NCBI GenBank assembly: GCA_902573235.1
Contig: CACGIZ010000001.1
Span: 119,399-183,398 of the forward strand
Length of the DNA: 64,000 bases
Direction of reading: 5' to 3'
Origin: an uncultured Pelagibacteraceae bacterium
GTDB lineage: Bacteria; Pseudomonadota; Alphaproteobacteria; Pelagibacterales; Pelagibacteraceae
The stretch's first letter is position 1. Each line of letters begins with the position of its first letter. Position numbers and translations under genes: made by a program. This document shows positions 1 to 64,000 of the stretch, piece by piece. The notes under the pieces were generated by a model. The model was given only the letters and a program-made list of their open reading frames with translations, made no database searches and had not been told where the DNA came from.

Positions 1-712
1 TCTTACTAGCTGAATCTTTTTTTATTAAAAACATCAATATTGTGAATGCTCCAAAAGAAACAAGAAAAATTTGATGACTCATTGCTATTATAAAAGTTTT
101 TGTAAATTCAATATAAGGTTTAGCAAAAAAAATAATCACTAAAACATGAAATAAAAAACCACCTAAAGCCTGATAAAAATTGTTTACTGAAAGAGATAAA
201 TTATTACTTATTTTTTTCTGCCAAATTGTAGATAAAGTTATTGCTAGTAAAGCGATGATCGTTGCTATCAATCCTAATTGAGGAATTTCTTTACCTACAT
301 CTATTCCTAAGACTATAGTAGCTCCAAAAAATCCAAGTAAAACACCTACCCATTGTTTTGATGTAACTTTTTCTCCCAACAAAGGAACAGCTAAAATATT
401 AGTCAAAATAGGCTGAAGTGTAACAATCAAAGCAGCAATACTAGTAGGCATTCCTATAGATATTGAATAAAAGACGCCACCCAAGTAAAAGCCATGAAAA
501 AAAACTCCACTAATTATAGATTCAAATATATTTTTTTTATTTACAAAAATTGATTGTTTTTGAAATATAGAAAAGAAATAAAAACCTATAGCCACAAAAA
601 AAAATCTAAAAGCTAGTGCTGCAAATGGATCACTATTATCTACAATAGGTTTTGTAGTTATGAAAGCTGATGACCAAAGTAATATAAATAGGAAAGGAAA
701 TATTCTGACCAT
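1..712 (-). CDS. EamA/DMT-family membrane transporter, partial (3' end outside window)
   Basis: Translating the minus strand from the ATG at 712 gives an open frame that runs off the left edge, which is why the ORF track omits it. The product begins MVRIFPFLFILLWSSAFITT and is almost entirely hydrophobic, with about seven predicted membrane segments in the visible ~237 residues. The N-terminal WSSAF motif, the ALAFRF-type second segment and the later GVLLGFFGA segment are typical of EamA (DMT superfamily) permeases, which export or import small metabolites. The family normally has ten segments and about 290-300 residues, so roughly 50-60 residues are missing. The substrate cannot be told from sequence. 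Confidence 0.85.
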   Translation of the reverse strand, partial: MVRIFPFLFILLWSSAFITTKPIVDNSDPFAALAFRFFFVAIGFYFFSIFQKQSIFVNKKNIFESIISGVFFHGFYLGGVFYSISIGMPTSIAALIVTLQPILTNILAVPLLGEKVTSKQWVGVLLGFFGATIVLGIDVGKEIPQLGLIATIIALLAITLSTIWQKKISNNLSLSVNNFYQALGGFLFHVLVIIFFAKPYIEFTKTFIIAMSHQIFLVSFGAFTILMFLIKKDSASK

Positions 713-841
713 TTCAGGTTTTATAAAGTATTTATGCTTACATTAGATTATTTAATTTAGTTAAATTTACTTGTGAAAATTAGCCTTTTTAATTCTACCT
801 TGAGTTGTAATTTAAAATGTATAAGGTTCTGTTAAGTTTGT

Positions 842-1162
842 ATGAATAAAAAAATATTTATTAGTTTATCTATTTTATGCTTTCTTGGAGCTTGTGGAGC
901 ACCGACTGCAATGCTCGGTCCTGCCTATACACTTACTTCTACTGGAAATGTAACTCAAGCTGGATTGTCATATGGGTCTAATCATTTGATAACAAGCTAC
1001 ACTGGAAAAACTCCCATTGAAAATTTGGAGGAAATTACGTCTAAAAATATACCTAAAAAGAATAACATTCAAAAACAAACACTAGAAAGTGAAGATTTTT
1101 ATCAATTAGTCAAAAATAAAATCGAGAAATCTAGAGGTAGAATTAAATTATCTAATCAATAA
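842..1162 (+). CDS. Small putative lipoprotein of unknown function
   Basis: A 106-residue protein with a lipoprotein signal: a lysine-containing N-terminus, a hydrophobic stretch of about 12 residues and a lipobox LGAC at about residues 15-18, so Cys18 would be lipidated. The mature part contains a GPAYTLTSTGN-like segment rich in Gly/Ser/Thr and a charged C-terminal tail with predicted helix (QLVKNKIEKSRGRIKL). No enzymatic motif is visible and I do not recognise a named family. It is transcribed divergently from the EamA gene and overlaps the next, convergent gene by 11 bases at the 3' ends. Confidence 0.7.
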   Translation: MNKKIFISLSILCFLGACGAPTAMLGPAYTLTSTGNVTQAGLSYGSNHLITSYTGKTPIENLEEITSKNIPKKNNIQKQTLESEDFYQLVKNKIEKSRGRIKLSNQ

Positions 1163-1589
1163 TATTTAATAAAATTAAATTTAATTGTTTAGTTTCCTTA
1201 CACCATAGTTCGTAACTTTCACACATTCTCCATAAATGGTCAAATGCACGTTGTGAAATTTCAAGTGGAAAGTGACTCTTTGCATAGTACAATTCAGGAA
1301 ATTGTATTAATTGTTTTACTGTTAAGTCTTTTTGAATATGAAGTAATCTAATAGTTTCTTCAGGGACTTTTTTTTTTGTTTTTTGATCAATAAAATTATT
1401 TTTTTCTAATTTTTTTAATAATTCGTCATGAAACTTACCACTTCCAATTTTTTTATAGATGTCGCTTCCAATAAAAGCTTCTATTGCATTAATATTTGAA
1501 AAATCAGAATTTGTTTTTTTTAGTCTATAAACTTCAGAGTAAATTAATTCTGCAACCAATAATATATATGGTTTTTCTTTAGACGACAT
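1152..1589 (-). CDS. Hypothetical soluble protein, 145 aa
   Basis: A predicted cytoplasmic, mostly helical protein without signal peptide or membrane segment. It contains aromatic and histidine-rich patches (FPELYYAKSHFPL, then RAFDHLWRMCESYELWCKET) but no motif I can tie to a family. Its start codon overlaps the end of the upstream racemase gene by 11 bases, so the two are probably translated from one message. Codon use and base composition match the neighbours. Function unknown. Confidence 0.6.
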   Translation of the reverse strand: MSSKEKPYILLVAELIYSEVYRLKKTNSDFSNINAIEAFIGSDIYKKIGSGKFHDELLKKLEKNNFIDQKTKKKVPEETIRLLHIQKDLTVKQLIQFPELYYAKSHFPLEISQRAFDHLWRMCESYELWCKETKQLNLILLNIID

Positions 1590-2337
1590 TTGTCTGTTTG
1601 TATTTTTTCATCGCGGTGTTAGCCAAAATTAAATTTGGATCTAAAAATATCTTTGAAGATTTGATTGTTTTGAACGATTGAAATGCAAAAATTGCAATTG
1701 GTAATTCAGTACAACCAAGAATGATTCTTTTACATTTTTTTTTAATTAAAAAATTAATAGCAGGTTTAATTACTTTATTTGCTAATTTTACATTTCCCAT
1801 TTTGACAAGCTTAATCGCTTTATTTACAGAGTTATTTTGAATTGACTTACTAGGGAAAATTAGATTAAAATTTTTATCAAAGAATTTATTATACACACCT
1901 GTCTTTAAAGTTCCTTCGGTTGCAAGTAATCCAATTGATGAATTTTTTTTACATTTCTTTTTTGTGTGAATAAAAACTTCTTTAGGCATATTAACTATTG
2001 GTAATTTAATTTTTTTTTGTAAATCATCATACCAATAATGGGCAGTATTACATGGGATAACTATAAATTTACATTTACTTTTTTTTAATACATTGCATCC
2101 ATTTATTAAACTTTTAAGAACTGACGAATATCTTTTTTTACTTTTTTTACTATTAATTTTTTTTGATAAATTTCCTGTCTGAATACCTATAGACTCAGGC
2201 CTACCTGGAATATTTGATTTATTGTAAAGAAGAAATAAAGGATAATCTTGATCAATTTTACCTCTGTATAAAATTGCGAGTTTATTGCAGAAATCAAGAC
2301 CAGCTTGGGTCCCCATACCACCTAAAATACCAATCAT
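1579..2337 (-). CDS. Aspartate/glutamate racemase family protein
   Basis: A 252-residue protein of the Asp/Glu/hydantoin racemase superfamily, which interconverts amino-acid enantiomers with two opposed cysteines and no cofactor. Visible motifs are the N-terminal GILGGMGTQAGLDF loop, the first catalytic-cysteine motif PCNTAHYW at about residue 96, a TEGTLKTGVY segment, and the second cysteine motif LGCTELP near residue 210. Both catalytic cysteines are present, so the protein is probably active. Aspartate racemase is the closest fit (the NTAH motif and the length); glutamate racemase MurI is less likely because MurI usually has a VACNTAS-type motif. Confidence 0.85.
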   Translation of the reverse strand: MIGILGGMGTQAGLDFCNKLAILYRGKIDQDYPLFLLYNKSNIPGRPESIGIQTGNLSKKINSKKSKKRYSSVLKSLINGCNVLKKSKCKFIVIPCNTAHYWYDDLQKKIKLPIVNMPKEVFIHTKKKCKKNSSIGLLATEGTLKTGVYNKFFDKNFNLIFPSKSIQNNSVNKAIKLVKMGNVKLANKVIKPAINFLIKKKCKRIILGCTELPIAIFAFQSFKTIKSSKIFLDPNLILANTAMKKYKQTNVV

Positions 2338-2370
2338 ACTTTGTTATATCTTCTTACAAAAGAATAAATC

Positions 2371-2426
2371 ATTGGCTATAAAAATAAATTAATACTTATT
2401 AATTATTAAAATAATTTATAGCCAAT
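2371..2426 (-). terminator. Inverted repeat downstream of the cold-shock gene
   Basis: Twelve-base arms ATTGGCTATAAA (2371-2382) and TTTATAGCCAAT (2415-2426) face each other across an AT-only 32-base loop that can itself fold. It lies just past the stop codon of the minus-strand cold-shock gene and before the racemase start. It is plausibly a 3' stabiliser or terminator; there is no clean run of U directly after the stem. Confidence 0.5.
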
Positions 2427-2441
2427 AAAATATTATGAAAA

Positions 2442-2648
2442 TTATGCAGTTTTTAAGTTAACTGCTGAAGGACCTTTAGGACCGTCTTCAACATCGAAAG
2501 TCAAAGCTTGACCCTCATCTAAACCGTTCATACCAGCATTTCTTACAGCTGAAACATGTACAAACACATCTTTTTCTTTGTCATCTCTTTCAATAAAACC
2601 AAAACCTTTGGTTGGATTGAACCATTTCACTTTTCCTTGTAGACTCAT
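2442..2648 (-). CDS. CspA-family cold-shock protein
   Basis: A 68-residue single cold-shock domain, the usual family length. It has the RNP1 motif KGFGFIER (about residues 14-21) and RNP2 VFVHVSAV (about residues 28-35), both needed for binding single-stranded RNA and DNA. It acts as an RNA chaperone. The upstream region of about 110 bases is free of genes and could carry a leader RNA, as is common for csp genes. The gene stands alone, followed by an inverted repeat. Confidence 0.95.
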
Positions 2649-2762
2649 ATTTTTTTCTTCTTATGTTATATTAATTAATTACTTATAATTAAGTAAACCG
2701 TACTTCTTTAGAATTTATTAGCTTTTGTCAACTAAATATATGAATTTGGTTAATTTTTAGTT

Positions 2763-3230
2763 CTAATCGTTGTTTAGTTGTTTTGTCAAATAAATAGAGT
2801 TTACATCTTTTTTATAGTGTGCAAATGGCTCACATGGCTCAAAATTACACTTTTTAAATAGCTTTCTTGCTGGATCAAAAAATTTGCCAGCTCCAGTCTC
2901 TAGACTTATTCTTTTAATATTAAGCTTTTTTGCTTCATCAATTAAATGCTCAATAACTTTAATGCCATTTCCTTTATTCCTATATTTATCATGTATTCTT
3001 ATTGATTTAAATTCACCATGTTCTTTATCTAAAAACTTAAGTGCACCACAACCAAATAATTCTTTATCTTTCCACAAACTCCAGAATTTTATAGATGGAA
3101 CTTTAAGTCCAGGGATATCTAAAACATGAGCACTTCCTTCAGGCGAAGCAGCTTTTAATTCAACAAAATGCTTAGTAAGAAGTTCATTTACTTCTGGGTG
3201 ATCAAAATTTCCTTCGATAGATTCGAGCAT
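2763..3230 (-). CDS. GNAT-family N-acetyltransferase
   Basis: A 155-residue GCN5-related acetyltransferase. The acetyl-CoA-binding motif A appears as SIRIHDKYRNKGNGIKVIEHLI (the R/Q-x-x-G-x-G/A loop is RNKGNG), followed by the β5-like ISLETGAGKFFDPARKLFKKCNFEPC segment in which a GAG...A..LF..cGF pattern is typical. The acceptor substrate is unknown. The ATG directly follows the TAA of purK, so it is probably cotranscribed with purE-purK. Confidence 0.85.
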   Translation of the reverse strand: MLESIEGNFDHPEVNELLTKHFVELKAASPEGSAHVLDIPGLKVPSIKFWSLWKDKELFGCGALKFLDKEHGEFKSIRIHDKYRNKGNGIKVIEHLIDEAKKLNIKRISLETGAGKFFDPARKLFKKCNFEPCEPFAHYKKDVNSIYLTKQLNND

Positions 3231-4277
3231 TTAGATTATTGTCGTTATATGTCCCATTTTTCTTTTATCTTTAATTTCTTTTTTAAGATAATCAAAAAAA
3301 AATTGATTTTCATTTAATTTTATATTTTGTCTATATGGTGTAATTTGATTTCCAATTAAATTTTCCATTTTTGCATTATGAAGTTTTTTCAAAGGAATTT
3401 TTTCCATCGAACAAACGGCTCTGACATGATTCTCAAATTGACTTATGTTGTATGCATTAATCGTAAGATGACCAGAATTATGAACTCTTGGAGCAATTTC
3501 ATTAACGTATAAATTTTCATTTCTATCAATAAAAAATTCTACACAAAGTGTTCCAACATACTTTAATTCCTCAGCGATTCGAGTAGCCCATTCTGTTGAT
3601 TGATCTAATATCTTTTTATTAATTTCAGCTGGTATTAAAGAGTTCTTAAGTATTTGATCTTGATGTGTATTCTCAATTGGCTCATATACCTCAAAATTAT
3701 TTATTCCAAATCTAGTTACTATTACTGATATTTCTTTTTTAAGTTTAACCAATTTTTCAAGAATATATTCTTTTGAAAAATCAATATTCATAGAATTTAC
3801 ATCTTTTATATCTTTAATTGGATATTGACCTTTTCCATCATAGCCCATAGTTGTTGTTTTCAAAATTCCTGGAAGAAAGTCTCCTAAAGTTTCAAGATCA
3901 TCTTTCTTTTCTATTGAAACATATCTGGTTGTTCTAATATTAAGTTTATTAACAAAGTCTTTTTCAGCTAATCTATGTTGTATTAAACGATTGATTGATG
4001 GTTTTGGTAAAACAGGTTTAAATTTATTCATTTCATTTAAAGTTTCAAAAGGAATATTTTCAAACTCAAAAGTTATCACATCAACTTTTTGAATAAATTC
4101 TTGGATTTTTTGTTTATCATCATATTTTCCATGTATGAAATAATCGCAAAAATTTTGAGCAGGTGCATCAATGTCATCACAAAAAACAGTTGTATTTATA
4201 TTTAACTTTTTTGCAGCAGTGGCTAAAAGACTACCTAATTGACCACCTCCAATAATACCTAAATTCTTTACTGTCAT
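3231..4277 (-). CDS. purK: N5-carboxyaminoimidazole ribonucleotide synthase
   Basis: A 348-residue ATP-grasp enzyme that converts AIR, ATP and bicarbonate to N5-CAIR in purine synthesis. It starts with the dinucleotide-like IIGGGQLGSLL loop; the ATP-grasp core shows KTTTMGYDGKGQY (about residues 140-152), EISVIVTR, then the metal-binding VEFFIDRNENLYVNEIAPRVHNSGH near residues 240-270. Length is normal. It lies six bases after purE on the same strand. Confidence 0.95.
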   Translation of the reverse strand: MTVKNLGIIGGGQLGSLLATAAKKLNINTTVFCDDIDAPAQNFCDYFIHGKYDDKQKIQEFIQKVDVITFEFENIPFETLNEMNKFKPVLPKPSINRLIQHRLAEKDFVNKLNIRTTRYVSIEKKDDLETLGDFLPGILKTTTMGYDGKGQYPIKDIKDVNSMNIDFSKEYILEKLVKLKKEISVIVTRFGINNFEVYEPIENTHQDQILKNSLIPAEINKKILDQSTEWATRIAEELKYVGTLCVEFFIDRNENLYVNEIAPRVHNSGHLTINAYNISQFENHVRAVCSMEKIPLKKLHNAKMENLIGNQITPYRQNIKLNENQFFFDYLKKEIKDKRKMGHITTII

Positions 4278-4282
4278 TTTTT

Positions 4283-4786
4283 TTATTTAGGTCTTTTTTT
4301 TACAGATTTTGTTTGAGTAGATCGCCAATTATTTAATTTTTTTTTTACACCTGAGTCATAATTGGCAATAATAGCAGATGCTAATAGAGCAGCATTTATA
4401 GCTCCATCTTCTCCAATTGCTAATGTTCCAACAGGAATACCTTTAGGCATTTGTGCTATTGATAGCAAACTGTCTAGACCTTTAAGTTTTTTACTTTCTA
4501 TTGGCACTCCCAAAACTGGTAAATGCGTAATTGCTGCAATCATGCCAGGGAGATGTGCCGAACCCCCTGCACCAGCAATAATTACTTTAAAATTGTTTTT
4601 TTCTGCTTTGCTGGCAAATTCATACATTCTTTTTGGAGTTCGATGGGCTGAAAGTATTCTAGTCTCAAACTTTATGCCCATTTTTTTTAGAATTTTTGTA
4701 GATAATTGCATCGTTTTATAGTCAGATTGACTACCCATAACTATTGCAACTTTAAAATTTTTATTTTTTTTCATGGATTTAAGCAT
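4283..4786 (-). CDS. purE: N5-CAIR mutase (phosphoribosylaminoimidazole carboxylase, catalytic subunit)
   Basis: Class I PurE, 167 residues, acting immediately after PurK to move the carboxyl group from N5 to C4. Diagnostic motifs are [12 protein letters not shown] (substrate phosphate loop), [10 protein letters not shown] carrying the catalytic histidine, and [26 protein letters not shown]. The upstream gene is divergent. The annotated ATG is followed four codons later by a second ATG (MKKNKNFKV), which is an equally good start. Confidence 0.95.
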
Positions 4787-4874
4787 AATCTTTATTTCAA
4801 AATTAGATTAAAATTTCAATAAAATAAATAGTATTTAAAAAAACATGTTGGTATGATTTGAATTAATAATCAAA

Positions 4875-5840
4875 ATGAATTTTAAAATAGATAATCTTCA
4901 ATACTGCAATTGGTCTAGAAAAGTTTTTGAAATTAATCGTGAAGCTGGATTGGATGCAGTGCATGTTACAATAGTTTACCATGAAGATTTCGATGAATTA
5001 TTGATGGAAATCAAAAAATGGGAAAAACTTTTTAAAGATAATTCAGATTTAATTTTTTTAGGTAAAAATTTCCAAGACATTGATAAAGCAAATAAAGAAA
5101 ATAAAACAGCTATTTTTTTTGGTTTCCAGAATTGTTCTCCAATTGAAGATGATATTAATTTAGTTGAGAAAGTTCATGAACTTGGTTGTAGGTTTATGCA
5201 ATTAACTTATAACAATCAGTCTTTATTAGCTACCGGATGTTACGAAAAAGTTGATAGTGGGGTTACTAATTTTGGACGAGAAGTTATTAAAGAGATGAAC
5301 AGAGTCGGAGTTGTTATTGACATGTCTCATTCAGCTGAAAAAAGTACATTTGATGCCATTGATATAAGTGAAAAACCTATAGCAATTACGCATGCCAATC
5401 CATCATTTTGGCATGCTGCAAAAAGAAATAAATCCTCTGAACTATTAAAAACTTTAAGTGATAGTGGAGGCATTCTAGGATTATCACTTTATCCACACCA
5501 TTTAAAAAATAATACGAATTGTTCTATAGATAGTTTTTGTGAAATGGTTGCAAAAACCGCAGAAATTATGAATGTAGATAACATTGGAATCGGTTCAGAT
5601 CTTTGCTTAAATCAACCTGATGAAGTTGTTGATTGGATGAGAAACGGCACGTGGTCAAAAAATAAAAACTATGGAGAGGGCTCAAAAAATAAAGCTGGTT
5701 TCCCAGAGCAACCAAATTGGTTTAAAGATGCCAGAGGATTTAAAAATTTAGAAAAAGGATTTAAAAAAGTTGGTTTTTCAGACAATGAGACCAATGGAAT
5801 ACTTGGAAACAATTGGTATAATTTTTATAAAAATATATAA
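4875..5840 (+). CDS. Membrane dipeptidase family (peptidase M19) hydrolase
   Basis: A 321-residue zinc amidohydrolase-fold protein related to renal dipeptidase. It carries the family segments FFGFQNCSPIEDD, ELGCRFMQLTYNNQSLLATGC, the VVIDMSHSAEKSTFDAID motif, IAITHANPS, and GIGSDLCLNQP toward the C-terminus, each contributing metal or substrate ligands. No signal peptide is visible, so it is probably cytoplasmic. It begins a tight plus-strand cluster with two uncharacterised genes (gaps of 2 and 9 bases), suggesting that the true substrate is a specific small metabolite handled by the whole cluster. Confidence 0.88.
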   Translation: MNFKIDNLQYCNWSRKVFEINREAGLDAVHVTIVYHEDFDELLMEIKKWEKLFKDNSDLIFLGKNFQDIDKANKENKTAIFFGFQNCSPIEDDINLVEKVHELGCRFMQLTYNNQSLLATGCYEKVDSGVTNFGREVIKEMNRVGVVIDMSHSAEKSTFDAIDISEKPIAITHANPSFWHAAKRNKSSELLKTLSDSGGILGLSLYPHHLKNNTNCSIDSFCEMVAKTAEIMNVDNIGIGSDLCLNQPDEVVDWMRNGTWSKNKNYGEGSKNKAGFPEQPNWFKDARGFKNLEKGFKKVGFSDNETNGILGNNWYNFYKNI

Positions 5841-5842
5841 CT

Positions 5843-7498
5843 ATGAACATAAAATTAAGAGATCCAAACATAATAATGAAACTCTCAAGACTTGGGTCAT
5901 TTCATCAATCTAAATTATCTTTTCTAAGAAGTTTTTTAAATGAGTTTAAAGATTGGGATTATAATAGAGACTTATTTGATCTTAATAAAAAAGGGTACGG
6001 TACTGCAGTATATTCTTTTAAAAAAAAAAACAGAGTTTACTCATTAATTTGTTTTGCAAATAAAATTAACGATCATGAAAGATCTGATAGAGTGATTGCA
6101 ACTAAGTGGGATGCAGCATTCACGCTTCATGATGGTATACCAAAAAAAAAAGATATTGAAAGATTAAGAAATGAAGTTCCAAAACAAGAAGTTGGAAGAC
6201 TGTCTTATAAGGAATTAACTTTATCCAGAGCTAATAAATCTGTTAGAATTTTTGAGCACGTTGTTCAAAGTTTAAGTAATGGTGTTCAACCAAATTTGAA
6301 TTTACTAGATAAAGTTGGATACCTTTATAGAACAACTGCAGTTTATGGGTCAGGTAAATTTGGTCTAGCAGATCGTTTTAGAATTAAGAATAGAGAGGAA
6401 ATTAATGGACCTTTTAGGTTAGAAATGATGTTAGTTTATTTAGTCAGACAGTTTACTTTTGATCAAGTTAATCATGTTGCCAAAAATAGAAATCCAAAAA
6501 AAGCTATTAAATTAGATCCACACATTTGTAAAAATCTTGGAATAGGAAATTCAACAGGTTTAGGTATGGCCCCATTTATAGTTAACCATCCAACATTATT
6601 GAATAATTGGATATTTTGTAGAGAAACTGCTTTAAAAAAAATAAGAGAATTAAAAAAGGTTGATAAAAAAGATAGTAATTTATTTAAAAATTGTGTGAGA
6701 AACTCCATTAAAAATATTACTAGTTGGAACACTGATAGTGAATATCAACTTCAGAAAATTAATCTTTTATTGCACGATGTTAGAAAATTTTTGACCTTTC
6801 TAGAAAAAAAATTTGATTTTCAAAAAGATTATCCATTTAATGAACTTTATCTTTGGTTGGAAAAGGAAACTTGTGATGAATGTATAGAATATATTGTGTC
6901 TATTATGTTAGAGCCATTTGATGAAATAGTACAACCACTTGTAAAAAAAATGAGCTCAGACGAGGAAAAATATTTTAACATTCCAACAGATCGTACAACT
7001 AAAGATTTATTGAGCATTATAGAAAAAAAATATTCAAATATTTTGACAATAAATTTTAAAAAAAAAGAAAATCAAAAAAAATTTTGGTTTATTTCAAAAA
7101 ATAAAGAGGAACCTAGATTTGCGGATCGTTTTGAAGAGCAAGGTTCTGAATTGGAACAGCCTCTTGCAATAGCAAGAGACATAAAAAAATTGCATGAAAA
7201 GTTATTATCATTAAGAAAATCATTAACAATAAATGAATTTTTAATCGATAATTCTGATTTGAGACATGTTATAAGAAGAGCTTTTATAGTAGAAAAATTT
7301 CCATACTCTGAAATTCAAGATAATACTATTGGTGAAAACACAATCCCAATTGATATGTTGAGATTAAAGTTATCTTTTTTTGGAGCTTTAAAATTTGATC
7401 CAAAATCTGATAAATGGCTTCGCATTTGTATGTTTCAAGGCGCACCACTTCCCAATGAACTAAAAAATTTTGATGATCAATGGGTTTATAAATCTTAA
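5843..7498 (+). CDS. Conserved hypothetical protein, 551 aa, in DUF3726 cluster
   Basis: A large soluble protein with no signal peptide or membrane segment. It starts with a charged/aromatic region (KLSRLGSFHQSKLSFLRSFL), has a YGTAVYSFKKKNRVYSLICFAN strand-rich segment near residues 50-75, a middle VYGSGKFGLADRFRI motif and a conserved-looking HPTLLNNWIFCRE motif. I cannot assign a fold or function. It starts two bases after the dipeptidase stop and is followed nine bases later by the DUF3726 gene, so the three are almost certainly cotranscribed. Confidence 0.8.
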   Translation: MNIKLRDPNIIMKLSRLGSFHQSKLSFLRSFLNEFKDWDYNRDLFDLNKKGYGTAVYSFKKKNRVYSLICFANKINDHERSDRVIATKWDAAFTLHDGIPKKKDIERLRNEVPKQEVGRLSYKELTLSRANKSVRIFEHVVQSLSNGVQPNLNLLDKVGYLYRTTAVYGSGKFGLADRFRIKNREEINGPFRLEMMLVYLVRQFTFDQVNHVAKNRNPKKAIKLDPHICKNLGIGNSTGLGMAPFIVNHPTLLNNWIFCRETALKKIRELKKVDKKDSNLFKNCVRNSIKNITSWNTDSEYQLQKINLLLHDVRKFLTFLEKKFDFQKDYPFNELYLWLEKETCDECIEYIVSIMLEPFDEIVQPLVKKMSSDEEKYFNIPTDRTTKDLLSIIEKKYSNILTINFKKKENQKKFWFISKNKEEPRFADRFEEQGSELEQPLAIARDIKKLHEKLLSLRKSLTINEFLIDNSDLRHVIRRAFIVEKFPYSEIQDNTIGENTIPIDMLRLKLSFFGALKFDPKSDKWLRICMFQGAPLPNELKNFDDQWVYKS

Positions 7499-7507
7499 AA
7501 ATAATTT

Positions 7508-8119
7508 ATGAAATCTTTAAGTGAAATAGAAACAACATCAAAAAGAGCCAGTAAAGCTATAGGGTTTTCTTGGGGCGTATCAGAAGAGGTAGCAAAGGGT
7601 ATAAGATTACTTGAGCTATTTGGTTTGCCAGGAATAAAAAATTTGAATCAATATTACAAGCTTATAAACAAAAAGAAATTTGATAATTTATCAGTTATCA
7701 ATAAAAATAATAAATCAAATAAATCTGCTTTATGCCCAATAAATTTAGGAATAAGTTTTTTAGATCAAATAAAAAAATTAGAGTCATTTAAAAAGATTAC
7801 TTTTAGCAATATAGCTTATCCAATACTTTTTATTCCTTTTTTAAGTAGAAGTTCGGAAATAATAGGAAAAAAAATATTATTTAAATTCGATAAAAATTTT
7901 TTTTTGTTTAATTTTGACGTGAATATCTTTTCTAATTTATCAAAAAAAAAATTTCCTCTAATAGCCAAAAAAATTGAAATAAGTATTTTAGATAATAAAG
8001 ACTCTTTTACAGAAAGAGAATGGAAAAATCTTTACAAACTATCTGAAAACACATTTGTAGAGGAGACAGAAAGTTTAAAAAAAAGTGCAGCTGGCGCAGG
8101 ATTGACTGATAATGACTAA
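7508..8119 (+). CDS. DUF3726-family protein
   Basis: A 203-residue protein whose N-terminus (SLSEIETTSKRASKAIGFSWGVSEEVAKGIRLLELFGLPG) matches the pattern I know from DUF3726, a family of about 200 residues with no known function. The remainder shows a CPINLGISFLD segment and a beta-rich middle, consistent with the family. The C-terminus overlaps the next small gene by eight bases. Recognition is from memory of the family pattern and needs a profile search. Confidence 0.75.
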   Translation: MKSLSEIETTSKRASKAIGFSWGVSEEVAKGIRLLELFGLPGIKNLNQYYKLINKKKFDNLSVINKNNKSNKSALCPINLGISFLDQIKKLESFKKITFSNIAYPILFIPFLSRSSEIIGKKILFKFDKNFFLFNFDVNIFSNLSKKKFPLIAKKIEISILDNKDSFTEREWKNLYKLSENTFVEETESLKKSAAGAGLTDND

Positions 8120-8273
8120 TGAAGAAGATATTAAAGAACAAGATTTAAAAGATTTAGATGATATTTGTGATGAATGTAAAGAAGAACACGAAAGTGTTAC
8201 ACAAAATCTAATTCTTACTGGGTTTAAAATTTGTAAATCTTGCAGAGTATCTAAAACTATATTTCCTATCTAG
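8112..8273 (+). CDS. Small four-cysteine protein, 53 aa (not in ORF track)
   Basis: Reading from the ATG at 8112 gives MTNEEDIKEQ...FPI, with the paired motifs CDEC (residues 19-22) and CKSC (41-44). The spacing CxxC-N18-CxxC is typical of a small zinc ribbon. The N-terminal half is acidic. The start overlaps the end of the DUF3726 gene, which points to translational coupling and membership of the dipeptidase/DUF3726 cluster. The stop overlaps by four bases the stop of the convergent Yip1-family gene. Confidence 0.65.
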   Translation: MTNEEDIKEQDLKDLDDICDECKEEHESVTQNLILTGFKICKSCRVSKTIFPI

Positions 8274-8812
8274 ATATGATTTATTGGCATGGCATTCATC
8301 CTACTCATCACAAAAGTAATAGATAAAAAAGCAATTATTAAAAAAGATAAAAATACAATTCCGAAAGATTTCAAATTTGATTTAAGATTTAAGATTTGTT
8401 TTGTAGACATTATTAATGCAGCGAAAATCCAAAATTGAGTTAAGAAAATAATTGGTATCATTAGCTCAGGAGTTACCGCAAAAAATCTTAATAAGCCTGG
8501 AGCATGTGCAAACCCAACTGCGGTTAGGACTTTTTTAAAGGATACTTTTGTTTGTTTGTCTGGAAATAACTTTACCCCTATTACAAAAATAAAAATTGCC
8601 CAAACAAACCAGGTTAAAATTGCTGTCAATCCCGACATAGCAACTGCAGTTTTTATCACAGTGTTAGCTGCAACCGCCCCAGCCATTCCATCAAGAATCA
8701 TGATCAAACCAGCAAAATAAATTGATGCCTCACCAAAATTTTTGTTATCGCTATATAAGGTTTTATCTAACTTAATAGATTTGAAAATTATATTTAAAAA
8801 TTCTCCAAACAT
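8270..8812 (-). CDS. Yip1-family integral membrane protein
   Basis: A 180-residue protein with about five membrane segments, preceded by an amphipathic N-terminal part. The sequence pattern (acidic/charged N-terminus, segments around residues 30-60, 60-85, 105-135 and 150-170, and a GFAHAPGLLRFF motif between segments 3 and 4) matches bacterial Yip1-domain proteins, which are of unknown function. Directly upstream, with stop and start abutting, lies a 34-residue membrane peptide gene. Confidence 0.75.
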   Translation of the reverse strand: MFGEFLNIIFKSIKLDKTLYSDNKNFGEASIYFAGLIMILDGMAGAVAANTVIKTAVAMSGLTAILTWFVWAIFIFVIGVKLFPDKQTKVSFKKVLTAVGFAHAPGLLRFFAVTPELMIPIIFLTQFWIFAALIMSTKQILNLKSNLKSFGIVFLSFLIIAFLSITFVMSRMNAMPINHI

Positions 8813-8917
8813 TTATTTTTTTTTATTTTTTTGTTCTTTATAAGAAACAATTAATGGAAATATTATTAAAGCAATAGTTATTAGAATGCAAATTGCAATT
8901 AAAAAACTTTTTGTCAT
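8813..8917 (-). CDS. Single-span membrane peptide, 34 aa (not in ORF track)
   Basis: The minus strand from 8917 reads MTKSFLIAICILITIALIIF and ends in a lysine-rich tail (SYKEQKNKKK). It is one hydrophobic helix with a positive C-terminus. Its TAA immediately precedes the ATG of the Yip1-family gene, which supports a real, cotranslated peptide rather than a chance frame. Function unknown. Confidence 0.5.
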   Translation of the reverse strand: MTKSFLIAICILITIALIIFPLIVSYKEQKNKKK

Positions 8918-8930
8918 ATAGTGGTTTTGG

Positions 8931-8954
8931 AAAAAAGGGGGCAGTGCCCCCTTT
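8931..8954 (-). terminator. Rho-independent terminator of the GcvT-like/MetF-like operon
   Basis: A nine-base-pair GC-rich stem (AAAGGGGGC / GCCCCCTTT, three-base loop) followed, on the minus strand, by six U. It starts 11 bases past the stop of the GcvT-like gene. In such an AT-rich genome this is an unusually strong terminator. Confidence 0.9.
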
Positions 8955-8964
8955 AATAAACTAT

Positions 8965-10329
8965 TTAACCTTTTGAAACTTCCCTAGTGTTTGCGTTGAA
9001 AGACTCTTTAAAAGGTATATCAACTACAACAGCATCAACAGGTTTGCCAGGTGTTTCCGAATATTTTTCTGGTAAATGAACTTTAAATTTTGTTCCAACT
9101 TTTCCTTTTGGAAAACCATTAGAATTTAAAGTTCCATCAAAAGGCACGTATCCCATTGCAATATTAGTTTTCTTTTCCGGATGATACCAAGGTGATGTTA
9201 CAAAACCAACAGGATCTCCACCACTTTCATTCGATATCAGCCAAAAATCTGGAGCGTAATCATCAATAGGTTTTCCACCTAATTCCATTCCAACTAATTG
9301 TAGTTTATATGGTTTTTTTCCAGCTTTAATTTCTGCACCCATTTTTTCTAATGCAGCTTTCCCCACATAGTCATTGGTTTTTTTCCATTCACCTTTTCCT
9401 GATAAAGAGACTTGGTAACCTAAATTACACTGATAGGGATTGTGCTGTTGATCCATATCTTGACCCCAAGAAAGAATTCCAGCTTGAATTCTTCTATGAT
9501 GTGCTGGTGCAATAACCATTAGTTGATGCTTTTTTCCTACCTCTAGTACAGCATTCCACATTTCATCAGCATATAAAGTTGCATCTCTTAAGTATATTTC
9601 GTAACCAGCTTCACCCGAAAATCCTGACTGAGATATTACACAACTTCTTCCAGCAACTTTAACTTCTGCTAAACCATAAAAAGGCATGTTTTCTAAATCA
9701 ACTTGATCACCTAATAAATCTTTCATAAGTGCTTTTGATTTAGGTCCTTGAATTTGAACAGGACATGCATCAATTTCCTCTATGGTACAATTAAATCTTC
9801 CATCTGCATTAACACCCTGTAAGTACATTCCAATATCAGAGTCTGATAAAGAAAACCAAAATTCATCTTTTGAAATTCTTAATAGAATTGGATCATTTAA
9901 AACTCCACCATATGCGTTACATAAAATTACGTATCTGGCTCTCATTGGTGAAATCTTTGTTGCATCTCTTGTTATTACGTAATCAACAAATTTTTCAGCA
10001 TCTGGACCTTTAACTTGGATTTGTCTTTCAACAGCAACGTTCCACATTGTTACATGATTTACAATTGCATCATACTCAACCATTGCTCCACCATCTTCTG
10101 GTTTTACATATCCTCTTGGATGATAGATACGATTGTATACAGTCGCTCTCCAACAACCCGCTTGCATTGATAAATGCCAATAAGGTGATTTTCTTACCCT
10201 TGTTGAAATTAACATTTCAACTTTAGTTGGTCCACTTTGTCTTAAATTGTATGGTACTTTTCGATCTGATTGATCAACAGAAGTAACATGTTTTAGTTTA
10301 GTATAGTCAAATTCTTTAGACATAACCAT
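8965..10329 (-). CDS. GcvT-family tetrahydrofolate-dependent methyltransferase/demethylase
   Basis: A 454-residue aminomethyltransferase-fold protein. The N-terminal ~60 residues precede the usual GcvT start. GcvT-domain landmarks include VERQIQVKGPDAEKFVDYVITRDATKI, the YGGVLNDPILLRI segment, VQIQGPKSKALMKDLLG and SGFSGEAGYEIYL, followed by a GCV_T_C-type C-terminal barrel (VGFVTSPWYHPEKKTNIAMGYV). Family members move a methyl group from an N-, S- or O-methyl substrate to THF. The adjacent, overlapping MetF-like gene suggests that the methyl-THF formed is oxidised onward. It is longer and different in N-terminus from DmdA (about 370 residues), so I do not call it DMSP demethylase. An alternative ATG lies at 10323. 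Confidence 0.8.
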   Translation of the reverse strand: MVMSKEFDYTKLKHVTSVDQSDRKVPYNLRQSGPTKVEMLISTRVRKSPYWHLSMQAGCWRATVYNRIYHPRGYVKPEDGGAMVEYDAIVNHVTMWNVAVERQIQVKGPDAEKFVDYVITRDATKISPMRARYVILCNAYGGVLNDPILLRISKDEFWFSLSDSDIGMYLQGVNADGRFNCTIEEIDACPVQIQGPKSKALMKDLLGDQVDLENMPFYGLAEVKVAGRSCVISQSGFSGEAGYEIYLRDATLYADEMWNAVLEVGKKHQLMVIAPAHHRRIQAGILSWGQDMDQQHNPYQCNLGYQVSLSGKGEWKKTNDYVGKAALEKMGAEIKAGKKPYKLQLVGMELGGKPIDDYAPDFWLISNESGGDPVGFVTSPWYHPEKKTNIAMGYVPFDGTLNSNGFPKGKVGTKFKVHLPEKYSETPGKPVDAVVVDIPFKESFNANTREVSKG

Positions 10330-11044
10330 TCTCCTTCAACCACTTGTTAGTTTCCTTCAAGCCGCCGAATGTATAAATGTGGAAGAAATCAGTATGCGAT
10401 TTAACTTTCCCAATTAAATCATTAGGGTCTTTAGGTCTCAATAAATCTAATGCCTTAGTAAAATTAGATTTAAGAAAATTAAGGGAATTTTTTGCTCCAA
10501 CAATATTAGCAAATTTAATTAAGCTTGATATTTTTAGAGGCCCAGTAATTCCCACATGCACTGGCACGCTTTGTTTAGATATAAAATCTATAATAGGCTG
10601 AGGATCTAATAACCATTGAGTTACTATATAATCAGCATAAGGCTTTTTGTCTATCATAGCTTTTTCTAAATCTGAATCGGATATATCAGGACTCCCCTCT
10701 GGGTGTCCAGCAATTCCTATTGTCATCTTCTCAAAATAACCAGTCTCTAAAAGTTGAAACGAGCTATCAAATTTTCCTAAAGGTTCACGTCCCCCTCCAA
10801 TTATTAAAGCTTGTTTAACACCTCCATCTTTACATCTTGAAACATAATCTTTTACCTGCTTTTCATCATGCATAGATCTTGCAGGAAAATGAGGAACTGG
10901 ATTAAAACCTTTTTTGACTAACTCAACCGCTTGTTGAGCAGTTTCTTTATAATCTCCACCAGGCAGCATGGTAATGTAAACATCTTTTACAGGGGGGACT
11001 GTTGATAAATCCGTTTGAGGGCCTATTTCAAGAGAAAATTTCAT
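10316..11044 (-). CDS. MetF-like (5,10-methylenetetrahydrofolate reductase family) protein
   Basis: A 242-residue TIM-barrel protein related to but shorter than MetF (about 290). MetF-like features are SLEIGPQTDL at the start, GFNPVPHFPAR (substrate/FAD region), ALIIGGGREPLG, IGIAGHPEGSPD (the AgyPE/HPE loop), YIVTQWLLDP and PVHVGITGP. It could oxidise methyl-THF produced by the GcvT-like partner to methylene-THF. Its 3' end overlaps the partner start by 14 bases, so they are one operon. The divergent APS-kinase-like gene begins 46 bases upstream. Confidence 0.8.
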   Translation of the reverse strand: MKFSLEIGPQTDLSTVPPVKDVYITMLPGGDYKETAQQAVELVKKGFNPVPHFPARSMHDEKQVKDYVSRCKDGGVKQALIIGGGREPLGKFDSSFQLLETGYFEKMTIGIAGHPEGSPDISDSDLEKAMIDKKPYADYIVTQWLLDPQPIIDFISKQSVPVHVGITGPLKISSLIKFANIVGAKNSLNFLKSNFTKALDLLRPKDPNDLIGKVKSHTDFFHIYTFGGLKETNKWLKENGYV

Positions 11045-11090
11045 TATAAGATCTTTATATTTTTTGAAAAAGGTGTCAATTTAATATCAA

Positions 11091-11498
11091 ATGAAAATAA
11101 TTTTAATAATGGGATTGCCAGGATCAGGAAAAACCACTTTATCTAATGAGCTTGCTCCAATGCTTAATGCAAAAAGATTAAACGCTGATGAAGTGAGAAA
11201 AGAAGCAAATGATTGGGATTTTTCTGAAGAAGGACGAAAAAGACAAGCAAAGAGAATGGCTGAATTTGCATTAAAAATGAAGGAAGATGGAAGTTACGTT
11301 GTTGCAGACTTTATTTGCCCTACACCTGAAGCAAGAAGTCTATTTCCAGCTGATTTTATAATTTGGGTTGATACTATTAAAGAGGGAAGATTTGACGATA
11401 CTAATAAAATGTTTGTTAAACCCGACAAGTATGACTTTCATGTAACAACTCAAGATGCTAAAAATTGGGCACCAAAAATATTAAAGGCGATTAGATAA
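11091..11498 (+). CDS. P-loop kinase resembling adenylylsulfate kinase
   Basis: A 135-residue P-loop protein with Walker A GLPGSGKTTL (residues 8-17), LNADEVRKEAN as a nucleotide/substrate helix and VVADFICPTPEARSLF resembling the APS-kinase FISP-R segment. It is shorter than canonical CysC (about 200 residues) and lacks a clear C-terminal lid. Its stop codon overlaps the start of a nucleotidyltransferase-fold gene by one base. The acceptor is unknown; an annotation as CysC should be treated as fold-level only, because no sulfate-reduction gene is present here. Confidence 0.75.
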   Translation: MKIILIMGLPGSGKTTLSNELAPMLNAKRLNADEVRKEANDWDFSEEGRKRQAKRMAEFALKMKEDGSYVVADFICPTPEARSLFPADFIIWVDTIKEGRFDDTNKMFVKPDKYDFHVTTQDAKNWAPKILKAIR

Positions 11499-11872
11499 TG
11501 ACTTACAAGTGGGACAACAAAAAACCAACTGCCCAAATGTTAGGAAGATGGCAACCATTTCACGACGGTCATTATACTTTATTTAAAGAAATAGTAAAAA
11601 AAACGGGTCAAGTTTGTATTCAAATTAGAGATGTTCAAGGTGTAGATGATAACCCTTTTGATTTCGAAACAGTAAAAAAAAATATTGAAGAAAGGTTAAA
11701 TCCAGAATTTGAAGGAAGATTTAAAATCATGTTGGTACCAAATGTTACAAATATTTGCTACGGTAGGGGTGTTGGTTATAAAATTGAAGAAATTGTATTA
11801 CCTGAGGAAATTCAAAAAATTTCAGCTACTAAAATTAGAGCTAAAATGAGGGAAGAAGGGAAGCTTAAATAG
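11498..11872 (+). CDS. Nucleotidyltransferase (cytidylyltransferase-like) fold protein
   Basis: A 124-residue protein with both hallmarks of the HIGH-type nucleotidyltransferase superfamily: GRWQPFHDGHYTLF (HxGH at about residues 22-25) and ISATKIRAKMREEG (the ISSTxxR motif) near the C-terminus. It also has IQIRDVQGVDDNPF in the middle. This family transfers NMP from a nucleotide to a phosphate or other acceptor. Coupling with the upstream P-loop kinase suggests a two-step phosphorylation/nucleotidylation route, or a split relative of fused kinase-nucleotidyltransferase enzymes. The substrate is unknown. Confidence 0.75.
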   Translation: MTYKWDNKKPTAQMLGRWQPFHDGHYTLFKEIVKKTGQVCIQIRDVQGVDDNPFDFETVKKNIEERLNPEFEGRFKIMLVPNVTNICYGRGVGYKIEEIVLPEEIQKISATKIRAKMREEGKLK

Positions 11873-11880
11873 AATTTTTA

Positions 11881-12654
11881 ATGAACATAAAAGTTAAAAA
11901 TTTAACTGGTGGAATAGCTATTGTTACAATAAATGAGCCAAAAACATATAATTCACTTTCATTTCAAAATCTTAATAGTCTAATTAAAGTTTTTCGAAGA
12001 CTAGATAAAGATAAAAAAACAAAAGTAATCATTTTAGAGGGAGCAGGTAAAGGTTTTAGTGCAGGTCATAATTTGAAAGAAGTGAAAAGTCTAAAAGGAA
12101 AAAATAGATATCAAAAATTATTTAATCTTTGTTCAAAACTAATGATGCAAATAGTTGAGGGAAGAAAACCTGTCATTGCTAAAGTTCACGGTGCAGCTTA
12201 TGCAGCTGGATGTCAATTAGTTGCTAGCTGTGATTTAGCTTATAGTTCTAATGATGCTTTATTTGCAACTCCAGGTGTAAATATTGGATTATTCTGCAGC
12301 ACACCAATGGTTGCAGTTAGTAGAAAAATAAATAGAAAACCGATGATGAAAATGTTGCTAACAGGTGAGCCAATTAAAGCAAATTACGCAAAAGAAATTG
12401 GATTAATAAATGATTTTTTTTCCAAGCCTAAATTAAATTATGAAGTATTTAAAATTGCAAAAAAAATTGCATCTAAATCAAATCTTACAATTAAAATTGG
12501 GAAACAAGCTTTTTACAAACAATTAGAAATGCCATTAAGAAAAGCATATTCATATACCAGTAAAATGATGACTCTCAATATGATGGCTATGGATGCTAAA
12601 GAGGGTATTTCAGCTTTTTTAGAAAAAAGAAAACCCAAATGGAAAAATAGATAA
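11881..12654 (+). CDS. Enoyl-CoA hydratase/isomerase family protein
   Basis: A 257-residue crotonase-fold protein. The first oxyanion-hole motif is KGFSAGHNLKEV (about residues 58-69) and the second lies in HGAAYAAGCQLVASCDLAY (about residues 102-120). The FATPGVNIGLFCSTPMV segment follows, in place of the usual catalytic glutamate region, so dehydratase activity is uncertain and a thioesterase/isomerase or ECHDC3-like role is possible. It begins eight bases after the nucleotidyltransferase gene and overlaps the next by one base. Confidence 0.9.
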   Translation: MNIKVKNLTGGIAIVTINEPKTYNSLSFQNLNSLIKVFRRLDKDKKTKVIILEGAGKGFSAGHNLKEVKSLKGKNRYQKLFNLCSKLMMQIVEGRKPVIAKVHGAAYAAGCQLVASCDLAYSSNDALFATPGVNIGLFCSTPMVAVSRKINRKPMMKMLLTGEPIKANYAKEIGLINDFFSKPKLNYEVFKIAKKIASKSNLTIKIGKQAFYKQLEMPLRKAYSYTSKMMTLNMMAMDAKEGISAFLEKRKPKWKNR

Positions 12655-12836
12655 TGAATAAAAATATTTTACTTATAGTTTTTATGATAATTGGAATAAT
12701 CATAATATACAACTTTAGAGGCCATAACCAAAATAAAGCGATAGAAGCCTGTATTGCAGGAAGTAAAAAATTAGAACAACCTATGACTATTGAGGAAGCA
12801 AAAAACTTTTGTAAAGATAAAATTCAAAAAAAATAA
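12654..12836 (+). CDS. Small membrane-anchored protein with two cysteines, 60 aa
   Basis: One N-terminal membrane helix (LLIVFMIIGIIIIYN) followed by a short polar domain with two cysteines (EACIAGSKK and AKNFCKDK) that could form a disulfide outside the membrane. The start overlaps the stop of the enoyl-CoA hydratase gene and its stop overlaps the start of the next, so it is translated within the operon. Function unknown. Confidence 0.7.
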   Translation: MNKNILLIVFMIIGIIIIYNFRGHNQNKAIEACIAGSKKLEQPMTIEEAKNFCKDKIQKK

Positions 12837-13270
12837 TGAGTAGCATAAAAGAAATTCTCACAAAATATAAAAAGATTGCAATGGTTGGAGTGAGTAATGA
12901 CCCAACAAAAGCATCTACTATTGTCATGAAATATATGCAGAAATATGGATTTAAAGTTTATCCAATCAACCCTAAAGCCCAAGGTCAAAAAATTTTGGGT
13001 GAGGAAGTACGTGGTAAGATTACTGATATTAAAGATTCAATTGACATAGTAAACGTCTTTAGACCCTCTAAAGAAGTTTTAGATATCGCTCATGATACAG
13101 TCAATATTAAAGCAAAAGTTTTGTGGTTACAGCTTGGAATAAGAAATGAAGAGGCAAAAAAACTAGTTGAGGAAAAAAAAATTGAATATATTGAAAACAA
13201 ATGTACTAAAATGGAATATCAAAAACATTTCTTGAGAGTACGACAAGCTTTTCCTGTTCTTCAAGATTAA
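12836..13270 (+). CDS. CoA-binding domain protein (YccU type)
   Basis: A 144-residue Rossmann-fold CoA-binding protein. It shows IAMVGVSNDPTKAS at the N-terminus (nucleotide loop), VYPINPKAQGQKILGEEV in the middle and VLWLQLGIRNEEAKKLVE, all conserved in the YccU family, and ends with ENKCTKMEYQ where the family has a conserved RC.K.E motif. The biochemical role is unknown. It sits in a run of overlapping or abutting genes. Confidence 0.9.
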   Translation: MSSIKEILTKYKKIAMVGVSNDPTKASTIVMKYMQKYGFKVYPINPKAQGQKILGEEVRGKITDIKDSIDIVNVFRPSKEVLDIAHDTVNIKAKVLWLQLGIRNEEAKKLVEEKKIEYIENKCTKMEYQKHFLRVRQAFPVLQD

Positions 13271-13840
13271 ATGAAAAAAATTTTTATTATTTATGGACAC
13301 TATAATGATAAATCTTTTAATGCCTCAATAAGAGATACCTTTATAGAAACAGTAAATAACAATGGTCACTCAACAGATGTTGTTGATCTATATAAGGAAA
13401 AATTTAATCCAGTTTATTCAGGAGAGGAACCCAGTGAAGATGTATTAGATCATAGGAAAAGAATAGAAGACTCTGACGTTATAGTTTTAATTGCCCCAAT
13501 ATGGAATTTTAGAATGCCAGCTATCGTTGAAGGATGGATAGACAAAGTCCTCGCACCTCCCTGGGCCTTTAGATTTAAAAAACTATTTGGAAATTACGGA
13601 TATCCGTTAGGGAATTTAAAAGGAAAAAAAGCAGTTGTATTTTGTACTTACGGATCTCCACAATTTGCTGTCAGAACTTTTTTTCTAAATATGCCTACAA
13701 AAAGACTTAGACGAGGAGTATTTAATATATGCGGCATAACGGATGTTATATATCGTAGATACTTTGCTGTACCTTTTGTTAGCGATAAAAAAAGAAAAAA
13801 ATTTTTAGAAGATGTTAAAAAAACTGCAAATAATATTTAG
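13271..13840 (+). CDS. Flavodoxin-fold NAD(P)H-dependent oxidoreductase
   Basis: A 189-residue protein of the NAD(P)H quinone oxidoreductase/KefF-MdaB group. Features are FIIYGHYNDKSFNASIRDTF, VVDLYKEKFNPVY, DVIVLIAPIWNFRMPAIVEGWIDKVLAPPWAF (FMN- and substrate-binding) and VVFCTYGSPQF. It probably reduces quinones or electrophiles. The last 29 bases overlap the next gene, which is in another frame. Confidence 0.88.
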   Translation: MKKIFIIYGHYNDKSFNASIRDTFIETVNNNGHSTDVVDLYKEKFNPVYSGEEPSEDVLDHRKRIEDSDVIVLIAPIWNFRMPAIVEGWIDKVLAPPWAFRFKKLFGNYGYPLGNLKGKKAVVFCTYGSPQFAVRTFFLNMPTKRLRRGVFNICGITDVIYRRYFAVPFVSDKKRKKFLEDVKKTANNI

Positions 13841-14285
13841 TATTTTATTCTTTTTTTTTGTTTCAGTTCCAATCTCTAAAGCAGAATTGTTAAAACCTAA
13901 TAGCAATATCAAACCAGATAAAGTGATCGAAATACAACTATCAGGACTTCAAAATAATGATCTTGTTTATAAAGATAGTGGAATTGAGCAAACTTGGAAT
14001 TTCGCTCATCCAAGTAATAAGAAAGTTACTGGCCCATTAGATAAGTTTAAAAGAATGATAAAAGGAGATTCTTATCAAATGATGATTAACCACTTAAGCC
14101 ATACGATAACAAAGCTTGGAAGTGGTGAAAATTGGGCACAATTTGAAGTAATACTTTTAGATAAAGATAAAATCTATCATAAATTTAATTGGCAAGTTGA
14201 GAAGTATGAAACAGATGGCCCCTTGAAAGATTGTTGGCTAACAACAATGGTATCAAGTCCAATCCCGTTAGGAAGCTCAATATGA
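13812..14285 (+). CDS. Exported DUF4864-like protein
   Basis: A 157-residue protein with a clear signal peptide (FSILFFFFVSVPISKA, cleavage after A24 likely). The mature part IEIQLSGLQNNDLVYKDSGIEQTWNFAHPSNKKVTG...FKRMI resembles DUF4864, a small periplasmic NTF2-like family of unknown function. The start overlaps the end of the oxidoreductase gene. The family assignment is from pattern memory. Confidence 0.7.
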   Translation: MLKKLQIIFSILFFFFVSVPISKAELLKPNSNIKPDKVIEIQLSGLQNNDLVYKDSGIEQTWNFAHPSNKKVTGPLDKFKRMIKGDSYQMMINHLSHTITKLGSGENWAQFEVILLDKDKIYHKFNWQVEKYETDGPLKDCWLTTMVSSPIPLGSSI

Positions 14286-14338
14286 TCAAAATGACAATTT
14301 TGTTTCGTTATGAATAAAAATTTAGTAGGAATCGCTTA

Positions 14339-16771
14339 ATGAAATCAAAAACAAAAGTTGTAGTTGTTGGAGGTGGTGTAGTAGGCGTAAGTGCTCTATA
14401 TCATTTAGCAAAAAAAGGTTGGTCAGATGTTATTTTAGTCGAGCGAAAAGAACTTACATCTGGATCTACTTGGCATGCAGCTGGACTTTTGCCATTATTT
14501 AATATGAGTTACTCTGTTGGACAATTACACAAGTATGCTGTTAATCTTTATAAAACATTGGAGGAAGAGACAGGAAAAAATGTCGGTTTTAGTGTTGTAT
14601 CAAATATTCGTTTAGCAAGTACAAAAGACAGAATGGATGAATATCATCAGTATGCAGGTGTTGCTAAAACTATTGGAGTAGATGTAAAATTTTTAACTCC
14701 ACAACAAGTAAAAGAAATTTGGCCTTTGTGTCATACAGATGACCTAGTTGGAGCAATCCAGCACCCAGAGGACGGATATATTCAACCTGCAGACTTAACA
14801 CAAGCACTAGCAACAGGTGCGAGAAATAGAGGTGCAGAAATATATAGAAATACAACAGTCTTAGCTATGAGACAAACTAAAGATGGATGGATAGTTGAGA
14901 CAGATAAAGGTTCAATAGAATGTGAACATGTAATTTCTTGTTCGGGAAATTTTGCAAGACAAACTGGTGAAATGGTTGGACTAGATATTCCAGTTATACC
15001 AGTTGAACATCAATACATTGTGACTGAACCGCATCCTGCAATTCAAAAAAGAAAAAAAGATGGCCTTCCTGAAATGGGGGTATTGAGAGATAGTGATAGT
15101 AGATGGTATATGAGAGAAGAGGCTGGTGGATTAATTTTGGGCCCATATGAAGATGGAGCACCAGCATGTTATGTTGAGGGACCATCAAAAAATTCTGAAT
15201 ATGAATTATTTCAAGAAGACTTAGACAGACTAGCACCACATATTGAGGGAGCAATACATCGTGTTCCAGCTTTTGGAGAAGTTGGAGTAAAAAAAGTTTA
15301 TAATGGAGCTATTTGTTATACACCAGATGGAAATCCAATTGTAGGACCAGCTTGGGGTTTAAAAAATTTTTGGATTAATGAAGGACATAGTTTTGGAATA
15401 ACGGCTGCAGGCGGTGCTGGTTGGCAGCTTGCAGAGTGGATTGTAGATGGAGAACCTACAATTGATATGCTCGGTGTAGAACCAAGACGATATGGAAATT
15501 ATGCTACTAAATCTTATTTAAAAGCAAAAAATGAAGAGGCTTACAGTCACGTTTTTATTGTTCATTACCCTGATGAGGAAAGACCGGCCGCAAGACCTCT
15601 AAGAACATCACCTTGTTATGAGAGAATGAAAGAACTTGGGGCTGTGTTTGGCCAAAAATTTGGATGGGAAAGACCTAACTTTTTTGCAACTGATGGAATG
15701 AAACAAAAAGATGACTGGTCATTTAGAAGATCAAAATGGTTTGATGCAATCAAAAAAGAGTGTGAAAATGTAAAAAAAAATGTTGGACTTTTAGATATGA
15801 CAGCATTTGCAAAGTGTAGAATTAAAGGACCTAAAGCAGAGGAGTTTTTAGATTATTTAGTTGCCAATAAACTTCCTAAAAAAATTGGAAGAATAAATTT
15901 ATGTCATGCGTTGAATACAAAAGGCGGTGTTCATTCGGAATTTACAATTATGAAAGAGGCAGAAAATAGCTATTATTTGGTTTCTGCGGGTGCAAATTTA
16001 CGACTGGATCATGATTGGATTCAAAAGTGGATGCCCTCAGATGGTTCAGTAATTTTTGAAGATCTAACAAATAGTACTGGAGTTCTTGTTGTGGCAGGTC
16101 CCAAAGCAAGAGAATTAATGAAAAAAGTTTCAACGGACGATTTTTCAAATGAAAATTTTAAATGGTTAACAGCTAAGAATATTAATGTAGGATATGCTCC
16201 AGTAAATGCAATGAGAGTGAATTTTGTTGGAGAACTAGGCTGGGAATTACATCATCCAATTGAATATCAAAATCATATTTTTGATAAATTGATGGAAGCC
16301 GGTAAAGATTTAGGTATCAAACCATTCGGAATTAGAGCAATGAACAGTTTAAGAGTTGAAAAATCTTACAAACTAGTAGGAACAGAGTTATCGATTGAAT
16401 ATTCACCATACGAGTCTGGTCTAGATAGGTTTATTCATCCAAATAAAGGAAATTTTATTGGTCTTGATGCATTAAACAAATGGAGAGAAAAAGGTTTTGA
16501 TAATAAATTAGTAACACTTGAAGTTCATAATACAACTGACTCAGATGTATTAGGAAACAATCCAATATATAAAGATGACAAAGTAGTTGGAAGAGCAACA
16601 GGTGGTGAGTATGGGTTTAGGTTAGACAAATCTATCGCATTAGCAATGGTTAAACCAGATTTAGCAAACGTTGGTGAAAAACTTAAAGTTGATATTCTTG
16701 GAAAGATGTACGAAGCTACAATCTTAAAGGAAAGTCCTTATGATGCTGAAAACAAATTATTGAGAGCTTAA
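14339..16771 (+). CDS. Dimethylglycine/sarcosine dehydrogenase-like FAD enzyme with C-terminal GcvT domain
   Basis: An 810-residue two-part enzyme. Residues 1-400 form a DAO-type FAD oxidoreductase: [21 protein letters not shown] (dinucleotide fold) and [12 protein letters not shown], where the histidine is the site of covalent FAD attachment in DMGDH/SDH. Residues 400-810 hold the FAO_M linker and a GcvT/GcvT_C folate-binding part ([30 protein letters not shown]). It oxidatively removes a methyl group from dimethylglycine or sarcosine and hands the carbon to THF. The next genes are etfB, etfA and ETF-QO, the expected electron acceptors. Which methylated glycine is preferred cannot be decided here. 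Confidence 0.9.
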
Positions 16772-17520
16772 TGAAAATCTTAGTCGCAGTAAAAAGAGTT
16801 ATTGATTACAACGTTCAAATAAGAGTCAAAGAGGACAATTCAGGTGTTGTGACTGATAATGTTAAAATGTCTACAAATCCACCAGACGATAATGCAATAG
16901 AAGAAGCGGTCAAAATTAAAGAGGCAGGAAAAGCAACAGAGGTTGTCGCTGTGAGTATTGGTGAGGAAAAAGCTCAAGAAACTGTAAGAAAGGCTTTAGC
17001 AGTTGGAGCAGATAGAGGAATTCTAGTAAAAGCAGATGGAATTTTAGAGCCTCTAGCAGTTTCAAAATTGTTACACAAAATTGTAGAAAAAGAAAAACCT
17101 GATTTAGTTTTTATGGGAAAACAAGCAATTGATGATGATTGCAATCAAACAGGTCAAATGTTAAGCGCACTGCTTAATTGGCCACAAGCAACTTTTGCAT
17201 CTAAAATTGAAATTAAGGATAAAAAATTAGAGGTCACAAGAGAGATAGATGAAGGGTTAGAGACGATTGAAATAAATGTTCCCGCTATTGTAACCTGTGA
17301 CTTGAGATTAAATGAGCCAAGATACGCCTCATTACCTAATATAATGAAAGCTAAGAAAAAACCTATTGAACAATTAAATGCGTCAGATTTAGGAGTGGAT
17401 ACATCTGCTAGAATCGAGCAAATTAAGGTTGAGGAACCACCAAAAAGAAAAGCAGGTATTAAAGTTTCTAGTGTGGCAGAGTTGGTACAAAAATTAAAGA
17501 ATGAAGCAAAGGTAATATAA
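16771..17520 (+). CDS. etfB: Electron transfer flavoprotein subunit beta
   Basis: A 249-residue EtfB. It begins [18 protein letters not shown], contains [19 protein letters not shown] and the AMP/FAD-binding [18 protein letters not shown], and ends with the [15 protein letters not shown] tail seen in alphaproteobacterial EtfB. Its start codon overlaps the dehydrogenase stop by one base (TAATG), so it is coupled to that enzyme. Confidence 0.97.
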
Positions 17521-18474
17521 ATGGCAGTTTTATTAATTGCAGAACATAATAATCAAGAACTTAGGCCTTTTACACTAAACGCTGTAACTGCAGCATCGCA
17601 AATTGATAGCGATGTACATGCTGTAATTATCGGTCATAATTGTGAGAAAGCTGCAAAAGCATTATCAGAATTACCTTTAGTTAAAAAAGTAATAAGTATT
17701 GAAGCTCCACATTATGAAAATTTTGTTGCTGAAAACTTTGCACCTGCTGTTATTAAATTATCTAATGATTATTCTCATATAATTTGTTCAGCAAATACAT
17801 TTGGTAAGAATTTAATGCCAAGAATTGCTGCAGCTTTAGACACATCACAAATCAGTGATATTATAAAAGTTATTTCAGCTGATACATTTTTAAGACCAAT
17901 ATATGCTGGAAATGCTTTTGCAACTGTTAAAAGTAAAGATACAAAAAAGTGTGTTACTATAAGACCAACTTCTTTTGATCCATGTGAAAGCTCAGGTGGA
18001 TCTGCTCCAATTGAAAAATCTGAACCTAGTGAAGAATTTGGACATACTAAATTTATTAAAAGAGAGGAAATTAAATCAGATAGACCTGAACTTGGAACTG
18101 CAAGAGTTGTGATTTCAGGAGGAAGAGGAATGCAGAGTGGAGATAATTTTAAATTAATTACCTCTATAGCTGATAAGCTTAATGCTGCAATAGGCGCATC
18201 CAGAGCAGCTGTTGATGCTGGCTATATAAGTAATGATCATCAGGTTGGACAAACTGGTAAAGTTGTAGTGCCTGATCTATATATTGCAGTTGGTATTTCA
18301 GGAGCTATCCAACATTTAGCTGGAATGAAAGAAAGTAAGATTATTGTTGCGATTAACAAAGATGGAGAAGCACCAATTTTTAGTGTTGCAGATTATGGCC
18401 TTGAGGCTGATCTTTTTGAAGCTCTTCCACAATTCCTAGAAGAATTGAACAAATTAAACACTATACAAAAATAA
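17521..18474 (+). CDS. etfA: Electron transfer flavoprotein subunit alpha
   Basis: A 317-residue EtfA with an N-terminal [17 protein letters not shown] and the FAD-binding C-terminal domain: [37 protein letters not shown] and [28 protein letters not shown]. It begins on the base after etfB stops. The heterodimer carries electrons from the upstream dehydrogenase to the ETF-quinone oxidoreductase encoded next. Confidence 0.97.
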
Positions 18475-18497
18475 TAGAATCTGTAAAAAAATAGATT

Positions 18498-20117
18498 ATG
18501 TCCAGAGAGACGATGGAATATGATGTAGTTATAGTTGGTGGAGGTCCATCAGGTTTATCCACAGCAATAAAATTAAAACAACTTGATTCTAACTTGAATG
18601 TTTGTTTGTTAGAAAAAGCATCAGAGATAGGTGCACATATCTTAAGTGGGAATGTTTTTGAAACTAGAGCTTTAGATGAATTATTACCTAACTGGAAAGA
18701 CTTAAATTCACCAATTAAAACTAAAGTTACAAAAGAAAAATTTTTATTTTTAGGAAAAACAAAATCCTTGAGCTGGCCGACATGGTTATTGCCTTCTGTT
18801 CAACAAAATCATAAAAATTACATCATCAGTTTAGCCAATTTATGTAGATGGCTTGCTGAACAAGCAGAGTCTTTAGGTGTAGAGATTTTTCCTGGTTTTC
18901 CTGCTAGTGAAATATTATACAATGATGATGGATCCGTCAAAGGTGTAGCTACACAAGATATGGGAATTGATAAAAAGGGAAACAAAAAAGATAGTTATGA
19001 ACCTGGAATAGATCTTTTGGGTAAGGTCACGGTATTTGCTGAAGGCTGTAGAGGTCATTTAGGAAAAGAATTAATTAAAAAATTTGAATTAGACAAAGGT
19101 AAAGATCCTCAACAATACGGAATTGGTTTTAAGGAAATTTGGGAAATAGATGAAAAGAGTCATGAAGAGGGTTTAGTTATGCATACAGCTGGTTGGCCAT
19201 TAGATAATAACACTTATGGTGGAAGTTTTATGTATCATGCAGAAAATAAACAAGTTTACTTAGGTTATGTTATTGGTCTTGATTATAAGAATCCTCATTT
19301 ATCTCCATTTGATGAGTTTCAACGATTTAAAACTCACCCAACAATTAAAAAAATAATTGAAGGAGGAAAAAGGATTTCTTATGGAGCTAGAGCTTTAATT
19401 GAGGGAGGTTTTCAAAGTTTACCAAAAATGTTTATGCCAGGAGCATTATTAGTTGGTTGTGATGCTGGAACTTTAAATATGCCAAAAATAAAAGGCTCTC
19501 ATACTGCAATGAAAAGTGGAATTATTGCTGGTGAAACTATTTTTGAACATATTAAAGAAAATAAAGATTTATCAATTTATGAGGAAAAATTTAAAAAAAG
19601 TTGGTTATATGATGAGTTATATAGAGCAAGAAACGTTAAACCAAGTTTTAGTTGGGGTTTAATTTTAGGTATAATTTTCACAGGAATAGACCAAATATTA
19701 TTTAGAGGTAAGTTGCCAATCACTCTTAAACACAAACATGCAGATCATGAAACTTTAAAATTAGCTAGTGAAATGCCAAAAATAGATTATCCAAAACCAG
19801 ACAATATAATAACATTTGATAAAACAAGTTCTGTTTATCTTACTGGGACTAATCATGCTGATAACCAACCAGTTCATCTAAGACTTAAAGATCCTAATTT
19901 ACCCATTAATTATACTCTAGAAAAATTTGATGAACCTGCTCAAAGATATTGTCCAGCTGGAGTTTATGAAGTTCAGCAAGAAAACGGTTTAAATAAATTT
20001 GTGATTAATTCGCAAAATTGTATTCATTGTAAAACATGTGATATTAAGGAGCCCTCTCAAAATATCACCTGGGTAACTCCAGAAGGTGGTGGTGGGCCAA
20101 AATACGGAAATATGTAA
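18498..20117 (+). CDS. Electron transfer flavoprotein-ubiquinone oxidoreductase
   Basis: A 539-residue full-length ETF-QO. The N-terminal FAD motif is VVIVGGGPSGLSTAIKLKQL, the ubiquinone/membrane region lies in the middle (SLPKMFMPGALLVGCDAG, SHTAMKSGIIAGE), and the C-terminal [4Fe-4S] cluster ligands are CPAGVYEV then NCIHCKTCDIKEP. All four cysteines are present. It delivers electrons from ETF to the quinone pool. The start could also be the second Met (METMEYD) because the sequence begins MSRETMEYDVV. Confidence 0.97.
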   Translation: MSRETMEYDVVIVGGGPSGLSTAIKLKQLDSNLNVCLLEKASEIGAHILSGNVFETRALDELLPNWKDLNSPIKTKVTKEKFLFLGKTKSLSWPTWLLPSVQQNHKNYIISLANLCRWLAEQAESLGVEIFPGFPASEILYNDDGSVKGVATQDMGIDKKGNKKDSYEPGIDLLGKVTVFAEGCRGHLGKELIKKFELDKGKDPQQYGIGFKEIWEIDEKSHEEGLVMHTAGWPLDNNTYGGSFMYHAENKQVYLGYVIGLDYKNPHLSPFDEFQRFKTHPTIKKIIEGGKRISYGARALIEGGFQSLPKMFMPGALLVGCDAGTLNMPKIKGSHTAMKSGIIAGETIFEHIKENKDLSIYEEKFKKSWLYDELYRARNVKPSFSWGLILGIIFTGIDQILFRGKLPITLKHKHADHETLKLASEMPKIDYPKPDNIITFDKTSSVYLTGTNHADNQPVHLRLKDPNLPINYTLEKFDEPAQRYCPAGVYEVQQENGLNKFVINSQNCIHCKTCDIKEPSQNITWVTPEGGGGPKYGNM

Positions 20118-20495
20118 TTAAGAAATATCTATTGCGTACTTTTTTAAAGTTTCAATAGGTAAAACTTTTAAAGTATTTTCATGTGTTCTTTTGAGAAAAA
20201 TTGGACATCCTTTGCCTGCTTCTACTGCCCTAGCATACCAACTAGCACAAACACACCATCCGTCACCATCTTTTAATCCTGGAAAACCGAATTCTGGATG
20301 TGGAGTAATTAAATCGTTACCAGCCTCTTTGCACCACTCTAAAAATTCTGTTGTAACTCTTGCACAAACAGTATGAAGACCATGATCATTTTCATCTGTA
20401 TTACAACAACCGTCTCTGTACCAACCTGTTAAAGGTTCTAGTGAACATTCTTCTAGTTTTTCTCCTAAAACATTAAGTTGAGGTCTTTTATTCAT
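20118..20495 (-). CDS. DUF2237-family protein
   Basis: A 125-residue small protein of the DUF2237 pattern: NVLGEKLEECSLEPLTGWYRDGCC near the start, HTVCARVTTEFLEW, and GDGWCVCASWYARAVEAGKGCP. The many conserved cysteines suggest metal binding, but function is unknown. Its start codon overlaps by one base the stop of the oxygenase gene upstream on the same strand. Confidence 0.9.
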   Translation of the reverse strand: MNKRPQLNVLGEKLEECSLEPLTGWYRDGCCNTDENDHGLHTVCARVTTEFLEWCKEAGNDLITPHPEFGFPGLKDGDGWCVCASWYARAVEAGKGCPIFLKRTHENTLKVLPIETLKKYAIDIS

Positions 20496-21127
20496 TAAAA
20501 TGTATCATAAATTGATTGATCAACAAAAGCATTGAATGAGATAGATCTTCTTTCTTCATCTGTATCTTTGAAGGGGTATACTGTATGCATCATATAATTT
20601 GGAAAAAAATAAAAATCGCCTACTTCGGGTCTAATTTGAAAAGTTGATTTAGATAGAAATTGTTTGGAACCATGAATTAAATTTAAAGTTCCTCCAGCAT
20701 AATGTTTTACTCCATCTTTCTCTTCTTGTACATATTTTCCAAATGTTTTTGGAACTTTTAAAAAACCTGCGCCTGAAACATGTCCTCCGTGCATATGAAC
20801 TGGATTATACTCATTTTGAAATTGTCTTACGATCCAGCTGTCTATCATTTTAAATTCTTTAATACTTTGATTAGTAGACATTTGTATCCACTGAAAAACT
20901 CCTTTAGATATTAAATCAAGCCAACCAACTCTTTGAGAAAATTCTTTTTCTAATTTAAATTCCTGTGTAACATCACCAGCTAAGTTTGCACCTGCGCTTA
21001 ATTCTTTTGATTTTTTCTTATCAAGTATTAAACCATCAACATAATCATTTAAAGCTTTAACCATTTCGTTAGGTATCTTAATTTTAGCTATAGTGGGTCC
21101 AAACGCTCTAATCAATTGAATTGACAT
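20495..21127 (-). CDS. 2OG-Fe(II) oxygenase family protein (phage-type)
   Basis: A 210-residue putative 2-oxoglutarate/iron dioxygenase of the TIGR02466-like type often seen in marine phages and bacteria. It has VHMHGG in place of the HxD motif, the distal HTVYPF histidine, and RRSISFNAFV as the candidate 2OG-binding arginine segment. It lies between the hisI and DUF2237 genes on the same strand with gaps of 2 and -1 bases. The substrate is unknown. Confidence 0.8.
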   Translation of the reverse strand: MSIQLIRAFGPTIAKIKIPNEMVKALNDYVDGLILDKKKSKELSAGANLAGDVTQEFKLEKEFSQRVGWLDLISKGVFQWIQMSTNQSIKEFKMIDSWIVRQFQNEYNPVHMHGGHVSGAGFLKVPKTFGKYVQEEKDGVKHYAGGTLNLIHGSKQFLSKSTFQIRPEVGDFYFFPNYMMHTVYPFKDTDEERRSISFNAFVDQSIYDTF

Positions 21128-21129
21128 AA

Positions 21130-21597
21130 TTAAATTTTAGTTGGATTAGGCTGATCTTTATAAACCTTTTCAGGGTCAAATTTTTTTTCTTTTTCTAAAA
21201 ATTTCATTTCAACTTTACGTCCGTTTTCAATTGGACCTAAAGGTATAGACCTATAGAAACATGACCTGTATCCAACATGGCAACTTGCTCCATCACCTAT
21301 ATCAACTGTCAACCAAATTGAGTCTTGATCATCGTCAATTCTGATTTCAGTTACTTTTTGAGTGAACCCGCTAGTTTTACCTTTATGCCAAATAGTTTTT
21401 CTAGATCTGCTAAAATAATGAGCTTCTTTTGTTTCTATAGTTTTTTTCAAAGCTTCAACATTCATATAACCATGCATTAAAATTTCTTTGGTTTTAGAAC
21501 ACATGGTAATGACAGGAATTAATCCATCATTATCAAATTTTGGTGAAAGAAGATTTCCTTCTTCAATTTCAACTACATTTTCTCTTTTTTTGAACAT
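21130..21597 (-). CDS. hisI: Phosphoribosyl-AMP cyclohydrolase
   Basis: A 155-residue HisI, third step of histidine synthesis. It has the MCSKTKEILMHGYMNVEALKKTIET region, the SRSRKTIWHKGKTSG motif and the zinc ligands in VDIGDGASCHVGYRSCFYRSI (Cys-x6-Cys pattern). It is a stand-alone HisI without the HisE domain, which is the alphaproteobacterial arrangement. It is transcribed divergently from folE. Confidence 0.95.
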   Translation of the reverse strand: MFKKRENVVEIEEGNLLSPKFDNDGLIPVITMCSKTKEILMHGYMNVEALKKTIETKEAHYFSRSRKTIWHKGKTSGFTQKVTEIRIDDDQDSIWLTVDIGDGASCHVGYRSCFYRSIPLGPIENGRKVEMKFLEKEKKFDPEKVYKDQPNPTKI

Positions 21598-21673
21598 ATA
21601 ATGTGATTATGTAGCACATATAAGTATATTTTAAATATTTTAAAAATACGGATTTATATGTATAAAACTCACC

Positions 21674-22288
21674 ATGAAATTAGTAAAAGATATAGATAAC
21701 AATTCAGATATAAAAAAAGTATCAGATAAAGAAGCTGAAGAAGCTTTTAAAACAATCTTAGCTTGGATGGGAGAAGATCCAAATAGAGAAGGATTATTAG
21801 AAACTCCAAAAAGAGTAGTCAAAGCATTTAAAGAGTATTTTAAGGGTTACAAAGAGGATCCAAATCAAATCTTAGACAAAACGTTTGGCGATGTTGAGGG
21901 TTATGATGATATGGTTGTTCAAAAAAATATTTCAGTTCAAAGTCATTGTGAACATCATATGGCACCAATTATCGGCAAAGCACACGTTGCTTATATCCCT
22001 AAAAAAAGAGTAGTGGGATTAAGTAAATTAGCAAGAGTTGTGGAAGTTTTTTCAAAAAGACTACAAACTCAAGAGAGATTAACTATGCAAATTGCGAATA
22101 CACTAATGGAGTCTTTGGATGCAAAAGGTGTAGCAGTAACAATAGATTCAACTCATCAGTGCATGACAATGAGAGGAATAAAAAAAGAACAAGCAACAAC
22201 AGTAACAAATTATTATTTAGGTCAATTTAAAGAGGATCTTAGTTATCAAAATAGATATTTGAGATTTATCAGTATAGTAAAAGAATAA
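21674..22288 (+). CDS. folE: GTP cyclohydrolase I
   Basis: A 204-residue type I GTP cyclohydrolase, first step of folate biosynthesis. Zinc-site and catalytic motifs are SVQSHCEHHMAPIIGKAHVAYIP and STHQCMTMRGIKK, and RLTMQIANTLM lies between. An N-terminal LAWMGEDPNREGLLETPKRV is also typical. Length is normal. It supplies folate to the many THF-dependent enzymes in the window and is relevant to the pabABC cluster near 54000. Confidence 0.97.
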   Translation: MKLVKDIDNNSDIKKVSDKEAEEAFKTILAWMGEDPNREGLLETPKRVVKAFKEYFKGYKEDPNQILDKTFGDVEGYDDMVVQKNISVQSHCEHHMAPIIGKAHVAYIPKKRVVGLSKLARVVEVFSKRLQTQERLTMQIANTLMESLDAKGVAVTIDSTHQCMTMRGIKKEQATTVTNYYLGQFKEDLSYQNRYLRFISIVKE

Positions 22289-22289
22289 A

Positions 22290-23291
22290 GTGTCTGATCA
22301 ATTTAAAGCATTAGTTTTAAATCAAAAAGGTGAGGAGTTTACAAGAGAAGTTAAATCTCTTGATAAGAGTTTTTTAAAACATGGTGATGTTACCGTTAAA
22401 GTCGATTATTCCGATTTAAACTTTAAGGATGGAATGATTTTAAAAAATGGTGGTAGATTAGTAAAAGAATTTCCACACATACCAGGAATTGATTTTTCAG
22501 GAACTGTTTTAGAAAGTCAAAACTCAAAATTTAAAGAGGGTGATGAGGTTATTTTAACTGGTTTTAGAGTAGGTGAAATTTTTTATGGCGGCTATTCACA
22601 AATAGCAAAAGTCAATGGAGATTTTTTAGTAAAAAAACCAAAAAACTTATCTAGCAAACAAGCAATGATTTTAGGAACTGCTGGTTTTACTTCATTGATG
22701 AGTGCATTTGCAATTAAAGCAAGAGAAGAAATATTACTTGGAGAAAAAGTAAATAATGTTTTGGTTACAGGAGCCACAGGAGGGGTTGGTAGTGTTGCTG
22801 TAATTGTTTTAAATAAGATGGGATACAATGTGACTGCTGTTACAGGCAAAGATTCTAAGACAGATTATTTAAAATCATTAGGAGCAAAAAGTGTTGTTAA
22901 TCGCGCAGAATTTGACAAAGATCCGAGATTGATTGATAAAGGTTTATGGGATGGGGTAGTTGATACTGTTGGTGGAAAAATATTAGCTAACGCGATCGTT
23001 CAAACTAATTCTAATGGAATTATTACAGTTTGTGGAAATGCAAATACTAATGAATTAAATACTAACGTTATTCCATTTATGCTTAGAGGAATTAAACTTT
23101 GGGGTATTGACTCTGCAAATTGTAGTATCAAAAGACGAGAATTTATTTGGGGTGAAGCTGCAAATCTAGTAGATTTTAGTTTATTAGAAAAATCAATTCA
23201 AACGGTAAGTTTAGAGGGATTGGTTGAAACTTTTCCAAAAATATTAAAAGGTGAAATTTCAGGTAGAGTTTTAGTTGATTTAAATAAATAA
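22290..23291 (+). CDS. Acrylyl-CoA reductase (AcuI/YhdH) family quinone-oxidoreductase-like protein
   Basis: A 333-residue medium-chain dehydrogenase/reductase. It starts with GTG one base after folE ends. Landmarks are VDYSDLNFKDGMILKNGGRLVKEFPHIPGIDFSGTV, GEIFYGGYSQIAKVN, the NADPH loop VLVTGATGGVGSVAVIVL and FMLRGIKLWGIDS, which together match the AcuI/YhdH group rather than generic alcohol dehydrogenases. AcuI reduces acryloyl-CoA from DMSP or 3-hydroxypropionate to propionyl-CoA. Function here is by family only. Confidence 0.85.
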   Translation: MSDQFKALVLNQKGEEFTREVKSLDKSFLKHGDVTVKVDYSDLNFKDGMILKNGGRLVKEFPHIPGIDFSGTVLESQNSKFKEGDEVILTGFRVGEIFYGGYSQIAKVNGDFLVKKPKNLSSKQAMILGTAGFTSLMSAFAIKAREEILLGEKVNNVLVTGATGGVGSVAVIVLNKMGYNVTAVTGKDSKTDYLKSLGAKSVVNRAEFDKDPRLIDKGLWDGVVDTVGGKILANAIVQTNSNGIITVCGNANTNELNTNVIPFMLRGIKLWGIDSANCSIKRREFIWGEAANLVDFSLLEKSIQTVSLEGLVETFPKILKGEISGRVLVDLNK

Positions 23292-24181
23292 TGGATTGGG
23301 ATAAATTAAAAATTTTTCATGCAGTAGCTGAAGCAGGAAGTTTTACTAACGCTACTGTAAATTTAAATTTAAGCCAATCAGCTATCAGTAGACAAATTCA
23401 ATCTTTAGAGCAAGATTTAAAAGTTCAATTATTTGAGAGACATGCAAGAGGTCTAACTCTTACTGAAAATGGAGAATATGTATTCAAAACTGCTCACGAG
23501 GTTATTAGTAAATTGAAAGAGGTCGAAACTTCTTTGGGTGACCAAAAAAACAAACCTACAGGTAAGTTAACCATTACAACTGTCAGAAGTTTTGGAACTC
23601 ACTGGTTAACACCAAGAATTGAGGAGTTTATGCGATTAAATCCTGAAGTTGAAATTGAGCTAATTTTTGAAGATAAAGAATTAGATTTAAGCACCAGACA
23701 AGCTGATATAGGTATTTTTATGAGAAGACCTAAGCAGCTAAATTATATTCAAAAAAAGCTCATAGATTTGAAATATTATATATATGGTTCAAATAAATAC
23801 CTGGAAAAACATGGCATGCCTAAAACAATAGGTGATTTGAATAAACATAAATTTATATCATTCGGAAAAGGCGCACCTTCACCAGTCTATAATCCTGATT
23901 GGGCACTAAAATTAGGGATGCATGATGGTAAAAAGAGAAAACCTATTATGAAAGTTAATAGTGTTATGGGTCTTTTATTAGCTGTCGAGTCTGGAGTAGG
24001 TCTTGCTGCACTGCCTGAGTATTTGGTTAGTGATACAAGTAATATTATCAAAGTCTTACCGAAATCTGAGGGTCCAATAACAGAAGCACACTTTGTGTAT
24101 CCTCAATCTTTAAAAAATACGGCCAGGGTTCAAGCTTTCAGAAATTTTTTGTTTAGCAAAATTGGTGATTGGAAATCATAG
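23291..24181 (+). CDS. LysR-family transcriptional regulator
   Basis: A 296-residue LysR protein. The winged helix is at residues 1-60 (FHAVAEAGSFTNATVNLNLSQSAISRQIQSLEQDL) and the effector-binding domain follows (LTITTVRSFGTHWLTPRIEEFMRLNPEV). Its ATG shares a base with the stop of the AcuI-like gene, so it may regulate that gene or the folE operon. No target site was identified. Confidence 0.93.
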   Translation: MDWDKLKIFHAVAEAGSFTNATVNLNLSQSAISRQIQSLEQDLKVQLFERHARGLTLTENGEYVFKTAHEVISKLKEVETSLGDQKNKPTGKLTITTVRSFGTHWLTPRIEEFMRLNPEVEIELIFEDKELDLSTRQADIGIFMRRPKQLNYIQKKLIDLKYYIYGSNKYLEKHGMPKTIGDLNKHKFISFGKGAPSPVYNPDWALKLGMHDGKKRKPIMKVNSVMGLLLAVESGVGLAALPEYLVSDTSNIIKVLPKSEGPITEAHFVYPQSLKNTARVQAFRNFLFSKIGDWKS

Positions 24182-24237
24182 TCTCGTTATCTAGTTAAAA
24201 CACCATAAATCAACTATAGGGTGCGACATTCTTGCGA

Positions 24238-24278
24238 TTGATAATCATTCTCATTGAGAATAATTATCATTCTCAAAT
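24238..24278 (+). promoter_or_regulatory. Fur-type iron box upstream of the ferric iron transporter
   Basis: The stretch contains a 13-base imperfect inverted repeat, gataatcattctc and gagaataattatc separated by three bases, with one mismatch, and a second overlapping dyad (tgagaat...attctca). This closely follows the Fur consensus GATAATGATAATCATTATC. It lies 30-70 bases before the ATG of the iron-binding protein, the right place to repress transcription when iron is plentiful. Confidence 0.85.
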
Positions 24279-24307
24279 AATTATGCGGAAGAAAGAATAG
24301 GGAGAAA

Positions 24308-25336
24308 ATGAGAAAAATATCAATTTTGACATTAATTGCATCTTTGTTTGTTTCAACTTTTGTTGTGGCAAATGAAGTAAATGTTTTTAATGCAAGACAC
24401 TATAAGGCTGACTCTGAGCTTTATTCTAAGTTTACAAATATGACTGGAATAAAAGTTAATTTGATAAACGGAAAATCAGGTGCCTTAGAAAAAAGGATAA
24501 TCAGTGAAGGTGCAGATTCTTCTGCTGACTTATATATAACAGCTGATGCAGGTAGATGTGGTGCTATGGATGCAAAAGGCACGCTTCAAGGTGGTCTAAC
24601 ATCTGCAGCAATTAAAGAAGCTGTTCCAAAAAGCTTTAGAACCAGTAAGTGGGTTGGAATCGCTAAAAGAGCAAGAATAATTTATTATTCACCCGAAAGA
24701 GTTACAGGTGCTGAATTATCTGGAATGACTTATGAAGGTCTAGCTGATCCCAAATGGAAAGGCAGATTAGTAATTAGAAAATCTAGCAACATTTATAATA
24801 AATCTCTTGTAGCATCATTGATTAAAAATAATGGAAAAGCTGCAACAGCCGCATGGGCTGAAGGAGTTGTTGCTAATATGGCAAGGACGCCAACAGGCAA
24901 TGATAGAGCGCAAATAATGGCAGTAGCAGCTGGTGAAGCTGATATAGCTGTGGCTAACACTTACTACTTAGCACTTATGTTGTCTGGCAAAAAAGGACCT
25001 GAACAACAAGAGGCAGCTAAAAAAGTTAAAGCTTTTTTTCCTAATCAAAACGATAGAGGAACGCATATGAATGTTAGTTGTGCTGCTTTAGTCAAAGGAG
25101 CACCAAACAAAAGTAACGCTATCAAACTTGTAGAGTTTTTATTAACTCCAGAGTCTCAAGAGCATTTTACAAATAATACTTTTGAGTTTCCAATGATTAA
25201 TGGTGTTTCACCAAGCCCATTAGTAGTAAATAACTTAGGATTGGATTTCAAACAAGATATGAAAACTAAGTTAGCTTCTTATGGAAAAAATCAAGCTGCT
25301 GCTGTTGAAGTAATGACAGCTGCTGGTTGGAAGTAA
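24308..25336 (+). CDS. fbpA: Fe(III) ABC transporter periplasmic binding protein
   Basis: A 342-residue protein of the FbpA/FutA/AfuA class. A signal peptide ends near ...VVANEV. The mature N-terminus VNVFNARHYKADSELYSKFTNMTGIKVN is the signature of ferric-ion binding proteins (the YN.RHY pattern), and the ISEGADSSADLYITADAGR and RAQIMAVAAGEADIAVANTYYLALM segments fit too; a twin-tyrosine-type iron site lies in ANTYYL. It is preceded by a Fur-type box and followed by matching permease and ATPase genes. Confidence 0.95.
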   Translation: MRKISILTLIASLFVSTFVVANEVNVFNARHYKADSELYSKFTNMTGIKVNLINGKSGALEKRIISEGADSSADLYITADAGRCGAMDAKGTLQGGLTSAAIKEAVPKSFRTSKWVGIAKRARIIYYSPERVTGAELSGMTYEGLADPKWKGRLVIRKSSNIYNKSLVASLIKNNGKAATAAWAEGVVANMARTPTGNDRAQIMAVAAGEADIAVANTYYLALMLSGKKGPEQQEAAKKVKAFFPNQNDRGTHMNVSCAALVKGAPNKSNAIKLVEFLLTPESQEHFTNNTFEFPMINGVSPSPLVVNNLGLDFKQDMKTKLASYGKNQAAAVEVMTAAGWK

Positions 25337-25340
25337 CATT

Positions 25341-25511
25341 GTGAAAGTAAAAAAGAAATTTATATCTAATATTGATCTAAATAATTCTTCTAAAGCATGT
25401 TCCCCATGTCTTTTAGAGTGTAAAAAGATCAATAAAAGAATAAATGACAGAAAACTTTCGAAAATTAAAACTAAGGAGGTTCCGCATATCCTAAAAGTAT
25501 TTAATTTTTGA
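25341..25511 (+). CDS. Small cysteine-rich protein inside the iron operon, 56 aa (not in ORF track)
   Basis: Reading from a GTG four bases after fbpA gives MKVKKKFISNIDLNNSSKAC... with the motif CSPCLLEC (Cys20, 23, 27) and a basic C-terminus (KKINKRINDRKLSKIKTK). The three closely spaced cysteines plus its place between the iron-binding protein and the permease suggest metal binding, but the frame could be chance. A near-perfect Shine-Dalgarno-like aaggaggt lies inside the frame near its end without a start codon at the right distance. Confidence 0.4.
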   Translation: MKVKKKFISNIDLNNSSKACSPCLLECKKINKRINDRKLSKIKTKEVPHILKVFNF

Positions 25512-25519
25512 TTTTCTGA

Positions 25520-25568
25520 GTGTCTACGCTTATTAGGCAAGATGTCTCCTTCCTCCTAGCGTAGACAC
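25520..25568 (+). repeat. Perfect 11-bp hairpin between fbpA and fbpB
   Basis: Arms gtgtctacgct (25520-25530) and agcgtagacac (25558-25568) are perfect inverted repeats around a 27-base loop that includes the pyrimidine tract ctccttcctcct. The tract is complementary to Shine-Dalgarno sequences, including the aaggaggt about 70 bases upstream. The element ends 36 bases before the fbpB ATG. Such intercistronic structures often protect the upstream binding-protein message or reduce downstream expression; no U run follows, so it is not a simple terminator. Confidence 0.8.
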
Positions 25569-25604
25569 AAATACTTTTCATTTTTATAAGGCGGATTATA
25601 AATT

Positions 25605-27224
25605 ATGAGAATAAATTTTTGGCAAATATCTTCTTTTTTTATTTCTATTTTTGTAATTATTCCTATTTTAACAGTTTTTTCGAGTTTTTTTGAAAATACT
25701 TCAAATTATTATCAAGTTTTAAAAGATACTTTTTTGTTAGAGTATATATTTAATTCATTAATTTTATTATTTTGTGTATTAATATTAACTTTTTTAATAG
25801 GGACAGGATCTGCCTACTTGGTATCCTTTTTTGAATTTCCTTTTAGTAATTTTTTTAAATGGGCATTGATACTTTCTTTTGCAGTTCCACCTTATATTTA
25901 TGCCTATTCTCTGACTGCATTTTTTGAAAATTATGGAACTGCTTATACAATTTTAAAAAATTTATTTGGTGAAGCTAATTACAATGAAAGTATTCCAAAG
26001 TTTGATGGACTATTTGGAGTAATTCTCTCTATTTCTTTTTCTTTATATGCATATGTGTATATTTTAGCTAGAGCATCTTTTTTATATCAACCACAAAATT
26101 TAATTGATTTAGGTAAAAACTTAGGTTTTACCAAATTTAAAACTTTATATTCTATTATTTTGCCTGCTGCACGACCAGCAATAGTTGCGGGCTTGTCTTT
26201 AGTAGCTATGGAGACACTTGCTGAATTTGGAGCAGTTGATTTCTTCTCAATTAACACCCTTACAACTGGAATTTACAACTCTTGGATAGCTTTTGATGAT
26301 TTAGCTTTCGCTAACCAATTGTCATTTTTTTTACTTTTATTTATATTTGCTCTTTTTATTTTAGAAAATTTATCAAGAAAAAAAGCAAGATATCACATGA
26401 ATTCTAGAAGTGGATTTAAACAAAAACAAAAAATTAAACTTTCAGGTAAAAAGTCTTTTGCGGCTTTTATGTTTTGTTTTTTAGTTTTTTTCTTAAGTTT
26501 TTTATTTCCATTAAGTCAAATGATGTATTGGACAATAAAATTTCCTGAAAACCTGTTTGATTTAAAGATAATTGATCTTTTAATTAATACACTTTATTTG
26601 GTTGTTTTATCTAGTTTAGTTTTAATTACATTTGCTCTAATTTCAAATTATGGAAATAGAGTAACTAAAAATAAAACTTTAAATATATTGTCGACATTAT
26701 CAATTTCTGGTTATGCAATTCCAGGAGTAATTTTGGCAGTTGCTTTTATTACTTTTATTGCTTGGTTTGATGAGAGTATAGTTAAAACCTATGGATTCTT
26801 GTCTATAAAAAAAGTTTTTATAGGCTCAATCTTAGGATTGGTTATTGTTTATTTTATCAGATTTTATTCTTTAGCTTTTAATGGAATTAAATCAGGCTAT
26901 GAAAAAATCAATATATCAGTTGATGAAAGTTCTTATTTACTTGGATATTCAAAAAGAAAAACATTTATGAACATACATATTCCTTTTTTGAGAAATTCAT
27001 TATTGTTTGTTTTTATATTGATATCCTTAGAAATTATTAGAGAACTACCAATTACTTTGATTTTAAGGCCTTTTAATTTTGAGACCTTTGCTACTACAGC
27101 TTATATTTCTGCATCAGAAGATTTATTAGAAGCAGCAGCAGTTCCATCTTTATTTTTAATTTTGATTGCAACTTCTTTTATAATAGTTACATCTAAATAT
27201 ATTTTAAGAGATAAAGATGAATAA
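25605..27224 (+). CDS. fbpB: Fe(III) ABC transporter permease (fused two-domain)
   Basis: A 539-residue permease with about twelve membrane segments, consisting of two homologous BPD_transp_1 domains as in FbpB/SfuB. Each half has an EAA-like loop: LIDLGKNLGFTKFKTLYSIILPAARPAI (about residues 165-192) and SVDESSYLLGYSKRKTFMNIHIPFLR (about residues 440-465). It follows the hairpin element and overlaps fbpC by eight bases. Confidence 0.93.
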   Translation: MRINFWQISSFFISIFVIIPILTVFSSFFENTSNYYQVLKDTFLLEYIFNSLILLFCVLILTFLIGTGSAYLVSFFEFPFSNFFKWALILSFAVPPYIYAYSLTAFFENYGTAYTILKNLFGEANYNESIPKFDGLFGVILSISFSLYAYVYILARASFLYQPQNLIDLGKNLGFTKFKTLYSIILPAARPAIVAGLSLVAMETLAEFGAVDFFSINTLTTGIYNSWIAFDDLAFANQLSFFLLLFIFALFILENLSRKKARYHMNSRSGFKQKQKIKLSGKKSFAAFMFCFLVFFLSFLFPLSQMMYWTIKFPENLFDLKIIDLLINTLYLVVLSSLVLITFALISNYGNRVTKNKTLNILSTLSISGYAIPGVILAVAFITFIAWFDESIVKTYGFLSIKKVFIGSILGLVIVYFIRFYSLAFNGIKSGYEKINISVDESSYLLGYSKRKTFMNIHIPFLRNSLLFVFILISLEIIRELPITLILRPFNFETFATTAYISASEDLLEAAAVPSLFLILIATSFIIVTSKYILRDKDE

Positions 27225-28278
27225 AAACTATTTTGAAATTAAAAATGTTGATTTTAGTGTTGATGGTAAAACTAAAGTAAAAAATGTTTCCTTTTCCATA
27301 GAAAACGAAGGAGATATAATATGTTTATTAGGACCGTCAGGCATAGGAAAAACTACTATACTAAGAACTATAGCAGGTTTAGAAAAAATTAAAAAAGGTT
27401 CAATAAAATTAAACGGTAAAACAATTTCATCTGAAAACATTAATATAGAACCTGAAAATAGAAATATATCACTTGCTTTCCAAGATAATAGTTTGTTCCC
27501 TCATTATACAGTTGAGAAAAATATTTTATTAGGTTCAAATAGAAATAAAGAAAATAATAAAAAAAGACTTTCTTTAAAAGAAATAGTAGATTTATTAGAT
27601 ATTTTTCACATACTTAATAAATACCCGCATGAAATAAGTGCTGGAGAAGCTCAACGTGCGTCACTTGCAAGATCTCTTATTACCCAACCAGATCTTTTAT
27701 TATTAGATGAACCTTTATCAAATGTTGATCAAAGTTTTAAAGAAGAAATTCAAGTAAGATTAAAAAAGATTTTACATCAATTAAAAATTACAACGATTAT
27801 AGTAACACATGACTCATACGAAGCATTTTATTTGGGATCTAAATGTGGGATTATTTTAAATCAAGGACTTAAACAATTTGATGACCCTTATAAAGTTTAC
27901 CATTTTCCAAATTCAATTGAGGTGGTTAATTTCTTAAATAGGGGAATTTTGATTCCTGCTAAAGTAACCGGAAAAAAAACTTTAGAAAATTGGGATTTAG
28001 GTACAATTGAAGGAAATTTTATTAAAGAGTATCCAAAGGGCTCAAATGTACAGTTATTACTTCAACCAGAGGACTTAGAACATGATGACACTAGCAATCT
28101 AAAGCTTGAAGTGGTTGATAGAAAATTTAGAGGAACTAACTTTATATATACACTTAAAACACCCAGTAACACTTTAATACCTGTTTTTGTTCATTCTCAT
28201 CACATCCATCAACACGAAGTTGATGAAAAATTTGGTATTAAAAGACCAATACATATTGATCATATAGTTTGCTTCTAA
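27217..28278 (+). CDS. fbpC: Fe(III) ABC transporter ATP-binding protein
   Basis: A 353-residue ABC ATPase with Walker A GPSGIGKTTI (about residues 39-48), Q-loop FQDNSLFPHYT, signature SAGEAQRASLAR (SGGQ-like, here SAGEA), Walker B LLLLDEPLSNVD and switch His in VTHDSYEAF. A C-terminal regulatory TOBE-like domain follows (QPEDLEHDD onward). The start overlaps fbpB. The signature motif variation SAGE instead of SGGQ is within the family range for iron importers. Confidence 0.95.
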   Translation: MNKNYFEIKNVDFSVDGKTKVKNVSFSIENEGDIICLLGPSGIGKTTILRTIAGLEKIKKGSIKLNGKTISSENINIEPENRNISLAFQDNSLFPHYTVEKNILLGSNRNKENNKKRLSLKEIVDLLDIFHILNKYPHEISAGEAQRASLARSLITQPDLLLLDEPLSNVDQSFKEEIQVRLKKILHQLKITTIIVTHDSYEAFYLGSKCGIILNQGLKQFDDPYKVYHFPNSIEVVNFLNRGILIPAKVTGKKTLENWDLGTIEGNFIKEYPKGSNVQLLLQPEDLEHDDTSNLKLEVVDRKFRGTNFIYTLKTPSNTLIPVFVHSHHIHQHEVDEKFGIKRPIHIDHIVCF

Positions 28279-28292
28279 TAAAAACCTCTTAA

Positions 28293-28982
28293 ATGAATAG
28301 TAATTTTAAGGTTTTTCTAAAAGGAATTATGGACGTCAGTCCATTAATGATTCCTGTTGTTCCCTTTGGTTTGATATTCGGAGTTCTGGCTATTGATATT
28401 GGCTTTAGTCCACTTGAAACTATGGGAATGTCATTGATAATTTTTGGAGGGGCTTCTCAAATAGTTTTATTGCAATTATTTTCTGGAGGAGCTTCATCAT
28501 TAGTCATTATTAGTTCTGTTGGAGCAGTAAACTCAAGACATTTACTTTATGGTGCTGTTGTTTCAGAACATTTATCAGATTTAAAATTAATCTGGAAAAT
28601 TATCATCTCATATTTTTTAATCGATCAAGCATTTGCAATATCGAATGAGTACCTTAAAAAAAATAAACAAAGTAATAAATATTTTCATTTAGTTGGTGGT
28701 GGTGCTACTTGTTGGGTGATTTGGCAATCAACTACATTTTTAGGAATTGTATTGGGTGAAGCAATACCAGATAAACTTGGATTAAGTTTTGCTGTTCCTT
28801 TAACTTTTCTTGCATTACTAGTGAACGATTTTAGAAAGCTGATAAATGTTGTTGTTATAATTATTTCTGGATTAGTAGCTACAATTGGTTTTAATTATAT
28901 TCCTTTTAAAGCTTACGTAATAGTATCTGCTTTAATCGGATTATTTACAGCTATGATTTTAACAAAAGTAATTAAAAAATAA
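28293..28982 (+). CDS. azlC: AzlC-family branched-chain amino acid exporter subunit
   Basis: A 229-residue membrane protein with about six to seven segments. AzlC features include PFGLIFGVLAIDIGFSPLETMGMSLIIFGGASQIVLLQLF and GAVNSRHLLYGAVVSEHL (the N.RH.LYG motif). It pairs with the small AzlD partner, whose start overlaps this stop by one base. It likely exports branched-chain or related amino acids. Confidence 0.93.
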   Translation: MNSNFKVFLKGIMDVSPLMIPVVPFGLIFGVLAIDIGFSPLETMGMSLIIFGGASQIVLLQLFSGGASSLVIISSVGAVNSRHLLYGAVVSEHLSDLKLIWKIIISYFLIDQAFAISNEYLKKNKQSNKYFHLVGGGATCWVIWQSTTFLGIVLGEAIPDKLGLSFAVPLTFLALLVNDFRKLINVVVIIISGLVATIGFNYIPFKAYVIVSALIGLFTAMILTKVIKK

Positions 28983-29296
28983 TGAGCAATTGGTCTTTAA
29001 TAATATATTGTGGCATAATCACCTATCTTACTAGGTTTTCAATGATAGCATTGATTAAAAAAGAGATGTTTAATGACAGGATCAGAGAAATATTATCATA
29101 TGTACCCTCAGCAATATTCCCAGCAATCATTTTTCCGGCAATTTTTATTAATGACTCAGGATTATTCCAAATCGAAGATAACCCAAAGATAATAGCAGCT
29201 TTAATTGCAATGATAATTGGAATATTTTCCAGAAGTATACTTGCGACAATATTTTCTGGATTAGCTTCTTATTGGTTTTTAATATTTGTAGTATAA
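28982..29296 (+). CDS. azlD: AzlD-family exporter subunit
   Basis: A 104-residue protein with about four membrane helices, the standard AzlD size. It begins with a membrane segment containing CGIITYLTRFSMIALI and has the SYVPSAIFPAIIFPAIF motif of the family. It forms the exporter together with AzlC encoded immediately upstream. The start codon overlaps the azlC stop. Confidence 0.9.
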   Translation: MSNWSLIIYCGIITYLTRFSMIALIKKEMFNDRIREILSYVPSAIFPAIIFPAIFINDSGLFQIEDNPKIIAALIAMIIGIFSRSILATIFSGLASYWFLIFVV

Positions 29297-29302
29297 AAAA
29301 TA

Positions 29303-29671
29303 ATGAAAAAAGTTTTTATATTTTTATTCTTTTTGTTGTCATTGAATGCGAATGCGATGGAAAAAGAGACAACTTTTAGCAAAGAGTTATTTGACAAAGC
29401 TCAATCAGATGGAAAGATTGTGATAGTCAGTTCTTGGATAAAATATTGCACATCATGTGCAAGCCAAATGAAAGTTTTAAACAAAGCAAAAAATGAATTT
29501 GATAATATTGAATACTTTACATTTGATGTAACAAATAAAGATATTGCAAAATTTTTTGATGTTCAATATCAAACAACACTTTTAATTTATAAAAATAGTG
29601 AATTAGTTTATAGAAGCATTGGTGAAACGTCTAAAGACTTAATTTATAAAGCGATAAAATCCTCAATTTAA
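29303..29671 (+). CDS. Exported thioredoxin-like protein
   Basis: A 122-residue protein with a signal peptide (VFIFLFFLLSLNANA) and a thioredoxin fold. The redox motif is WIKYCTSCASQM, i.e. CTSC at about residues 49-52, and the cis-proline loop region is replaced by FDVQYQTTLLIY, which lacks the usual cis-Pro (the normal P is T here). It resembles the C-terminal domain of DsbD rather than TrxA. It probably acts on disulfides in the periplasm. It ends by overlapping four bases with the convergent hydrolase gene. Confidence 0.8.
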   Translation: MKKVFIFLFFLLSLNANAMEKETTFSKELFDKAQSDGKIVIVSSWIKYCTSCASQMKVLNKAKNEFDNIEYFTFDVTNKDIAKFFDVQYQTTLLIYKNSELVYRSIGETSKDLIYKAIKSSI

Positions 29672-30354
29672 ATATCGATACCTAACTTTATATTTCTAGC
29701 AACGTTTGTCTCAAGTTCAGTTGGTTTTTTAAGTTCTAAATTATTCATAATATCAATGTATTCATCAACACTATTTACTTGTAGTCTTGGATTTTGTTTT
29801 TTCTCTTTTCCAATAGTACTCACTTTTTCACCTTTATAATCATGAGCAGGATATAAAAGAGTTTCCTCTGGTAACTTTAAAAGCTTGTTAAATATTGAAT
29901 TATATGAGTCTTTTGCATTTCCATTTTGAAAATCAGTTCTACCAGTCCCATTTATTAATAATGTATCACCTGAAAAAAGATGATTTTTCATAAGAAAACT
30001 ATAGCTGTCAGAAGTATGTCCAGGTGTGTAAATTGCTTTAATTTTAATATCTTCCAAATCAATATATTCATCATCTTTAACTTTTATTTCAACTGAGTCA
30101 GCAGGAGTATTTTCACCCATAATTGTTGAACATTTTGTAATATTTTTTAATTTAGATGCACCTGTCACATGATCTGCATGAATATGAGTATCAATTACTT
30201 TGACTAATTTTAAATCTAATTCTTTTAGTAATTTTATGTAATCGTTTACATTTTCTAAAACCGGATCAATTATTAATGCTTCTCTCCCTTTTCCTGATGA
30301 GATTAAATAAGTATATGTTGAGGACTTAGTATCGAATAATTGTTTAAAAATCAT
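29668..30354 (-). CDS. Metallo-beta-lactamase-fold hydrolase, ETHE1/persulfide dioxygenase-like
   Basis: A protein of about 228 residues if started at the second Met (MIFKQLFDTKSSTY, ATG at 30354), which matches the usual N-terminus of the family; the ORF track adds 12 residues upstream. Metal ligands are in THIHADHVTGASKL, PGHTSDSY, FSGDTLLINGTGRTDFQNG and YPAHDYKG. The GRTDFQ motif marks the ETHE1 group, which oxidises glutathione persulfide to sulfite; glyoxalase II-like activity is the alternative. It could feed sulfite to the AprABM system at 56942. Confidence 0.85.
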   Translation of the reverse strand: MIFKQLFDTKSSTYTYLISSGKGREALIIDPVLENVNDYIKLLKELDLKLVKVIDTHIHADHVTGASKLKNITKCSTIMGENTPADSVEIKVKDDEYIDLEDIKIKAIYTPGHTSDSYSFLMKNHLFSGDTLLINGTGRTDFQNGNAKDSYNSIFNKLLKLPEETLLYPAHDYKGEKVSTIGKEKKQNPRLQVNSVDEYIDIMNNLELKKPTELETNVARNIKLGIDI

Positions 30355-30424
30355 TATTTTATAATAACATACAAGTACAAATTGACCCATTGTTTATGCA
30401 TTAAATAATACTAATTATTTATAT

Positions 30425-30928
30425 ATGAAATTCATAAAAATATTATTTGTTTTATTATTTTTTAATTCGATTGCCTATGCAGACAAAAACATGAAGATAG
30501 GTTCTAAAGGAAATGAAAGTGAAATTTCTCGTGTAATCAAAGTTGTCATGTACGATAACTATTACGAGCCAAATTCTTTTCAAATTAAAGCAGGGGAAAC
30601 AATCAAGTTTGAAGTTGAAAACGCAGGTATGCTTGTTCACGAATTTAATATTGCAAATAAAATCATGCATATGAAACATCAACCAGAGATGCAAAAAATG
30701 GCTGAAAACGGAATTCTTCTTGCTTTTTCTATTGATAAAGAAAAAATGAAAAAAATGGCAAAGATGGATAAGTCAATGGGTCATTCACATAGTAATAGCG
30801 TTTTGTTAGAGCCAAAACAAAAGGGAGACATAATCTGGAAATTTGATAATGCAGTTAACATTGAAGTAGCATGTAATGTTCCTGGACATTATCAAGTTGG
30901 AATGATTGCCAAAGTTGATATAAATTAA
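30425..30928 (+). CDS. Exported cupredoxin-domain copper protein
   Basis: A 167-residue protein with signal peptide (ILFVLLFFNSIAYA). The mature part is a plastocyanin/azurin-like domain: VVMYDNYYEPNSFQIKAGETIKFEVENAGMLVHEFNIA contains one Cu-ligand His (VHEF), and the C-terminal loop CNVPGHYQVGM supplies Cys, His and Met ligands. A Met/His-rich insert (MHMKHQPEMQKM, MAKMDKSMGHSHSN) between them suggests extra copper sites. It probably carries or stores copper in the periplasm. The DUF4396 membrane protein follows after one base. Confidence 0.9.
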   Translation: MKFIKILFVLLFFNSIAYADKNMKIGSKGNESEISRVIKVVMYDNYYEPNSFQIKAGETIKFEVENAGMLVHEFNIANKIMHMKHQPEMQKMAENGILLAFSIDKEKMKKMAKMDKSMGHSHSNSVLLEPKQKGDIIWKFDNAVNIEVACNVPGHYQVGMIAKVDIN

Positions 30929-30929
30929 C

Positions 30930-31379
30930 TTGATGGACAGTACAGTTAAAACCAATTTTAATTGGTCTTGCAAAAATACTTGGAATAGAAGTGCAAAAAA
31001 TACTGCATGGTGTCTATTAGGTTGTGCTATTGGAGATTTTGGAACAATCTTATTTTTTCAATTGACTAAAATTCCTTTCCCAGTTTTTGGAATAATGACT
31101 TTAGCAGTTATAAATGGTTTAATCACAAGTATTATTCTAGAAACAATAGTTTTGATGAAACAAAATCTTAATTTTTCAAAAGCTTTTAAAACAGCAATGG
31201 GAATGAGTTTTATTTCTATGATTAGTATGGAAGTTACAATGAATTTAACTGACTATTTCTTAACTGGGGGTGCAATTTTAACTTGGTGGGTGATACCAAT
31301 TATGCTTATAGTTGGATTTCTAACTCCTTGGCCGTATAACTACTGGAGACTAAAAAAATTTGGTATTGCGTGTCATTAA
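30930..31379 (+). CDS. DUF4396 membrane protein
   Basis: A 149-residue protein with about four membrane segments. NTAWCLLGCAIGDFGTILFF (a CxxxC-type pair inside the first segment) and MGMSFISMISMEVTMNLTDYFLTGG match DUF4396, a family found next to copper genes. Methionine-rich membrane stretches (MGMSFISMISMEVTMN) suit copper handling. It directly follows the cupredoxin gene. Transport is an inference. Confidence 0.8.
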   Translation: MMDSTVKTNFNWSCKNTWNRSAKNTAWCLLGCAIGDFGTILFFQLTKIPFPVFGIMTLAVINGLITSIILETIVLMKQNLNFSKAFKTAMGMSFISMISMEVTMNLTDYFLTGGAILTWWVIPIMLIVGFLTPWPYNYWRLKKFGIACH

Positions 31380-32077
31380 AGAATTGGGACTATAAAACTT
31401 GGCTTTCATCTAAAAAATATATTTATTCCTTTAATAATTTTTTAATAAAACAAGTTAAATTAGATAAAAATTCCCATATTCTAGATATTGGTTGTGGACG
31501 GGGTAAGATATTAGGATCTTTATATTCAAGATTAAGATTAAAAAACAAACCAATTGGAATCGATATAGAAAGTCATAAAGATAGAGATAAAAGAATTCAT
31601 TTTAAAAAAATTGATGCAACAACATATCTTAAGAGTAATAATAAAAAATTTGATTTAATTTTAATTAAACAAACAATTCATCTTTTAAATTTTAAAGAAA
31701 TTAAAAAGTTAATTTTTATTTGTAAATCTAGACTTAAAAATAAGGGAAATATTGCTATTTTTACTTTAGAGACTTCTAAAAATGAAATTCCTGCTTTTTC
31801 ATTAATGTTAAAAAGACTTAAATTGTCCTTAGAAAGAGATAAAAAAATAATAAGATTTATTTCAAAAAATTATCGAAAAATTAAAAAAACAAGATTTTTA
31901 TTCAAAGTAAAATTATCACGGAATAAATATACAAAGATGATTAAAAATAGGTACATTTCAACATTACTAGGATTAAGCCCATCAGAAATTTCTAAGGGCA
32001 TTAACGAAATTAATCGTAAATACCAAAAATCATTGATTTTTAATGATAAATTGATCTGCTTAATTTTAGAAAAATAA
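31370..32077 (+). CDS. Class I SAM-dependent methyltransferase
   Basis: A 235-residue methyltransferase with SAM motif I HILDIGCGRGKILGSLY (about residues 36-52), acidic motif II GIDIE and motif IV FDLILIKQTIHLL. The start is a GTG overlapping the end of the DUF4396 gene by ten bases. The rest is lysine-rich, and the substrate is unknown. It ends just before the structured gap at 32086. Confidence 0.8.
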   Translation: MSLKNWDYKTWLSSKKYIYSFNNFLIKQVKLDKNSHILDIGCGRGKILGSLYSRLRLKNKPIGIDIESHKDRDKRIHFKKIDATTYLKSNNKKFDLILIKQTIHLLNFKEIKKLIFICKSRLKNKGNIAIFTLETSKNEIPAFSLMLKRLKLSLERDKKIIRFISKNYRKIKKTRFLFKVKLSRNKYTKMIKNRYISTLLGLSPSEISKGINEINRKYQKSLIFNDKLICLILEK

Positions 32078-32085
32078 TTTTTTTA

Positions 32086-32176
32086 CTTAAGGGTTCGCTC
32101 TTTCGTTCTCCAACCAAAAGAGCTCCCTTAAGTCGCCTTCTCGGCTTTTAAGTCCGAATGGACTTCAAGTTTTTTG
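32086..32176 (+). ncRNA. Candidate structured RNA / 3'-UTR with three stems and a U run
   Basis: Stem 1: cttaaggg (32086-32093) with cccttaag (32125-32132), enclosing gctcttt/aaagagc (32097-32103/32117-32123), 15 pairs in total. Stem 2: gcc-ttctc-ggc (32135-32145). Stem 3: aagtcc-gaat-ggactt (32150-32165) followed by six T (32170-32175). The last stem is a Rho-independent terminator on the plus strand. The block begins nine bases after the methyltransferase stop and could be its 3' UTR or an independent small RNA. No known RNA family was recognised. Confidence 0.6.
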
Positions 32177-32208
32177 TATTCGTTTATTTGAAATATAAAG
32201 CTACCCAG

Positions 32209-32235
32209 CTAAGTGTCAGGTGGCATTTGATTCAT
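32209..32235 (-). other. Octapeptide mini-ORF with a near-perfect Shine-Dalgarno
   Basis: On the minus strand AAGGAGGT (32250-32243) is followed at a seven-base spacing by an ATG at 32235 encoding MNQMPPDT and then TAG. Such a strong ribosome-binding site is unusual in this genome, where most genes have weak ones. It may be a leader peptide or an antisense transcript, or chance. There is no gene downstream on that strand, only the structured block at 32086-32176. Confidence 0.35.
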
Positions 32236-32272
32236 TAATTTTACCTCCTTGCAATAAAATTAATTTTTAGAG

Positions 32273-32331
32273 AGGTTGTATTCAACTAATATATTTTAGT
32301 TTGATTAAAATATATTTCTTGAATACAACCT
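32273..32331. repeat. 59-bp long palindrome in the intergenic gap
   Basis: Two 26-base arms (aggttgtattcaa... and ...ttgaatacaacct) with two mismatches enclose a seven-base loop, gtttgat. The inner arms are atatatttta/taaaatatat. It can fold to an unusually long hairpin on either strand. It is flanked by the mini-ORF ribosome-binding site on one side and by about 95 bases leading to a small membrane-protein gene on the other. Bases 32332-32424 show no clear feature beyond AT-rich sequence. Confidence 0.85.
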
Positions 32332-32424
32332 GTCTGTTTTATATATTTCGCACATCAAAAAAAACTTCCCTTTTTAAGAGAAATTTTAATTTGCATTAGT
32401 ATTTAATTTATATAATCTTAATGC

Positions 32425-32604
32425 ATGAAATATATTAGTGGTCTTATAAAATTAATAACAAGTTTAATTGTTTCTACGATTATAATTTATGCAATAAATT
32501 TTGTTGCTGGTTTTGCTGGTGCAGATTACACATTTACTAACGGTGAAGTTTTTGTAATTTGGATTTTAATGGCAATTTTAGTAAATAATTGTTTCAATAA
32601 ATAA
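32425..32604 (+). CDS. Two-span small membrane protein, 59 aa (not in ORF track)
   Basis: The frame MKYISGLIKLITSLIVSTII... has two hydrophobic helices (residues about 8-32 and 41-55) joined by a polar loop AGADYTFTNGEV. It ends ahead of the TPP riboswitch by about 50 bases. No family recognised. It lies between the palindrome and the riboswitch with its own start, so it may be independently transcribed. Confidence 0.5.
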   Translation: MKYISGLIKLITSLIVSTIIIYAINFVAGFAGADYTFTNGEVFVIWILMAILVNNCFNK

Positions 32605-32657
32605 CAATCTTAATTTGAAAAATTACTTTCCTAAACAACTAAAGTGTTATATTGAAT

Positions 32658-32725
32658 TGTTAGGGGTGTCTTTATAGACTGAGATTATACCCTTGGAACC
32701 TGTCCGGTAATTCAGAAAGGGAGAA
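32658..32725 (+). promoter_or_regulatory. TPP riboswitch (THI element)
   Basis: The conserved core is present in order: aggggtgtc, actgagattatac, ccttggaacctg, ccggtaattc and aaagggaga. These match the TPP aptamer's P2/J3-2 ctgaga and P4/P5 gaacctg motifs. The 3' strand ends in the SD-like gggaga seven bases before the ATG at 32728, so ligand binding would hide the ribosome-binding site. It controls the downstream symporter. Confidence 0.97.
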
Positions 32726-32727
32726 TA

Positions 32728-34170
32728 ATGGATAAAACATACTTTCTAACTCAATCTACATCATTAACAATAGTTATTACTATAAGTCTTATTTTCTTAA
32801 TATTAGGAATTTATCACTCAAACAAATTTCAAGGATTGAAAAATTATTTAACTGCTAATAGAAATATTGGAACATTTTCATTAACATCAAGTTTAATTGC
32901 TTCAGCTCTAGGTGCTTGGATTTTATTTGGTCCTGCTTCGGCTTCAACTTGGGGAGGGATGGGTGCAATTATTGGATATTCTTTAGGTACAGCATTTCCA
33001 ATGTTTTTTCTTATTTTTTTAGGAAAAAAAATTAGAAAAGAATTCCCTAAAGGTTCCACTTTAGTTGAATTTATAAGAAAAAAATTTGGAAAAAGTTTGT
33101 TCAAACTTATTTTACTAATGACAATATTTTATATGTTTATTTTTTTATGTGCAGAAGTGACTGCTGTAGCAGTATTAATCAATTATATATCTGGTACTGA
33201 ACTATGGTTAACTGCTTTGATAGTTCTATTATCCACATTAATTTATACTTTATATGGTGGTTTAAAGGCTTCTATTTTTACAGATAATATTCAAATGATC
33301 GTAATTTTCGTATTATTATTAATATCATTAATTTATATTAATTCATTTTCTGGTTCTCAATTTTCTTTTGAATTCATAAAGGAAAAAAATCCCCATCTTC
33401 TGAGTAGTGAATATATTCCAGGTTACACTGCTGGTTTAACTTTTTTTATTGCAGTTGCTGCAACAAATTTATTTCATCAAGGTAATTGGCAACGTGTTTA
33501 TGCTGCTAAAGATTATAAAACATTGAAAAAAAGTTTAATAATTTCTTTTTTTGTAATTATACCTATTGTTTTTTATATGGGTTTTTCTGGAATGGTTGCC
33601 TTTTCAATAGATCCAAATATAAGACCTGATCTTGGTTTTTTCTCCTTATTACTTAAAGAAAAAACCACCTTATTATCTGTTTTCATAATAGTGCTTGGTT
33701 TAGCCTTAACTATTTCGACTGTAGATACTTTAATAAATGCGATATCAAGTTTGATTGTTGTTGATGGAAAAGCTGTATTCAATTTTAAAAAAAAAACAAA
33801 TTACCTTAGATTCTCTAAATTTGTAATAATTTTTTTATCGATAATTTCATTTGTTGTAGCTTCAAAAGGTTTTGATATTTTATATCTATTTTTATTAGCG
33901 GATTTATTCTGTTGTACATTTGTATTAACTATTTTTTATAGTTTTTATAATAAGAATATTTCTGAAAAAACAGCTTATATTGCAATAATAATTGGATTAA
34001 TAAGTGGTATTTTATTTTTTCCTTCACCAGATTTTTCAAAAAGTTTACTAATCGGTATTTTGATACCTAAAGAATTGATAACACCTTTTATCTCTCAATC
34101 ATTATTATTTTTGTCTTTCCTTGTGGCAACTTTACTTCCATTTCTCGTGATTAAAGCTAAAAAGATATAA
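32728..34170 (+). CDS. thiV: Sodium:solute symporter, thiamine-pyrimidine (HMP) uptake candidate
   Basis: A 480-residue sodium:solute symporter with about thirteen membrane segments. SSS features include the NIGTFSLTSSLIASALGAWILFGPASASTWGG region, the TLYGGLKASIFTDNIQM segment and a sodium-site-like LALTISTVDTLINAISSLIVVD. Regulation by the TPP riboswitch immediately upstream ties it to thiamine. In SAR11 the riboswitch-controlled SSS gene thiV was proposed to import the pyrimidine precursor HMP. The substrate assignment rests on that published proposal and not on residues in the sequence. Confidence 0.88.
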   Translation: MDKTYFLTQSTSLTIVITISLIFLILGIYHSNKFQGLKNYLTANRNIGTFSLTSSLIASALGAWILFGPASASTWGGMGAIIGYSLGTAFPMFFLIFLGKKIRKEFPKGSTLVEFIRKKFGKSLFKLILLMTIFYMFIFLCAEVTAVAVLINYISGTELWLTALIVLLSTLIYTLYGGLKASIFTDNIQMIVIFVLLLISLIYINSFSGSQFSFEFIKEKNPHLLSSEYIPGYTAGLTFFIAVAATNLFHQGNWQRVYAAKDYKTLKKSLIISFFVIIPIVFYMGFSGMVAFSIDPNIRPDLGFFSLLLKEKTTLLSVFIIVLGLALTISTVDTLINAISSLIVVDGKAVFNFKKKTNYLRFSKFVIIFLSIISFVVASKGFDILYLFLLADLFCCTFVLTIFYSFYNKNISEKTAYIAIIIGLISGILFFPSPDFSKSLLIGILIPKELITPFISQSLLFLSFLVATLLPFLVIKAKKI

Positions 34171-34214
34171 TATAAGCTCATTGTATTAATAGAATTAATA
34201 GCTATAAATCATTT

Positions 34215-35153
34215 TTGATGACACAAAACCAGATAGTAATCAATAATCTATCAAAAGTTTATGATAATGGCTTTAATGCTTTAAAAAATATTAATTTGAA
34301 TATTAAAAAGGGTGAAATTTTTGCTATGCTTGGTCCAAACGGAGCGGGTAAAACAACTCTTATAAGTATTATTTGTGGAATAGTGAATCCTACTTCAGGT
34401 AATGTGACTGTAGATAATTACGATATTATAAATGAGTATAGAGAAACTCGATCGAGAATAGGATTAGTTCCTCAAGAATTAACATTGGAGCAATTTGAAA
34501 CAGTTTTTAATAATGTTTCATACTCAAGAGGTCTTTATGGAAAAAAACCCAATCCTTCTCACATAGAGAAAGTTCTAAAGCAGTTAAGCTTGTGGGATAA
34601 GAAAGATCTAAGATTAAGACAATTGTCAGGTGGAATGAAAAGAAGAGTCTTAATCGCCAAAGCTTTGTCTCACGAACCATCAATTCTATTTTTAGATGAA
34701 CCTACAGCTGGTGTAGATGTCGAATTAAGACAAGAAATGTGGAAAGTAGTTGAAAGTTTAAGAAAAACTGGTGTTACAATTATTTTGACTACACACTATA
34801 TTGAAGAAGCAGAAGCTATTGCTGATCGAGTAGGGGTAATAAATCAAGGTGAAATTATTGTTGTAGATGAAACACAACAATTATTAAAAAAAATGGGACA
34901 TAAAAAATTGACTGTTGAATTACAAGATAAGATTTCAGAAATTCCCTCATCACTTGAAAAGTATAATTTATCTATAGGTTCAAATATGGTTAGCTTAAAC
35001 TACACTTATAATGTTCAAGCAAAACGAACTGGTATTACAAATTTATTACAAGATTTAAAAGATGCTGGACTTAAGTTGAAAGACCTGAAAACTGAGCAAA
35101 GCACTTTAGAAAAAATTTTTGTTAGTTTAGTTAGAGAGAAAAATGAAAATTAA
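34215..35153 (+). CDS. ABC-2 type transporter ATP-binding protein
   Basis: A 312-residue ABC ATPase with Walker A GPNGAGKTTLI (about residues 39-49), Q-loop VPQELTLEQ, signature LSGGMKRRVLIAKAL, Walker B ILFLDEPTAGVD and switch His TTHYIEEAEAIADR. The C-terminal part (KKLTVELQDKI onward) is the extension seen in drug, lipid or polysaccharide exporters. The stop overlaps the start of the permease gene by eleven bases. Confidence 0.93.
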   Translation: MMTQNQIVINNLSKVYDNGFNALKNINLNIKKGEIFAMLGPNGAGKTTLISIICGIVNPTSGNVTVDNYDIINEYRETRSRIGLVPQELTLEQFETVFNNVSYSRGLYGKKPNPSHIEKVLKQLSLWDKKDLRLRQLSGGMKRRVLIAKALSHEPSILFLDEPTAGVDVELRQEMWKVVESLRKTGVTIILTTHYIEEAEAIADRVGVINQGEIIVVDETQQLLKKMGHKKLTVELQDKISEIPSSLEKYNLSIGSNMVSLNYTYNVQAKRTGITNLLQDLKDAGLKLKDLKTEQSTLEKIFVSLVREKNEN

Positions 35154-35910
35154 TCTTAGTGCTCTAACAGCAATATATCTCCATGAAATGGATAGGTTTA
35201 GAAGAACTTTGACACAATCCTTACTGTCTCCTGTTTTAACCACCTCACTTTATTTTATAGTTTTTGGATCTGTAATAGGTGGTTATGTAGAAAAAATAGA
35301 CGGTATAAGTTATGGATCTTATATTGTTCCTGGCTTATTGATGTTAACTTTATTAACTCAATCTATAAGTAACACGTCTTTTGGAATTTTTTTTCCAAAA
35401 TTTAACGGCACTATATATGAAATATTAGCTGCTCCAATTTCGACACTAGAGGTAGTTCTTGCTTTTGTAGGAGCGGGTGCAACAAAAACATTAATCGTAA
35501 GTATTGTAATATTCATAACCTCATTATTTTTTGTAGACGTTCAGGTTAAGTATCCGTTTTTAATGGTGTTTTTGCTCATTTTAGTTGCGTTCACATTTGC
35601 TTTATTTGGTTTTTTAATTGGGTTGATGAGCTCTGATTTTGAGCAAATGTCTATTATTCCTACTTTATTTGTAACACCAATGGTTTTCCTTGGTGGAAGT
35701 TTGTACTCACTAGATATGCTGCCGCCTTTTTGGCAAACAGTCACTTATTTCAATCCAGTGGTATATTTAATAAATGGACTGAGATTTTCTTTTTATGGAG
35801 TTTCTGACTTTAATATTTGGATTAGTATTGGCTCAATGTTCTTATTTCTAACAATTTGTGTAACGGTTGTTTCAGTGCTTCTTAAAAAAGGTTATAATAT
35901 TAAATCTTAA
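35143..35910 (+). CDS. ABC-2 type transporter permease
   Basis: A 255-residue protein with about six membrane segments and the ABC-2 motif pattern: an N-terminal YLHEMDRFRRTLTQSLLSPVLTTSLYFIVFGSVIGG, then a YGSYIVPGLLMLTLLTQSISNTSFGIFFPKFNGTIYEILAAPIS connecting loop, and FFNPVVYLINGLRFSFYGVSD near the end. It is the partner of the preceding ATPase. The exported substrate is unknown. Confidence 0.92.
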   Translation: MKINLSALTAIYLHEMDRFRRTLTQSLLSPVLTTSLYFIVFGSVIGGYVEKIDGISYGSYIVPGLLMLTLLTQSISNTSFGIFFPKFNGTIYEILAAPISTLEVVLAFVGAGATKTLIVSIVIFITSLFFVDVQVKYPFLMVFLLILVAFTFALFGFLIGLMSSDFEQMSIIPTLFVTPMVFLGGSLYSLDMLPPFWQTVTYFNPVVYLINGLRFSFYGVSDFNIWISIGSMFLFLTICVTVVSVLLKKGYNIKS

Positions 35911-35934
35911 CTGACCCTTTTCAGGGCCAGTTAA
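35907..35934. terminator. Hairpin between convergent ABC permease and aceA
   Basis: The stem ttaactgaccc with gggccagttaa has one A/C mismatch and a six-base loop (ttttca). It starts at the stop codon of the permease gene and sits between two converging genes. It has no strong U run on either strand, so a terminator role is likely but not proven. Confidence 0.55.
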
Positions 35935-35966
35935 AACTACTAATATACAAAGAGGAATAGTTTTTA

Positions 35967-37241
35967 TTAGAATTGTTCAGACTCTGTAGAGCCGTCCATT
36001 GCTGTGGTTGAGCTTTTTCCACTACTAATCGTATTAGAAACAGCATCAAAATAAGAAGTACCGACTTCTCTTTGATGTTTGACACTAGTGTAACCATCTT
36101 TTTCACGAGCAAATTCTTGTTGTTGAATTCTTGAATAGGCTGTCATGCCTTCTTTTTTATATTTCTCAGCTAACTCAAAAATTGCAATATTTTGTGTATG
36201 AAACCCAGCAAGTGTTATAAATTGAAATTTATATCCCATTTTGCTTATTTCTTTTTGAAAAGACGAAATTTCATCATCTGATAAATGTTTTTTCCAATTG
36301 AAAGATGGAGAACAATTATAAGCTAAAAATTTTCCAGGAAACTTTTTGTGAATAGCATCTGCAAATTTTTTTGCTTCTTCTAAATTTGGAGTTGCGGTTT
36401 CACACCAAATTAAATCTGAATAAGGAGCATAAGCTAATCCTCTTGATATTGCTTGTTCTATTCCTGCTTTTACATAATAAAAACCTTCAGGGGATCTTTC
36501 ACCAGTTAAAAAAGGTTTATCGTTTTCATCATGATCATTAGTAATTAGTTTTGCAGCATTTGCATCAGTTCTCGCCAAAATTATTAAAGGAACATCAGCT
36601 ATATCAGCAGCTAATCTTGCTGCTTTGAGATTTTTGACCATGGTTCCTGTCGGCACTAAAACTTTACCACCCATATGACCACATTTTTTTTCACTCGCTA
36701 ATTGATCTTCAAAATGAACTCCTGCTGCTCCAGCTTTAATGAATTTTTTTGCAAGTTCAAATACATTTAAAGGACCTCCAAATCCAGCTTCTCCATCTGC
36801 AATAATTGGTAACATATAATCTATTTTGTTTTCTTTTTTCATATCACCGTCTATTAATTCCATATGTTGAATTTGATCAGCTCTGATAAGAGCATTGTTC
36901 ATAGACTCTACTAATTTTGGTGCACTGTCATAGGGGTATAAAGATTGATCAGGATACATTTCACCAGCACTGTTAGCATCAGCAGCAACTTGCCAACCAC
37001 TCAAATAAATAGCTTTTAAACCAGCTTTTGCATGTTGGACAGCATGATTACCAGATAATGAACCAAGGGTATTAACATAAGGCTCAGAATTTAAAAGATT
37101 CCATAATTTTGTAGATTGTTGCTTACATAATGAATATTCAATTTTTAAAGAACCTCTTAATCTTTCGACTTCATCAGGAGTGTAATCTCTTTTAATGCCT
37201 GCAAATCTTTTTAAATCATATGAGATATTCTCTGCTCCCAT
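35967..37241 (-). CDS. aceA: Isocitrate lyase
   Basis: A 424-residue isocitrate lyase, the first glyoxylate-shunt enzyme, splitting isocitrate into succinate and glyoxylate. The catalytic loop [13 protein letters not shown] is near residue 190 with the nucleophile-region Cys; [31 protein letters not shown] and YNCSPSFNW are further family motifs. Length is close to the usual ~430. Malate synthase is not in this window. Upstream on the same strand is a 53-residue gene, then a divergent regulator with a cluster of operator-like repeats. Confidence 0.97.
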
Positions 37242-37300
37242 TTATAATTTCCTCTAATTAAGTGTGTTAATAAAAATGAATTAAGTTGAAAGAAGAAGAA

Positions 37301-37462
37301 TTAGTTTGAGTCGTTAAGGGTCTCAACTAGATCTTTCATACCACTTGAACCCCAATCACAATGGTCATCTCTCATGTAGATTCCTCTGCTATTATGCTTA
37401 GCTAGATCCTCATGTCTTATGATTTGAGTCTCATTTTCATTGTTTTTTATTTTTTCTTCCAT
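37301..37462 (-). CDS. Small hypothetical protein upstream of aceA, 53 aa (not in ORF track)
   Basis: From the ATG at 37462 the minus strand reads MEEKIKNNENETQIIRHEDL, continues through HNSRGIYMRDDHCDWGSSG and ends MKDLVETLNDSN. It is hydrophilic with one Cys and a compact GIYMRDDHCDW motif that looks conserved. It lies 59 bases upstream of aceA and starts directly beside the operator cluster, so it is probably the first gene of the aceA transcript. Function unknown. Confidence 0.65.
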   Translation of the reverse strand: MEEKIKNNENETQIIRHEDLAKHNSRGIYMRDDHCDWGSSGMKDLVETLNDSN

Positions 37463-37475
37463 GTAAATCTTATAA

Positions 37476-37565
37476 TTTACAAAATTTACAAAATCTATAA
37501 AAAAGTTAAAAAAGCTTGTAAATTAAGGAAAAATTTTGTAAAGATAAATTTACAAAGTTTACAAA
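37476..37565. promoter_or_regulatory. TTTACAAA operator cluster between aceA unit and its RamB-like regulator
   Basis: Within 90 bases the octamer TTTACAAA occurs at 37476-37483, 37485-37492, 37549-37556 and 37558-37565, the first two and the last two each nine bases apart. Its inverse TTTGTAAA occurs at 37535-37542, forming the dyad TTTGTAAA-N6-TTTACAAA. A weaker TTGTAAA is at 37516. Related regulators (RamB, PccR) bind TTTGCAAA-type repeats. The cluster lies between the divergent starts at 37462 and 37574 and could serve both. Confidence 0.8.
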
Positions 37566-37573
37566 TAGAAAAT

Positions 37574-39004
37574 ATGAGTCAATTAGATCTAAAAATTGGT
37601 CCGAAAATAAAGGCTTTCAGAAGACAATTGGGGCTTCAAGCTAATAAACTTGCAGAAGATTTAAATATTTCTCCAAGCTATTTAAACTTAATTGAAGGTG
37701 GCAAAAGAAAGATAGATGGAGATTTGCTCTTAAAAATTTGTGAAAAATTAAATATTGAGCTTTCTCAATTAACTTCAAAAATAGATGTAAATTTAGAAAA
37801 TACCTTATCAGAAATTTTAGATGATAAACTATTTGAAGATTTAGATATTTTAGGGCCTGAGGTTAAAGACCTAGTTAGTACTAATCCAAAAATAGGAAAA
37901 GCAATAGTAAGATTAGGAGATATTTTAAAGAAAAAGGATCATGAGCTTGTAAATAAAATTGAAAAAATTTCTGGAAAAATCGTAGATAATAGAAAAAATT
38001 CTTTTCCTGGAGAGGTTATTTCAGATTTTCTTCAAGAAAATAAAAATTATTTTCCAAAATTAGAAGATTTTGCAAATAAAGTTTTTGAAAAAGTTCAAAA
38101 AAATAATCGTACTAGATATATTGCTCTTTGTGATTATCTAAAATCTGATTATGAAATAACAGTAAAAGATGTAATACCTGAGGAAAATAAACCATTCTCG
38201 AAGATATTTAATAAAAATAAAAAAGAACTTTTATTAAGCGATTATAGTTCACTTGAAACAAAAAAATTACATGCAGCGGCTCAGATTGCTCAAGAGGGTG
38301 CATATAAAGAAATTGAAGAATATTTATCAAAATTTACTTTTCCATCGGAAGAATCAAAAAAATTGTCAAAAGTTGCATTATTAAATTATTGTGGTGCTGC
38401 AATTTTAATGCCTTATAAACTTTTTCACTCTGAATGCAAAAAATTGAAATATGATTTGGAATTATTACAAAATACTTTTGCAACATCTTTTGAACAAGTA
38501 GCACATAGAGTAACTTGCCTTCAAGATCCAAAATTACCTGGAATACCATTTCATTTTTTGCGTGTTGATATGGCTGGAAATATTTCTAAAAGATTTTCTT
38601 TATCTGGTATTGAGATTCCAAGATATGGAGGTGCGTGTCCAAGATGGAATGTTTATTCTGCTTTTACAAGACCTGGCGTTATTCAAAGTGCTGTAAGTAA
38701 AATGACAAATGGTGAAAAATATGTTTGTATAGCTAGAACTGTAGAAAAAGGTATTGGAAGATTTGGTAGAACAAAAAGTATTTTATCAATTGGTTTGGGC
38801 TGTGAAGCGAAATATGCAAAAGATTTTGTCTATACTGAAAATGTAAATGTAAACGATAAATCAACTGAAATACCCATAGGTGTGTCATGTAGAACATGTG
38901 ATAGATTAGACTGTTCTCAAAGAGCCTTTCCTCCTCTACATAAGAAATTTGACGTAGATATTAATTTAAGAGGAGTTTCTGTATATGTGGGTGATAAAAA
39001 TTAG
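37574..39004 (+). CDS. XRE-type regulator of short-chain fatty acid/glyoxylate metabolism (RamB/ScfR-like)
   Basis: The ORF track begins at 37412, but the likely start is the ATG at 37574 (MSQLDLKIGPKIKAFRRQ), because the preceding ~54 residues are hydrophobic nonsense overlapping the divergent gene and operators. The product is 476 residues: a helix-turn-helix at about 10-65 (ANKLAEDLNISPSYLNLIEGG), an IrrE/ImmA-like middle domain in which the zinc-site glutamate/histidine signature HExxH is degenerate (SFEQVAHRVTCLQD), and a C-terminal ScfR domain with conserved cysteines (CRTCDRLDCSQRA). Such proteins control aceA, prpBC or propionyl-CoA carboxylase. Confidence 0.9.
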   Translation: MSQLDLKIGPKIKAFRRQLGLQANKLAEDLNISPSYLNLIEGGKRKIDGDLLLKICEKLNIELSQLTSKIDVNLENTLSEILDDKLFEDLDILGPEVKDLVSTNPKIGKAIVRLGDILKKKDHELVNKIEKISGKIVDNRKNSFPGEVISDFLQENKNYFPKLEDFANKVFEKVQKNNRTRYIALCDYLKSDYEITVKDVIPEENKPFSKIFNKNKKELLLSDYSSLETKKLHAAAQIAQEGAYKEIEEYLSKFTFPSEESKKLSKVALLNYCGAAILMPYKLFHSECKKLKYDLELLQNTFATSFEQVAHRVTCLQDPKLPGIPFHFLRVDMAGNISKRFSLSGIEIPRYGGACPRWNVYSAFTRPGVIQSAVSKMTNGEKYVCIARTVEKGIGRFGRTKSILSIGLGCEAKYAKDFVYTENVNVNDKSTEIPIGVSCRTCDRLDCSQRAFPPLHKKFDVDINLRGVSVYVGDKN

Positions 39005-39013
39005 AAAATCGTT

Positions 39014-39178
39014 ATGTTAAAATTTATAATTCCAGCAGTAATTGTTTTTCTTATTGTTCTTTTTTGGGAAAAAATAAACGAAAAAATTTATGAAAAATTT
39101 AATATCAAAATTAATTATATTGTAGTTGTTATTTTTTTAATAGTTTTGGGAGTCATTTTTACACTATTATATTTTTAA
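39014..39178 (+). CDS. Two-span small membrane protein, 54 aa (not in ORF track)
   Basis: The ATG nine bases after the regulator's stop opens MLKFIIPAVIVFLIVLFWEK, a helix, then a charged loop (INEKIYEKFNIKIN) and a second helix (IVVVIFLIVLGVIFTLLYF). It ends four bases before the next gene. Its compact fit between two genes supports it being real. Function unknown. Confidence 0.6.
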   Translation: MLKFIIPAVIVFLIVLFWEKINEKIYEKFNIKINYIVVVIFLIVLGVIFTLLYF

Positions 39179-39182
39179 TATT

Positions 39183-39446
39183 ATGACCGAATATAACATC
39201 AATGATTACGAATTAGTCCAAACTGAAGGCGTCTTTACATTAAAAAATTTAAATACAACAATTGGTTTTGTTAGATTTAATGAAAAAGGAGAAGTAGAGT
39301 ATATTTTTGTAAATCCAATTTTTAGAAATAAAGGTTTGGCAAAAAAATTAATTAAATTAGTAAAAGAACAAACAAAAAAAGGTATAGTTTTTCAAAAACC
39401 TATAAGTCCATTAGGCGAAAAACTTATTAAATCATTAGAAAAATGA
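39183..39446 (+). CDS. Small GNAT-like (YjdJ-type) acetyltransferase
   Basis: An 87-residue protein with the truncated GNAT layout of YjdJ-type proteins: FVRFNEKGEVEYIFVNPIFRNKGLAKKLIKLVKEQ contains the acetyl-CoA loop RNKGLA (Q/R-x-x-G-x-A). It overlaps the next gene by four bases. The acceptor is unknown. Confidence 0.8.
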   Translation: MTEYNINDYELVQTEGVFTLKNLNTTIGFVRFNEKGEVEYIFVNPIFRNKGLAKKLIKLVKEQTKKGIVFQKPISPLGEKLIKSLEK

Positions 39447-40003
39447 AACTTAAAAAGAAATTGAGGCCTCGTATTAAAGCGAGAATTAGAAAGAATAAGC
39501 AGATAATTAACAAAAATCTTACAAACTTTTTTGATTGGGTAAAAGGGGCTGAATTAGTAGAATTAAAAAAATGTAACACAGATGAAGATCCAGTCAGGCC
39601 TGAGCTAGACAATGTATTTAGAAGAAGTTATGGCAGAAAAATTTATGGTGTAAAATATAAAGGAGAAATTTATGCTGTAATGTGTTTTGCTTACACCAAT
39701 GAAATTCCTAAAAATGTTGAGGAATTAGATAAGTTTAGTCACGATGCATTTTTACAAAGTGCACAAAGAGATCAAAATGTGGGACAAATCGCAATTGCAT
39801 ATACTGTTTGGTCAAAAAAAAAAGGTGGTGGAAAATTGATTGTCAAAGAGGTGTTCAAAAAAATTAAAAAATCAAATCATTTGAATAGATTAATAACGCT
39901 CTCTCCATTAACGGAAATGGCCACAAAGTTTCATACTAAAAACGGAGCAAAACTTTTACGCATTAATGAAACAACGCAAAATTTTGAATATAAAGTTTTG
40001 TAA
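39443..40003 (+). CDS. Hypothetical protein, 186 aa, possibly GNAT-fold
   Basis: A basic N-terminus (KKKLRPRIKARIRKNKQ) is followed by a domain with YGVKYKGEIYAVMCFAYTNEIP and IVKEVFKKIKKSNHLNRLITLSPLTEMATKFHTKNGAKLLRINE. The alternating beta/helix pattern and terminal FHTKNGAKLL (resembling the GNAT F..k.GF element) suggest an acetyltransferase fold, but the acetyl-CoA loop is not clear. It is translationally coupled to the preceding small acetyltransferase. Confidence 0.6.
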   Translation: MKLKKKLRPRIKARIRKNKQIINKNLTNFFDWVKGAELVELKKCNTDEDPVRPELDNVFRRSYGRKIYGVKYKGEIYAVMCFAYTNEIPKNVEELDKFSHDAFLQSAQRDQNVGQIAIAYTVWSKKKGGGKLIVKEVFKKIKKSNHLNRLITLSPLTEMATKFHTKNGAKLLRINETTQNFEYKVL

Positions 40004-40048
40004 AAAAAATAAGTAATATTATGGAAAAAAATATTCTTATATAAAACA

Positions 40049-41830
40049 GTGTTTAATAAATTTTTTCTTGATAAAAAATTAAAAAAATATTTATATAGTA
40101 TTGTGAAACTAATCAATTTAATTTTTTTATTAATATTTTTTATTTTTTCAATTGCATACTCAAAAGACAGAAGCAAAATTGAAATCAAGAATAAAGTTTT
40201 TCCAGAAGATTGGATAGAATTTGGTGAATTTAGTGAAATAAATGAAGCACCCGAGAGTTTGTTTAAACCAAAACATAAACAGTTCATTCAAATGTCAAAA
40301 TATTCTCAGGAAAGAATAGGTACAATTTTTGTTACTCAAAAGAATTTAATGGATAAGTATCCAGAAAATTTAATGAAGGGAATGGCTTATTTTGAATTTT
40401 TTTATTTGCAACAATTAAAAGACAATAAGAAAGAAATCGAAAAATATAAAAAGAATTATCCAAATGTGAAAAACCATGTAAGAAAATCTGTGCAAAAAAT
40501 TTATGGTCTTAATAAAGCTAGAAAATCAATGCGTAAAGCTTTAGGTTTTACTCTTGATGATAATTTGCAAGAAGTCTTATTCACTTATGCTACTTTATCA
40601 AAGCTATTTGAAAAAGGAGAAAAAATTACTCTTAAATTAGATAGAGAGAAAAAAAATATTTATAAAAGTCATAAAAAACTTACTCAACATATTTCAAAAA
40701 TAAAATCGTTAGTTGAGGAAAAAGATGAACAAAGAATTAGTGAAAAAAAGTTTCTTAAAGAATTTAAAAAACTTGATAGAAAATCTAAATCTGAATTAAA
40801 AAAATTAGTTGATGTTAAGAATTATCAAATTTTCAGTGCTCTTTTAGATGAGATAGAAACTATACCTCTTCAAGATACAAAACTTTTACTAAGTTCTTAT
40901 AAATTTTCAGATTATTTACTATCAGAAATTAAAAAAAAAGAAGTTGTTAATATATACAAAGTGGATCTGAGTGATGCTGATTTTTCAGACTTTAAAGAAA
41001 AAGAATTAAAAGTTTTGGCTGAGGCGTCAAAATCTTCAAAAAAAGGAAAAGTAATTAAAAATAATGAAATACAAAAAGAAATTTTTTTTTTAGAAAATAA
41101 TAATTTTAAAGTAAATGAATTTATTAATAAATTTAGTTCAAATTCTTTAGAACTATCTGGATTAAACTTAAAAATTGATGATATAAATAAAATGAACTTG
41201 TGGGCTCGAAATGAATGGGCAAATGCATGGCGAAACCCAATTCCTACAAAGATTGAGGATATATCAAGTGGGATCATGATTGATCTAACAGAAGAGGATA
41301 TTGAGTCGATTAAAGCACAACTAGCTATGGAACATTTCAAAGAATTGTTTGATATTGATTTTGCTAAGAATTTTGAAAATGATTTTCAGGAAGTTTTGAA
41401 TAATATAGATCAAAATTCTTTTGAGTTTTCTTATGGCCTTGATGATTATGCAAGATATTTAGGTACAGTTTTTAATATGGATATAAGAAACTATGCAGAC
41501 CTTACAGATTTAGCTAATGCAACTCATAATGCAAATTGGTCAGTAGAGGAATATGCATCTGCGTATCAAGGCAATGTAGATTTTATTAATGCTCTTGCAT
41601 CAGGTGTCAGCTCTTTTGATGCTGCACAAGTTGCACAAAATCTTGGAGCAAGTTTACAGGATGTAGCTGATACTATAGCAGCAGCATCTGCTGCAGGTGT
41701 ATCTGTAGATTTAGAATCAGCTGCTCAAGGATTAGGTTATGATAGTTTTGCATCCGCTGTTGAGGCCTACAATCAACAACATGGAACAAATTACACTGCA
41801 GAACAAGCAAGAGAAGCTTTAGGCCAATAA
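40049..41830 (+). CDS. Large exported protein of unknown function with alanine-rich C-terminus
   Basis: A 593-residue protein starting at GTG. The N-terminus has a transmembrane or signal segment (YSIVKLINLIFLLIFFIFSIAYS). Residues ~30-420 are lysine/glutamate-rich and largely helical, with a coiled-coil-like KLDREKKNIYKSHKKLTQHISKIKSL region. Residues ~480-593 change to an alanine/serine-rich repetitive part in which helix-sized blocks recur (ALASGVSSFDAAQVAQNLGASLQDVADTI, then AAASAAGVSVDLESAAQGLG). No family recognised. A TPR protein gene follows after six bases. Confidence 0.65.
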   Translation: MFNKFFLDKKLKKYLYSIVKLINLIFLLIFFIFSIAYSKDRSKIEIKNKVFPEDWIEFGEFSEINEAPESLFKPKHKQFIQMSKYSQERIGTIFVTQKNLMDKYPENLMKGMAYFEFFYLQQLKDNKKEIEKYKKNYPNVKNHVRKSVQKIYGLNKARKSMRKALGFTLDDNLQEVLFTYATLSKLFEKGEKITLKLDREKKNIYKSHKKLTQHISKIKSLVEEKDEQRISEKKFLKEFKKLDRKSKSELKKLVDVKNYQIFSALLDEIETIPLQDTKLLLSSYKFSDYLLSEIKKKEVVNIYKVDLSDADFSDFKEKELKVLAEASKSSKKGKVIKNNEIQKEIFFLENNNFKVNEFINKFSSNSLELSGLNLKIDDINKMNLWARNEWANAWRNPIPTKIEDISSGIMIDLTEEDIESIKAQLAMEHFKELFDIDFAKNFENDFQEVLNNIDQNSFEFSYGLDDYARYLGTVFNMDIRNYADLTDLANATHNANWSVEEYASAYQGNVDFINALASGVSSFDAAQVAQNLGASLQDVADTIAAASAAGVSVDLESAAQGLGYDSFASAVEAYNQQHGTNYTAEQAREALGQ

Positions 41831-41836
41831 ATCATT

Positions 41837-42379
41837 ATGAAAAAAATTTTATTAATCTTTTTAATTATTTATCCACTTAACTTGGTTGCTGATGAAAGAG
41901 TTTATAAACTAAATAAACTTTTTAATGATTTAACAATTGATAATAAATCAATAAGCGCTGAAGTTGAGCAAAAAATATGGAAGATATGGAGTACTCATCC
42001 CAATAATGAAAGACTAACAAATATGTTAGCAGAGGGGACTGATTTGGTTAACAATCAGAAATTATATGAAGCGATAGTCAAGTTTAGTGATGTTATAGAG
42101 TTGGATCCAAATTGGGCTGAAGCTTGGAATAAACGTGCAACAGTTTTTTATTTGATTGGCGAATATCAAAAATCCCAAAATGATATTGATAAAGTTTTAG
42201 TTTTAGAAAAAAGACATTTCGGTGCTTTAGCAGGTCAAGGTTTAGTTAATATAGAACTTCAAAATTATGAAAAAGCAATCAAAAGCTATCAAGATGCAAT
42301 GAAAATATATCCCACTATGAATTCTGGAAAAATAATGATAAAACGTATAAAAGAACTTATAAAGAAACAATCGATTTAA
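41837..42379 (+). CDS. Exported TPR-repeat protein
   Basis: A 180-residue protein with a signal peptide (ILLIFLIIYPLNLVA) and about three tetratricopeptide repeats, visible in AIVKFSDVIELDPNWAEAWNKRATVFYLIGEYQKSQNDIDKVLVLEKRHFGALAGQGLVNIELQNYEKAIKSYQDAMKIYP. It is presumably a periplasmic protein-protein scaffold. It lies between the large exported protein and rseP, six and two bases away, so the three may be one operon. Confidence 0.9.
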   Translation: MKKILLIFLIIYPLNLVADERVYKLNKLFNDLTIDNKSISAEVEQKIWKIWSTHPNNERLTNMLAEGTDLVNNQKLYEAIVKFSDVIELDPNWAEAWNKRATVFYLIGEYQKSQNDIDKVLVLEKRHFGALAGQGLVNIELQNYEKAIKSYQDAMKIYPTMNSGKIMIKRIKELIKKQSI

Positions 42380-42380
42380 T

Positions 42381-43493
42381 ATGCTTAGTTATCTTATTCC
42401 TTTTATCATTTTAATATTAATTGTAGTTTTTATTCATGAATATGGACATTATTATTTTGCAAAAAGATACGGTGTTGCTGTCACTGATTTTTCTATCGGT
42501 TTTGGAAAAGAAATTTTTGGTTGGAACGATAAATCAGGCACTAGATGGAAAATTTGTTGGATTCCACTTGGCGGATATGTAAAATTTTTTGGTGATAGAA
42601 ATGTTTTTTCTCAAGCAGACCAAGAAAAACTGATTGAAAAATACAATGAAGAAGATAGGAAAAAATTATTTGTTTTAAAACCTCTATATCAAAGGGCTTT
42701 AATTGTTTTTGGAGGACCCTTAGCAAATTTTATTTTAGCATTGGTTATTTTCTTTTCAATTTATACATTTGTTGGAAAAGACTTTACACCTGCTGTAATT
42801 AATGAGGTACAAAAAGACAGTCCTGCAATGGTAGGAGGCCTTAAACAAAATGATATCATTTTAGAAATAGATGGAAACAAAGTCCAAAGTATTATGGATG
42901 TTTCAAAATATATCACTATGTCTACAGATGAGATTATTGATTTCAAAATAAAACGTTCTTATGATGAATTAATATTAAAGATAAAACCAAATTTAGTATT
43001 GGGAGAAGATAATCTTGGTAATAAAATAAATAAAAGAGTAGTTGGTATTAAAATAGGGGCTTATAATAATGAAATTAATCATGTTAAATTAGGACCAGCT
43101 CAGGCAATTTATCATGCTTCATACGAAGTTTATTATGTAAGCATTTCATCTTTAAAATACATCGGCGCAATGATATTTGGAAAAGCTGACACTTCTCAAT
43201 TAGGTGGACCAATTAGGATTGCTAAAATTTCTGGACAAGTTGCTGAATTTGGTGTCTTGGCTTTTATAAGTATGATGGCATATATTTCTATTAGTCTTGG
43301 ATTAATAAACTTGTTCCCAATTCCGATGCTGGATGGAGGTCATTTAATGTTTTATGCTTTTGAAAAAGTTCTAGGTCGACCTTTATCGCAAAAAACTCAA
43401 GAAGGTTTTTTTCGAATCGGTATGTTTTTATTGCTAACATTGATGTTTTTTACAACCTTCAATGATTTAAAAGACCTAGGATTATTTAAATAA
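42381..43493 (+). CDS. rseP: Site-2 metalloprotease RseP
   Basis: A 370-residue intramembrane zinc protease. It has the HEYGH zinc motif near residues 15-19 (VFIHEYGHYYFAKRYG), a PDZ domain in the middle (MVGGLKQNDIILEIDGNKVQS) and the second catalytic segment NLFPIPMLDGGHL near residue 310. It cleaves membrane-anchored anti-sigma factors and signal peptides. No sigma-E gene is in the window. Neighbours upstream are exported proteins. Confidence 0.95.
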   Translation: MLSYLIPFIILILIVVFIHEYGHYYFAKRYGVAVTDFSIGFGKEIFGWNDKSGTRWKICWIPLGGYVKFFGDRNVFSQADQEKLIEKYNEEDRKKLFVLKPLYQRALIVFGGPLANFILALVIFFSIYTFVGKDFTPAVINEVQKDSPAMVGGLKQNDIILEIDGNKVQSIMDVSKYITMSTDEIIDFKIKRSYDELILKIKPNLVLGEDNLGNKINKRVVGIKIGAYNNEINHVKLGPAQAIYHASYEVYYVSISSLKYIGAMIFGKADTSQLGGPIRIAKISGQVAEFGVLAFISMMAYISISLGLINLFPIPMLDGGHLMFYAFEKVLGRPLSQKTQEGFFRIGMFLLLTLMFFTTFNDLKDLGLFK

Positions 43494-43650
43494 TTATAAA
43501 ATCTAAAATCTTAAAAAAGACAATAAAATCAACATTTTTTCGATGTTTTACTAGATATTGTGTATAAGTTTAAATTACCTACTAAAAAAACTCTTGATTT
43601 ATCAACACTTTTGATAAGAATACAAATAACCTAATAAAACCGGAGCTAAA

Positions 43651-43926
43651 ATGAATAAAAAACAACTAGTGGTCAAGCTTTCAAGTGCTTTAAACCTAAG
43701 TAAAGCTGATGCTGAAAGAACTTTTGACACAATAACAAACACCATTTTGGACGCTTTGAAAGGTGATGACTCAGTGAAAATAGCTGGATTTGGAACTTAC
43801 AAAGTAGCTAAAAGAAAAGCAAGAGTTGGAAGAAACCCAAGAACAGGAGAACAGATACAGATTGCTGCTTCTCAAAAGGTTAAATTCTTACCTGCGAAAG
43901 CTTTAAAAGAAGTATTCAATAGATAA
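43651..43926 (+). CDS. HU/IHF-family DNA-binding protein
   Basis: A 91-residue histone-like protein. It shows LNLSKADAERTFDTITNTILDALKGDDSVKIAGFGTYKVAKRKARVGRNPRTGEQIQIAASQKVKFLPAKALKEVF, including the DNA-arm motif RNPRTGE. HU is more likely than IHF because the N-terminus (MNKKQLVVKLSSALNLSKADA) follows HU. It compacts the chromosome. A strong terminator follows. Confidence 0.95.
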   Translation: MNKKQLVVKLSSALNLSKADAERTFDTITNTILDALKGDDSVKIAGFGTYKVAKRKARVGRNPRTGEQIQIAASQKVKFLPAKALKEVFNR

Positions 43927-43934
43927 TAATTATT

Positions 43935-43969
43935 AACAGCCTTAATGTATAAAAACCATTAAGGCTGTT
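43935..43969 (+). terminator. Terminator of the HU gene
   Basis: A perfect 13-base-pair stem (aacagccttaatg, 43935-43947; cattaaggctgtt, 43957-43969) with a nine-base loop and a short T-rich tail. It begins nine bases after the stop codon. Confidence 0.85.
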
Positions 43970-44062
43970 TCTATATGCAAATACTGCATACCCAGTTTTC
44001 CTAATCAGCGTTAGTTTTTATATCTAATAAAAATATAAACACCTCTTTAACAGGGAGGTCTT

Positions 44063-45364
44063 ATGACTAAATTAATAAAAATAATAAGTGCACCACTTAT
44101 TAGTTTAATTTTATTATTAAACATGAGTAGTGCAGGTATGGCAGAAACTACGGTATCTGCTGAAGTAGGATTTATATTTAACACCCTATTATTCTTAATT
44201 TGTGGATTTTTAGTAATGTTTATGGCAGCTGGGTTCGCAATGTTAGAGTCAGGAATGGTTACATCAAAAAGTGTATCCGTTATCTGTGCAAAAAACATAG
44301 GGTTATTTTCAATTGCAGGTATTATGTTTTGGCTAGTTGGTTACAACTTAGCTTATGGAATTGATCCAGGAGGGTATATTGGAAAATTTATTCCATGGGC
44401 AGATGGTAGCAAAATAGACACAGGCTATGCTGATGGTTCAGATTGGTACTTCCAAATGGTATTTTGTGCCACAACAGTTTCAATTGTTTCAGGAACAATG
44501 GCTGAAAGAATTAAATTGTGGCCATTCTTTACGTTTGCTGCAATTCTTTCAGGAATTATTTATCCAATCGTAATGGGTTGGCAGTGGGGTGGAGGCTGGT
44601 TAGCAGCATTAGGTTTTTCTGATTTTGCTGGTTCAACTTTAGTACACTCAACTGGTGGTGCAGCGGCTTTGGCTGGTGCGATGATAATTGGTCCAAGATT
44701 AGGTAGATTTACCAAATCTGGAGCTCCAGCTCCGCTTAAACCGTTTGCTGCTTCATCAATTCCTTTAGTAACAATTGGTGTATTCATCTTATGGCTAGGT
44801 TGGTTTGGCTTTAATGGTGGTTCGCAATTAGCAATGGGAACTGCTGCTGATGCAATAGCGGTATCTAAAATATTTATTAATACATTCCTTGCTGGTGCAG
44901 GTGGAGTACTTGGTGCAGCAACAATAACAAGATTACATTTTGGTAAAACCGATGTAGTCCAAATGTTAAATGGATGTATTGGTGGTTTAGTAGCAATAAC
45001 AGCTGAGCCTTTATTACCATCACCTTTCGCAGCAATTTTAATTGGTGCTGTTGGTGGTTTAATAGTGGTATATGGTACAAAACTATTATTCTCATTAAAA
45101 ATTGATGATGTAGTTGGTGCTATTCCTGCACATTTATTTGCAGGTATTTGGGGTACATTAATTGTTCCTGCTACAAACACTGGTGCAAATTTTAGTACAC
45201 AGTTAATTGGAGTATTATCAGTAAACATATTTGTTTTCATAGTGGCTTACATTGCGTTCAGCGCAATCAAAGCAACTATTGGCCTAAGGTTAAGTAAAGA
45301 AGGAGAAACCAAAGGAACTGATGTTACTGAAACTGGCGTAATTGCATATGCAATTCGTGACTAA
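44063..45364 (+). CDS. amtB: Ammonium transporter
   Basis: A 433-residue Amt/Rh protein with an N-terminal signal peptide (SLILLLNMSSAGMA) and about eleven membrane segments. Core motifs are LFLICGFLVMFMAAGFAMLESGMV, the phenylalanine-gate region with YFQMVFCATTVSIVSGTMAERIKLWPF, DFAGSTLVHSTGGAAALAGA (first pore histidine) and GAIPAHLFAGIWG (second). A strong ribosome site (gggaggtctt) precedes the ATG. No glnK/PII gene is adjacent. A structured 3' UTR and a terminator follow. Confidence 0.97.
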   Translation: MTKLIKIISAPLISLILLLNMSSAGMAETTVSAEVGFIFNTLLFLICGFLVMFMAAGFAMLESGMVTSKSVSVICAKNIGLFSIAGIMFWLVGYNLAYGIDPGGYIGKFIPWADGSKIDTGYADGSDWYFQMVFCATTVSIVSGTMAERIKLWPFFTFAAILSGIIYPIVMGWQWGGGWLAALGFSDFAGSTLVHSTGGAAALAGAMIIGPRLGRFTKSGAPAPLKPFAASSIPLVTIGVFILWLGWFGFNGGSQLAMGTAADAIAVSKIFINTFLAGAGGVLGAATITRLHFGKTDVVQMLNGCIGGLVAITAEPLLPSPFAAILIGAVGGLIVVYGTKLLFSLKIDDVVGAIPAHLFAGIWGTLIVPATNTGANFSTQLIGVLSVNIFVFIVAYIAFSAIKATIGLRLSKEGETKGTDVTETGVIAYAIRD

Positions 45365-45381
45365 TTGTTAACAAAACAATA

Positions 45382-45433
45382 AGGGGACTCTTCGCTCTCT
45401 GTATCTCCGCGATTACTCATCGGAGGGTCCCCT
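45382..45433 (+). other. Structured 3' UTR hairpin downstream of amtB
   Basis: Outer arms aggggac (45382-45388) and gtcccct (45427-45433) enclose a second stem, ctccg (45405-45409) with cggag (45421-45425). It begins 18 bases after amtB stops, before a separate strong terminator. It might be a 3' protective structure or the start of a small RNA; no family was recognised. Confidence 0.6.
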
Positions 45434-45463
45434 AAAAACTTTACTTCCTCTAGTTAGTTAAAG

Positions 45464-45494
45464 AAAAAAGCCCTCTCCCTCAGGGGGCTTTTTT
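45464..45494. terminator. Bidirectional Rho-independent terminator
   Basis: Arms aaaaaagccc (45464-45473) and gggctttttt (45485-45494) around an 11-base loop give a ten-pair stem with U runs on both strands. It lies between amtB and the converging glycosyltransferase-like gene and can end both transcripts. Confidence 0.9.
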
Positions 45495-46461
45495 ACTTAT
45501 TCTCATCCCATAATTTTTTGTAATCAATAAAGGGTGCTAAACCGTAACTTGAATTAATATTAGTCATATGAAGAGATAAACTTTTGAGTGGAGATAAACA
45601 TATTTCTTTTTCATAAATTTCATTAATATATTTTTCAAAAGGTTCATTACGATCCTGACAGGTTTTTTCGAAATTTTCCCAGTATTTATTTAGTAAATAC
45701 TTACTTGTCATAAAGGTACAAAGAGTTTTGTTAACAGTTCTCCAGTGTCTTTTATTACCTATTAATATATTAGTTTTTTCATTGCTCATATATAAATAAG
45801 GGTAATCCGAAGGGCATATAAAAATATCTTTATTTAGTTGAGATGCCATTCTTTCGTAACTCGCAACCATTTCTTCTAACATAGGTTCAAAATGCAAATA
45901 ATCGTCTTCAACAAAAAAAATTAAATCTTCACTTTGATCCTGACCAATTTTAAAACTCTTCATAAGGCTAGCTAAATTTGAAAATGTTTCTTTTGATTTT
46001 TGCTCTTTAATTAAATCTTTATAATCATCGTGATTGAGAGGAACCAATTCAATGTTTTTACCTTTTATTAGTTCTTTTATTCTACCAAGATTTTCATCTT
46101 TTGAATTATCATCAATAATAAAAGTTTTAATTTTAATTTTTGGATATTTATTTTGACAAAAATTAATTGATTTAATCAAAGATTTAATTGAACGATAAGA
46201 ATACTCTATTTTAGGTTGCTCAAATAACCTTTTTTTATTTTGGTCCCAAATTTCTACTTCAGTGTTCATTCTAATTATAATTGAGATTGATTTCACGTTT
46301 CTAGAAATTTTTACTTCACCTAAAGGCAAAACTATCGATTTTTTATTTAATAATGAGAGATCTTCATTCAGTTCTTTATCAAGTGTTGGGGAATAAAATT
46401 GATTTTGATCGATAATTTCAAAACCTAATATTTTTGCTAATTTAATGAAAAGTTTTTTCAT
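45493..46461 (-). CDS. Glycosyltransferase-A-fold-like protein
   Basis: A 322-residue protein with a GT-A fold pattern: ISIIIRMNT at the first strand, KIKTFIIDDNSKDENLGRI (the DDxS sugar-nucleotide motif) and LIFFVEDDYLHFEPMLEEMV, where EDDY is the likely metal-binding DxD. It has no signal peptide. Substrate unknown; the pair of motifs is good but the family is not certain. It is separated from amtB by a bidirectional terminator. Confidence 0.7.
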   Translation of the reverse strand: MKKLFIKLAKILGFEIIDQNQFYSPTLDKELNEDLSLLNKKSIVLPLGEVKISRNVKSISIIIRMNTEVEIWDQNKKRLFEQPKIEYSYRSIKSLIKSINFCQNKYPKIKIKTFIIDDNSKDENLGRIKELIKGKNIELVPLNHDDYKDLIKEQKSKETFSNLASLMKSFKIGQDQSEDLIFFVEDDYLHFEPMLEEMVASYERMASQLNKDIFICPSDYPYLYMSNEKTNILIGNKRHWRTVNKTLCTFMTSKYLLNKYWENFEKTCQDRNEPFEKYINEIYEKEICLSPLKSLSLHMTNINSSYGLAPFIDYKKLWDENK

Positions 46462-46497
46462 ATAATTTTAATTTATGATATAGATATTTACAATATA

Positions 46498-46881
46498 ATG
46501 GCAATTAAATCATCTCAAACTCTGGTATCAGAAGCTCTTCAAGAAATAAAAACAATATCTAGTGAAGATGCACACAAAATGTTTAAAGATAATATGTGTA
46601 ATTTGATTGATATTAGAGATATTAGAGAACTTCAAAAAGAAGGACAAGTTGAGGGTGCAAATCATATACCAAGAGGAATGCTAGAATTTTGGCTAGACCC
46701 TGAAAGTATTTATTTTAAAGAGGGAAAACTTGATTTAAAAAAAGAAATGGTTTTATTCTGTGCAGGTGGGCTAAGGTCAGCTTTAGCTGCAAAATCACTT
46801 AAAGATATGGGATTTGAAAAAGTATCCCATATAGATGGTGGGTTTGGAGCAATTAAACAAAGTAAATTTAAAATCATCTAA
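46498..46881 (+). CDS. Rhodanese-domain protein
   Basis: A 127-residue single rhodanese domain. It has LIDIRDIRELQKEGQVEGANHIPRGMLEFWLDPES and the active-site loop CAGGLRSALAAKSL with the catalytic Cys at about residue 89. It moves sulfane sulfur. It is divergent from the glycosyltransferase-like gene and overlaps by four bases the converging DsbA-like gene. Confidence 0.93.
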   Translation: MAIKSSQTLVSEALQEIKTISSEDAHKMFKDNMCNLIDIRDIRELQKEGQVEGANHIPRGMLEFWLDPESIYFKEGKLDLKKEMVLFCAGGLRSALAAKSLKDMGFEKVSHIDGGFGAIKQSKFKII

Positions 46882-47462
46882 GATCTGTATTCATCTAAAG
46901 CATAATCTAATCTATCTTGACCCCAAAAAATTTTATTATTTACTATAAAGGTTGGAGCACCGAAAATATCTTTTTCAAAAGCATTACTTGTTAAATCTAT
47001 TAATTTTTCTTTAATTTTTTGATTTTGAATTTCTTTAAAAAAAAAATCCTTATCAATTGAGCATTCTTTCAATATATTTTCTACGTTTTCTTTTTTTTCT
47101 AAATCAACATTTTCTTTCCAATAATAATCAAAGCATAAATCAAAAAATTTTGTTTTTAATTCTTTATTAATAATCAAGTATCCACGCATTAATTGTAATG
47201 AATTAATTGGAAATTTAACATTCCATTTGAATTCAATATTATTTTTTTTTGCAACTAATTCACAATCATTTTTCATATTTTTCATTTTTCTTTCATTAAA
47301 TGCAGGAGCAGTTATACCTCCAAGCTTGTGAAGTCCTCCTAAAAGAATAGGTTTATAAATAATATTTATACTCTTATAATCCCTTAATTTTTTTAATTTT
47401 TTGTATGCTAGAAAGGAATATGGGCTTATAAAATCAAAGTAAAAATCGACTGATTTAGTCAT
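46878..47462 (-). CDS. DsbA-family thioredoxin-fold isomerase (2-hydroxychromene-2-carboxylate isomerase-like)
   Basis: A 194-residue protein with the N-terminus SVDFYFDFISPYSFLAYKKL, in which the DsbA CxxC is replaced by SPYS as in HCCA isomerases and glutathione transferase kappa. ITAPAFNERKMKNMKND and AFEKDIFGAPTFIVNNKIFWGQDRLD (cis-proline and the terminal GQDRL motif) support this. It probably binds glutathione. The actual substrate in a marine oligotroph is unclear. Confidence 0.9.
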   Translation of the reverse strand: MTKSVDFYFDFISPYSFLAYKKLKKLRDYKSINIIYKPILLGGLHKLGGITAPAFNERKMKNMKNDCELVAKKNNIEFKWNVKFPINSLQLMRGYLIINKELKTKFFDLCFDYYWKENVDLEKKENVENILKECSIDKDFFFKEIQNQKIKEKLIDLTSNAFEKDIFGAPTFIVNNKIFWGQDRLDYALDEYRS

Positions 47463-47928
47463 ACAAATTTATATTTTTGGCATAAAAAATTCTTATCAGC
47501 CAATAAAAAAATAAACCGATAGGACCAATTAAGTACGTAATAATAAGTGGAAACGATATTAAAATTTTATTAATAGAGAGTTTTTGTGAGTCTCTAACTA
47601 TCCACCCTCCAGTAAATAAGTTTATAGATATAAAGTGTATCCAAAATGTCATAAGATACAATTTATCAGTAAATAGCTCAGATAAGTGATTGATACCAAG
47701 ATAAAGACTAAAGTTATTATCAAAATCATACGAGTTCAAATATGATTTATATAAAATAAAAACATAACAACCGCTCAAAATTAAAATTGGAAATATTGAT
47801 GTTACAAAATATCTTGAAAGGTTCGAATTTGGAAAAAAAATCAATACTATCCAGAAAGGCAAAACACCTAAATTCACCCAATAGTAGAGCATTTCAATAG
47901 TGAAATAATTATAAATTTCTTCGATCAT
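47455..47928 (-). CDS. ABA4-like membrane protein (DUF4281)
   Basis: A 157-residue protein with about four membrane segments. The pattern TFWIHFISINLFTGGWIVRD, with W.H and F.G.W..RD, matches ABA4-like proteins, which in plants act on carotenoids; in bacteria the role is unknown. It overlaps by eight bases the DsbA-like gene that follows on the same strand. Family recognition is by pattern. Confidence 0.75.
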   Translation of the reverse strand: MIEEIYNYFTIEMLYYWVNLGVLPFWIVLIFFPNSNLSRYFVTSIFPILILSGCYVFILYKSYLNSYDFDNNFSLYLGINHLSELFTDKLYLMTFWIHFISINLFTGGWIVRDSQKLSINKILISFPLIITYLIGPIGLFFYWLIRIFYAKNINLYD

Positions 47929-47956
47929 TTAAAAATATATTATATTAAATCTATTC

Positions 47957-48520
47957 ATGATTCCTATAAGAAATAAAAAAAAAACCTTAGAGATGACAGT
48001 TGAAGAAATGAGAAATTTTGCATTTACTTATGTTGAAAAGTACGCACCTTCTAAGCAACAGCTTAAAACTTACCTTTTAAAAAAATACCTAAAATCTTCA
48101 GTGCCAAATGTAAAAAAAAAAGATGTTACAGATTTGATTGATATTGTTCTTTCAGATTTAGAAAAAAATAAATTTATTAATGACAAGTTCTATTCTGAAA
48201 GTAAGGCAAAAAGTATGATCCAAAGAGGCAGTTCAATTAATAAAATTAGAAGTTATTTAATTGGTAAAGGAATTAATGATAGGTTTATAACTGATACAGT
48301 TAACAATATTCGAGATCAAAATTCTGACCAAGATTTTTTTTCAGCAATAAAAATTTGTAAAAAGAAAAGAATTGGACCAGCTCGAACTGAAGATAATAGA
48401 CCTTTATTTTACAAAAAGGATATATCTTTATTGGCAAGAAATGGATTTGATTTTGAAACTTCAAAAAAAGTAATGGATATCAAGAAAGATGATTTTCTTA
48501 AGATTATAAAATTACTTTAA
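47957..48520 (+). CDS. recX: Regulatory protein RecX
   Basis: A 187-residue alphaproteobacterial RecX, an inhibitor of RecA filaments. It is built of three-helix repeats: RNFAFTYVEKYAPSKQQLKTYLLKKYLK, ...LEKNKFINDKFYSESKAKSMIQRGSSINKIRSYLIGKGI and a C-terminal LARNGFDFETSKKVMDIKKDDF. The central YSESKAKSMIQRG segment corresponds to the RecX yA.s....r..kG motif. It is not next to recA here. Confidence 0.85.
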   Translation: MIPIRNKKKTLEMTVEEMRNFAFTYVEKYAPSKQQLKTYLLKKYLKSSVPNVKKKDVTDLIDIVLSDLEKNKFINDKFYSESKAKSMIQRGSSINKIRSYLIGKGINDRFITDTVNNIRDQNSDQDFFSAIKICKKKRIGPARTEDNRPLFYKKDISLLARNGFDFETSKKVMDIKKDDFLKIIKLL

Positions 48521-48655
48521 TTTTTTATCTTTTTCTTTCTCTGCAAGATAATTTATCTTATTTTTGATATAATTTTTTACCATAACAAATACAATCAATC
48601 CAAAAATTGAAACTGAAACAATAATAATTAAAATAGTTCTTAATTGTTCATCCAT
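48512..48655 (-). CDS. Small single-span membrane protein, 47 aa (not in ORF track)
   Basis: The minus strand from 48655 reads MDEQLRTILIIIVSVSIFGL and continues with a lysine-rich tail. Its ATG shares a base with the TAA of the cysQ-like gene, so it is coupled to it. It converges on and overlaps the recX stop by nine bases. A single membrane helix; function unknown. Confidence 0.6.
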   Translation of the reverse strand: MDEQLRTILIIIVSVSIFGLIVFVMVKNYIKNKINYLAEKEKDKKLK

Positions 48656-49428
48656 TATAAAATATTTTTACTTTTTAAAATCAAACTAGGATTTTTAAAA
48701 TCTTTTTTTCCATATAGAATTTCTTTACCGTCGAAATCTGTCACTTTTCCTCCTGAATGTTTTAAAATTGCATGTCCAGCAGCTATATCCCATTCACAAG
48801 CTCTTGGTTCTGCTACATATCCATCAAATTCACCAGAAGCTATGACACAAAATTTCAATGAACTTTTCATTTTTACAAATTCTTTTACATTTAATGTTTT
48901 GTGAATTTTTTCAATTTCAGGTTTGATTTTATTTGAATAAGAAACAAACTTAATTTTATTTTTATCAAAATTTTCTGAATTTCCTAGCTCAATTGGTTTT
49001 CCATTAATCAGTTCAAATGCAAAGCTGTTTCCATATGAATAAAACATTCTTTTTTTTCCTGGTGCATAAATTAAACCAGCAGCAGGTTTTTTATTTACTA
49101 TTAGTCCAGCATTAATAGTAAATTCATCAAGATTATTAATATAATCATAAGTTCCATCAATAGGATCAATTAACCAGAAATCATTTAAATTTTTGATTGA
49201 TTTATTATCAGAGGTTTCTTCAGATATTATTGGTATCAGAGGTGTTAGTTCTTTTATCTTATTTGTAATTATCTTATTAACCTCCATATCACCATTACTA
49301 ACTGGAGTATTGTCAGACTTAATTTTTTTTGTAAGACCTTGATCTCTTAGTTCTAATGAAACTTTGCCAGCATATAAAAAAGTATCTAATAAATTTTCAA
49401 CAATTTCTTGAATATTAATTTTGGTCAT
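48655..49428 (-). CDS. cysQ: Inositol-phosphatase-family 3'(2'),5'-bisphosphate nucleotidase (CysQ-like)
   Basis: A 257-residue FIG-superfamily phosphatase. Metal-binding motifs are PIISEETSD (residues ~64-72), FWLIDPIDGTYDYINNLDEFTINAGLI and CEWDIAAGHAIL near the C-terminus. The TVN-like DEFTINAGLIVNKKPAAGLIYAP and SLKFCVIASGEFDGY match CysQ rather than SuhB. CysQ removes PAP; this is compatible with coenzyme A/acyl-carrier-protein chemistry even if PAPS is not made. The DUF3553 gene precedes it with a 14-base overlap. Confidence 0.85.
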   Translation of the reverse strand: MTKINIQEIVENLLDTFLYAGKVSLELRDQGLTKKIKSDNTPVSNGDMEVNKIITNKIKELTPLIPIISEETSDNKSIKNLNDFWLIDPIDGTYDYINNLDEFTINAGLIVNKKPAAGLIYAPGKKRMFYSYGNSFAFELINGKPIELGNSENFDKNKIKFVSYSNKIKPEIEKIHKTLNVKEFVKMKSSLKFCVIASGEFDGYVAEPRACEWDIAAGHAILKHSGGKVTDFDGKEILYGKKDFKNPSLILKSKNIL

Positions 49429-49591
49429 TTATCCTTTTGAGTTCAATATTTTCTGCATTAATTACTTTTTTTCCTACATTTTCAAAATTTACAGTGACCT
49501 TCTGTTTGATTATTGATTGTACTTGACCAATTCCCCATTCTTTATTGTTTGGATTATAAACTTTGTCACCTGGTTCAAAATCAAAAATCAT
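49415..49591 (-). CDS. DUF3553-family protein, 58 aa (not in ORF track)
   Basis: The frame from 49591 begins [20 protein letters not shown] and continues with [23 protein letters not shown]; this follows the DUF3553 pattern (EPGD.V.hP..[10 protein letters not shown]....vTVnFe.aGk). The domain looks like a small SH3-like barrel, similar to the CarD/UvrD tail type. Its end overlaps the start of the cysQ-like gene. Family assigned by memory of pattern. Confidence 0.75.
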
Positions 49592-49632
49592 TTAACTTAA
49601 CTTATATTAGAAATAAGTATAAATACCATCAA

Positions 49633-50751
49633 ATGAATAACGATTTAAATTCAATTGGATTAAATAAAAAACCTTCAGATACAACAGTTGTTGTAGCAAT
49701 GTCAGGAGGAGTCGACTCGTCCACAGTTGCTGGAATGATGAAAAAAGAGGGTTATAAAGTAATTGGTATTACACTAAAGCTTTATGATGATGGAAAAGAG
49801 GTCGCTGCTTCAAAACAATGTTGCTCTGGTCAAGATATTATGGATGCCAAACGTGTAGCACAAAAATTAGATATTGATCATAAAATTTTATATTATCAAA
49901 ATAAATTCAAACAGGGTGTTATAGATAATTTTGTTGATAGCTATTTAAAAGGTGAAACACCAATTCCATGTGTTCAATGTAATCAAACAGTTAAGTTTAA
50001 GGACTTATTTGAAGTTTCTAAAGATTTAAAAGCTGATGCAATGATAACTGGTCATTATGTAAAAAGTATAACTTCAGATAATGAAACAAGCATGTATAGA
50101 GCAATAGATGAGAATAGAGATCAAAGTTATTTTTTATTTAATACAACTAAAGAGCAACTAAATTATTTAAGATTTCCACTTGGCAGTTTACTAAAAAATG
50201 AAACAAGAGAGATTGCAAAAAAATTAGATTTAAATGTTGCTGATAAGCCTGATAGTCAAGATATTTGCTTTGTGCCTAATGGTGATTACGCATCTGTAAT
50301 ACAAAAATTTAGACCTGGATCTTTACAAAAGGGCAATATTAAAAATTTAGATGGTAAGGTTATAGGTGTTCATGATGGAATAATAAACTTTACAATCGGT
50401 CAACGTAAAGGGATAAAAGTTTCAGATAATGAGCCTCTTTATGTAATTAAAATAGATTCTGAAAAAAATGAAATTATCGTTGGACCTAGAGAAAAATTAG
50501 GTAAAAAGAATATTTCTTTAGTCAATTTGAATTTGCTCGTAGACAAATTAGAGTTTGATAATGAAATTTATGTGAAAGTTAGATCAACTGGCAAACTACT
50601 AAAAGCAAAAATTGATATTCACAATTCTAATTCAGCTGATGTAAATTTAGTTAATTCAGAAGATGGTATCTCACCTGGCCAAGCCTGTGTTTTTTATCAA
50701 AAAGATAATATTGGATTTAAAGTTTTAGGTGGTGGTTGGATTAGGAATTAG
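49633..50751 (+). CDS. mnmA: tRNA-specific 2-thiouridylase
   Basis: MnmA thiolates U34 in tRNA Lys, Glu and Gln. The PP-loop [18 protein letters not shown] is close to the N-terminus of the 372-residue form beginning at the ATG 49633 (MNNDLNSIG); the ORF track adds 40 residues at the 5' end that have no family resemblance. Catalytic cysteines appear in [11 protein letters not shown] and [17 protein letters not shown] and [11 protein letters not shown] complete the fold. Confidence 0.95.
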
Positions 50752-51430
50752 TTTTTTTCCACATTAAATGAGTTAAAAGGTAAAAGATTATAACACCTAA
50801 AAACACATTCCATTCTAATGCATGTTTTAAAAACTTAAAATTATCAAAAGGCAAAAAAGGAATAGCAATTATTGATACAATTATTAGAATAGTAATTAAA
50901 ATTCTTTTTATCTTAAGATAAATTATATTTATGTAATTTTCTAAATCTTTTTTTATTTCATAAAAAAATTTAATTAAATAAGCTTGGGCTATTAATTCAA
51001 ATACGATGAAAGAAAGCATCACAACCCTTCTAAACAACTTATAAATATCATATTCAAATTTTACTCCTAAAAATAAAGCATGAACGGATAATAATATTGC
51101 TGAACCAACACCAAAAAAAACTATTTTTTTTGTATTTTTGTAATCTCTATTAAAATTATTGATGATATTTTTAGTATTTAACCAATAACGAATTAAAAGA
51201 TAAGATGTAATGAACATCGCAGGCTTAAAAAGCAAATACATTGGAAAGTTTCTTACTGTTCTACTTATAGAAACTCCACCATCTAAGTAAGGAAACGTAG
51301 GATCAATTGGGACTCCTGGGACTAAGAATTGATGAAAATTAGTTATGACTAAAAGACAAACATTTACTGAAATAAAAGGAATTATAAAGATCCAAACAGA
51401 TATAGACCGTACTTTTTGTATGCTGGTCAT
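50741..51430 (-). CDS. Polytopic membrane protein, six helices, Frag1/DRAM-like
   Basis: A 229-residue protein with about six membrane segments. The luminal-type loop [30 protein letters not shown] and the late [23 protein letters not shown] segment recall Frag1/DRAM/Sfk1 proteins, whose bacterial roles are unknown. I give that family only as a suggestion. It converges on mnmA and overlaps by eleven bases. Confidence 0.55.
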
Positions 51431-51444
51431 ATAAGAAGTAAGAA

Positions 51445-51528
51445 TTACTTTTTCTTATTTTTCTTTCTAGCTCTTCTTTTTTTAGAGCCCATTTTTCTTC
51501 GACCTCTATGCTTCTTTGGGTAACCCAT
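51445..51528 (-). CDS. Very basic small protein, 27 aa (not in ORF track)
   Basis: From 51528 the minus strand reads MGYPKKHRGRRKMGSKKRRA with a lysine run to the stop. Seventeen of 27 residues are Lys or Arg, so it could be an RNA-binding ribosome-associated peptide or merely coincidental. It lies between the convergent metC promoter and the polytopic protein gene. Confidence 0.45.
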   Translation of the reverse strand: MGYPKKHRGRRKMGSKKRRARKKNKKK

Positions 51529-51603
51529 TGTTTCCTTTAGTTATAATTTAATTGAAATTATGGTCTGGATATAGCATTGTCTTTTGGAGTTATCAATTTT
51601 TTT

Positions 51604-52779
51604 ATGACTAAATCCTTTAAGACTTTTTTAAAGCATACTGCTAAAGACTTTCATAATCAGTCTGTTAACCCGCCGGTGGTTCGAGCTTCAACTATTATAT
51701 TTAAATCAATGCAACATATTAGAAAGACACAATCAAAAGCATTAAAAAATCCTACTGGTGGACATTTTGATTATGGAAGACAAGGAACATCAACAACATA
51801 TATTTTACAAAAAATTTTAACAAAATTGGAGGAAAGCTATCATGTTTTTACAACACCAACTGGTTTTGGTTCTGTTTTTTTAGCTATTTTTAGCGTTGTA
51901 AGACCTGGCGATGAAATGTTAGTTGCAGATCCTGTTTATAGTCCAACGAGAATTTTAACTAAAGATTATCTTAAAGAATTTAATATCAAAACTGTTTTTT
52001 ATAATCCTCATGATCTTAAAACTTTACAAAAAAGTATTACCAAAAAAACAAAATTAATTTTTGTAGAAAACCCTGGAAGTAATACTTTCGATTTTCAAGA
52101 TCTTGGAAAGATATTATCTATTGCAAAAAAAAATAAAATTTATACAGCTATAGATAATACTTGGGGCACACCATATTACTTAAAACCTATAAAACTTGGT
52201 TTTGATATGTCAATTGTATCTGCAACTAAATATTACTCAGGACATTCAGATGTAATGGGAGGTAGTTTAGCTGTAAATAAAAAAGTTTTCAGTAAAGTGA
52301 AAGCTGCTGAAAAAATTACTGGCTTAAGATTAGGACCAGATGATGCTTACTTAATAACTAGAGGATTAAGAACTCTTGATGTAAGATTGGATAGACATAG
52401 AGAAAATGCAAAAAAAGTAGCGGCATTTTTGTCAAAAAATAAAAAAATAAAATTACTTTATCCTTATAAAAAAGACTCACTTAATTTTAGAATGTGGAAA
52501 AAATATTACTCTGGTGCTTCAGGTTTAATGGGGCTAAAAATAAAAGCAAAAAATATCAATTCTGTCAGAAAATTTGTAAATTCACTCAAACTTTTTGGTT
52601 ATGGTTATAGTTGGGGTGGTTTTGAAAGTTTAGCTTTACATCAGGAATTTAGAGAAACTGGTCAAAGAACATTCATGAAACTAGCTAAAGATGAACATCT
52701 TGTAAGATTACATATTGGACTTGAGGATCCTAATGACTTGATTGCAGATATTAAACAAGCATTAAGACATTTAAAATGA
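51604..52779 (+). CDS. metC: Cystathionine beta-lyase (PLP, Cys/Met metabolism family)
   Basis: A PLP enzyme of 391 residues from the ATG at 51604 (MTKSFKTFLKHTAKDFHNQ); the ORF track's TTG start at 51577 adds nine unlikely residues. Landmarks are GTSTTYILQKILTKLEESYHVFTTPTGFGSVFLAIFSVVRPGDEML, KLIFVENPGSNTFDF, AIDNTWGTPYY and the Schiff-base lysine in VSATKYYSGHSDVMGG. MetC splits cystathionine to homocysteine. It overlaps the MFS gene by four bases. Confidence 0.9.
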   Translation: MTKSFKTFLKHTAKDFHNQSVNPPVVRASTIIFKSMQHIRKTQSKALKNPTGGHFDYGRQGTSTTYILQKILTKLEESYHVFTTPTGFGSVFLAIFSVVRPGDEMLVADPVYSPTRILTKDYLKEFNIKTVFYNPHDLKTLQKSITKKTKLIFVENPGSNTFDFQDLGKILSIAKKNKIYTAIDNTWGTPYYLKPIKLGFDMSIVSATKYYSGHSDVMGGSLAVNKKVFSKVKAAEKITGLRLGPDDAYLITRGLRTLDVRLDRHRENAKKVAAFLSKNKKIKLLYPYKKDSLNFRMWKKYYSGASGLMGLKIKAKNINSVRKFVNSLKLFGYGYSWGGFESLALHQEFRETGQRTFMKLAKDEHLVRLHIGLEDPNDLIADIKQALRHLK

Positions 52780-53996
52780 TATCAGAAAAATTTTTTCATT
52801 CTAAAACAGCAATAGTAACTTTATTTGCTGCTTGCTTTGTTGTTTTGATTTCCCTCGGGGTGAGACAAACTTTTGGTTTGTTCTTTGTAGATTTCAATGA
52901 AAGTTTGAAAATCAGTAACACTGCATTTGGCTTTGCAATAGGAGTACAAATGCTAATGTGGGGAATTACAGGTCCAATTTTTGGAGCAATAGCTGATAGA
53001 TATGGTGGTCACATTGCAATAATTTCAGCATTTATATTTTATACTTTAGGTATTTACTTTTTATATACTGGTCCAAACACTGGCATTTTTTTTCAAATTC
53101 ACATGGGTTTATTAATTGGGATTGGACTTGGTGGAACAGCAATAAGTATTCCAATGTCAGTAGTTGGAAAGCATTTTCCCTTATCAACTAGAACAATTGC
53201 AATGAGCTTTGTAACAGCAATAGGGTCCTTTGGTTATTTTCTTTCTCCAATTTTTACAAATTATTCTTTGAGTGAACATGGTTGGAATTATACTTTGTTT
53301 GTCTTTGCTATTTTTTTGCTTACTGGTTTAATAGCTGCTTATTTTGTAAGATCTCCCTCAGAAACTGAAAGTGTTGAGAAGTCATCTAATCAATCATTTA
53401 AAGAAGCTATAACTGAAGCTTTTAAAACTAAAAGTTATGTTTTACTTGTTTCAGGCTTTTTTGTTTGTGGTTTTCATATCACTCTAGTTGGCACCCATGT
53501 TCCCAAGTACGTTATTGATAGAGGATTAGAAAATTGGACAGCTGCAGCTATATTATCTTTAATTGGTTTATTTAATATATTTGGCTCATTGTTAAGTGGT
53601 TATCTATCAGCAAAAATGAGTAAAAAAATTATTCTAAGTGGGATTTATTTTTTAAGAGGAGTTTCTATTGTTCTTTTTATATTCACACCAGCAAGTAATA
53701 TCAGTGCATTTTTATTTGGAGCAAGTTTTGGTTTTTTATGGCTTTCAACTGTGCCAGCCACCAGCGGGATAGTTGCACATTTGTTTGGTACAAAATATTT
53801 AGGTCTTTTATATGGAATTGTATTTTTAAGTCATCAAATAGGGTCTTTTTTTGGTGCATATTTAGGAGGTTTATTTCATGATTTGTATGGTTCTTATGAT
53901 TATGCGTGGTATTTAGCAATTGCTTTATCAGTATTCGCAGCAATAATACACCTGCCTATTAAGGAAGAACCAGTATTGAGATTAAAAACAGAATAA
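52776..53996 (+). CDS. Major facilitator superfamily transporter
   Basis: A 406-residue protein with about twelve membrane segments. The MFS motif after helix 2 appears as GAIADRYGGHIAIISAF (G...DR.GGR), and a similar SGYLSAKMSKKIILSG lies after helix 8. The substrate cannot be predicted. The ATG overlaps the metC stop (ATGA), and pabB starts one base after its stop, so it is part of a long operon. Confidence 0.9.
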   Translation: MISEKFFHSKTAIVTLFAACFVVLISLGVRQTFGLFFVDFNESLKISNTAFGFAIGVQMLMWGITGPIFGAIADRYGGHIAIISAFIFYTLGIYFLYTGPNTGIFFQIHMGLLIGIGLGGTAISIPMSVVGKHFPLSTRTIAMSFVTAIGSFGYFLSPIFTNYSLSEHGWNYTLFVFAIFLLTGLIAAYFVRSPSETESVEKSSNQSFKEAITEAFKTKSYVLLVSGFFVCGFHITLVGTHVPKYVIDRGLENWTAAAILSLIGLFNIFGSLLSGYLSAKMSKKIILSGIYFLRGVSIVLFIFTPASNISAFLFGASFGFLWLSTVPATSGIVAHLFGTKYLGLLYGIVFLSHQIGSFFGAYLGGLFHDLYGSYDYAWYLAIALSVFAAIIHLPIKEEPVLRLKTE

Positions 53997-53997
53997 A

Positions 53998-55149
53998 TTG
54001 AGTAAGCAAAATCAATTAACAGAAATTCATCAATCAGGAAAACCTTATATTATTTATAAATCTCAAAAAGGGTTTGATCTTTATACAGATTTTTCCAAAA
54101 AAATTATTTTAAATAATAAAAACGTTAAAAGTTTTTTAGGTAAAAAAAATAAAAAAAAATCAAAAAATACTGACCTTTTTATTGGCTTCTTTGGTTATGA
54201 ATTGTTAAATAATTTGATTGATATCAAACTTCCAAAACAAAAAAATTTGAATTTTCCAAAAGGTATTTTTTATAAACCTGAAAAAAGGTTAAAACTGAGT
54301 AATAATTTGAAGTATAATTTAAAAAATTTTAAATCTGGAAGTTTTAAAATAAATATAAATAGAAAAACTTATACAAATATATTTAATAGATTTAAAAAAA
54401 AGATAAAAAGTGGTGAAACTTATCAAATTAAAATTTGCACTAAATACAAAACTAAATCGAAAATTGATCCTTTGGATTTTTTTTCGAGGTTATCTAATAC
54501 TAATTTAGCACCAGAAGCCTTTATGATTAAAGATACTCATTACTCAATAATTAGCTGTTCTCCTGAAAATTTGATAACAAAAAAAGGGAATGATATATCT
54601 ACAAAACCAATAGCTGGGACTGTTAAAAAAACAAAATACTTAAATAAGATAAAAGCATTAAGTTATTTTAGAAAAAACCTAAAAGAAACTAAAGAACATA
54701 ACATGATTGTTGATATGGAAAGAAATGATTTATCAAGAATTTGTAAGGTTGGCTCTGTAAAATTATCTAAACAGAAAATTGTTGAAGAGTATAAAGATCT
54801 TTTTCACTACGTGAGTTTAGTTAAGGGTAAATTAAAAGAAAATATCAATAATCTTGATATAATTAAAGCAATGATGCCAGGAGGTTCAGTCATTGGTTGT
54901 CCAAAGATAAATACACTTAATCTTTTAAATAATCAGGAAAAAGAAAATAGAAATATTTATACGGGTAGTTTTGGTTACATAAAATTTAATGGAGATATGA
55001 GATTTAATATAATTATACGTTCTATTCTTAATTTTAAAAATATATCTGAAATCTCAGTAGCATCAGGTGTTGTTGTTGATAGTAATGCCAATCATGAATT
55101 CAATGAAAATTTTATCAAAGCTAAAGCATTAATAGATTTATTCAAATGA
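53998..55149 (+). CDS. pabB: Aminodeoxychorismate synthase component I
   Basis: A 383-residue chorismate-binding enzyme beginning with TTG one base after the MFS gene. Motifs are INRKTYTNIFNRFKKKIKSGETYQIKICTKYK, SIISCSPENLITKK, TKPIAGTVKKTKY, HNMIVDMERNDLSRICKVGSV and MMPGGSVIGCPKINTL. The pabA gene overlaps its end by four bases, and pabC follows, which supports PabB over TrpE. It makes 4-amino-4-deoxychorismate for folate. Confidence 0.93.
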   Translation: MSKQNQLTEIHQSGKPYIIYKSQKGFDLYTDFSKKIILNNKNVKSFLGKKNKKKSKNTDLFIGFFGYELLNNLIDIKLPKQKNLNFPKGIFYKPEKRLKLSNNLKYNLKNFKSGSFKININRKTYTNIFNRFKKKIKSGETYQIKICTKYKTKSKIDPLDFFSRLSNTNLAPEAFMIKDTHYSIISCSPENLITKKGNDISTKPIAGTVKKTKYLNKIKALSYFRKNLKETKEHNMIVDMERNDLSRICKVGSVKLSKQKIVEEYKDLFHYVSLVKGKLKENINNLDIIKAMMPGGSVIGCPKINTLNLLNNQEKENRNIYTGSFGYIKFNGDMRFNIIIRSILNFKNISEISVASGVVVDSNANHEFNENFIKAKALIDLFK

Positions 55150-55703
55150 TTTACGTGATAGATCATAACGATTCTTTTACTCATAATGTAGTTCATCAAT
55201 TTGCTTTATTTGATTCAGTTGAGTGTGATCAGTATAGTCAAATAAACGAAAAAAAACTAGAGCAAGCTTCAACAATAGTTTTTTCACCTGGACCAGGAAA
55301 TCCAAAAAATTACCCAATCACATCTAAGATATATAAAAAGTTTAAGGGAAAAAAAAAGATGATAGGTATTTGTTTAGGATTTCAGCACATTCTTTTTTGT
55401 GAAGGTGCAAAAATTATTGAACAGAAAAAAATATATCATGGTTTTCAATCAAATATTAAAGTAGTCAACAAAAAATCTATGTTTAAAAAAGGAAAAATAT
55501 TTAAAGTTGGTAGGTATCATTCTTTGAAATTAAAAGAACCTTTCCAATCTAATAATTTTGAGATAACTATGAGATGTTTAATTTCAAAAGTTGCGATGGC
55601 TTTTGAAAATAATAAGGAAAAAATTTATGGATTTCAATTTCATCCAGAATCTTTTTTAACTATAAATGGCAACTTACTTATTAAAAAAATCTTATCAGCT
55701 TAA
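55146..55703 (+). CDS. pabA: Aminodeoxychorismate synthase component II (glutamine amidotransferase)
   Basis: A 185-residue class I glutamine amidotransferase: VFSPGPGNPKNY, the nucleophile loop MIGICLGFQHILF with Cys at about residue 77, and KIYGFQFHPESF with the catalytic His and Glu. It provides ammonia to PabB. It overlaps pabB by four bases and pabC by 38 bases. Confidence 0.95.
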   Translation: MIYVIDHNDSFTHNVVHQFALFDSVECDQYSQINEKKLEQASTIVFSPGPGNPKNYPITSKIYKKFKGKKKMIGICLGFQHILFCEGAKIIEQKKIYHGFQSNIKVVNKKSMFKKGKIFKVGRYHSLKLKEPFQSNNFEITMRCLISKVAMAFENNKEKIYGFQFHPESFLTINGNLLIKKILSA

Positions 55704-56439
55704 AGACTTAAAACAGGTAGAATTCAATGATCTTTGGGGAGATCACGGAATTTTTACTACAATGTGGATTTTTGGAAAACCAGCTAAAATATTGTTCTTT
55801 AATAACCATTTAACAAATCTAATTTTATCGTTAAAAAAATACCAGATAAAAAAAAAATCTTTAAAAACAGATATCTTAAAAATAATAAATTTAAATTTAT
55901 CTAAAAAGAAAAAATATAATCATTTACTTAGAATTGCTGTAAATAAGAAAATTATATCAATTTCTTTAAGAAAAAGAGTCAAACCAAAATCAAATTTTAA
56001 TTTAAAGTTAGCAAAAATAAGAAGAGAAAAGCCTCAATTTAAAAATCTTAAATATAAAAAAATACTATCATATCTTTCAAAAATGGATAATTCTCAATCA
56101 GATATTGCTCTTGTGTTTAATAAAAAGATTTTAGAAACCGGCACTTCTAATTTATTATTTGTCAAAGATAAAAAATTTTTTACACCAAAAAAAGATTATT
56201 ATGAGGGAAATACTTATAAATTTTTTAAATCAAAGATTAAAAGAATAATAAAAAAAGATATTTTATTAAAAGAAATTAAAAATTATGATGAAATTTTACT
56301 TTTAGGTTCAGGTAAAGGTGTTACATCAGTAAAATCAATAAATGAAATTAAATGGAAAAGAAAAAGTCTAAAAAAATTTAATTTTCTCTCAAAACAATAT
56401 GACTTAGTCATCAAAAATTGCAATTTTTATAGATTTTAA
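55666..56439 (+). CDS. pabC: Aminodeoxychorismate lyase-like, aminotransferase class IV
   Basis: A 257-residue fold-type IV PLP protein. The PLP-lysine region lies in SLRKRVKPKSNFNLKLAKIRREKPQFKNLKYKKI, and DIALVFNKKILETGTSNLLFVKDKKFFTPKKDYYEGNTYKF is the typical E-x-(S/T)-x-x-N-L cofactor segment. With pabA and pabB it would complete p-aminobenzoate synthesis. The start lies within pabA (38-base overlap), so a later start is possible. Confidence 0.85.
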   Translation: MATYLLKKSYQLKDLKQVEFNDLWGDHGIFTTMWIFGKPAKILFFNNHLTNLILSLKKYQIKKKSLKTDILKIINLNLSKKKKYNHLLRIAVNKKIISISLRKRVKPKSNFNLKLAKIRREKPQFKNLKYKKILSYLSKMDNSQSDIALVFNKKILETGTSNLLFVKDKKFFTPKKDYYEGNTYKFFKSKIKRIIKKDILLKEIKNYDEILLLGSGKGVTSVKSINEIKWKRKSLKKFNFLSKQYDLVIKNCNFYRF

Positions 56440-56443
56440 GCAA

Positions 56444-56842
56444 ATGAAAGACCCAAATAATCCTTGTTTATTTTGTAATAGTGAGGAAAGTGGATGTGCA
56501 CATGAAAATGATCTGGCATATGCTAGCTATGACTCATATCCAGTCTCAGAATATCATTGCTTAATTATTCCTAAAAGACACATAAAAGATTATTTTGATT
56601 TATCTAATGAGGAATTGATTGCGTGTAATAAATTAATTAAAATTGTAAAAAAAGAAATTACAAATAAAGACTCATCAGTAAAAGGATTTAATTTAGGAAC
56701 TAATATTGGAAAAGTTTCAGGTCAATCTATTTTACATTGTCACTTTCATTTGATTCCTAGAAGAGAAGGTGATGTTGAGAGTCCCCAGGGAGGAGTAAGA
56801 TCTGTGATCCCAAAAAAACAACATTATAAAAGAGATAAATAG
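56444..56842 (+). CDS. HIT-family nucleotide hydrolase
   Basis: A 132-residue HIT protein. It has the zinc-type NPCLFCNSEES N-terminus (CxxC), HCLIIPKRHIKDYFDL and the catalytic histidine triad HCHFHLIPR near residues 104-112. It hydrolyses nucleoside phosphoramidates or dinucleoside polyphosphates. It starts four bases after pabC and is separated from aprM by a promoter. Confidence 0.93.
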   Translation: MKDPNNPCLFCNSEESGCAHENDLAYASYDSYPVSEYHCLIIPKRHIKDYFDLSNEELIACNKLIKIVKKEITNKDSSVKGFNLGTNIGKVSGQSILHCHFHLIPRREGDVESPQGGVRSVIPKKQHYKRDK

Positions 56843-56877
56843 CCAATTATTAAAGACAAATTGACCTGAGTTTGAGG

Positions 56878-56905
56878 TTGAACTATTAATTCAACTATAT
56901 ATAAA
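56878..56905 (+). promoter_or_regulatory. Candidate sigma-70 promoter of aprMBA
   Basis: TTGAAC (56878-56883) and TATAAA (56900-56905) are separated by 16 bases, about 36 bases before the aprM ATG. A short dyad, gttgaa-ctattaa-ttcaac, overlaps the spacer and could be an operator. Assigned by pattern only. Confidence 0.45.
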
Positions 56906-56941
56906 ACTTAAAACTAATTCTAATTTTAACTAAAGGCGGAA

Positions 56942-57736
56942 ATGTTAAACAACAATCCTTTTTCTTTATTAGCTGAAACAGTATCGCCACTTACAATGCA
57001 ATACTTTATCATTGCTATGGTTCTTTTAATAGCTATTGGGACGATTATTCAGATGATCCACCACAAAAATCTTACATATTTTTTTAACAATGCAAAAAAA
57101 GCAAAATTAGCAGCTACAAAAAAATTAGGTGTAGGAGAAAAAGTTTCCGTCATAGCGAAAACAACAGTAGTAGATATTGGTACAACTTCTGAATTGGGTT
57201 TTGGTAAAAGAAGACTCGCACATGTTCTTGGAATGTATGGAACAATTTTGTTTTGGGTTTCTTCTGCCATCTTAGTTTTTTGTTACACAGGTGCTGATAA
57301 ACCAAATTCTCAAACTTGGTCGATCATTTGGCATGTAGGAGCAATATTAACTTGTTTAGGAGGTTATTGGTTTTGGTTTTTTTTAAGAGTCGATGTTTCA
57401 GCAGAAGCTCATCCATGGTATAGAATTATAAAAGCTGATTTATTTGTTTTAGCTTTACTGGCATGCTCAACTTTTGGCTTAGCTTGGTCATACACTCAAT
57501 TTAGTGGCCAAACTGGTTTATCATATTTATTTTTGACTTTATTTATTGCCTCTAATTTAATTTTATTTGGTGGAGTGTATTGGTCTAAATTTGCTCATAT
57601 GTTCTATAAACCTGGAGCTGCAATACAAAAGAATTTAGCAGAAGCTGATGGTTCAAGAGATAATCTTCCACCACCTGCTGATGCTCCTGAGCAATTTGGC
57701 CTAGGAATAAAAAGAGAAGAGCCAAAACATTATTAA
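56942..57736 (+). CDS. aprM: Adenylylsulfate reductase membrane anchor
   Basis: A 264-residue protein with about five membrane helices that anchors AprAB and is thought to pass electrons to the quinone pool. Recognisable parts are an N-terminal TMQYFIIAMVLLIAIGTIIQMIHH, FGKRRLAHVLGMYGTILFWVSSAILVF, HVGAILTCLGGYWFWFFLRVDVSAEAHPWYR and GGVYWSKFAHMFYKPGAA, with several histidines that can hold heme. Place and size match AprM of sulfur-oxidising and SAR11 bacteria. The aprB gene follows 32 bases later. Confidence 0.85.
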   Translation: MLNNNPFSLLAETVSPLTMQYFIIAMVLLIAIGTIIQMIHHKNLTYFFNNAKKAKLAATKKLGVGEKVSVIAKTTVVDIGTTSELGFGKRRLAHVLGMYGTILFWVSSAILVFCYTGADKPNSQTWSIIWHVGAILTCLGGYWFWFFLRVDVSAEAHPWYRIIKADLFVLALLACSTFGLAWSYTQFSGQTGLSYLFLTLFIASNLILFGGVYWSKFAHMFYKPGAAIQKNLAEADGSRDNLPPPADAPEQFGLGIKREEPKHY

Positions 57737-57768
57737 TATGTTAATAGGAAAAGGAGAAAATTAAAATT

Positions 57769-58239
57769 ATGTCAACTTTTGTATACATGACAAGATGTGA
57801 TGGATGTGGTCATTGCGTGGATATTTGTCCATCAGATATAATGCACATAGATGAAAATATTAGACGTGCAAAAAATATAGAACCTAATTTTTGCTGGGAA
57901 TGCTACTCTTGCGTAAAGGCTTGCCCAAATCATGCTATTGATGTCAGAGGTTATGCTGACTTTGCGCCAATGGGGCATAGTGTTAGAGTTAGAAGAGAAG
58001 AAGAAAAAGGAACTATCTCTTGGAAAATTAAATTCAGAAATGGTACTGAGAAAAATTTTGTATCTCCAATTACCACAAAACCTTGGGGAAAATTTATTCC
58101 AAAACTTGCTGAGGGTGATAAGCCTAATCAAGGAGAAATAAATTCTCAAAGACTTTATACTGAACCAGAGGGACTGAATACTAATCAAGAATTGCCATCT
58201 GTTCCAAAAGAGTCTTTTAAAAAAGGTGTTTATTATTAA
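57769..58239 (+). CDS. aprB: Adenylylsulfate reductase beta subunit
   Basis: A 156-residue iron-sulfur subunit. Two [4Fe-4S] motifs are visible: RCDGCGHCVDICPSD (residues ~9-23) and NFCWECYSCVKACPNHAID (~42-60). The C-terminal tail (FGKFIPKLAEGDKP onwards) wraps around AprA in known structures. It overlaps aprA by one base. Confidence 0.95.
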   Translation: MSTFVYMTRCDGCGHCVDICPSDIMHIDENIRRAKNIEPNFCWECYSCVKACPNHAIDVRGYADFAPMGHSVRVRREEEKGTISWKIKFRNGTEKNFVSPITTKPWGKFIPKLAEGDKPNQGEINSQRLYTEPEGLNTNQELPSVPKESFKKGVYY

Positions 58240-60098
58240 TGGCTAAACATAAAACTCATTACGAAGAATGCGATGTACTAGTGGTTGGTGGTGGTATGGC
58301 TGGTACAGGTGCTACTTTCGAGGCAAGGCACTGGGGTAGAGACTTAAAAATTGTTTGTGTTGAAAAAGCAAACATAGATAGAAGTGGAGCTGTAGCTCAA
58401 GGTCTGTATGCAATCAATTGTTATATGGGAATGCAATGGAATGAAAACCAACCTGAAGACCATGTGCGATATGCAAGAAATGATTTAATGGGAATGGTAA
58501 GAGAAGATTTAGGATACGATATGGCTCGTCATGTGGACTCAACTGTTCACATGTTTGACGAATGGGGTCTTCCAATGATGAAAAACGAAAAAACTGGTAG
58601 ATACCTTAGAGAGGGTAAGTGGCAAATTATGATTCATGGTGAGAGTTATAAGCCAATAGTTGCTGAAGCTGCAAAAAAATCTGCTGATAAAATTTATAAC
58701 AGAATAATGATAACTCATTTGCTCATGGATGAGGCCCAAGAAAATAGAATTGGTGGGGCAGTTGGTTTTAATATGAGAACTGGTGATTTCCATGTCTTTA
58801 GAGCTAAAACTGTGATTGTTGCTGCTGGAGGAGCATCTCATATATTTAAACCAAGAGCAGTTGGAGAAGGAATGGGTAGAACTTGGTATGCTCCTTGGAG
58901 TAACGGCTCTGCATATGCATTACCAATTGCAGCAGGTGCAAAAATGACTCAAATGGAAAATAGAATTGTACTATGTAGATTCAAAGATGGTTATGGACCA
59001 GTTGGTGCATATTTTTTACATTTAAAAACATATACACAAAATGCTAATGGTGAAAACTATGAGAAAAAATGGTATGACCAAACTAAAGAATTAGTTGGAG
59101 AGTATATCGATCATCATCCAACACCTACTTGCTTAAGAAATCATGCATTTATACAAGAAGTGGCTGCAGGTGGAGGACCAATTCAGATGGTTACTAAAGA
59201 AGCTTTTCAAGATCCACATTTAGAAACAGTTGGATGGGAAAACTTTTTAGGAATGACAGTTGGTCAAGCTGTAGTTTGGGCATCGCAAAATATTGATCCA
59301 AAATATACAAATCCTGAGCTAACTACATCTGAGCCTTACGTTATGGGATCACATGCAACATGTTCTGGAGCTTGGGTAAGTGGACCAGAAGATTTATCAC
59401 CACCAGAATACTTCTGGGGATATAATAGAATGTTAACTATAGACGGTCTTTTTGGTGCAGGTGATACCGTTGGTGGAAGTGCTCACAAATTTTCGTCGGG
59501 TTCATTTACCGAGGGAAGATTAGCTGCAAAAGCAGCTGTTAAATATATTGAAGATAAAAAAGCTGAGGGAATTAATGTATCAGACAAACAGTGCGAGAAT
59601 TTTAAAATTGCTGTATACAAACCACTAGATACTTATACTATTGCTCAAAATGAAATCACAGGTGGAACGGTTTCACCAAGTTATATTTCTCCAATTCAAG
59701 GTTTACAAAGACTTCAAAAAATTATGGATGAATACGTTGGTGGAATTACATCTAATTATATGACTAACGGAAATATGTTAAAAAGAGCTTTAGAGCTTCT
59801 TGAATGGCTTCAAGAGGACCTAGAAAAAGTCGGAGCGGAAGATTATCATCAATTAATGAGAGCATGGGAATTAAAACATAGAGCTTTAACTTCTCAATGT
59901 GTAACAGAGCACACTTTATTTAGAGAGGAAACACGTTGGCCCGGGTATTACTACAGAGGTGACCACATGAAGCTTGATGATGAGAACTGGCACTGTCTAA
60001 CAGTTTCAAGAAGAGACCCTAAAACAGGTAAATTCACAATGGAAAAGGTGCCTGTTTATCATATAGTTGATGAGAACGAGAAGAAAAAAGCCTCTTAA
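58239..60098 (+). CDS. aprA: Adenylylsulfate reductase alpha subunit
   Basis: A 619-residue FAD enzyme catalysing sulfite + AMP to APS plus two electrons, in the oxidative direction inferred here. FAD motif YEECDVLVVGGGMAGTGATFEARHWG is at the N-terminus, with VIVAAGGASHIFKPRAVGEGMGRTWY, MGSHATCSGAWVSGPED, LFGAGDTVGGSAHKFSSGSFTEGR and RWPGYYYRGDHMKLDDENWHCL near the C-terminus as further ligands. No sat (ATP sulfurylase) gene follows, unlike in many sulfur oxidisers. Confidence 0.97.
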   Translation: MAKHKTHYEECDVLVVGGGMAGTGATFEARHWGRDLKIVCVEKANIDRSGAVAQGLYAINCYMGMQWNENQPEDHVRYARNDLMGMVREDLGYDMARHVDSTVHMFDEWGLPMMKNEKTGRYLREGKWQIMIHGESYKPIVAEAAKKSADKIYNRIMITHLLMDEAQENRIGGAVGFNMRTGDFHVFRAKTVIVAAGGASHIFKPRAVGEGMGRTWYAPWSNGSAYALPIAAGAKMTQMENRIVLCRFKDGYGPVGAYFLHLKTYTQNANGENYEKKWYDQTKELVGEYIDHHPTPTCLRNHAFIQEVAAGGGPIQMVTKEAFQDPHLETVGWENFLGMTVGQAVVWASQNIDPKYTNPELTTSEPYVMGSHATCSGAWVSGPEDLSPPEYFWGYNRMLTIDGLFGAGDTVGGSAHKFSSGSFTEGRLAAKAAVKYIEDKKAEGINVSDKQCENFKIAVYKPLDTYTIAQNEITGGTVSPSYISPIQGLQRLQKIMDEYVGGITSNYMTNGNMLKRALELLEWLQEDLEKVGAEDYHQLMRAWELKHRALTSQCVTEHTLFREETRWPGYYYRGDHMKLDDENWHCLTVSRRDPKTGKFTMEKVPVYHIVDENEKKKAS

Positions 60099-60120
60099 TC
60101 AATTTTAAAGAATAAAAGCT

Positions 60121-60471
60121 ATGGATCTTTTATCCAAATCTGATGATGAAATATTTGCTATAGGCAAGCCATTTTGGGAAAACTTAGTAAGATCTTCAAA
60201 TCTTAAAGATTATGGGGGTTTTACAAGAGATTTTTCTACACAAATGTTATTTGGTGCTAACGAGGTAGAACTGGGTAAACAGTGGGCCAACAACGAGCTT
60301 ATTACTAACCTTAATGAAACCTATGAACCTTTCGGCACATTAAGAAGGGGTGAACACATAACCGTTCTTATCAAGCAAACAAACAAGAAAATTCCTGGAG
60401 AGTTTCTAGGAAGACTGGTTTTAGGAGTTGAGGATGGAGAGATTAAGGTCTTTGGTGCAACGATCTACTAA
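60121..60471 (+). CDS. Conserved unknown protein behind aprA, 116 aa
   Basis: A soluble protein, MDLLSKSDDEIFAIGKPFWE, with an internal DYGGFTRDFSTQMLFGANEVELG and a C-terminal GEHITVLIKQTNKKIPGEFLGRLVLGVEDGEIKVFGATIY. The layout (helical N-terminus, then beta strands) is suggestive of an NTF2-like fold. It is 22 bases from aprA and thus very probably cotranscribed. I do not recognise a family. Possible roles are substrate handling, assembly or substitution of a subunit of the sulfite-oxidising complex. Confidence 0.7.
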   Translation: MDLLSKSDDEIFAIGKPFWENLVRSSNLKDYGGFTRDFSTQMLFGANEVELGKQWANNELITNLNETYEPFGTLRRGEHITVLIKQTNKKIPGEFLGRLVLGVEDGEIKVFGATIY

Positions 60472-60503
60472 TTCAAAAAATTACTGTTCCTAGTAATTAT
60501 TGT

Positions 60504-60531
60504 TTGACAATTTTTACCCTGGGTGTATTCA
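60504..60531 (+). promoter_or_regulatory. Candidate promoter of the small protein/TauE unit
   Basis: A perfect -35 TTGACA (60504-60509) with a possible -10 TATTCA (60526-60531), spacer 16. The predicted start of transcription (about 60538) is only a few bases before the ATG at 60541, suggesting a leaderless message. A short hairpin (60479-60498) lies upstream of it. Confidence 0.45.
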
Positions 60532-60540
60532 GAAATATAG

Positions 60541-60675
60541 ATGCATCTTTCAAATATAAAAATTTTCCAAAAAATAAATAACAATAAAACGACTTTTATT
60601 AAAACAGGAATTTTTTCAGCTATAGCTGCTTGTTGGGGTGTTATCTTAGTTGGAACTTTTCTAACTTTTAAATAA
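60541..60675 (+). CDS. Single-span membrane peptide, 44 aa (not in ORF track)
   Basis: From 60541 the frame reads MHLSNIKIFQKINNNKTTFI and then one hydrophobic helix (IFSAIAACWGVILVGTFLTF) with a Lys end. It ends 26 bases before the TauE/SafE gene and begins just downstream of a TTGACA promoter, so it is possibly a small partner or regulator of the exporter. Function unknown. Confidence 0.5.
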   Translation: MHLSNIKIFQKINNNKTTFIKTGIFSAIAACWGVILVGTFLTFK

Positions 60676-60701
60676 ATTATTATTTATAATTTTTATTTTT
60701 A

Positions 60702-61787
60702 ATGGAAGTTTTTTTACCTATAGCTCAAGTATTCATTAATCCAATAGAAATTCTTTTATTAAGTGCCATCGTTGGAGTTCTATCAGGATTATTTGGTGTT
60801 GGTGGTGGATTTTTGATGACACCATTTTTGATTTTTATGGGAATTCCTCCAGCATATGCAGTTGCAAATGAAGCTAATAACATTTTAGCTACATCTGTCT
60901 CAGGATCAACAACTCATTATTTAAAAAATACTTTAGATTATAAAATGGGTTTAATGATTGTAATAGGTGGAGCAATAGGAACTACTTTAGGAATTTATAC
61001 TTTTACTTATTTTAAAGGTATTGGAAAAATTGATACAGTTATTTCTTTAGCTTATATGTACATACTCGCGATAATTGGAACTTTAATGTTAGTGGAAAGT
61101 CTTGGTGAAATTGATAAAGCAAAAAAAAACGTTGTTGAAAGAAAAAAATTACATGTTCATTACTGGATTCATGGACTGCCTTTCAGGATGAGATTTCCAA
61201 AATCAAAATTATATGAAAGTATTTTTACACCAATTATAATTGGTTTATTTGTTGGATTTATTGCTGCAATAATGGGTATAGGTGGAGCTTTTATATTAGT
61301 GCCTGCAATGATTTATATTATTAAAATGCCAACAAGATTGGTTCCAGGTACATCTTTGTTTGTTACTATTTTTGTGAGTGTAATAGTTACTTTTTTACAT
61401 TCAATTAATTATGGCTCAATAGATCTAATGTTAGTTTTATTATTAGTAGTTGGTTCAATTGTAGGTGTTCAAGTTGGACAAAAACTTGGAGAACAAATTA
61501 ATAGCTCAGGATTAAAAGCTCTACTAGCAATCTTATTACTAGTAGTTGGTATAGCTATTGCTTATGACACTTTTTTTGCTAATGAAATTTCAAATCAAAT
61601 TACAAAAAACCCTGACACGGAGTTGAATTTTTTTTCTAAATTTATTGAGGAATTTTCTGAGGATATGCCTTTCTTCTATGGATTATTTTCTATTATGTTT
61701 GCTGTAATTTTGGGGATTGGTGCAGCGTTTATAAGAAGATTTTTGTCTAATTTGAGAAAAAAATACTTAATTAAAGCTGCTAAATAA
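60702..61787 (+). CDS. TauE/SafE-family sulfite (anion) exporter
   Basis: A 361-residue protein with about eight membrane segments and two family repeats: SGLFGVGGGFLMTPFLIFMGIPPAYAVANEANNILATSVSG and IAAIMGIGGAFILVPAMIYIIKMPTRLVPGTSLFVTIFVS (G.GGG/GiGGaf motif). TauE/SafE members export sulfite, sulfoacetate or related anions. Its place between aprMBA and suyB fits relief of excess sulfite. It overlaps the convergent exporter gene by eight bases. Confidence 0.9.
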   Translation: MEVFLPIAQVFINPIEILLLSAIVGVLSGLFGVGGGFLMTPFLIFMGIPPAYAVANEANNILATSVSGSTTHYLKNTLDYKMGLMIVIGGAIGTTLGIYTFTYFKGIGKIDTVISLAYMYILAIIGTLMLVESLGEIDKAKKNVVERKKLHVHYWIHGLPFRMRFPKSKLYESIFTPIIIGLFVGFIAAIMGIGGAFILVPAMIYIIKMPTRLVPGTSLFVTIFVSVIVTFLHSINYGSIDLMLVLLLVVGSIVGVQVGQKLGEQINSSGLKALLAILLLVVGIAIAYDTFFANEISNQITKNPDTELNFFSKFIEEFSEDMPFFYGLFSIMFAVILGIGAAFIRRFLSNLRKKYLIKAAK

Positions 61788-62847
61788 AAAATTTTAAATA
61801 ACTTTCAATAGTAACAATACAAACTATTCCTACTGTAAGCATTCCAATAAATCCAACAACAAATGGTTTATATCCCATGCTTTTGATATCTTTTAAATTT
61901 GTAGACAAACCTATAGCCGCCATTGCCATGGTTAAAAAAATTTTAGATGATTGTTTAATAATTTCTATTGTCTCTTTCCAGTTTGAAGTTGAACTAAACA
62001 TTTCATCTCCAAGATTTCTTATTATGATCATTCCAACAAAGCCCAAAACAAAATATGGAAAAATATTAAGTATAGAATAATTTTTTTCCTTTGTTTGACC
62101 TCTGTTATATAGAAATGCAAAAAGAGGAATCATTATGATTAAAAATGTATTACGAATAAGTTTTGTGACTGTTGCTATATTTAATGTTTCAGGACTGTTA
62201 TATTGCTGTTCATATATAAGTCCTGCAGCAGCTACTTGAGAAGTTTCATGAATAGAAGTTCCTAAAAATAAGCCAATTAAAAGAGGCTCTCCATCAAAAT
62301 AAATGTTAGCGAAATAGGGATAAATCAACATGGAAAGTATTCCAAACAAAGTAATATTTGCTATCGCGTAAGATATTTCACTTTTATTTGCTTTTATTAC
62401 TGGTGCAGTGGCCATTATCGCTGTAGTTCCACAAACAGTGCTTCCTATTGAAATTAAATAAGCCATTCTAGTTGGAATTTTAAGTTTTTTTATTAAAAGT
62501 TTAATAACAACTAAAACACTTATTATGCATATAATGATTAATGGAATAGCAATTTTACCAAAGTCTAAAAACTCAAATGGTTTAAGTTGTATGCCTAGAA
62601 AAATTATTCCAAGTTTTAAAATGTACTCTCTAGTAAAATCTAATCCTTTTTGAAAACTGTCTCTTATTTTAAAAAAATTACCAAAAAACATTCCCAACAA
62701 AATTGCAATCATTGCAGTAGAAATAGGACTTTTCGCATATCCTAAAAGTTCAATACCAATTATGTTGTTGAAACCTTGCGAAATTGTATAAAGTACAAAA
62801 GCAAGAATTATACCTGGTATAATTACCAAATATTTTTTAAATATCAT
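61780..62847 (-). CDS. YeiH/UPF0324-family anion exporter, sulfolactate-operon sulfate/sulfite exporter candidate
   Basis: A 355-residue protein with about ten membrane segments. SAIIaLLLGMFFGN-like ISTAMIAILLGMFFGNFF, RMAYLISIGSTVCGTTAIMATAPVI and LFLGTSIHETSQVAAAGLIYE match the UPF0324/YeiH family, of which the putative sulfate exporter SuyZ of sulfolactate-degrading Paracoccus is, to my memory, a relative. The gene is 14 bases downstream of suyB on the same strand, so it probably belongs to the suy operon. Confidence 0.82.
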   Translation of the reverse strand: MIFKKYLVIIPGIILAFVLYTISQGFNNIIGIELLGYAKSPISTAMIAILLGMFFGNFFKIRDSFQKGLDFTREYILKLGIIFLGIQLKPFEFLDFGKIAIPLIIICIISVLVVIKLLIKKLKIPTRMAYLISIGSTVCGTTAIMATAPVIKANKSEISYAIANITLFGILSMLIYPYFANIYFDGEPLLIGLFLGTSIHETSQVAAAGLIYEQQYNSPETLNIATVTKLIRNTFLIIMIPLFAFLYNRGQTKEKNYSILNIFPYFVLGFVGMIIIRNLGDEMFSSTSNWKETIEIIKQSSKIFLTMAMAAIGLSTNLKDIKSMGYKPFVVGFIGMLTVGIVCIVTIESYLKFFI

Positions 62848-62861
62848 TTTTTAAGTGATTA

Positions 62862-64000
62862 TTAAGCGCTTCTGTAAAGTTTTGTCATAACAAATTCTCT
62901 ATGACCTAAAGCTTCAGCACAAGTTAATCTTCCATTAGCAACTTTTAAAGTAGTCTCAATAAGTTTATCTCCAGCTTGAGACATATTCATTTCTCTTGAA
63001 AGAATTTTAGAAACATCACAATCAATGTGTTCACCCATGCCTTTTACAGTTAAAGGATTCGCAGTTAATTTTACTACTGGTTCGATTGGGTTACCGACAA
63101 TGTTTCCTTGACCTGTAGGGAAAAGATGAATATTAAAACCTGCTGCAGCTTGTAAAGTTACACACTCGGCTGCTGCTGAAGAAGTATCCATAAAATATAA
63201 ACCTTTACCTTTTTTTGGTTCCTCTGCTGGCTCTAACACATCTACGAACTTACAGTTTCCAATTTTTTGAAAATTACCGAATGCTTTTTCCTCAATTGTA
63301 GTTAGTCCGCCTGCAATGTTACCTGCAGTTGGTTGGCTCTCTGAAAGATCATCAGTTGCTTCTTTTAAAATAAAATCATTATAAGAACTCCAAGTTTTCA
63401 TAAATTTATCCGAAGCCTCTTTGGTTGCGCCTCTTGTTGCACAAACTTTTTCAGCTCCAGTTAATTCTGATGTTTCACCAAAACATAAATGAACACCTAG
63501 TGGTTCAAGTTTATCCATTAAATTTCCAACTGTTGGGTTTGCTGCTAGACCAGATGTAGTGTCAGACTCTCCACACTTTACAGAAATCCAAAGATCACTT
63601 ATTGGACACTCCTCTCTTTGTTTTTCTGAAGCCCACATTACATACTCTTGTGCTTTTTTTGAAGCTTTCATAACTGTTCCAATATCTCCAGTTCGCTCAA
63701 TGTGAAAACCTTCAACTGGCTTTCCAGTTTTTGCTATTCCATCAACTATTTTTTTTGTCCACTTAGGTTCAATACCAATCACAATAACAGCAGCCACATT
63801 AGGATTACTACCTGTTCCTATCATAGTTCTAAAATGTAATTCTAGATCTGCTCCAAATTGTAATCTTCCATATGAATGAGGAAGTGCAATTGTGCCTTTA
63901 ATATTATTAGCTACTGCTTCTGCACATGCATTTGATATATCATCTACAGGTAAAATTATTACATGATTTCTAGTTCCAGCTCTTCCATTTTCTCTTTTAT
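62862..64000 (-). CDS. suyB: (2R)-sulfolactate sulfo-lyase large (beta) subunit, 5' end beyond the window
   Basis: The frame is open to the right edge: upstream of the track's ATG (63824) it continues as [20 protein letters not shown] and [19 protein letters not shown], so the track start is internal. The protein belongs to the UxaA-GarD family (HGGKxNPNVAA-like [54 protein letters not shown]). Sequence features and the sulfite-related neighbourhood favour SuyB, which with the small subunit SuyA cleaves sulfolactate to pyruvate and sulfite. Altronate or galactarate dehydratase is the alternative by homology. About 379 codons are visible. Confidence 0.85.

Follow-up and report, generated by a model that had tools for sequence, protein, structure and literature searches.

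A conserved, free-standing small-RNA locus of SAR11 bacteria with a 6-9 codon reading frame and a putative ribosome-pausing C-terminus

SAR11 cells are among the most abundant cell groups in the ocean, with tiny genomes that encode few regulators; few small RNAs are known from them. What, in such a genome, does a structured gap of 347 nt between two genes contain? The gap in question (32078-32424) lies in a stretch of 64,000 nt from an uncultured Pelagibacteraceae bacterium (GenBank GCA_902573235.1, contig CACGIZ010000001.1), the whole of which is called the window below. An original prediction, made from the letters of the DNA, had noted a plus-strand block of three stems ending in a U-run terminator, a minus-strand AAGGAGGT followed by an octapeptide ORF, and a long palindrome, and had proposed that together they form one regulatory RNA locus, possibly of the IMES type. 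All three features were found where they had been placed (Table 1). Comparison with homologous loci indicates that the gap is a free-standing SAR11 small-RNA gene on the minus strand, with a predicted RNA of about 170 nt, and on the same comparison we regard it with high confidence as a real, selected and translated small-RNA locus. The idea of one regulatory locus thus stands as far as a conserved locus with a structured RNA and a genuine tiny ORF is concerned; the palindrome, however, is better read as promoter DNA.

Table 1. Features of the small-RNA locus and its convergent neighbour (coordinates in the window)
Feature	Position	Strand	Details
SAM-dependent methyltransferase-like gene, convergent neighbour	31370..32077	+	Pfam Methyltransf_31, 5.5e-9; context, outside the element
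Hairpin P3	32085..32133	-	96-98% of cells paired; 7/12 pairs with compensatory changes
Hairpin P2	32135..32145	-	95% of cells paired; 2/3 pairs with compensatory changes
Hairpin P1	32150..32165	-	6/6 pairs with compensatory changes
Mini-ORF MNQMPPDT-stop	32209..32235	-	8 codons plus TAG: ATG AAT CAA ATG CCA CCT GAC ACT TAG
Shine-Dalgarno sequence AAGGAGGT	32243..32250	-	read directly; at or next to the predicted RNA 5' end
Predicted sigma-70-type small-RNA promoter	32257..32285	-	TTGAAT (32285-32280), 17 nt, TAATTT (32262-32257)
Imperfect palindrome	32269..32335		arms 32269-32298 and 32306-32335, 90% complementary; arms carry both -35 boxes and the conserved extension TTGAATACAACC
Predicted sigma-70-type promoter, diverging from the small RNA	32319..32347	+	TTGAAT, 17 nt, TATATT

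Mini-ORF and hairpins of the minus-strand RNA

By itself, AAGGAGGT is unremarkable, with two occurrences in the window against 1.3 expected, and its significance lies in its conservation and not in its occurrence: GGAGG or GGGAGG is present in essentially all homologs. We take AAGGAGGT to match the 16S tail of SAR11, on general knowledge of bacterial anti-Shine-Dalgarno (anti-SD) sequences. The second copy in the window is at 25473-25480 on the plus strand.

Using a script, an SD sequence, a start codon and an in-frame ORF ending in PP[DE]T-stop or PDT-stop were recovered from 223 of 225 homologous loci; in the loci from L131 onward, which were collected by the exact C-terminal codon pattern, C-terminal identity is there by construction, and conservation of the C-terminus was counted among BLAST-found and model-found loci only. 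The spacing between SD and start codon ranges from 3 to 11 nt among the homologs, and the frame into the C-terminal motif is always kept. There are 34 distinct peptides of 6-9 residues, among them MNQMPPDT, MLILSPPDT, MLRITPPDT, MNLSPPDT, MKTPPDT, MLKLPDT and MSPPET, and their N-termini, which place 2-5 residues (M included) ahead of the motif, are free in both sequence and length. Within the motif, covariance-model homologs exhibit synonymous changes (CCA/CCG, CCT/CCA, GAC/GAT and ACT/ACA), D is exchanged for E, PP becomes LP in a single lineage, and all three stop codons (TAG, TAA and TGA) are used. The number of distinct peptides, their free N-termini, the synonymous changes and the use of all three stops point to selection on the C-terminal amino acids, and from this evolutionary evidence we conclude that the mini-ORF is translated. 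It offers a clean, testable example of selection acting on the four C-terminal residues of a peptide of 6-9 residues that is encoded by a free-standing RNA.

On inspection, one of the two loci in which the script failed (L115) carries MSPPET-stop. The other (L114, 1481-1642, minus strand) holds a degenerate copy of the element that lacks promoter, SD and start codon, and looks like a pseudogene in decay.

Most homologs also keep the trinucleotide CTG behind the stop codon, which suggests some constraint on the RNA and not on the peptide. Readthrough of the stop codon was considered and rejected, since in the alignments, judged by eye, the frame beyond the stop is open for some codons, its amino acids are unconserved and it closes variably. 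Pairing of the SD with the proline codons (AGGAGG with CCACCU) was also considered, and is weakened by lineages with CCA CCA and CCG CCA (L118 and L119).

Further downstream, on the 3' side of the ORF, P1, P2 and P3 are found in almost all of the lineages that were folded, and P3, which contains an asymmetric internal loop, forms the 3' end of the conserved RNA. In an alignment of 56 sequences, changes on both sides were seen at 15 of the 21 base pairs, a level of covariation reached by none of 500 shuffles, and 92.4% of the cells were paired, as opposed to 27-64% when the partners were slid by 1-3 columns; fitting the alignment to the structure biases the pairing figures upward, but by far less than would be needed to account for the contrast with the slid controls or for the double changes. 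This comparison indicates that the stems and the ORF are parts of one RNA. The stems of the original prediction are thus real, yet they constitute the 3' domain of a minus-strand RNA instead of a plus-strand block. Between the stop codon and P1 there is an exposed, A-rich linker, neither the sequence nor the length of which is conserved. An additional hairpin around the stop codon, proposed by RNAalifold, is broken in divergent homologs (those with ACA TAA and TGA) and was left out of the final structure. Taken together, the locus joins a conserved, selected ORF to selected structure outside of it, two of the marks of a translated small RNA.

Compared to shuffled sequences, both strands of the region fold better (z of -7.4 and -8.2), mostly on account of the palindrome; for the small RNA without the palindrome, z is -3.45.

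The U-run of the original prediction is also present, in that P1 is followed on the plus strand by CAAGTTTTTT, the sole terminator-like site found (0.2 in shuffles), and TTTT is present in this tail in 44 of 56 homologs. P1 and its T-run on the plus strand probably double as the terminator of the convergent gene, and the U-run is less likely to terminate the three-stem RNA as first proposed. On the minus strand, TTTT occurs within 15 nt after P3 in 29 of 56 homologs, with a mean of 4.6 T in 10. Because this U-run is not conserved, it is uncertain where the small RNA ends.

Divergent promoters and changing neighbours

The putative promoter of the small RNA, defined as TTGnnn-N16-18-TAnnnT with the -10 box ending 7-15 nt before GGAGG, was found in 156 of 161 unique homologs, where shuffles would give 8.5. 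Given this distance from the -10 box, the transcript is predicted to start at or next to the SD, that is, near 32250. For the diverging plus-strand promoter, the arrangement TTGAAT-ACAACC...TAnnnT at N17 was found in 159 of 161 unique homologs, with 7.2 expected from shuffles. The palindrome is upstream DNA, a predicted divergent promoter region, and not RNA. In some relatives, one of its arms is degraded, with the spacing between the -35 and -10 boxes retained. Exact copies of TTGAATACAACC occur at this locus only in three of four genomes searched, and the fourth has one extra copy. A role of TTGAATACAACC as a genome-wide operator was rejected, since other sites are no commoner than those of a reversed-pattern control.

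The plus-strand promoter (TTGAATACAACC...TAnnnT-CCCG) persists also in loci whose next gene is on the other strand. Such conservation where there is no plus-strand gene is not accounted for by the pausing-RNA model set out below. In the window, the plus-strand promoter is followed by a 59-codon ORF (32425-32604, plus strand) for a small membrane-like protein with no Pfam match, which is kept in many homologous loci. This ORF is followed by a sodium:solute symporter gene, upstream of which there is a TPP riboswitch aptamer (32652-32740, plus strand); at 50.8 bits it falls under the Rfam gathering score of 54.3, so that a default Rfam scan misses it.

On the other side of the element, a convergent gene follows P3 in almost all of 168 loci and its stop codon abuts P3, as that of the methyltransferase-like gene does in the window; the small RNA thus has no downstream target in cis. 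The identity of the neighbours is variable, with at least 18 different states and at least 24 changes over the tree of the element, and throughout these changes the unit of ORF and P1-P3 stays intact. In two element-free loci (L250 and L251), an aminotransferase that flanks the element in other genomes is directly followed by another gene. Many SAR11 cells keep the small RNA while its neighbours change. A scan for tRNA and tmRNA found neither.

Ribosome pausing and its alternatives

In inverse toeprinting, PP(D) ranked first and PP(E) fifth among the PP(X) pauses (PMC6238534). The mini-ORF carries such a motif with a strong pauser as X, PPD or PPE placed directly before Thr and the stop, in every lineage except ML[KN]LPDT-stop, which has a single proline and so lacks the classical EF-P-dependent motif. 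With PP(D) and PP(E) being strong pausing motifs, a ribosome pause would be expected near the stop codon. The reading that we favour, if only tentatively, is that of a small RNA that catches a ribosome with its 5' end and makes it pause. A sigma-70-type promoter would start an RNA of about 170 nt at or just before AAGGAGGT; a ribosome would bind the near-perfect SD at its 5' end, translate the ORF of 6-9 codons ending in Pro-Pro-Asp (or Glu)-Thr-stop, and most likely pause just before or at the stop codon. The paused ribosome would occupy the 5' half of the RNA, leaving the P1-P3 domain to protrude. The anatomy of the locus and the selection on it are shown by the comparison; transcription, pausing (from the published behaviour of the motif) and its consequence are what we infer. 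There is no downstream gene for a classical attenuator, and we therefore propose that the target of the pause is the RNA or the ribosome. Most likely, the paused ribosome would set the stability or the activity of the RNA, the output of which would follow the state of translation, such as EF-P or charged tRNA-Pro; alternatively, the RNA would act on the ribosome.

The likeliest rival to the pausing RNA, although we would not bet on it, is a tiny mRNA whose peptide, with its C-terminal PP[D/E]T, is the product, for example as a ligand of a protein, P1-P3 serving only to stabilise and terminate. A C-terminus conserved at the amino-acid level through synonymous and stop-codon changes is what a functional peptide would display, as are a strong SD and a dedicated promoter, and P1 and P3 look like a bidirectional terminator pair. 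Against it, the N-terminus varies freely in sequence and length and the peptide may shrink to six residues (MSPPET), the precise retention of an established pausing motif would have to be a coincidence, and conservation of P2 and of the 3' domain goes well beyond the needs of a terminator. The structured 3' domain, along with the free-standing gene and its own promoter, would suit a regulatory RNA that base-pairs in trans, in which the mini-ORF does no more than bring in a ribosome that shields or opens up the 5' end, with the exposed A-rich linker between the stop and P1 as its contact. This we consider somewhat more doubtful again, for the linker, the obvious single-stranded seed, varies in length as well as in sequence, and this reading does not explain why the peptide C-terminus is conserved. 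About equally doubtful is a more specific form of the pausing model, in which SD and PP[D/E]T-stop act as a capture-and-pause module that holds the ribosome, and P1-P3 acts on that ribosome or reports translation status in trans. If true, a ribosome-tethered regulatory RNA would be a class not described before, and one residing in abundant ocean cells.

A near-optimal SD at the 5' terminus, a minimal ORF and a strong pause motif, all kept, could also describe a ribosome trap, an abundant RNA that parks ribosomes in the manner of a hibernation or growth-arrest device; we hold this to be improbable, as the copy number would need to be very high and the structured 3' domain would serve no evident end. 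The layout of a pausing ORF followed by hairpins is that of a classical attenuator, and would suggest a leader peptide for a downstream minus-strand gene, were it not that P3 almost always borders on a convergent gene, which leaves nothing to regulate in cis and largely refutes the idea by orientation alone; the 18 neighbour states make it more improbable still, and we give it very little credence. Scarcely credible, finally, is a mere spacer, consisting of a bidirectional terminator and promoters with a fortuitous ORF: P1 does appear to act as a plus-strand terminator, and the block lies, with few exceptions, right against the stop codon of a convergent gene, but ORF, SD and frame persist with synonymous changes in all but two of the loci, which effectively refutes it, and the unit holds together through many changes of neighbour.

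Compared to known systems, the pausing RNA is related to two types, yet would appear to belong to neither, because it is free-standing and its SD starts translation. EF-P-dependent PP(X) motifs (PMC6238534), with which it shares its C-terminus, are usually found inside long proteins or cis-acting leaders, whereas here the motif, at which we infer pausing, ends an ORF of 6-9 codons on a free-standing RNA; the locus would make ribosome pausing outside of cis-acting leaders directly testable. The STAB-SD of cry3A is an SD at the very 5' end of an RNA, as is predicted here, and stabilises the RNA by binding 30S subunits (PMC4113751); it was described from Gram-positive bacteria with RNase J1, and starts no translation, unlike the SAR11 SD, which precedes a conserved start codon and ORF. 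The Salmonella mgtQ, a translation-aborting ORF of 8 aa (PMC8092293), is similar in having eight codons with ribosome-disturbing proline and acidic residues, but acts in cis on the downstream mgtB, while the SAR11 element has nothing downstream in cis.

Distribution and relation to catalogued RNAs

The proposal of an IMES-like RNA found no support: no Rfam 15 family, IMES included, reached its gathering score in the window, nor did any at the element in ten homologous loci, and a relaxed search gave miRNA-type and sRNA matches far below the cut-offs, which amount to chance. Two earlier screens of SAR11 (PMC2704228 and PMC6429828) do not name the element in their main text. The structured RNAs of Ca. 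Pelagibacter ubique HTCC1062 in the first of these resemble it, as far as described there, in being intergenic; the rhtB element shares a hairpin with an inverted repeat, but is described as one bulged hairpin in a largely conserved context, with no mention in the text of an ORF or divergent promoters. The short conserved ORFs of strain HIMB5 (PMC6429828), comprising sORFs and uORFs, are similar in lying in SAR11 intergenic regions and in having been found by comparison. That study lists three sORFs and some unnamed candidates in a supplementary table, and our element may be identical to one of the sORFs or of the candidates, so that priority is uncertain. Subject to a listing in such supplementary tables, the small RNA may be previously uncatalogued.

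The original prediction hinged on the sequence recurring in relatives with covarying stems; P1-P3 covary, as described above, and of 300 genomes sampled from the genus, 119 matched the gap in a nucleotide search. With R1, a covariance model built for the minus-strand RNA, 149 of the 397 genomes searched in the order gave a match, and 75 of 151 at high completeness. The matches include two sister genera, the spread into other genera of the family being a lower bound, and there is a single copy per genome. In sixteen near-complete genomes with no model match (14 of the same genus and 2 from a sister genus), the core motif was likewise missing, even when one mismatch was tolerated; the joint absence of both indicates a patchy distribution. 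The small RNA is absent from about half of the near-complete congeners, so it is not essential. No match to R1 or R2, a second covariance model, was found in the other alphaproteobacteria sampled. In a scan of GTDB contigs, the matches listed were confined to Pelagibacterales apart from one Streptococcus contig, which is probably a chance match. There were no copies in the viral contigs and phages searched, and with that and one copy per genome the element is not evidently phage-borne or mobile. The covariance model can now be used to search existing ocean metatranscriptomes.

In one locus of a sister genus (L112), a glycine riboswitch (1849-1935, plus strand; 72.8 bits) is located close to the element.
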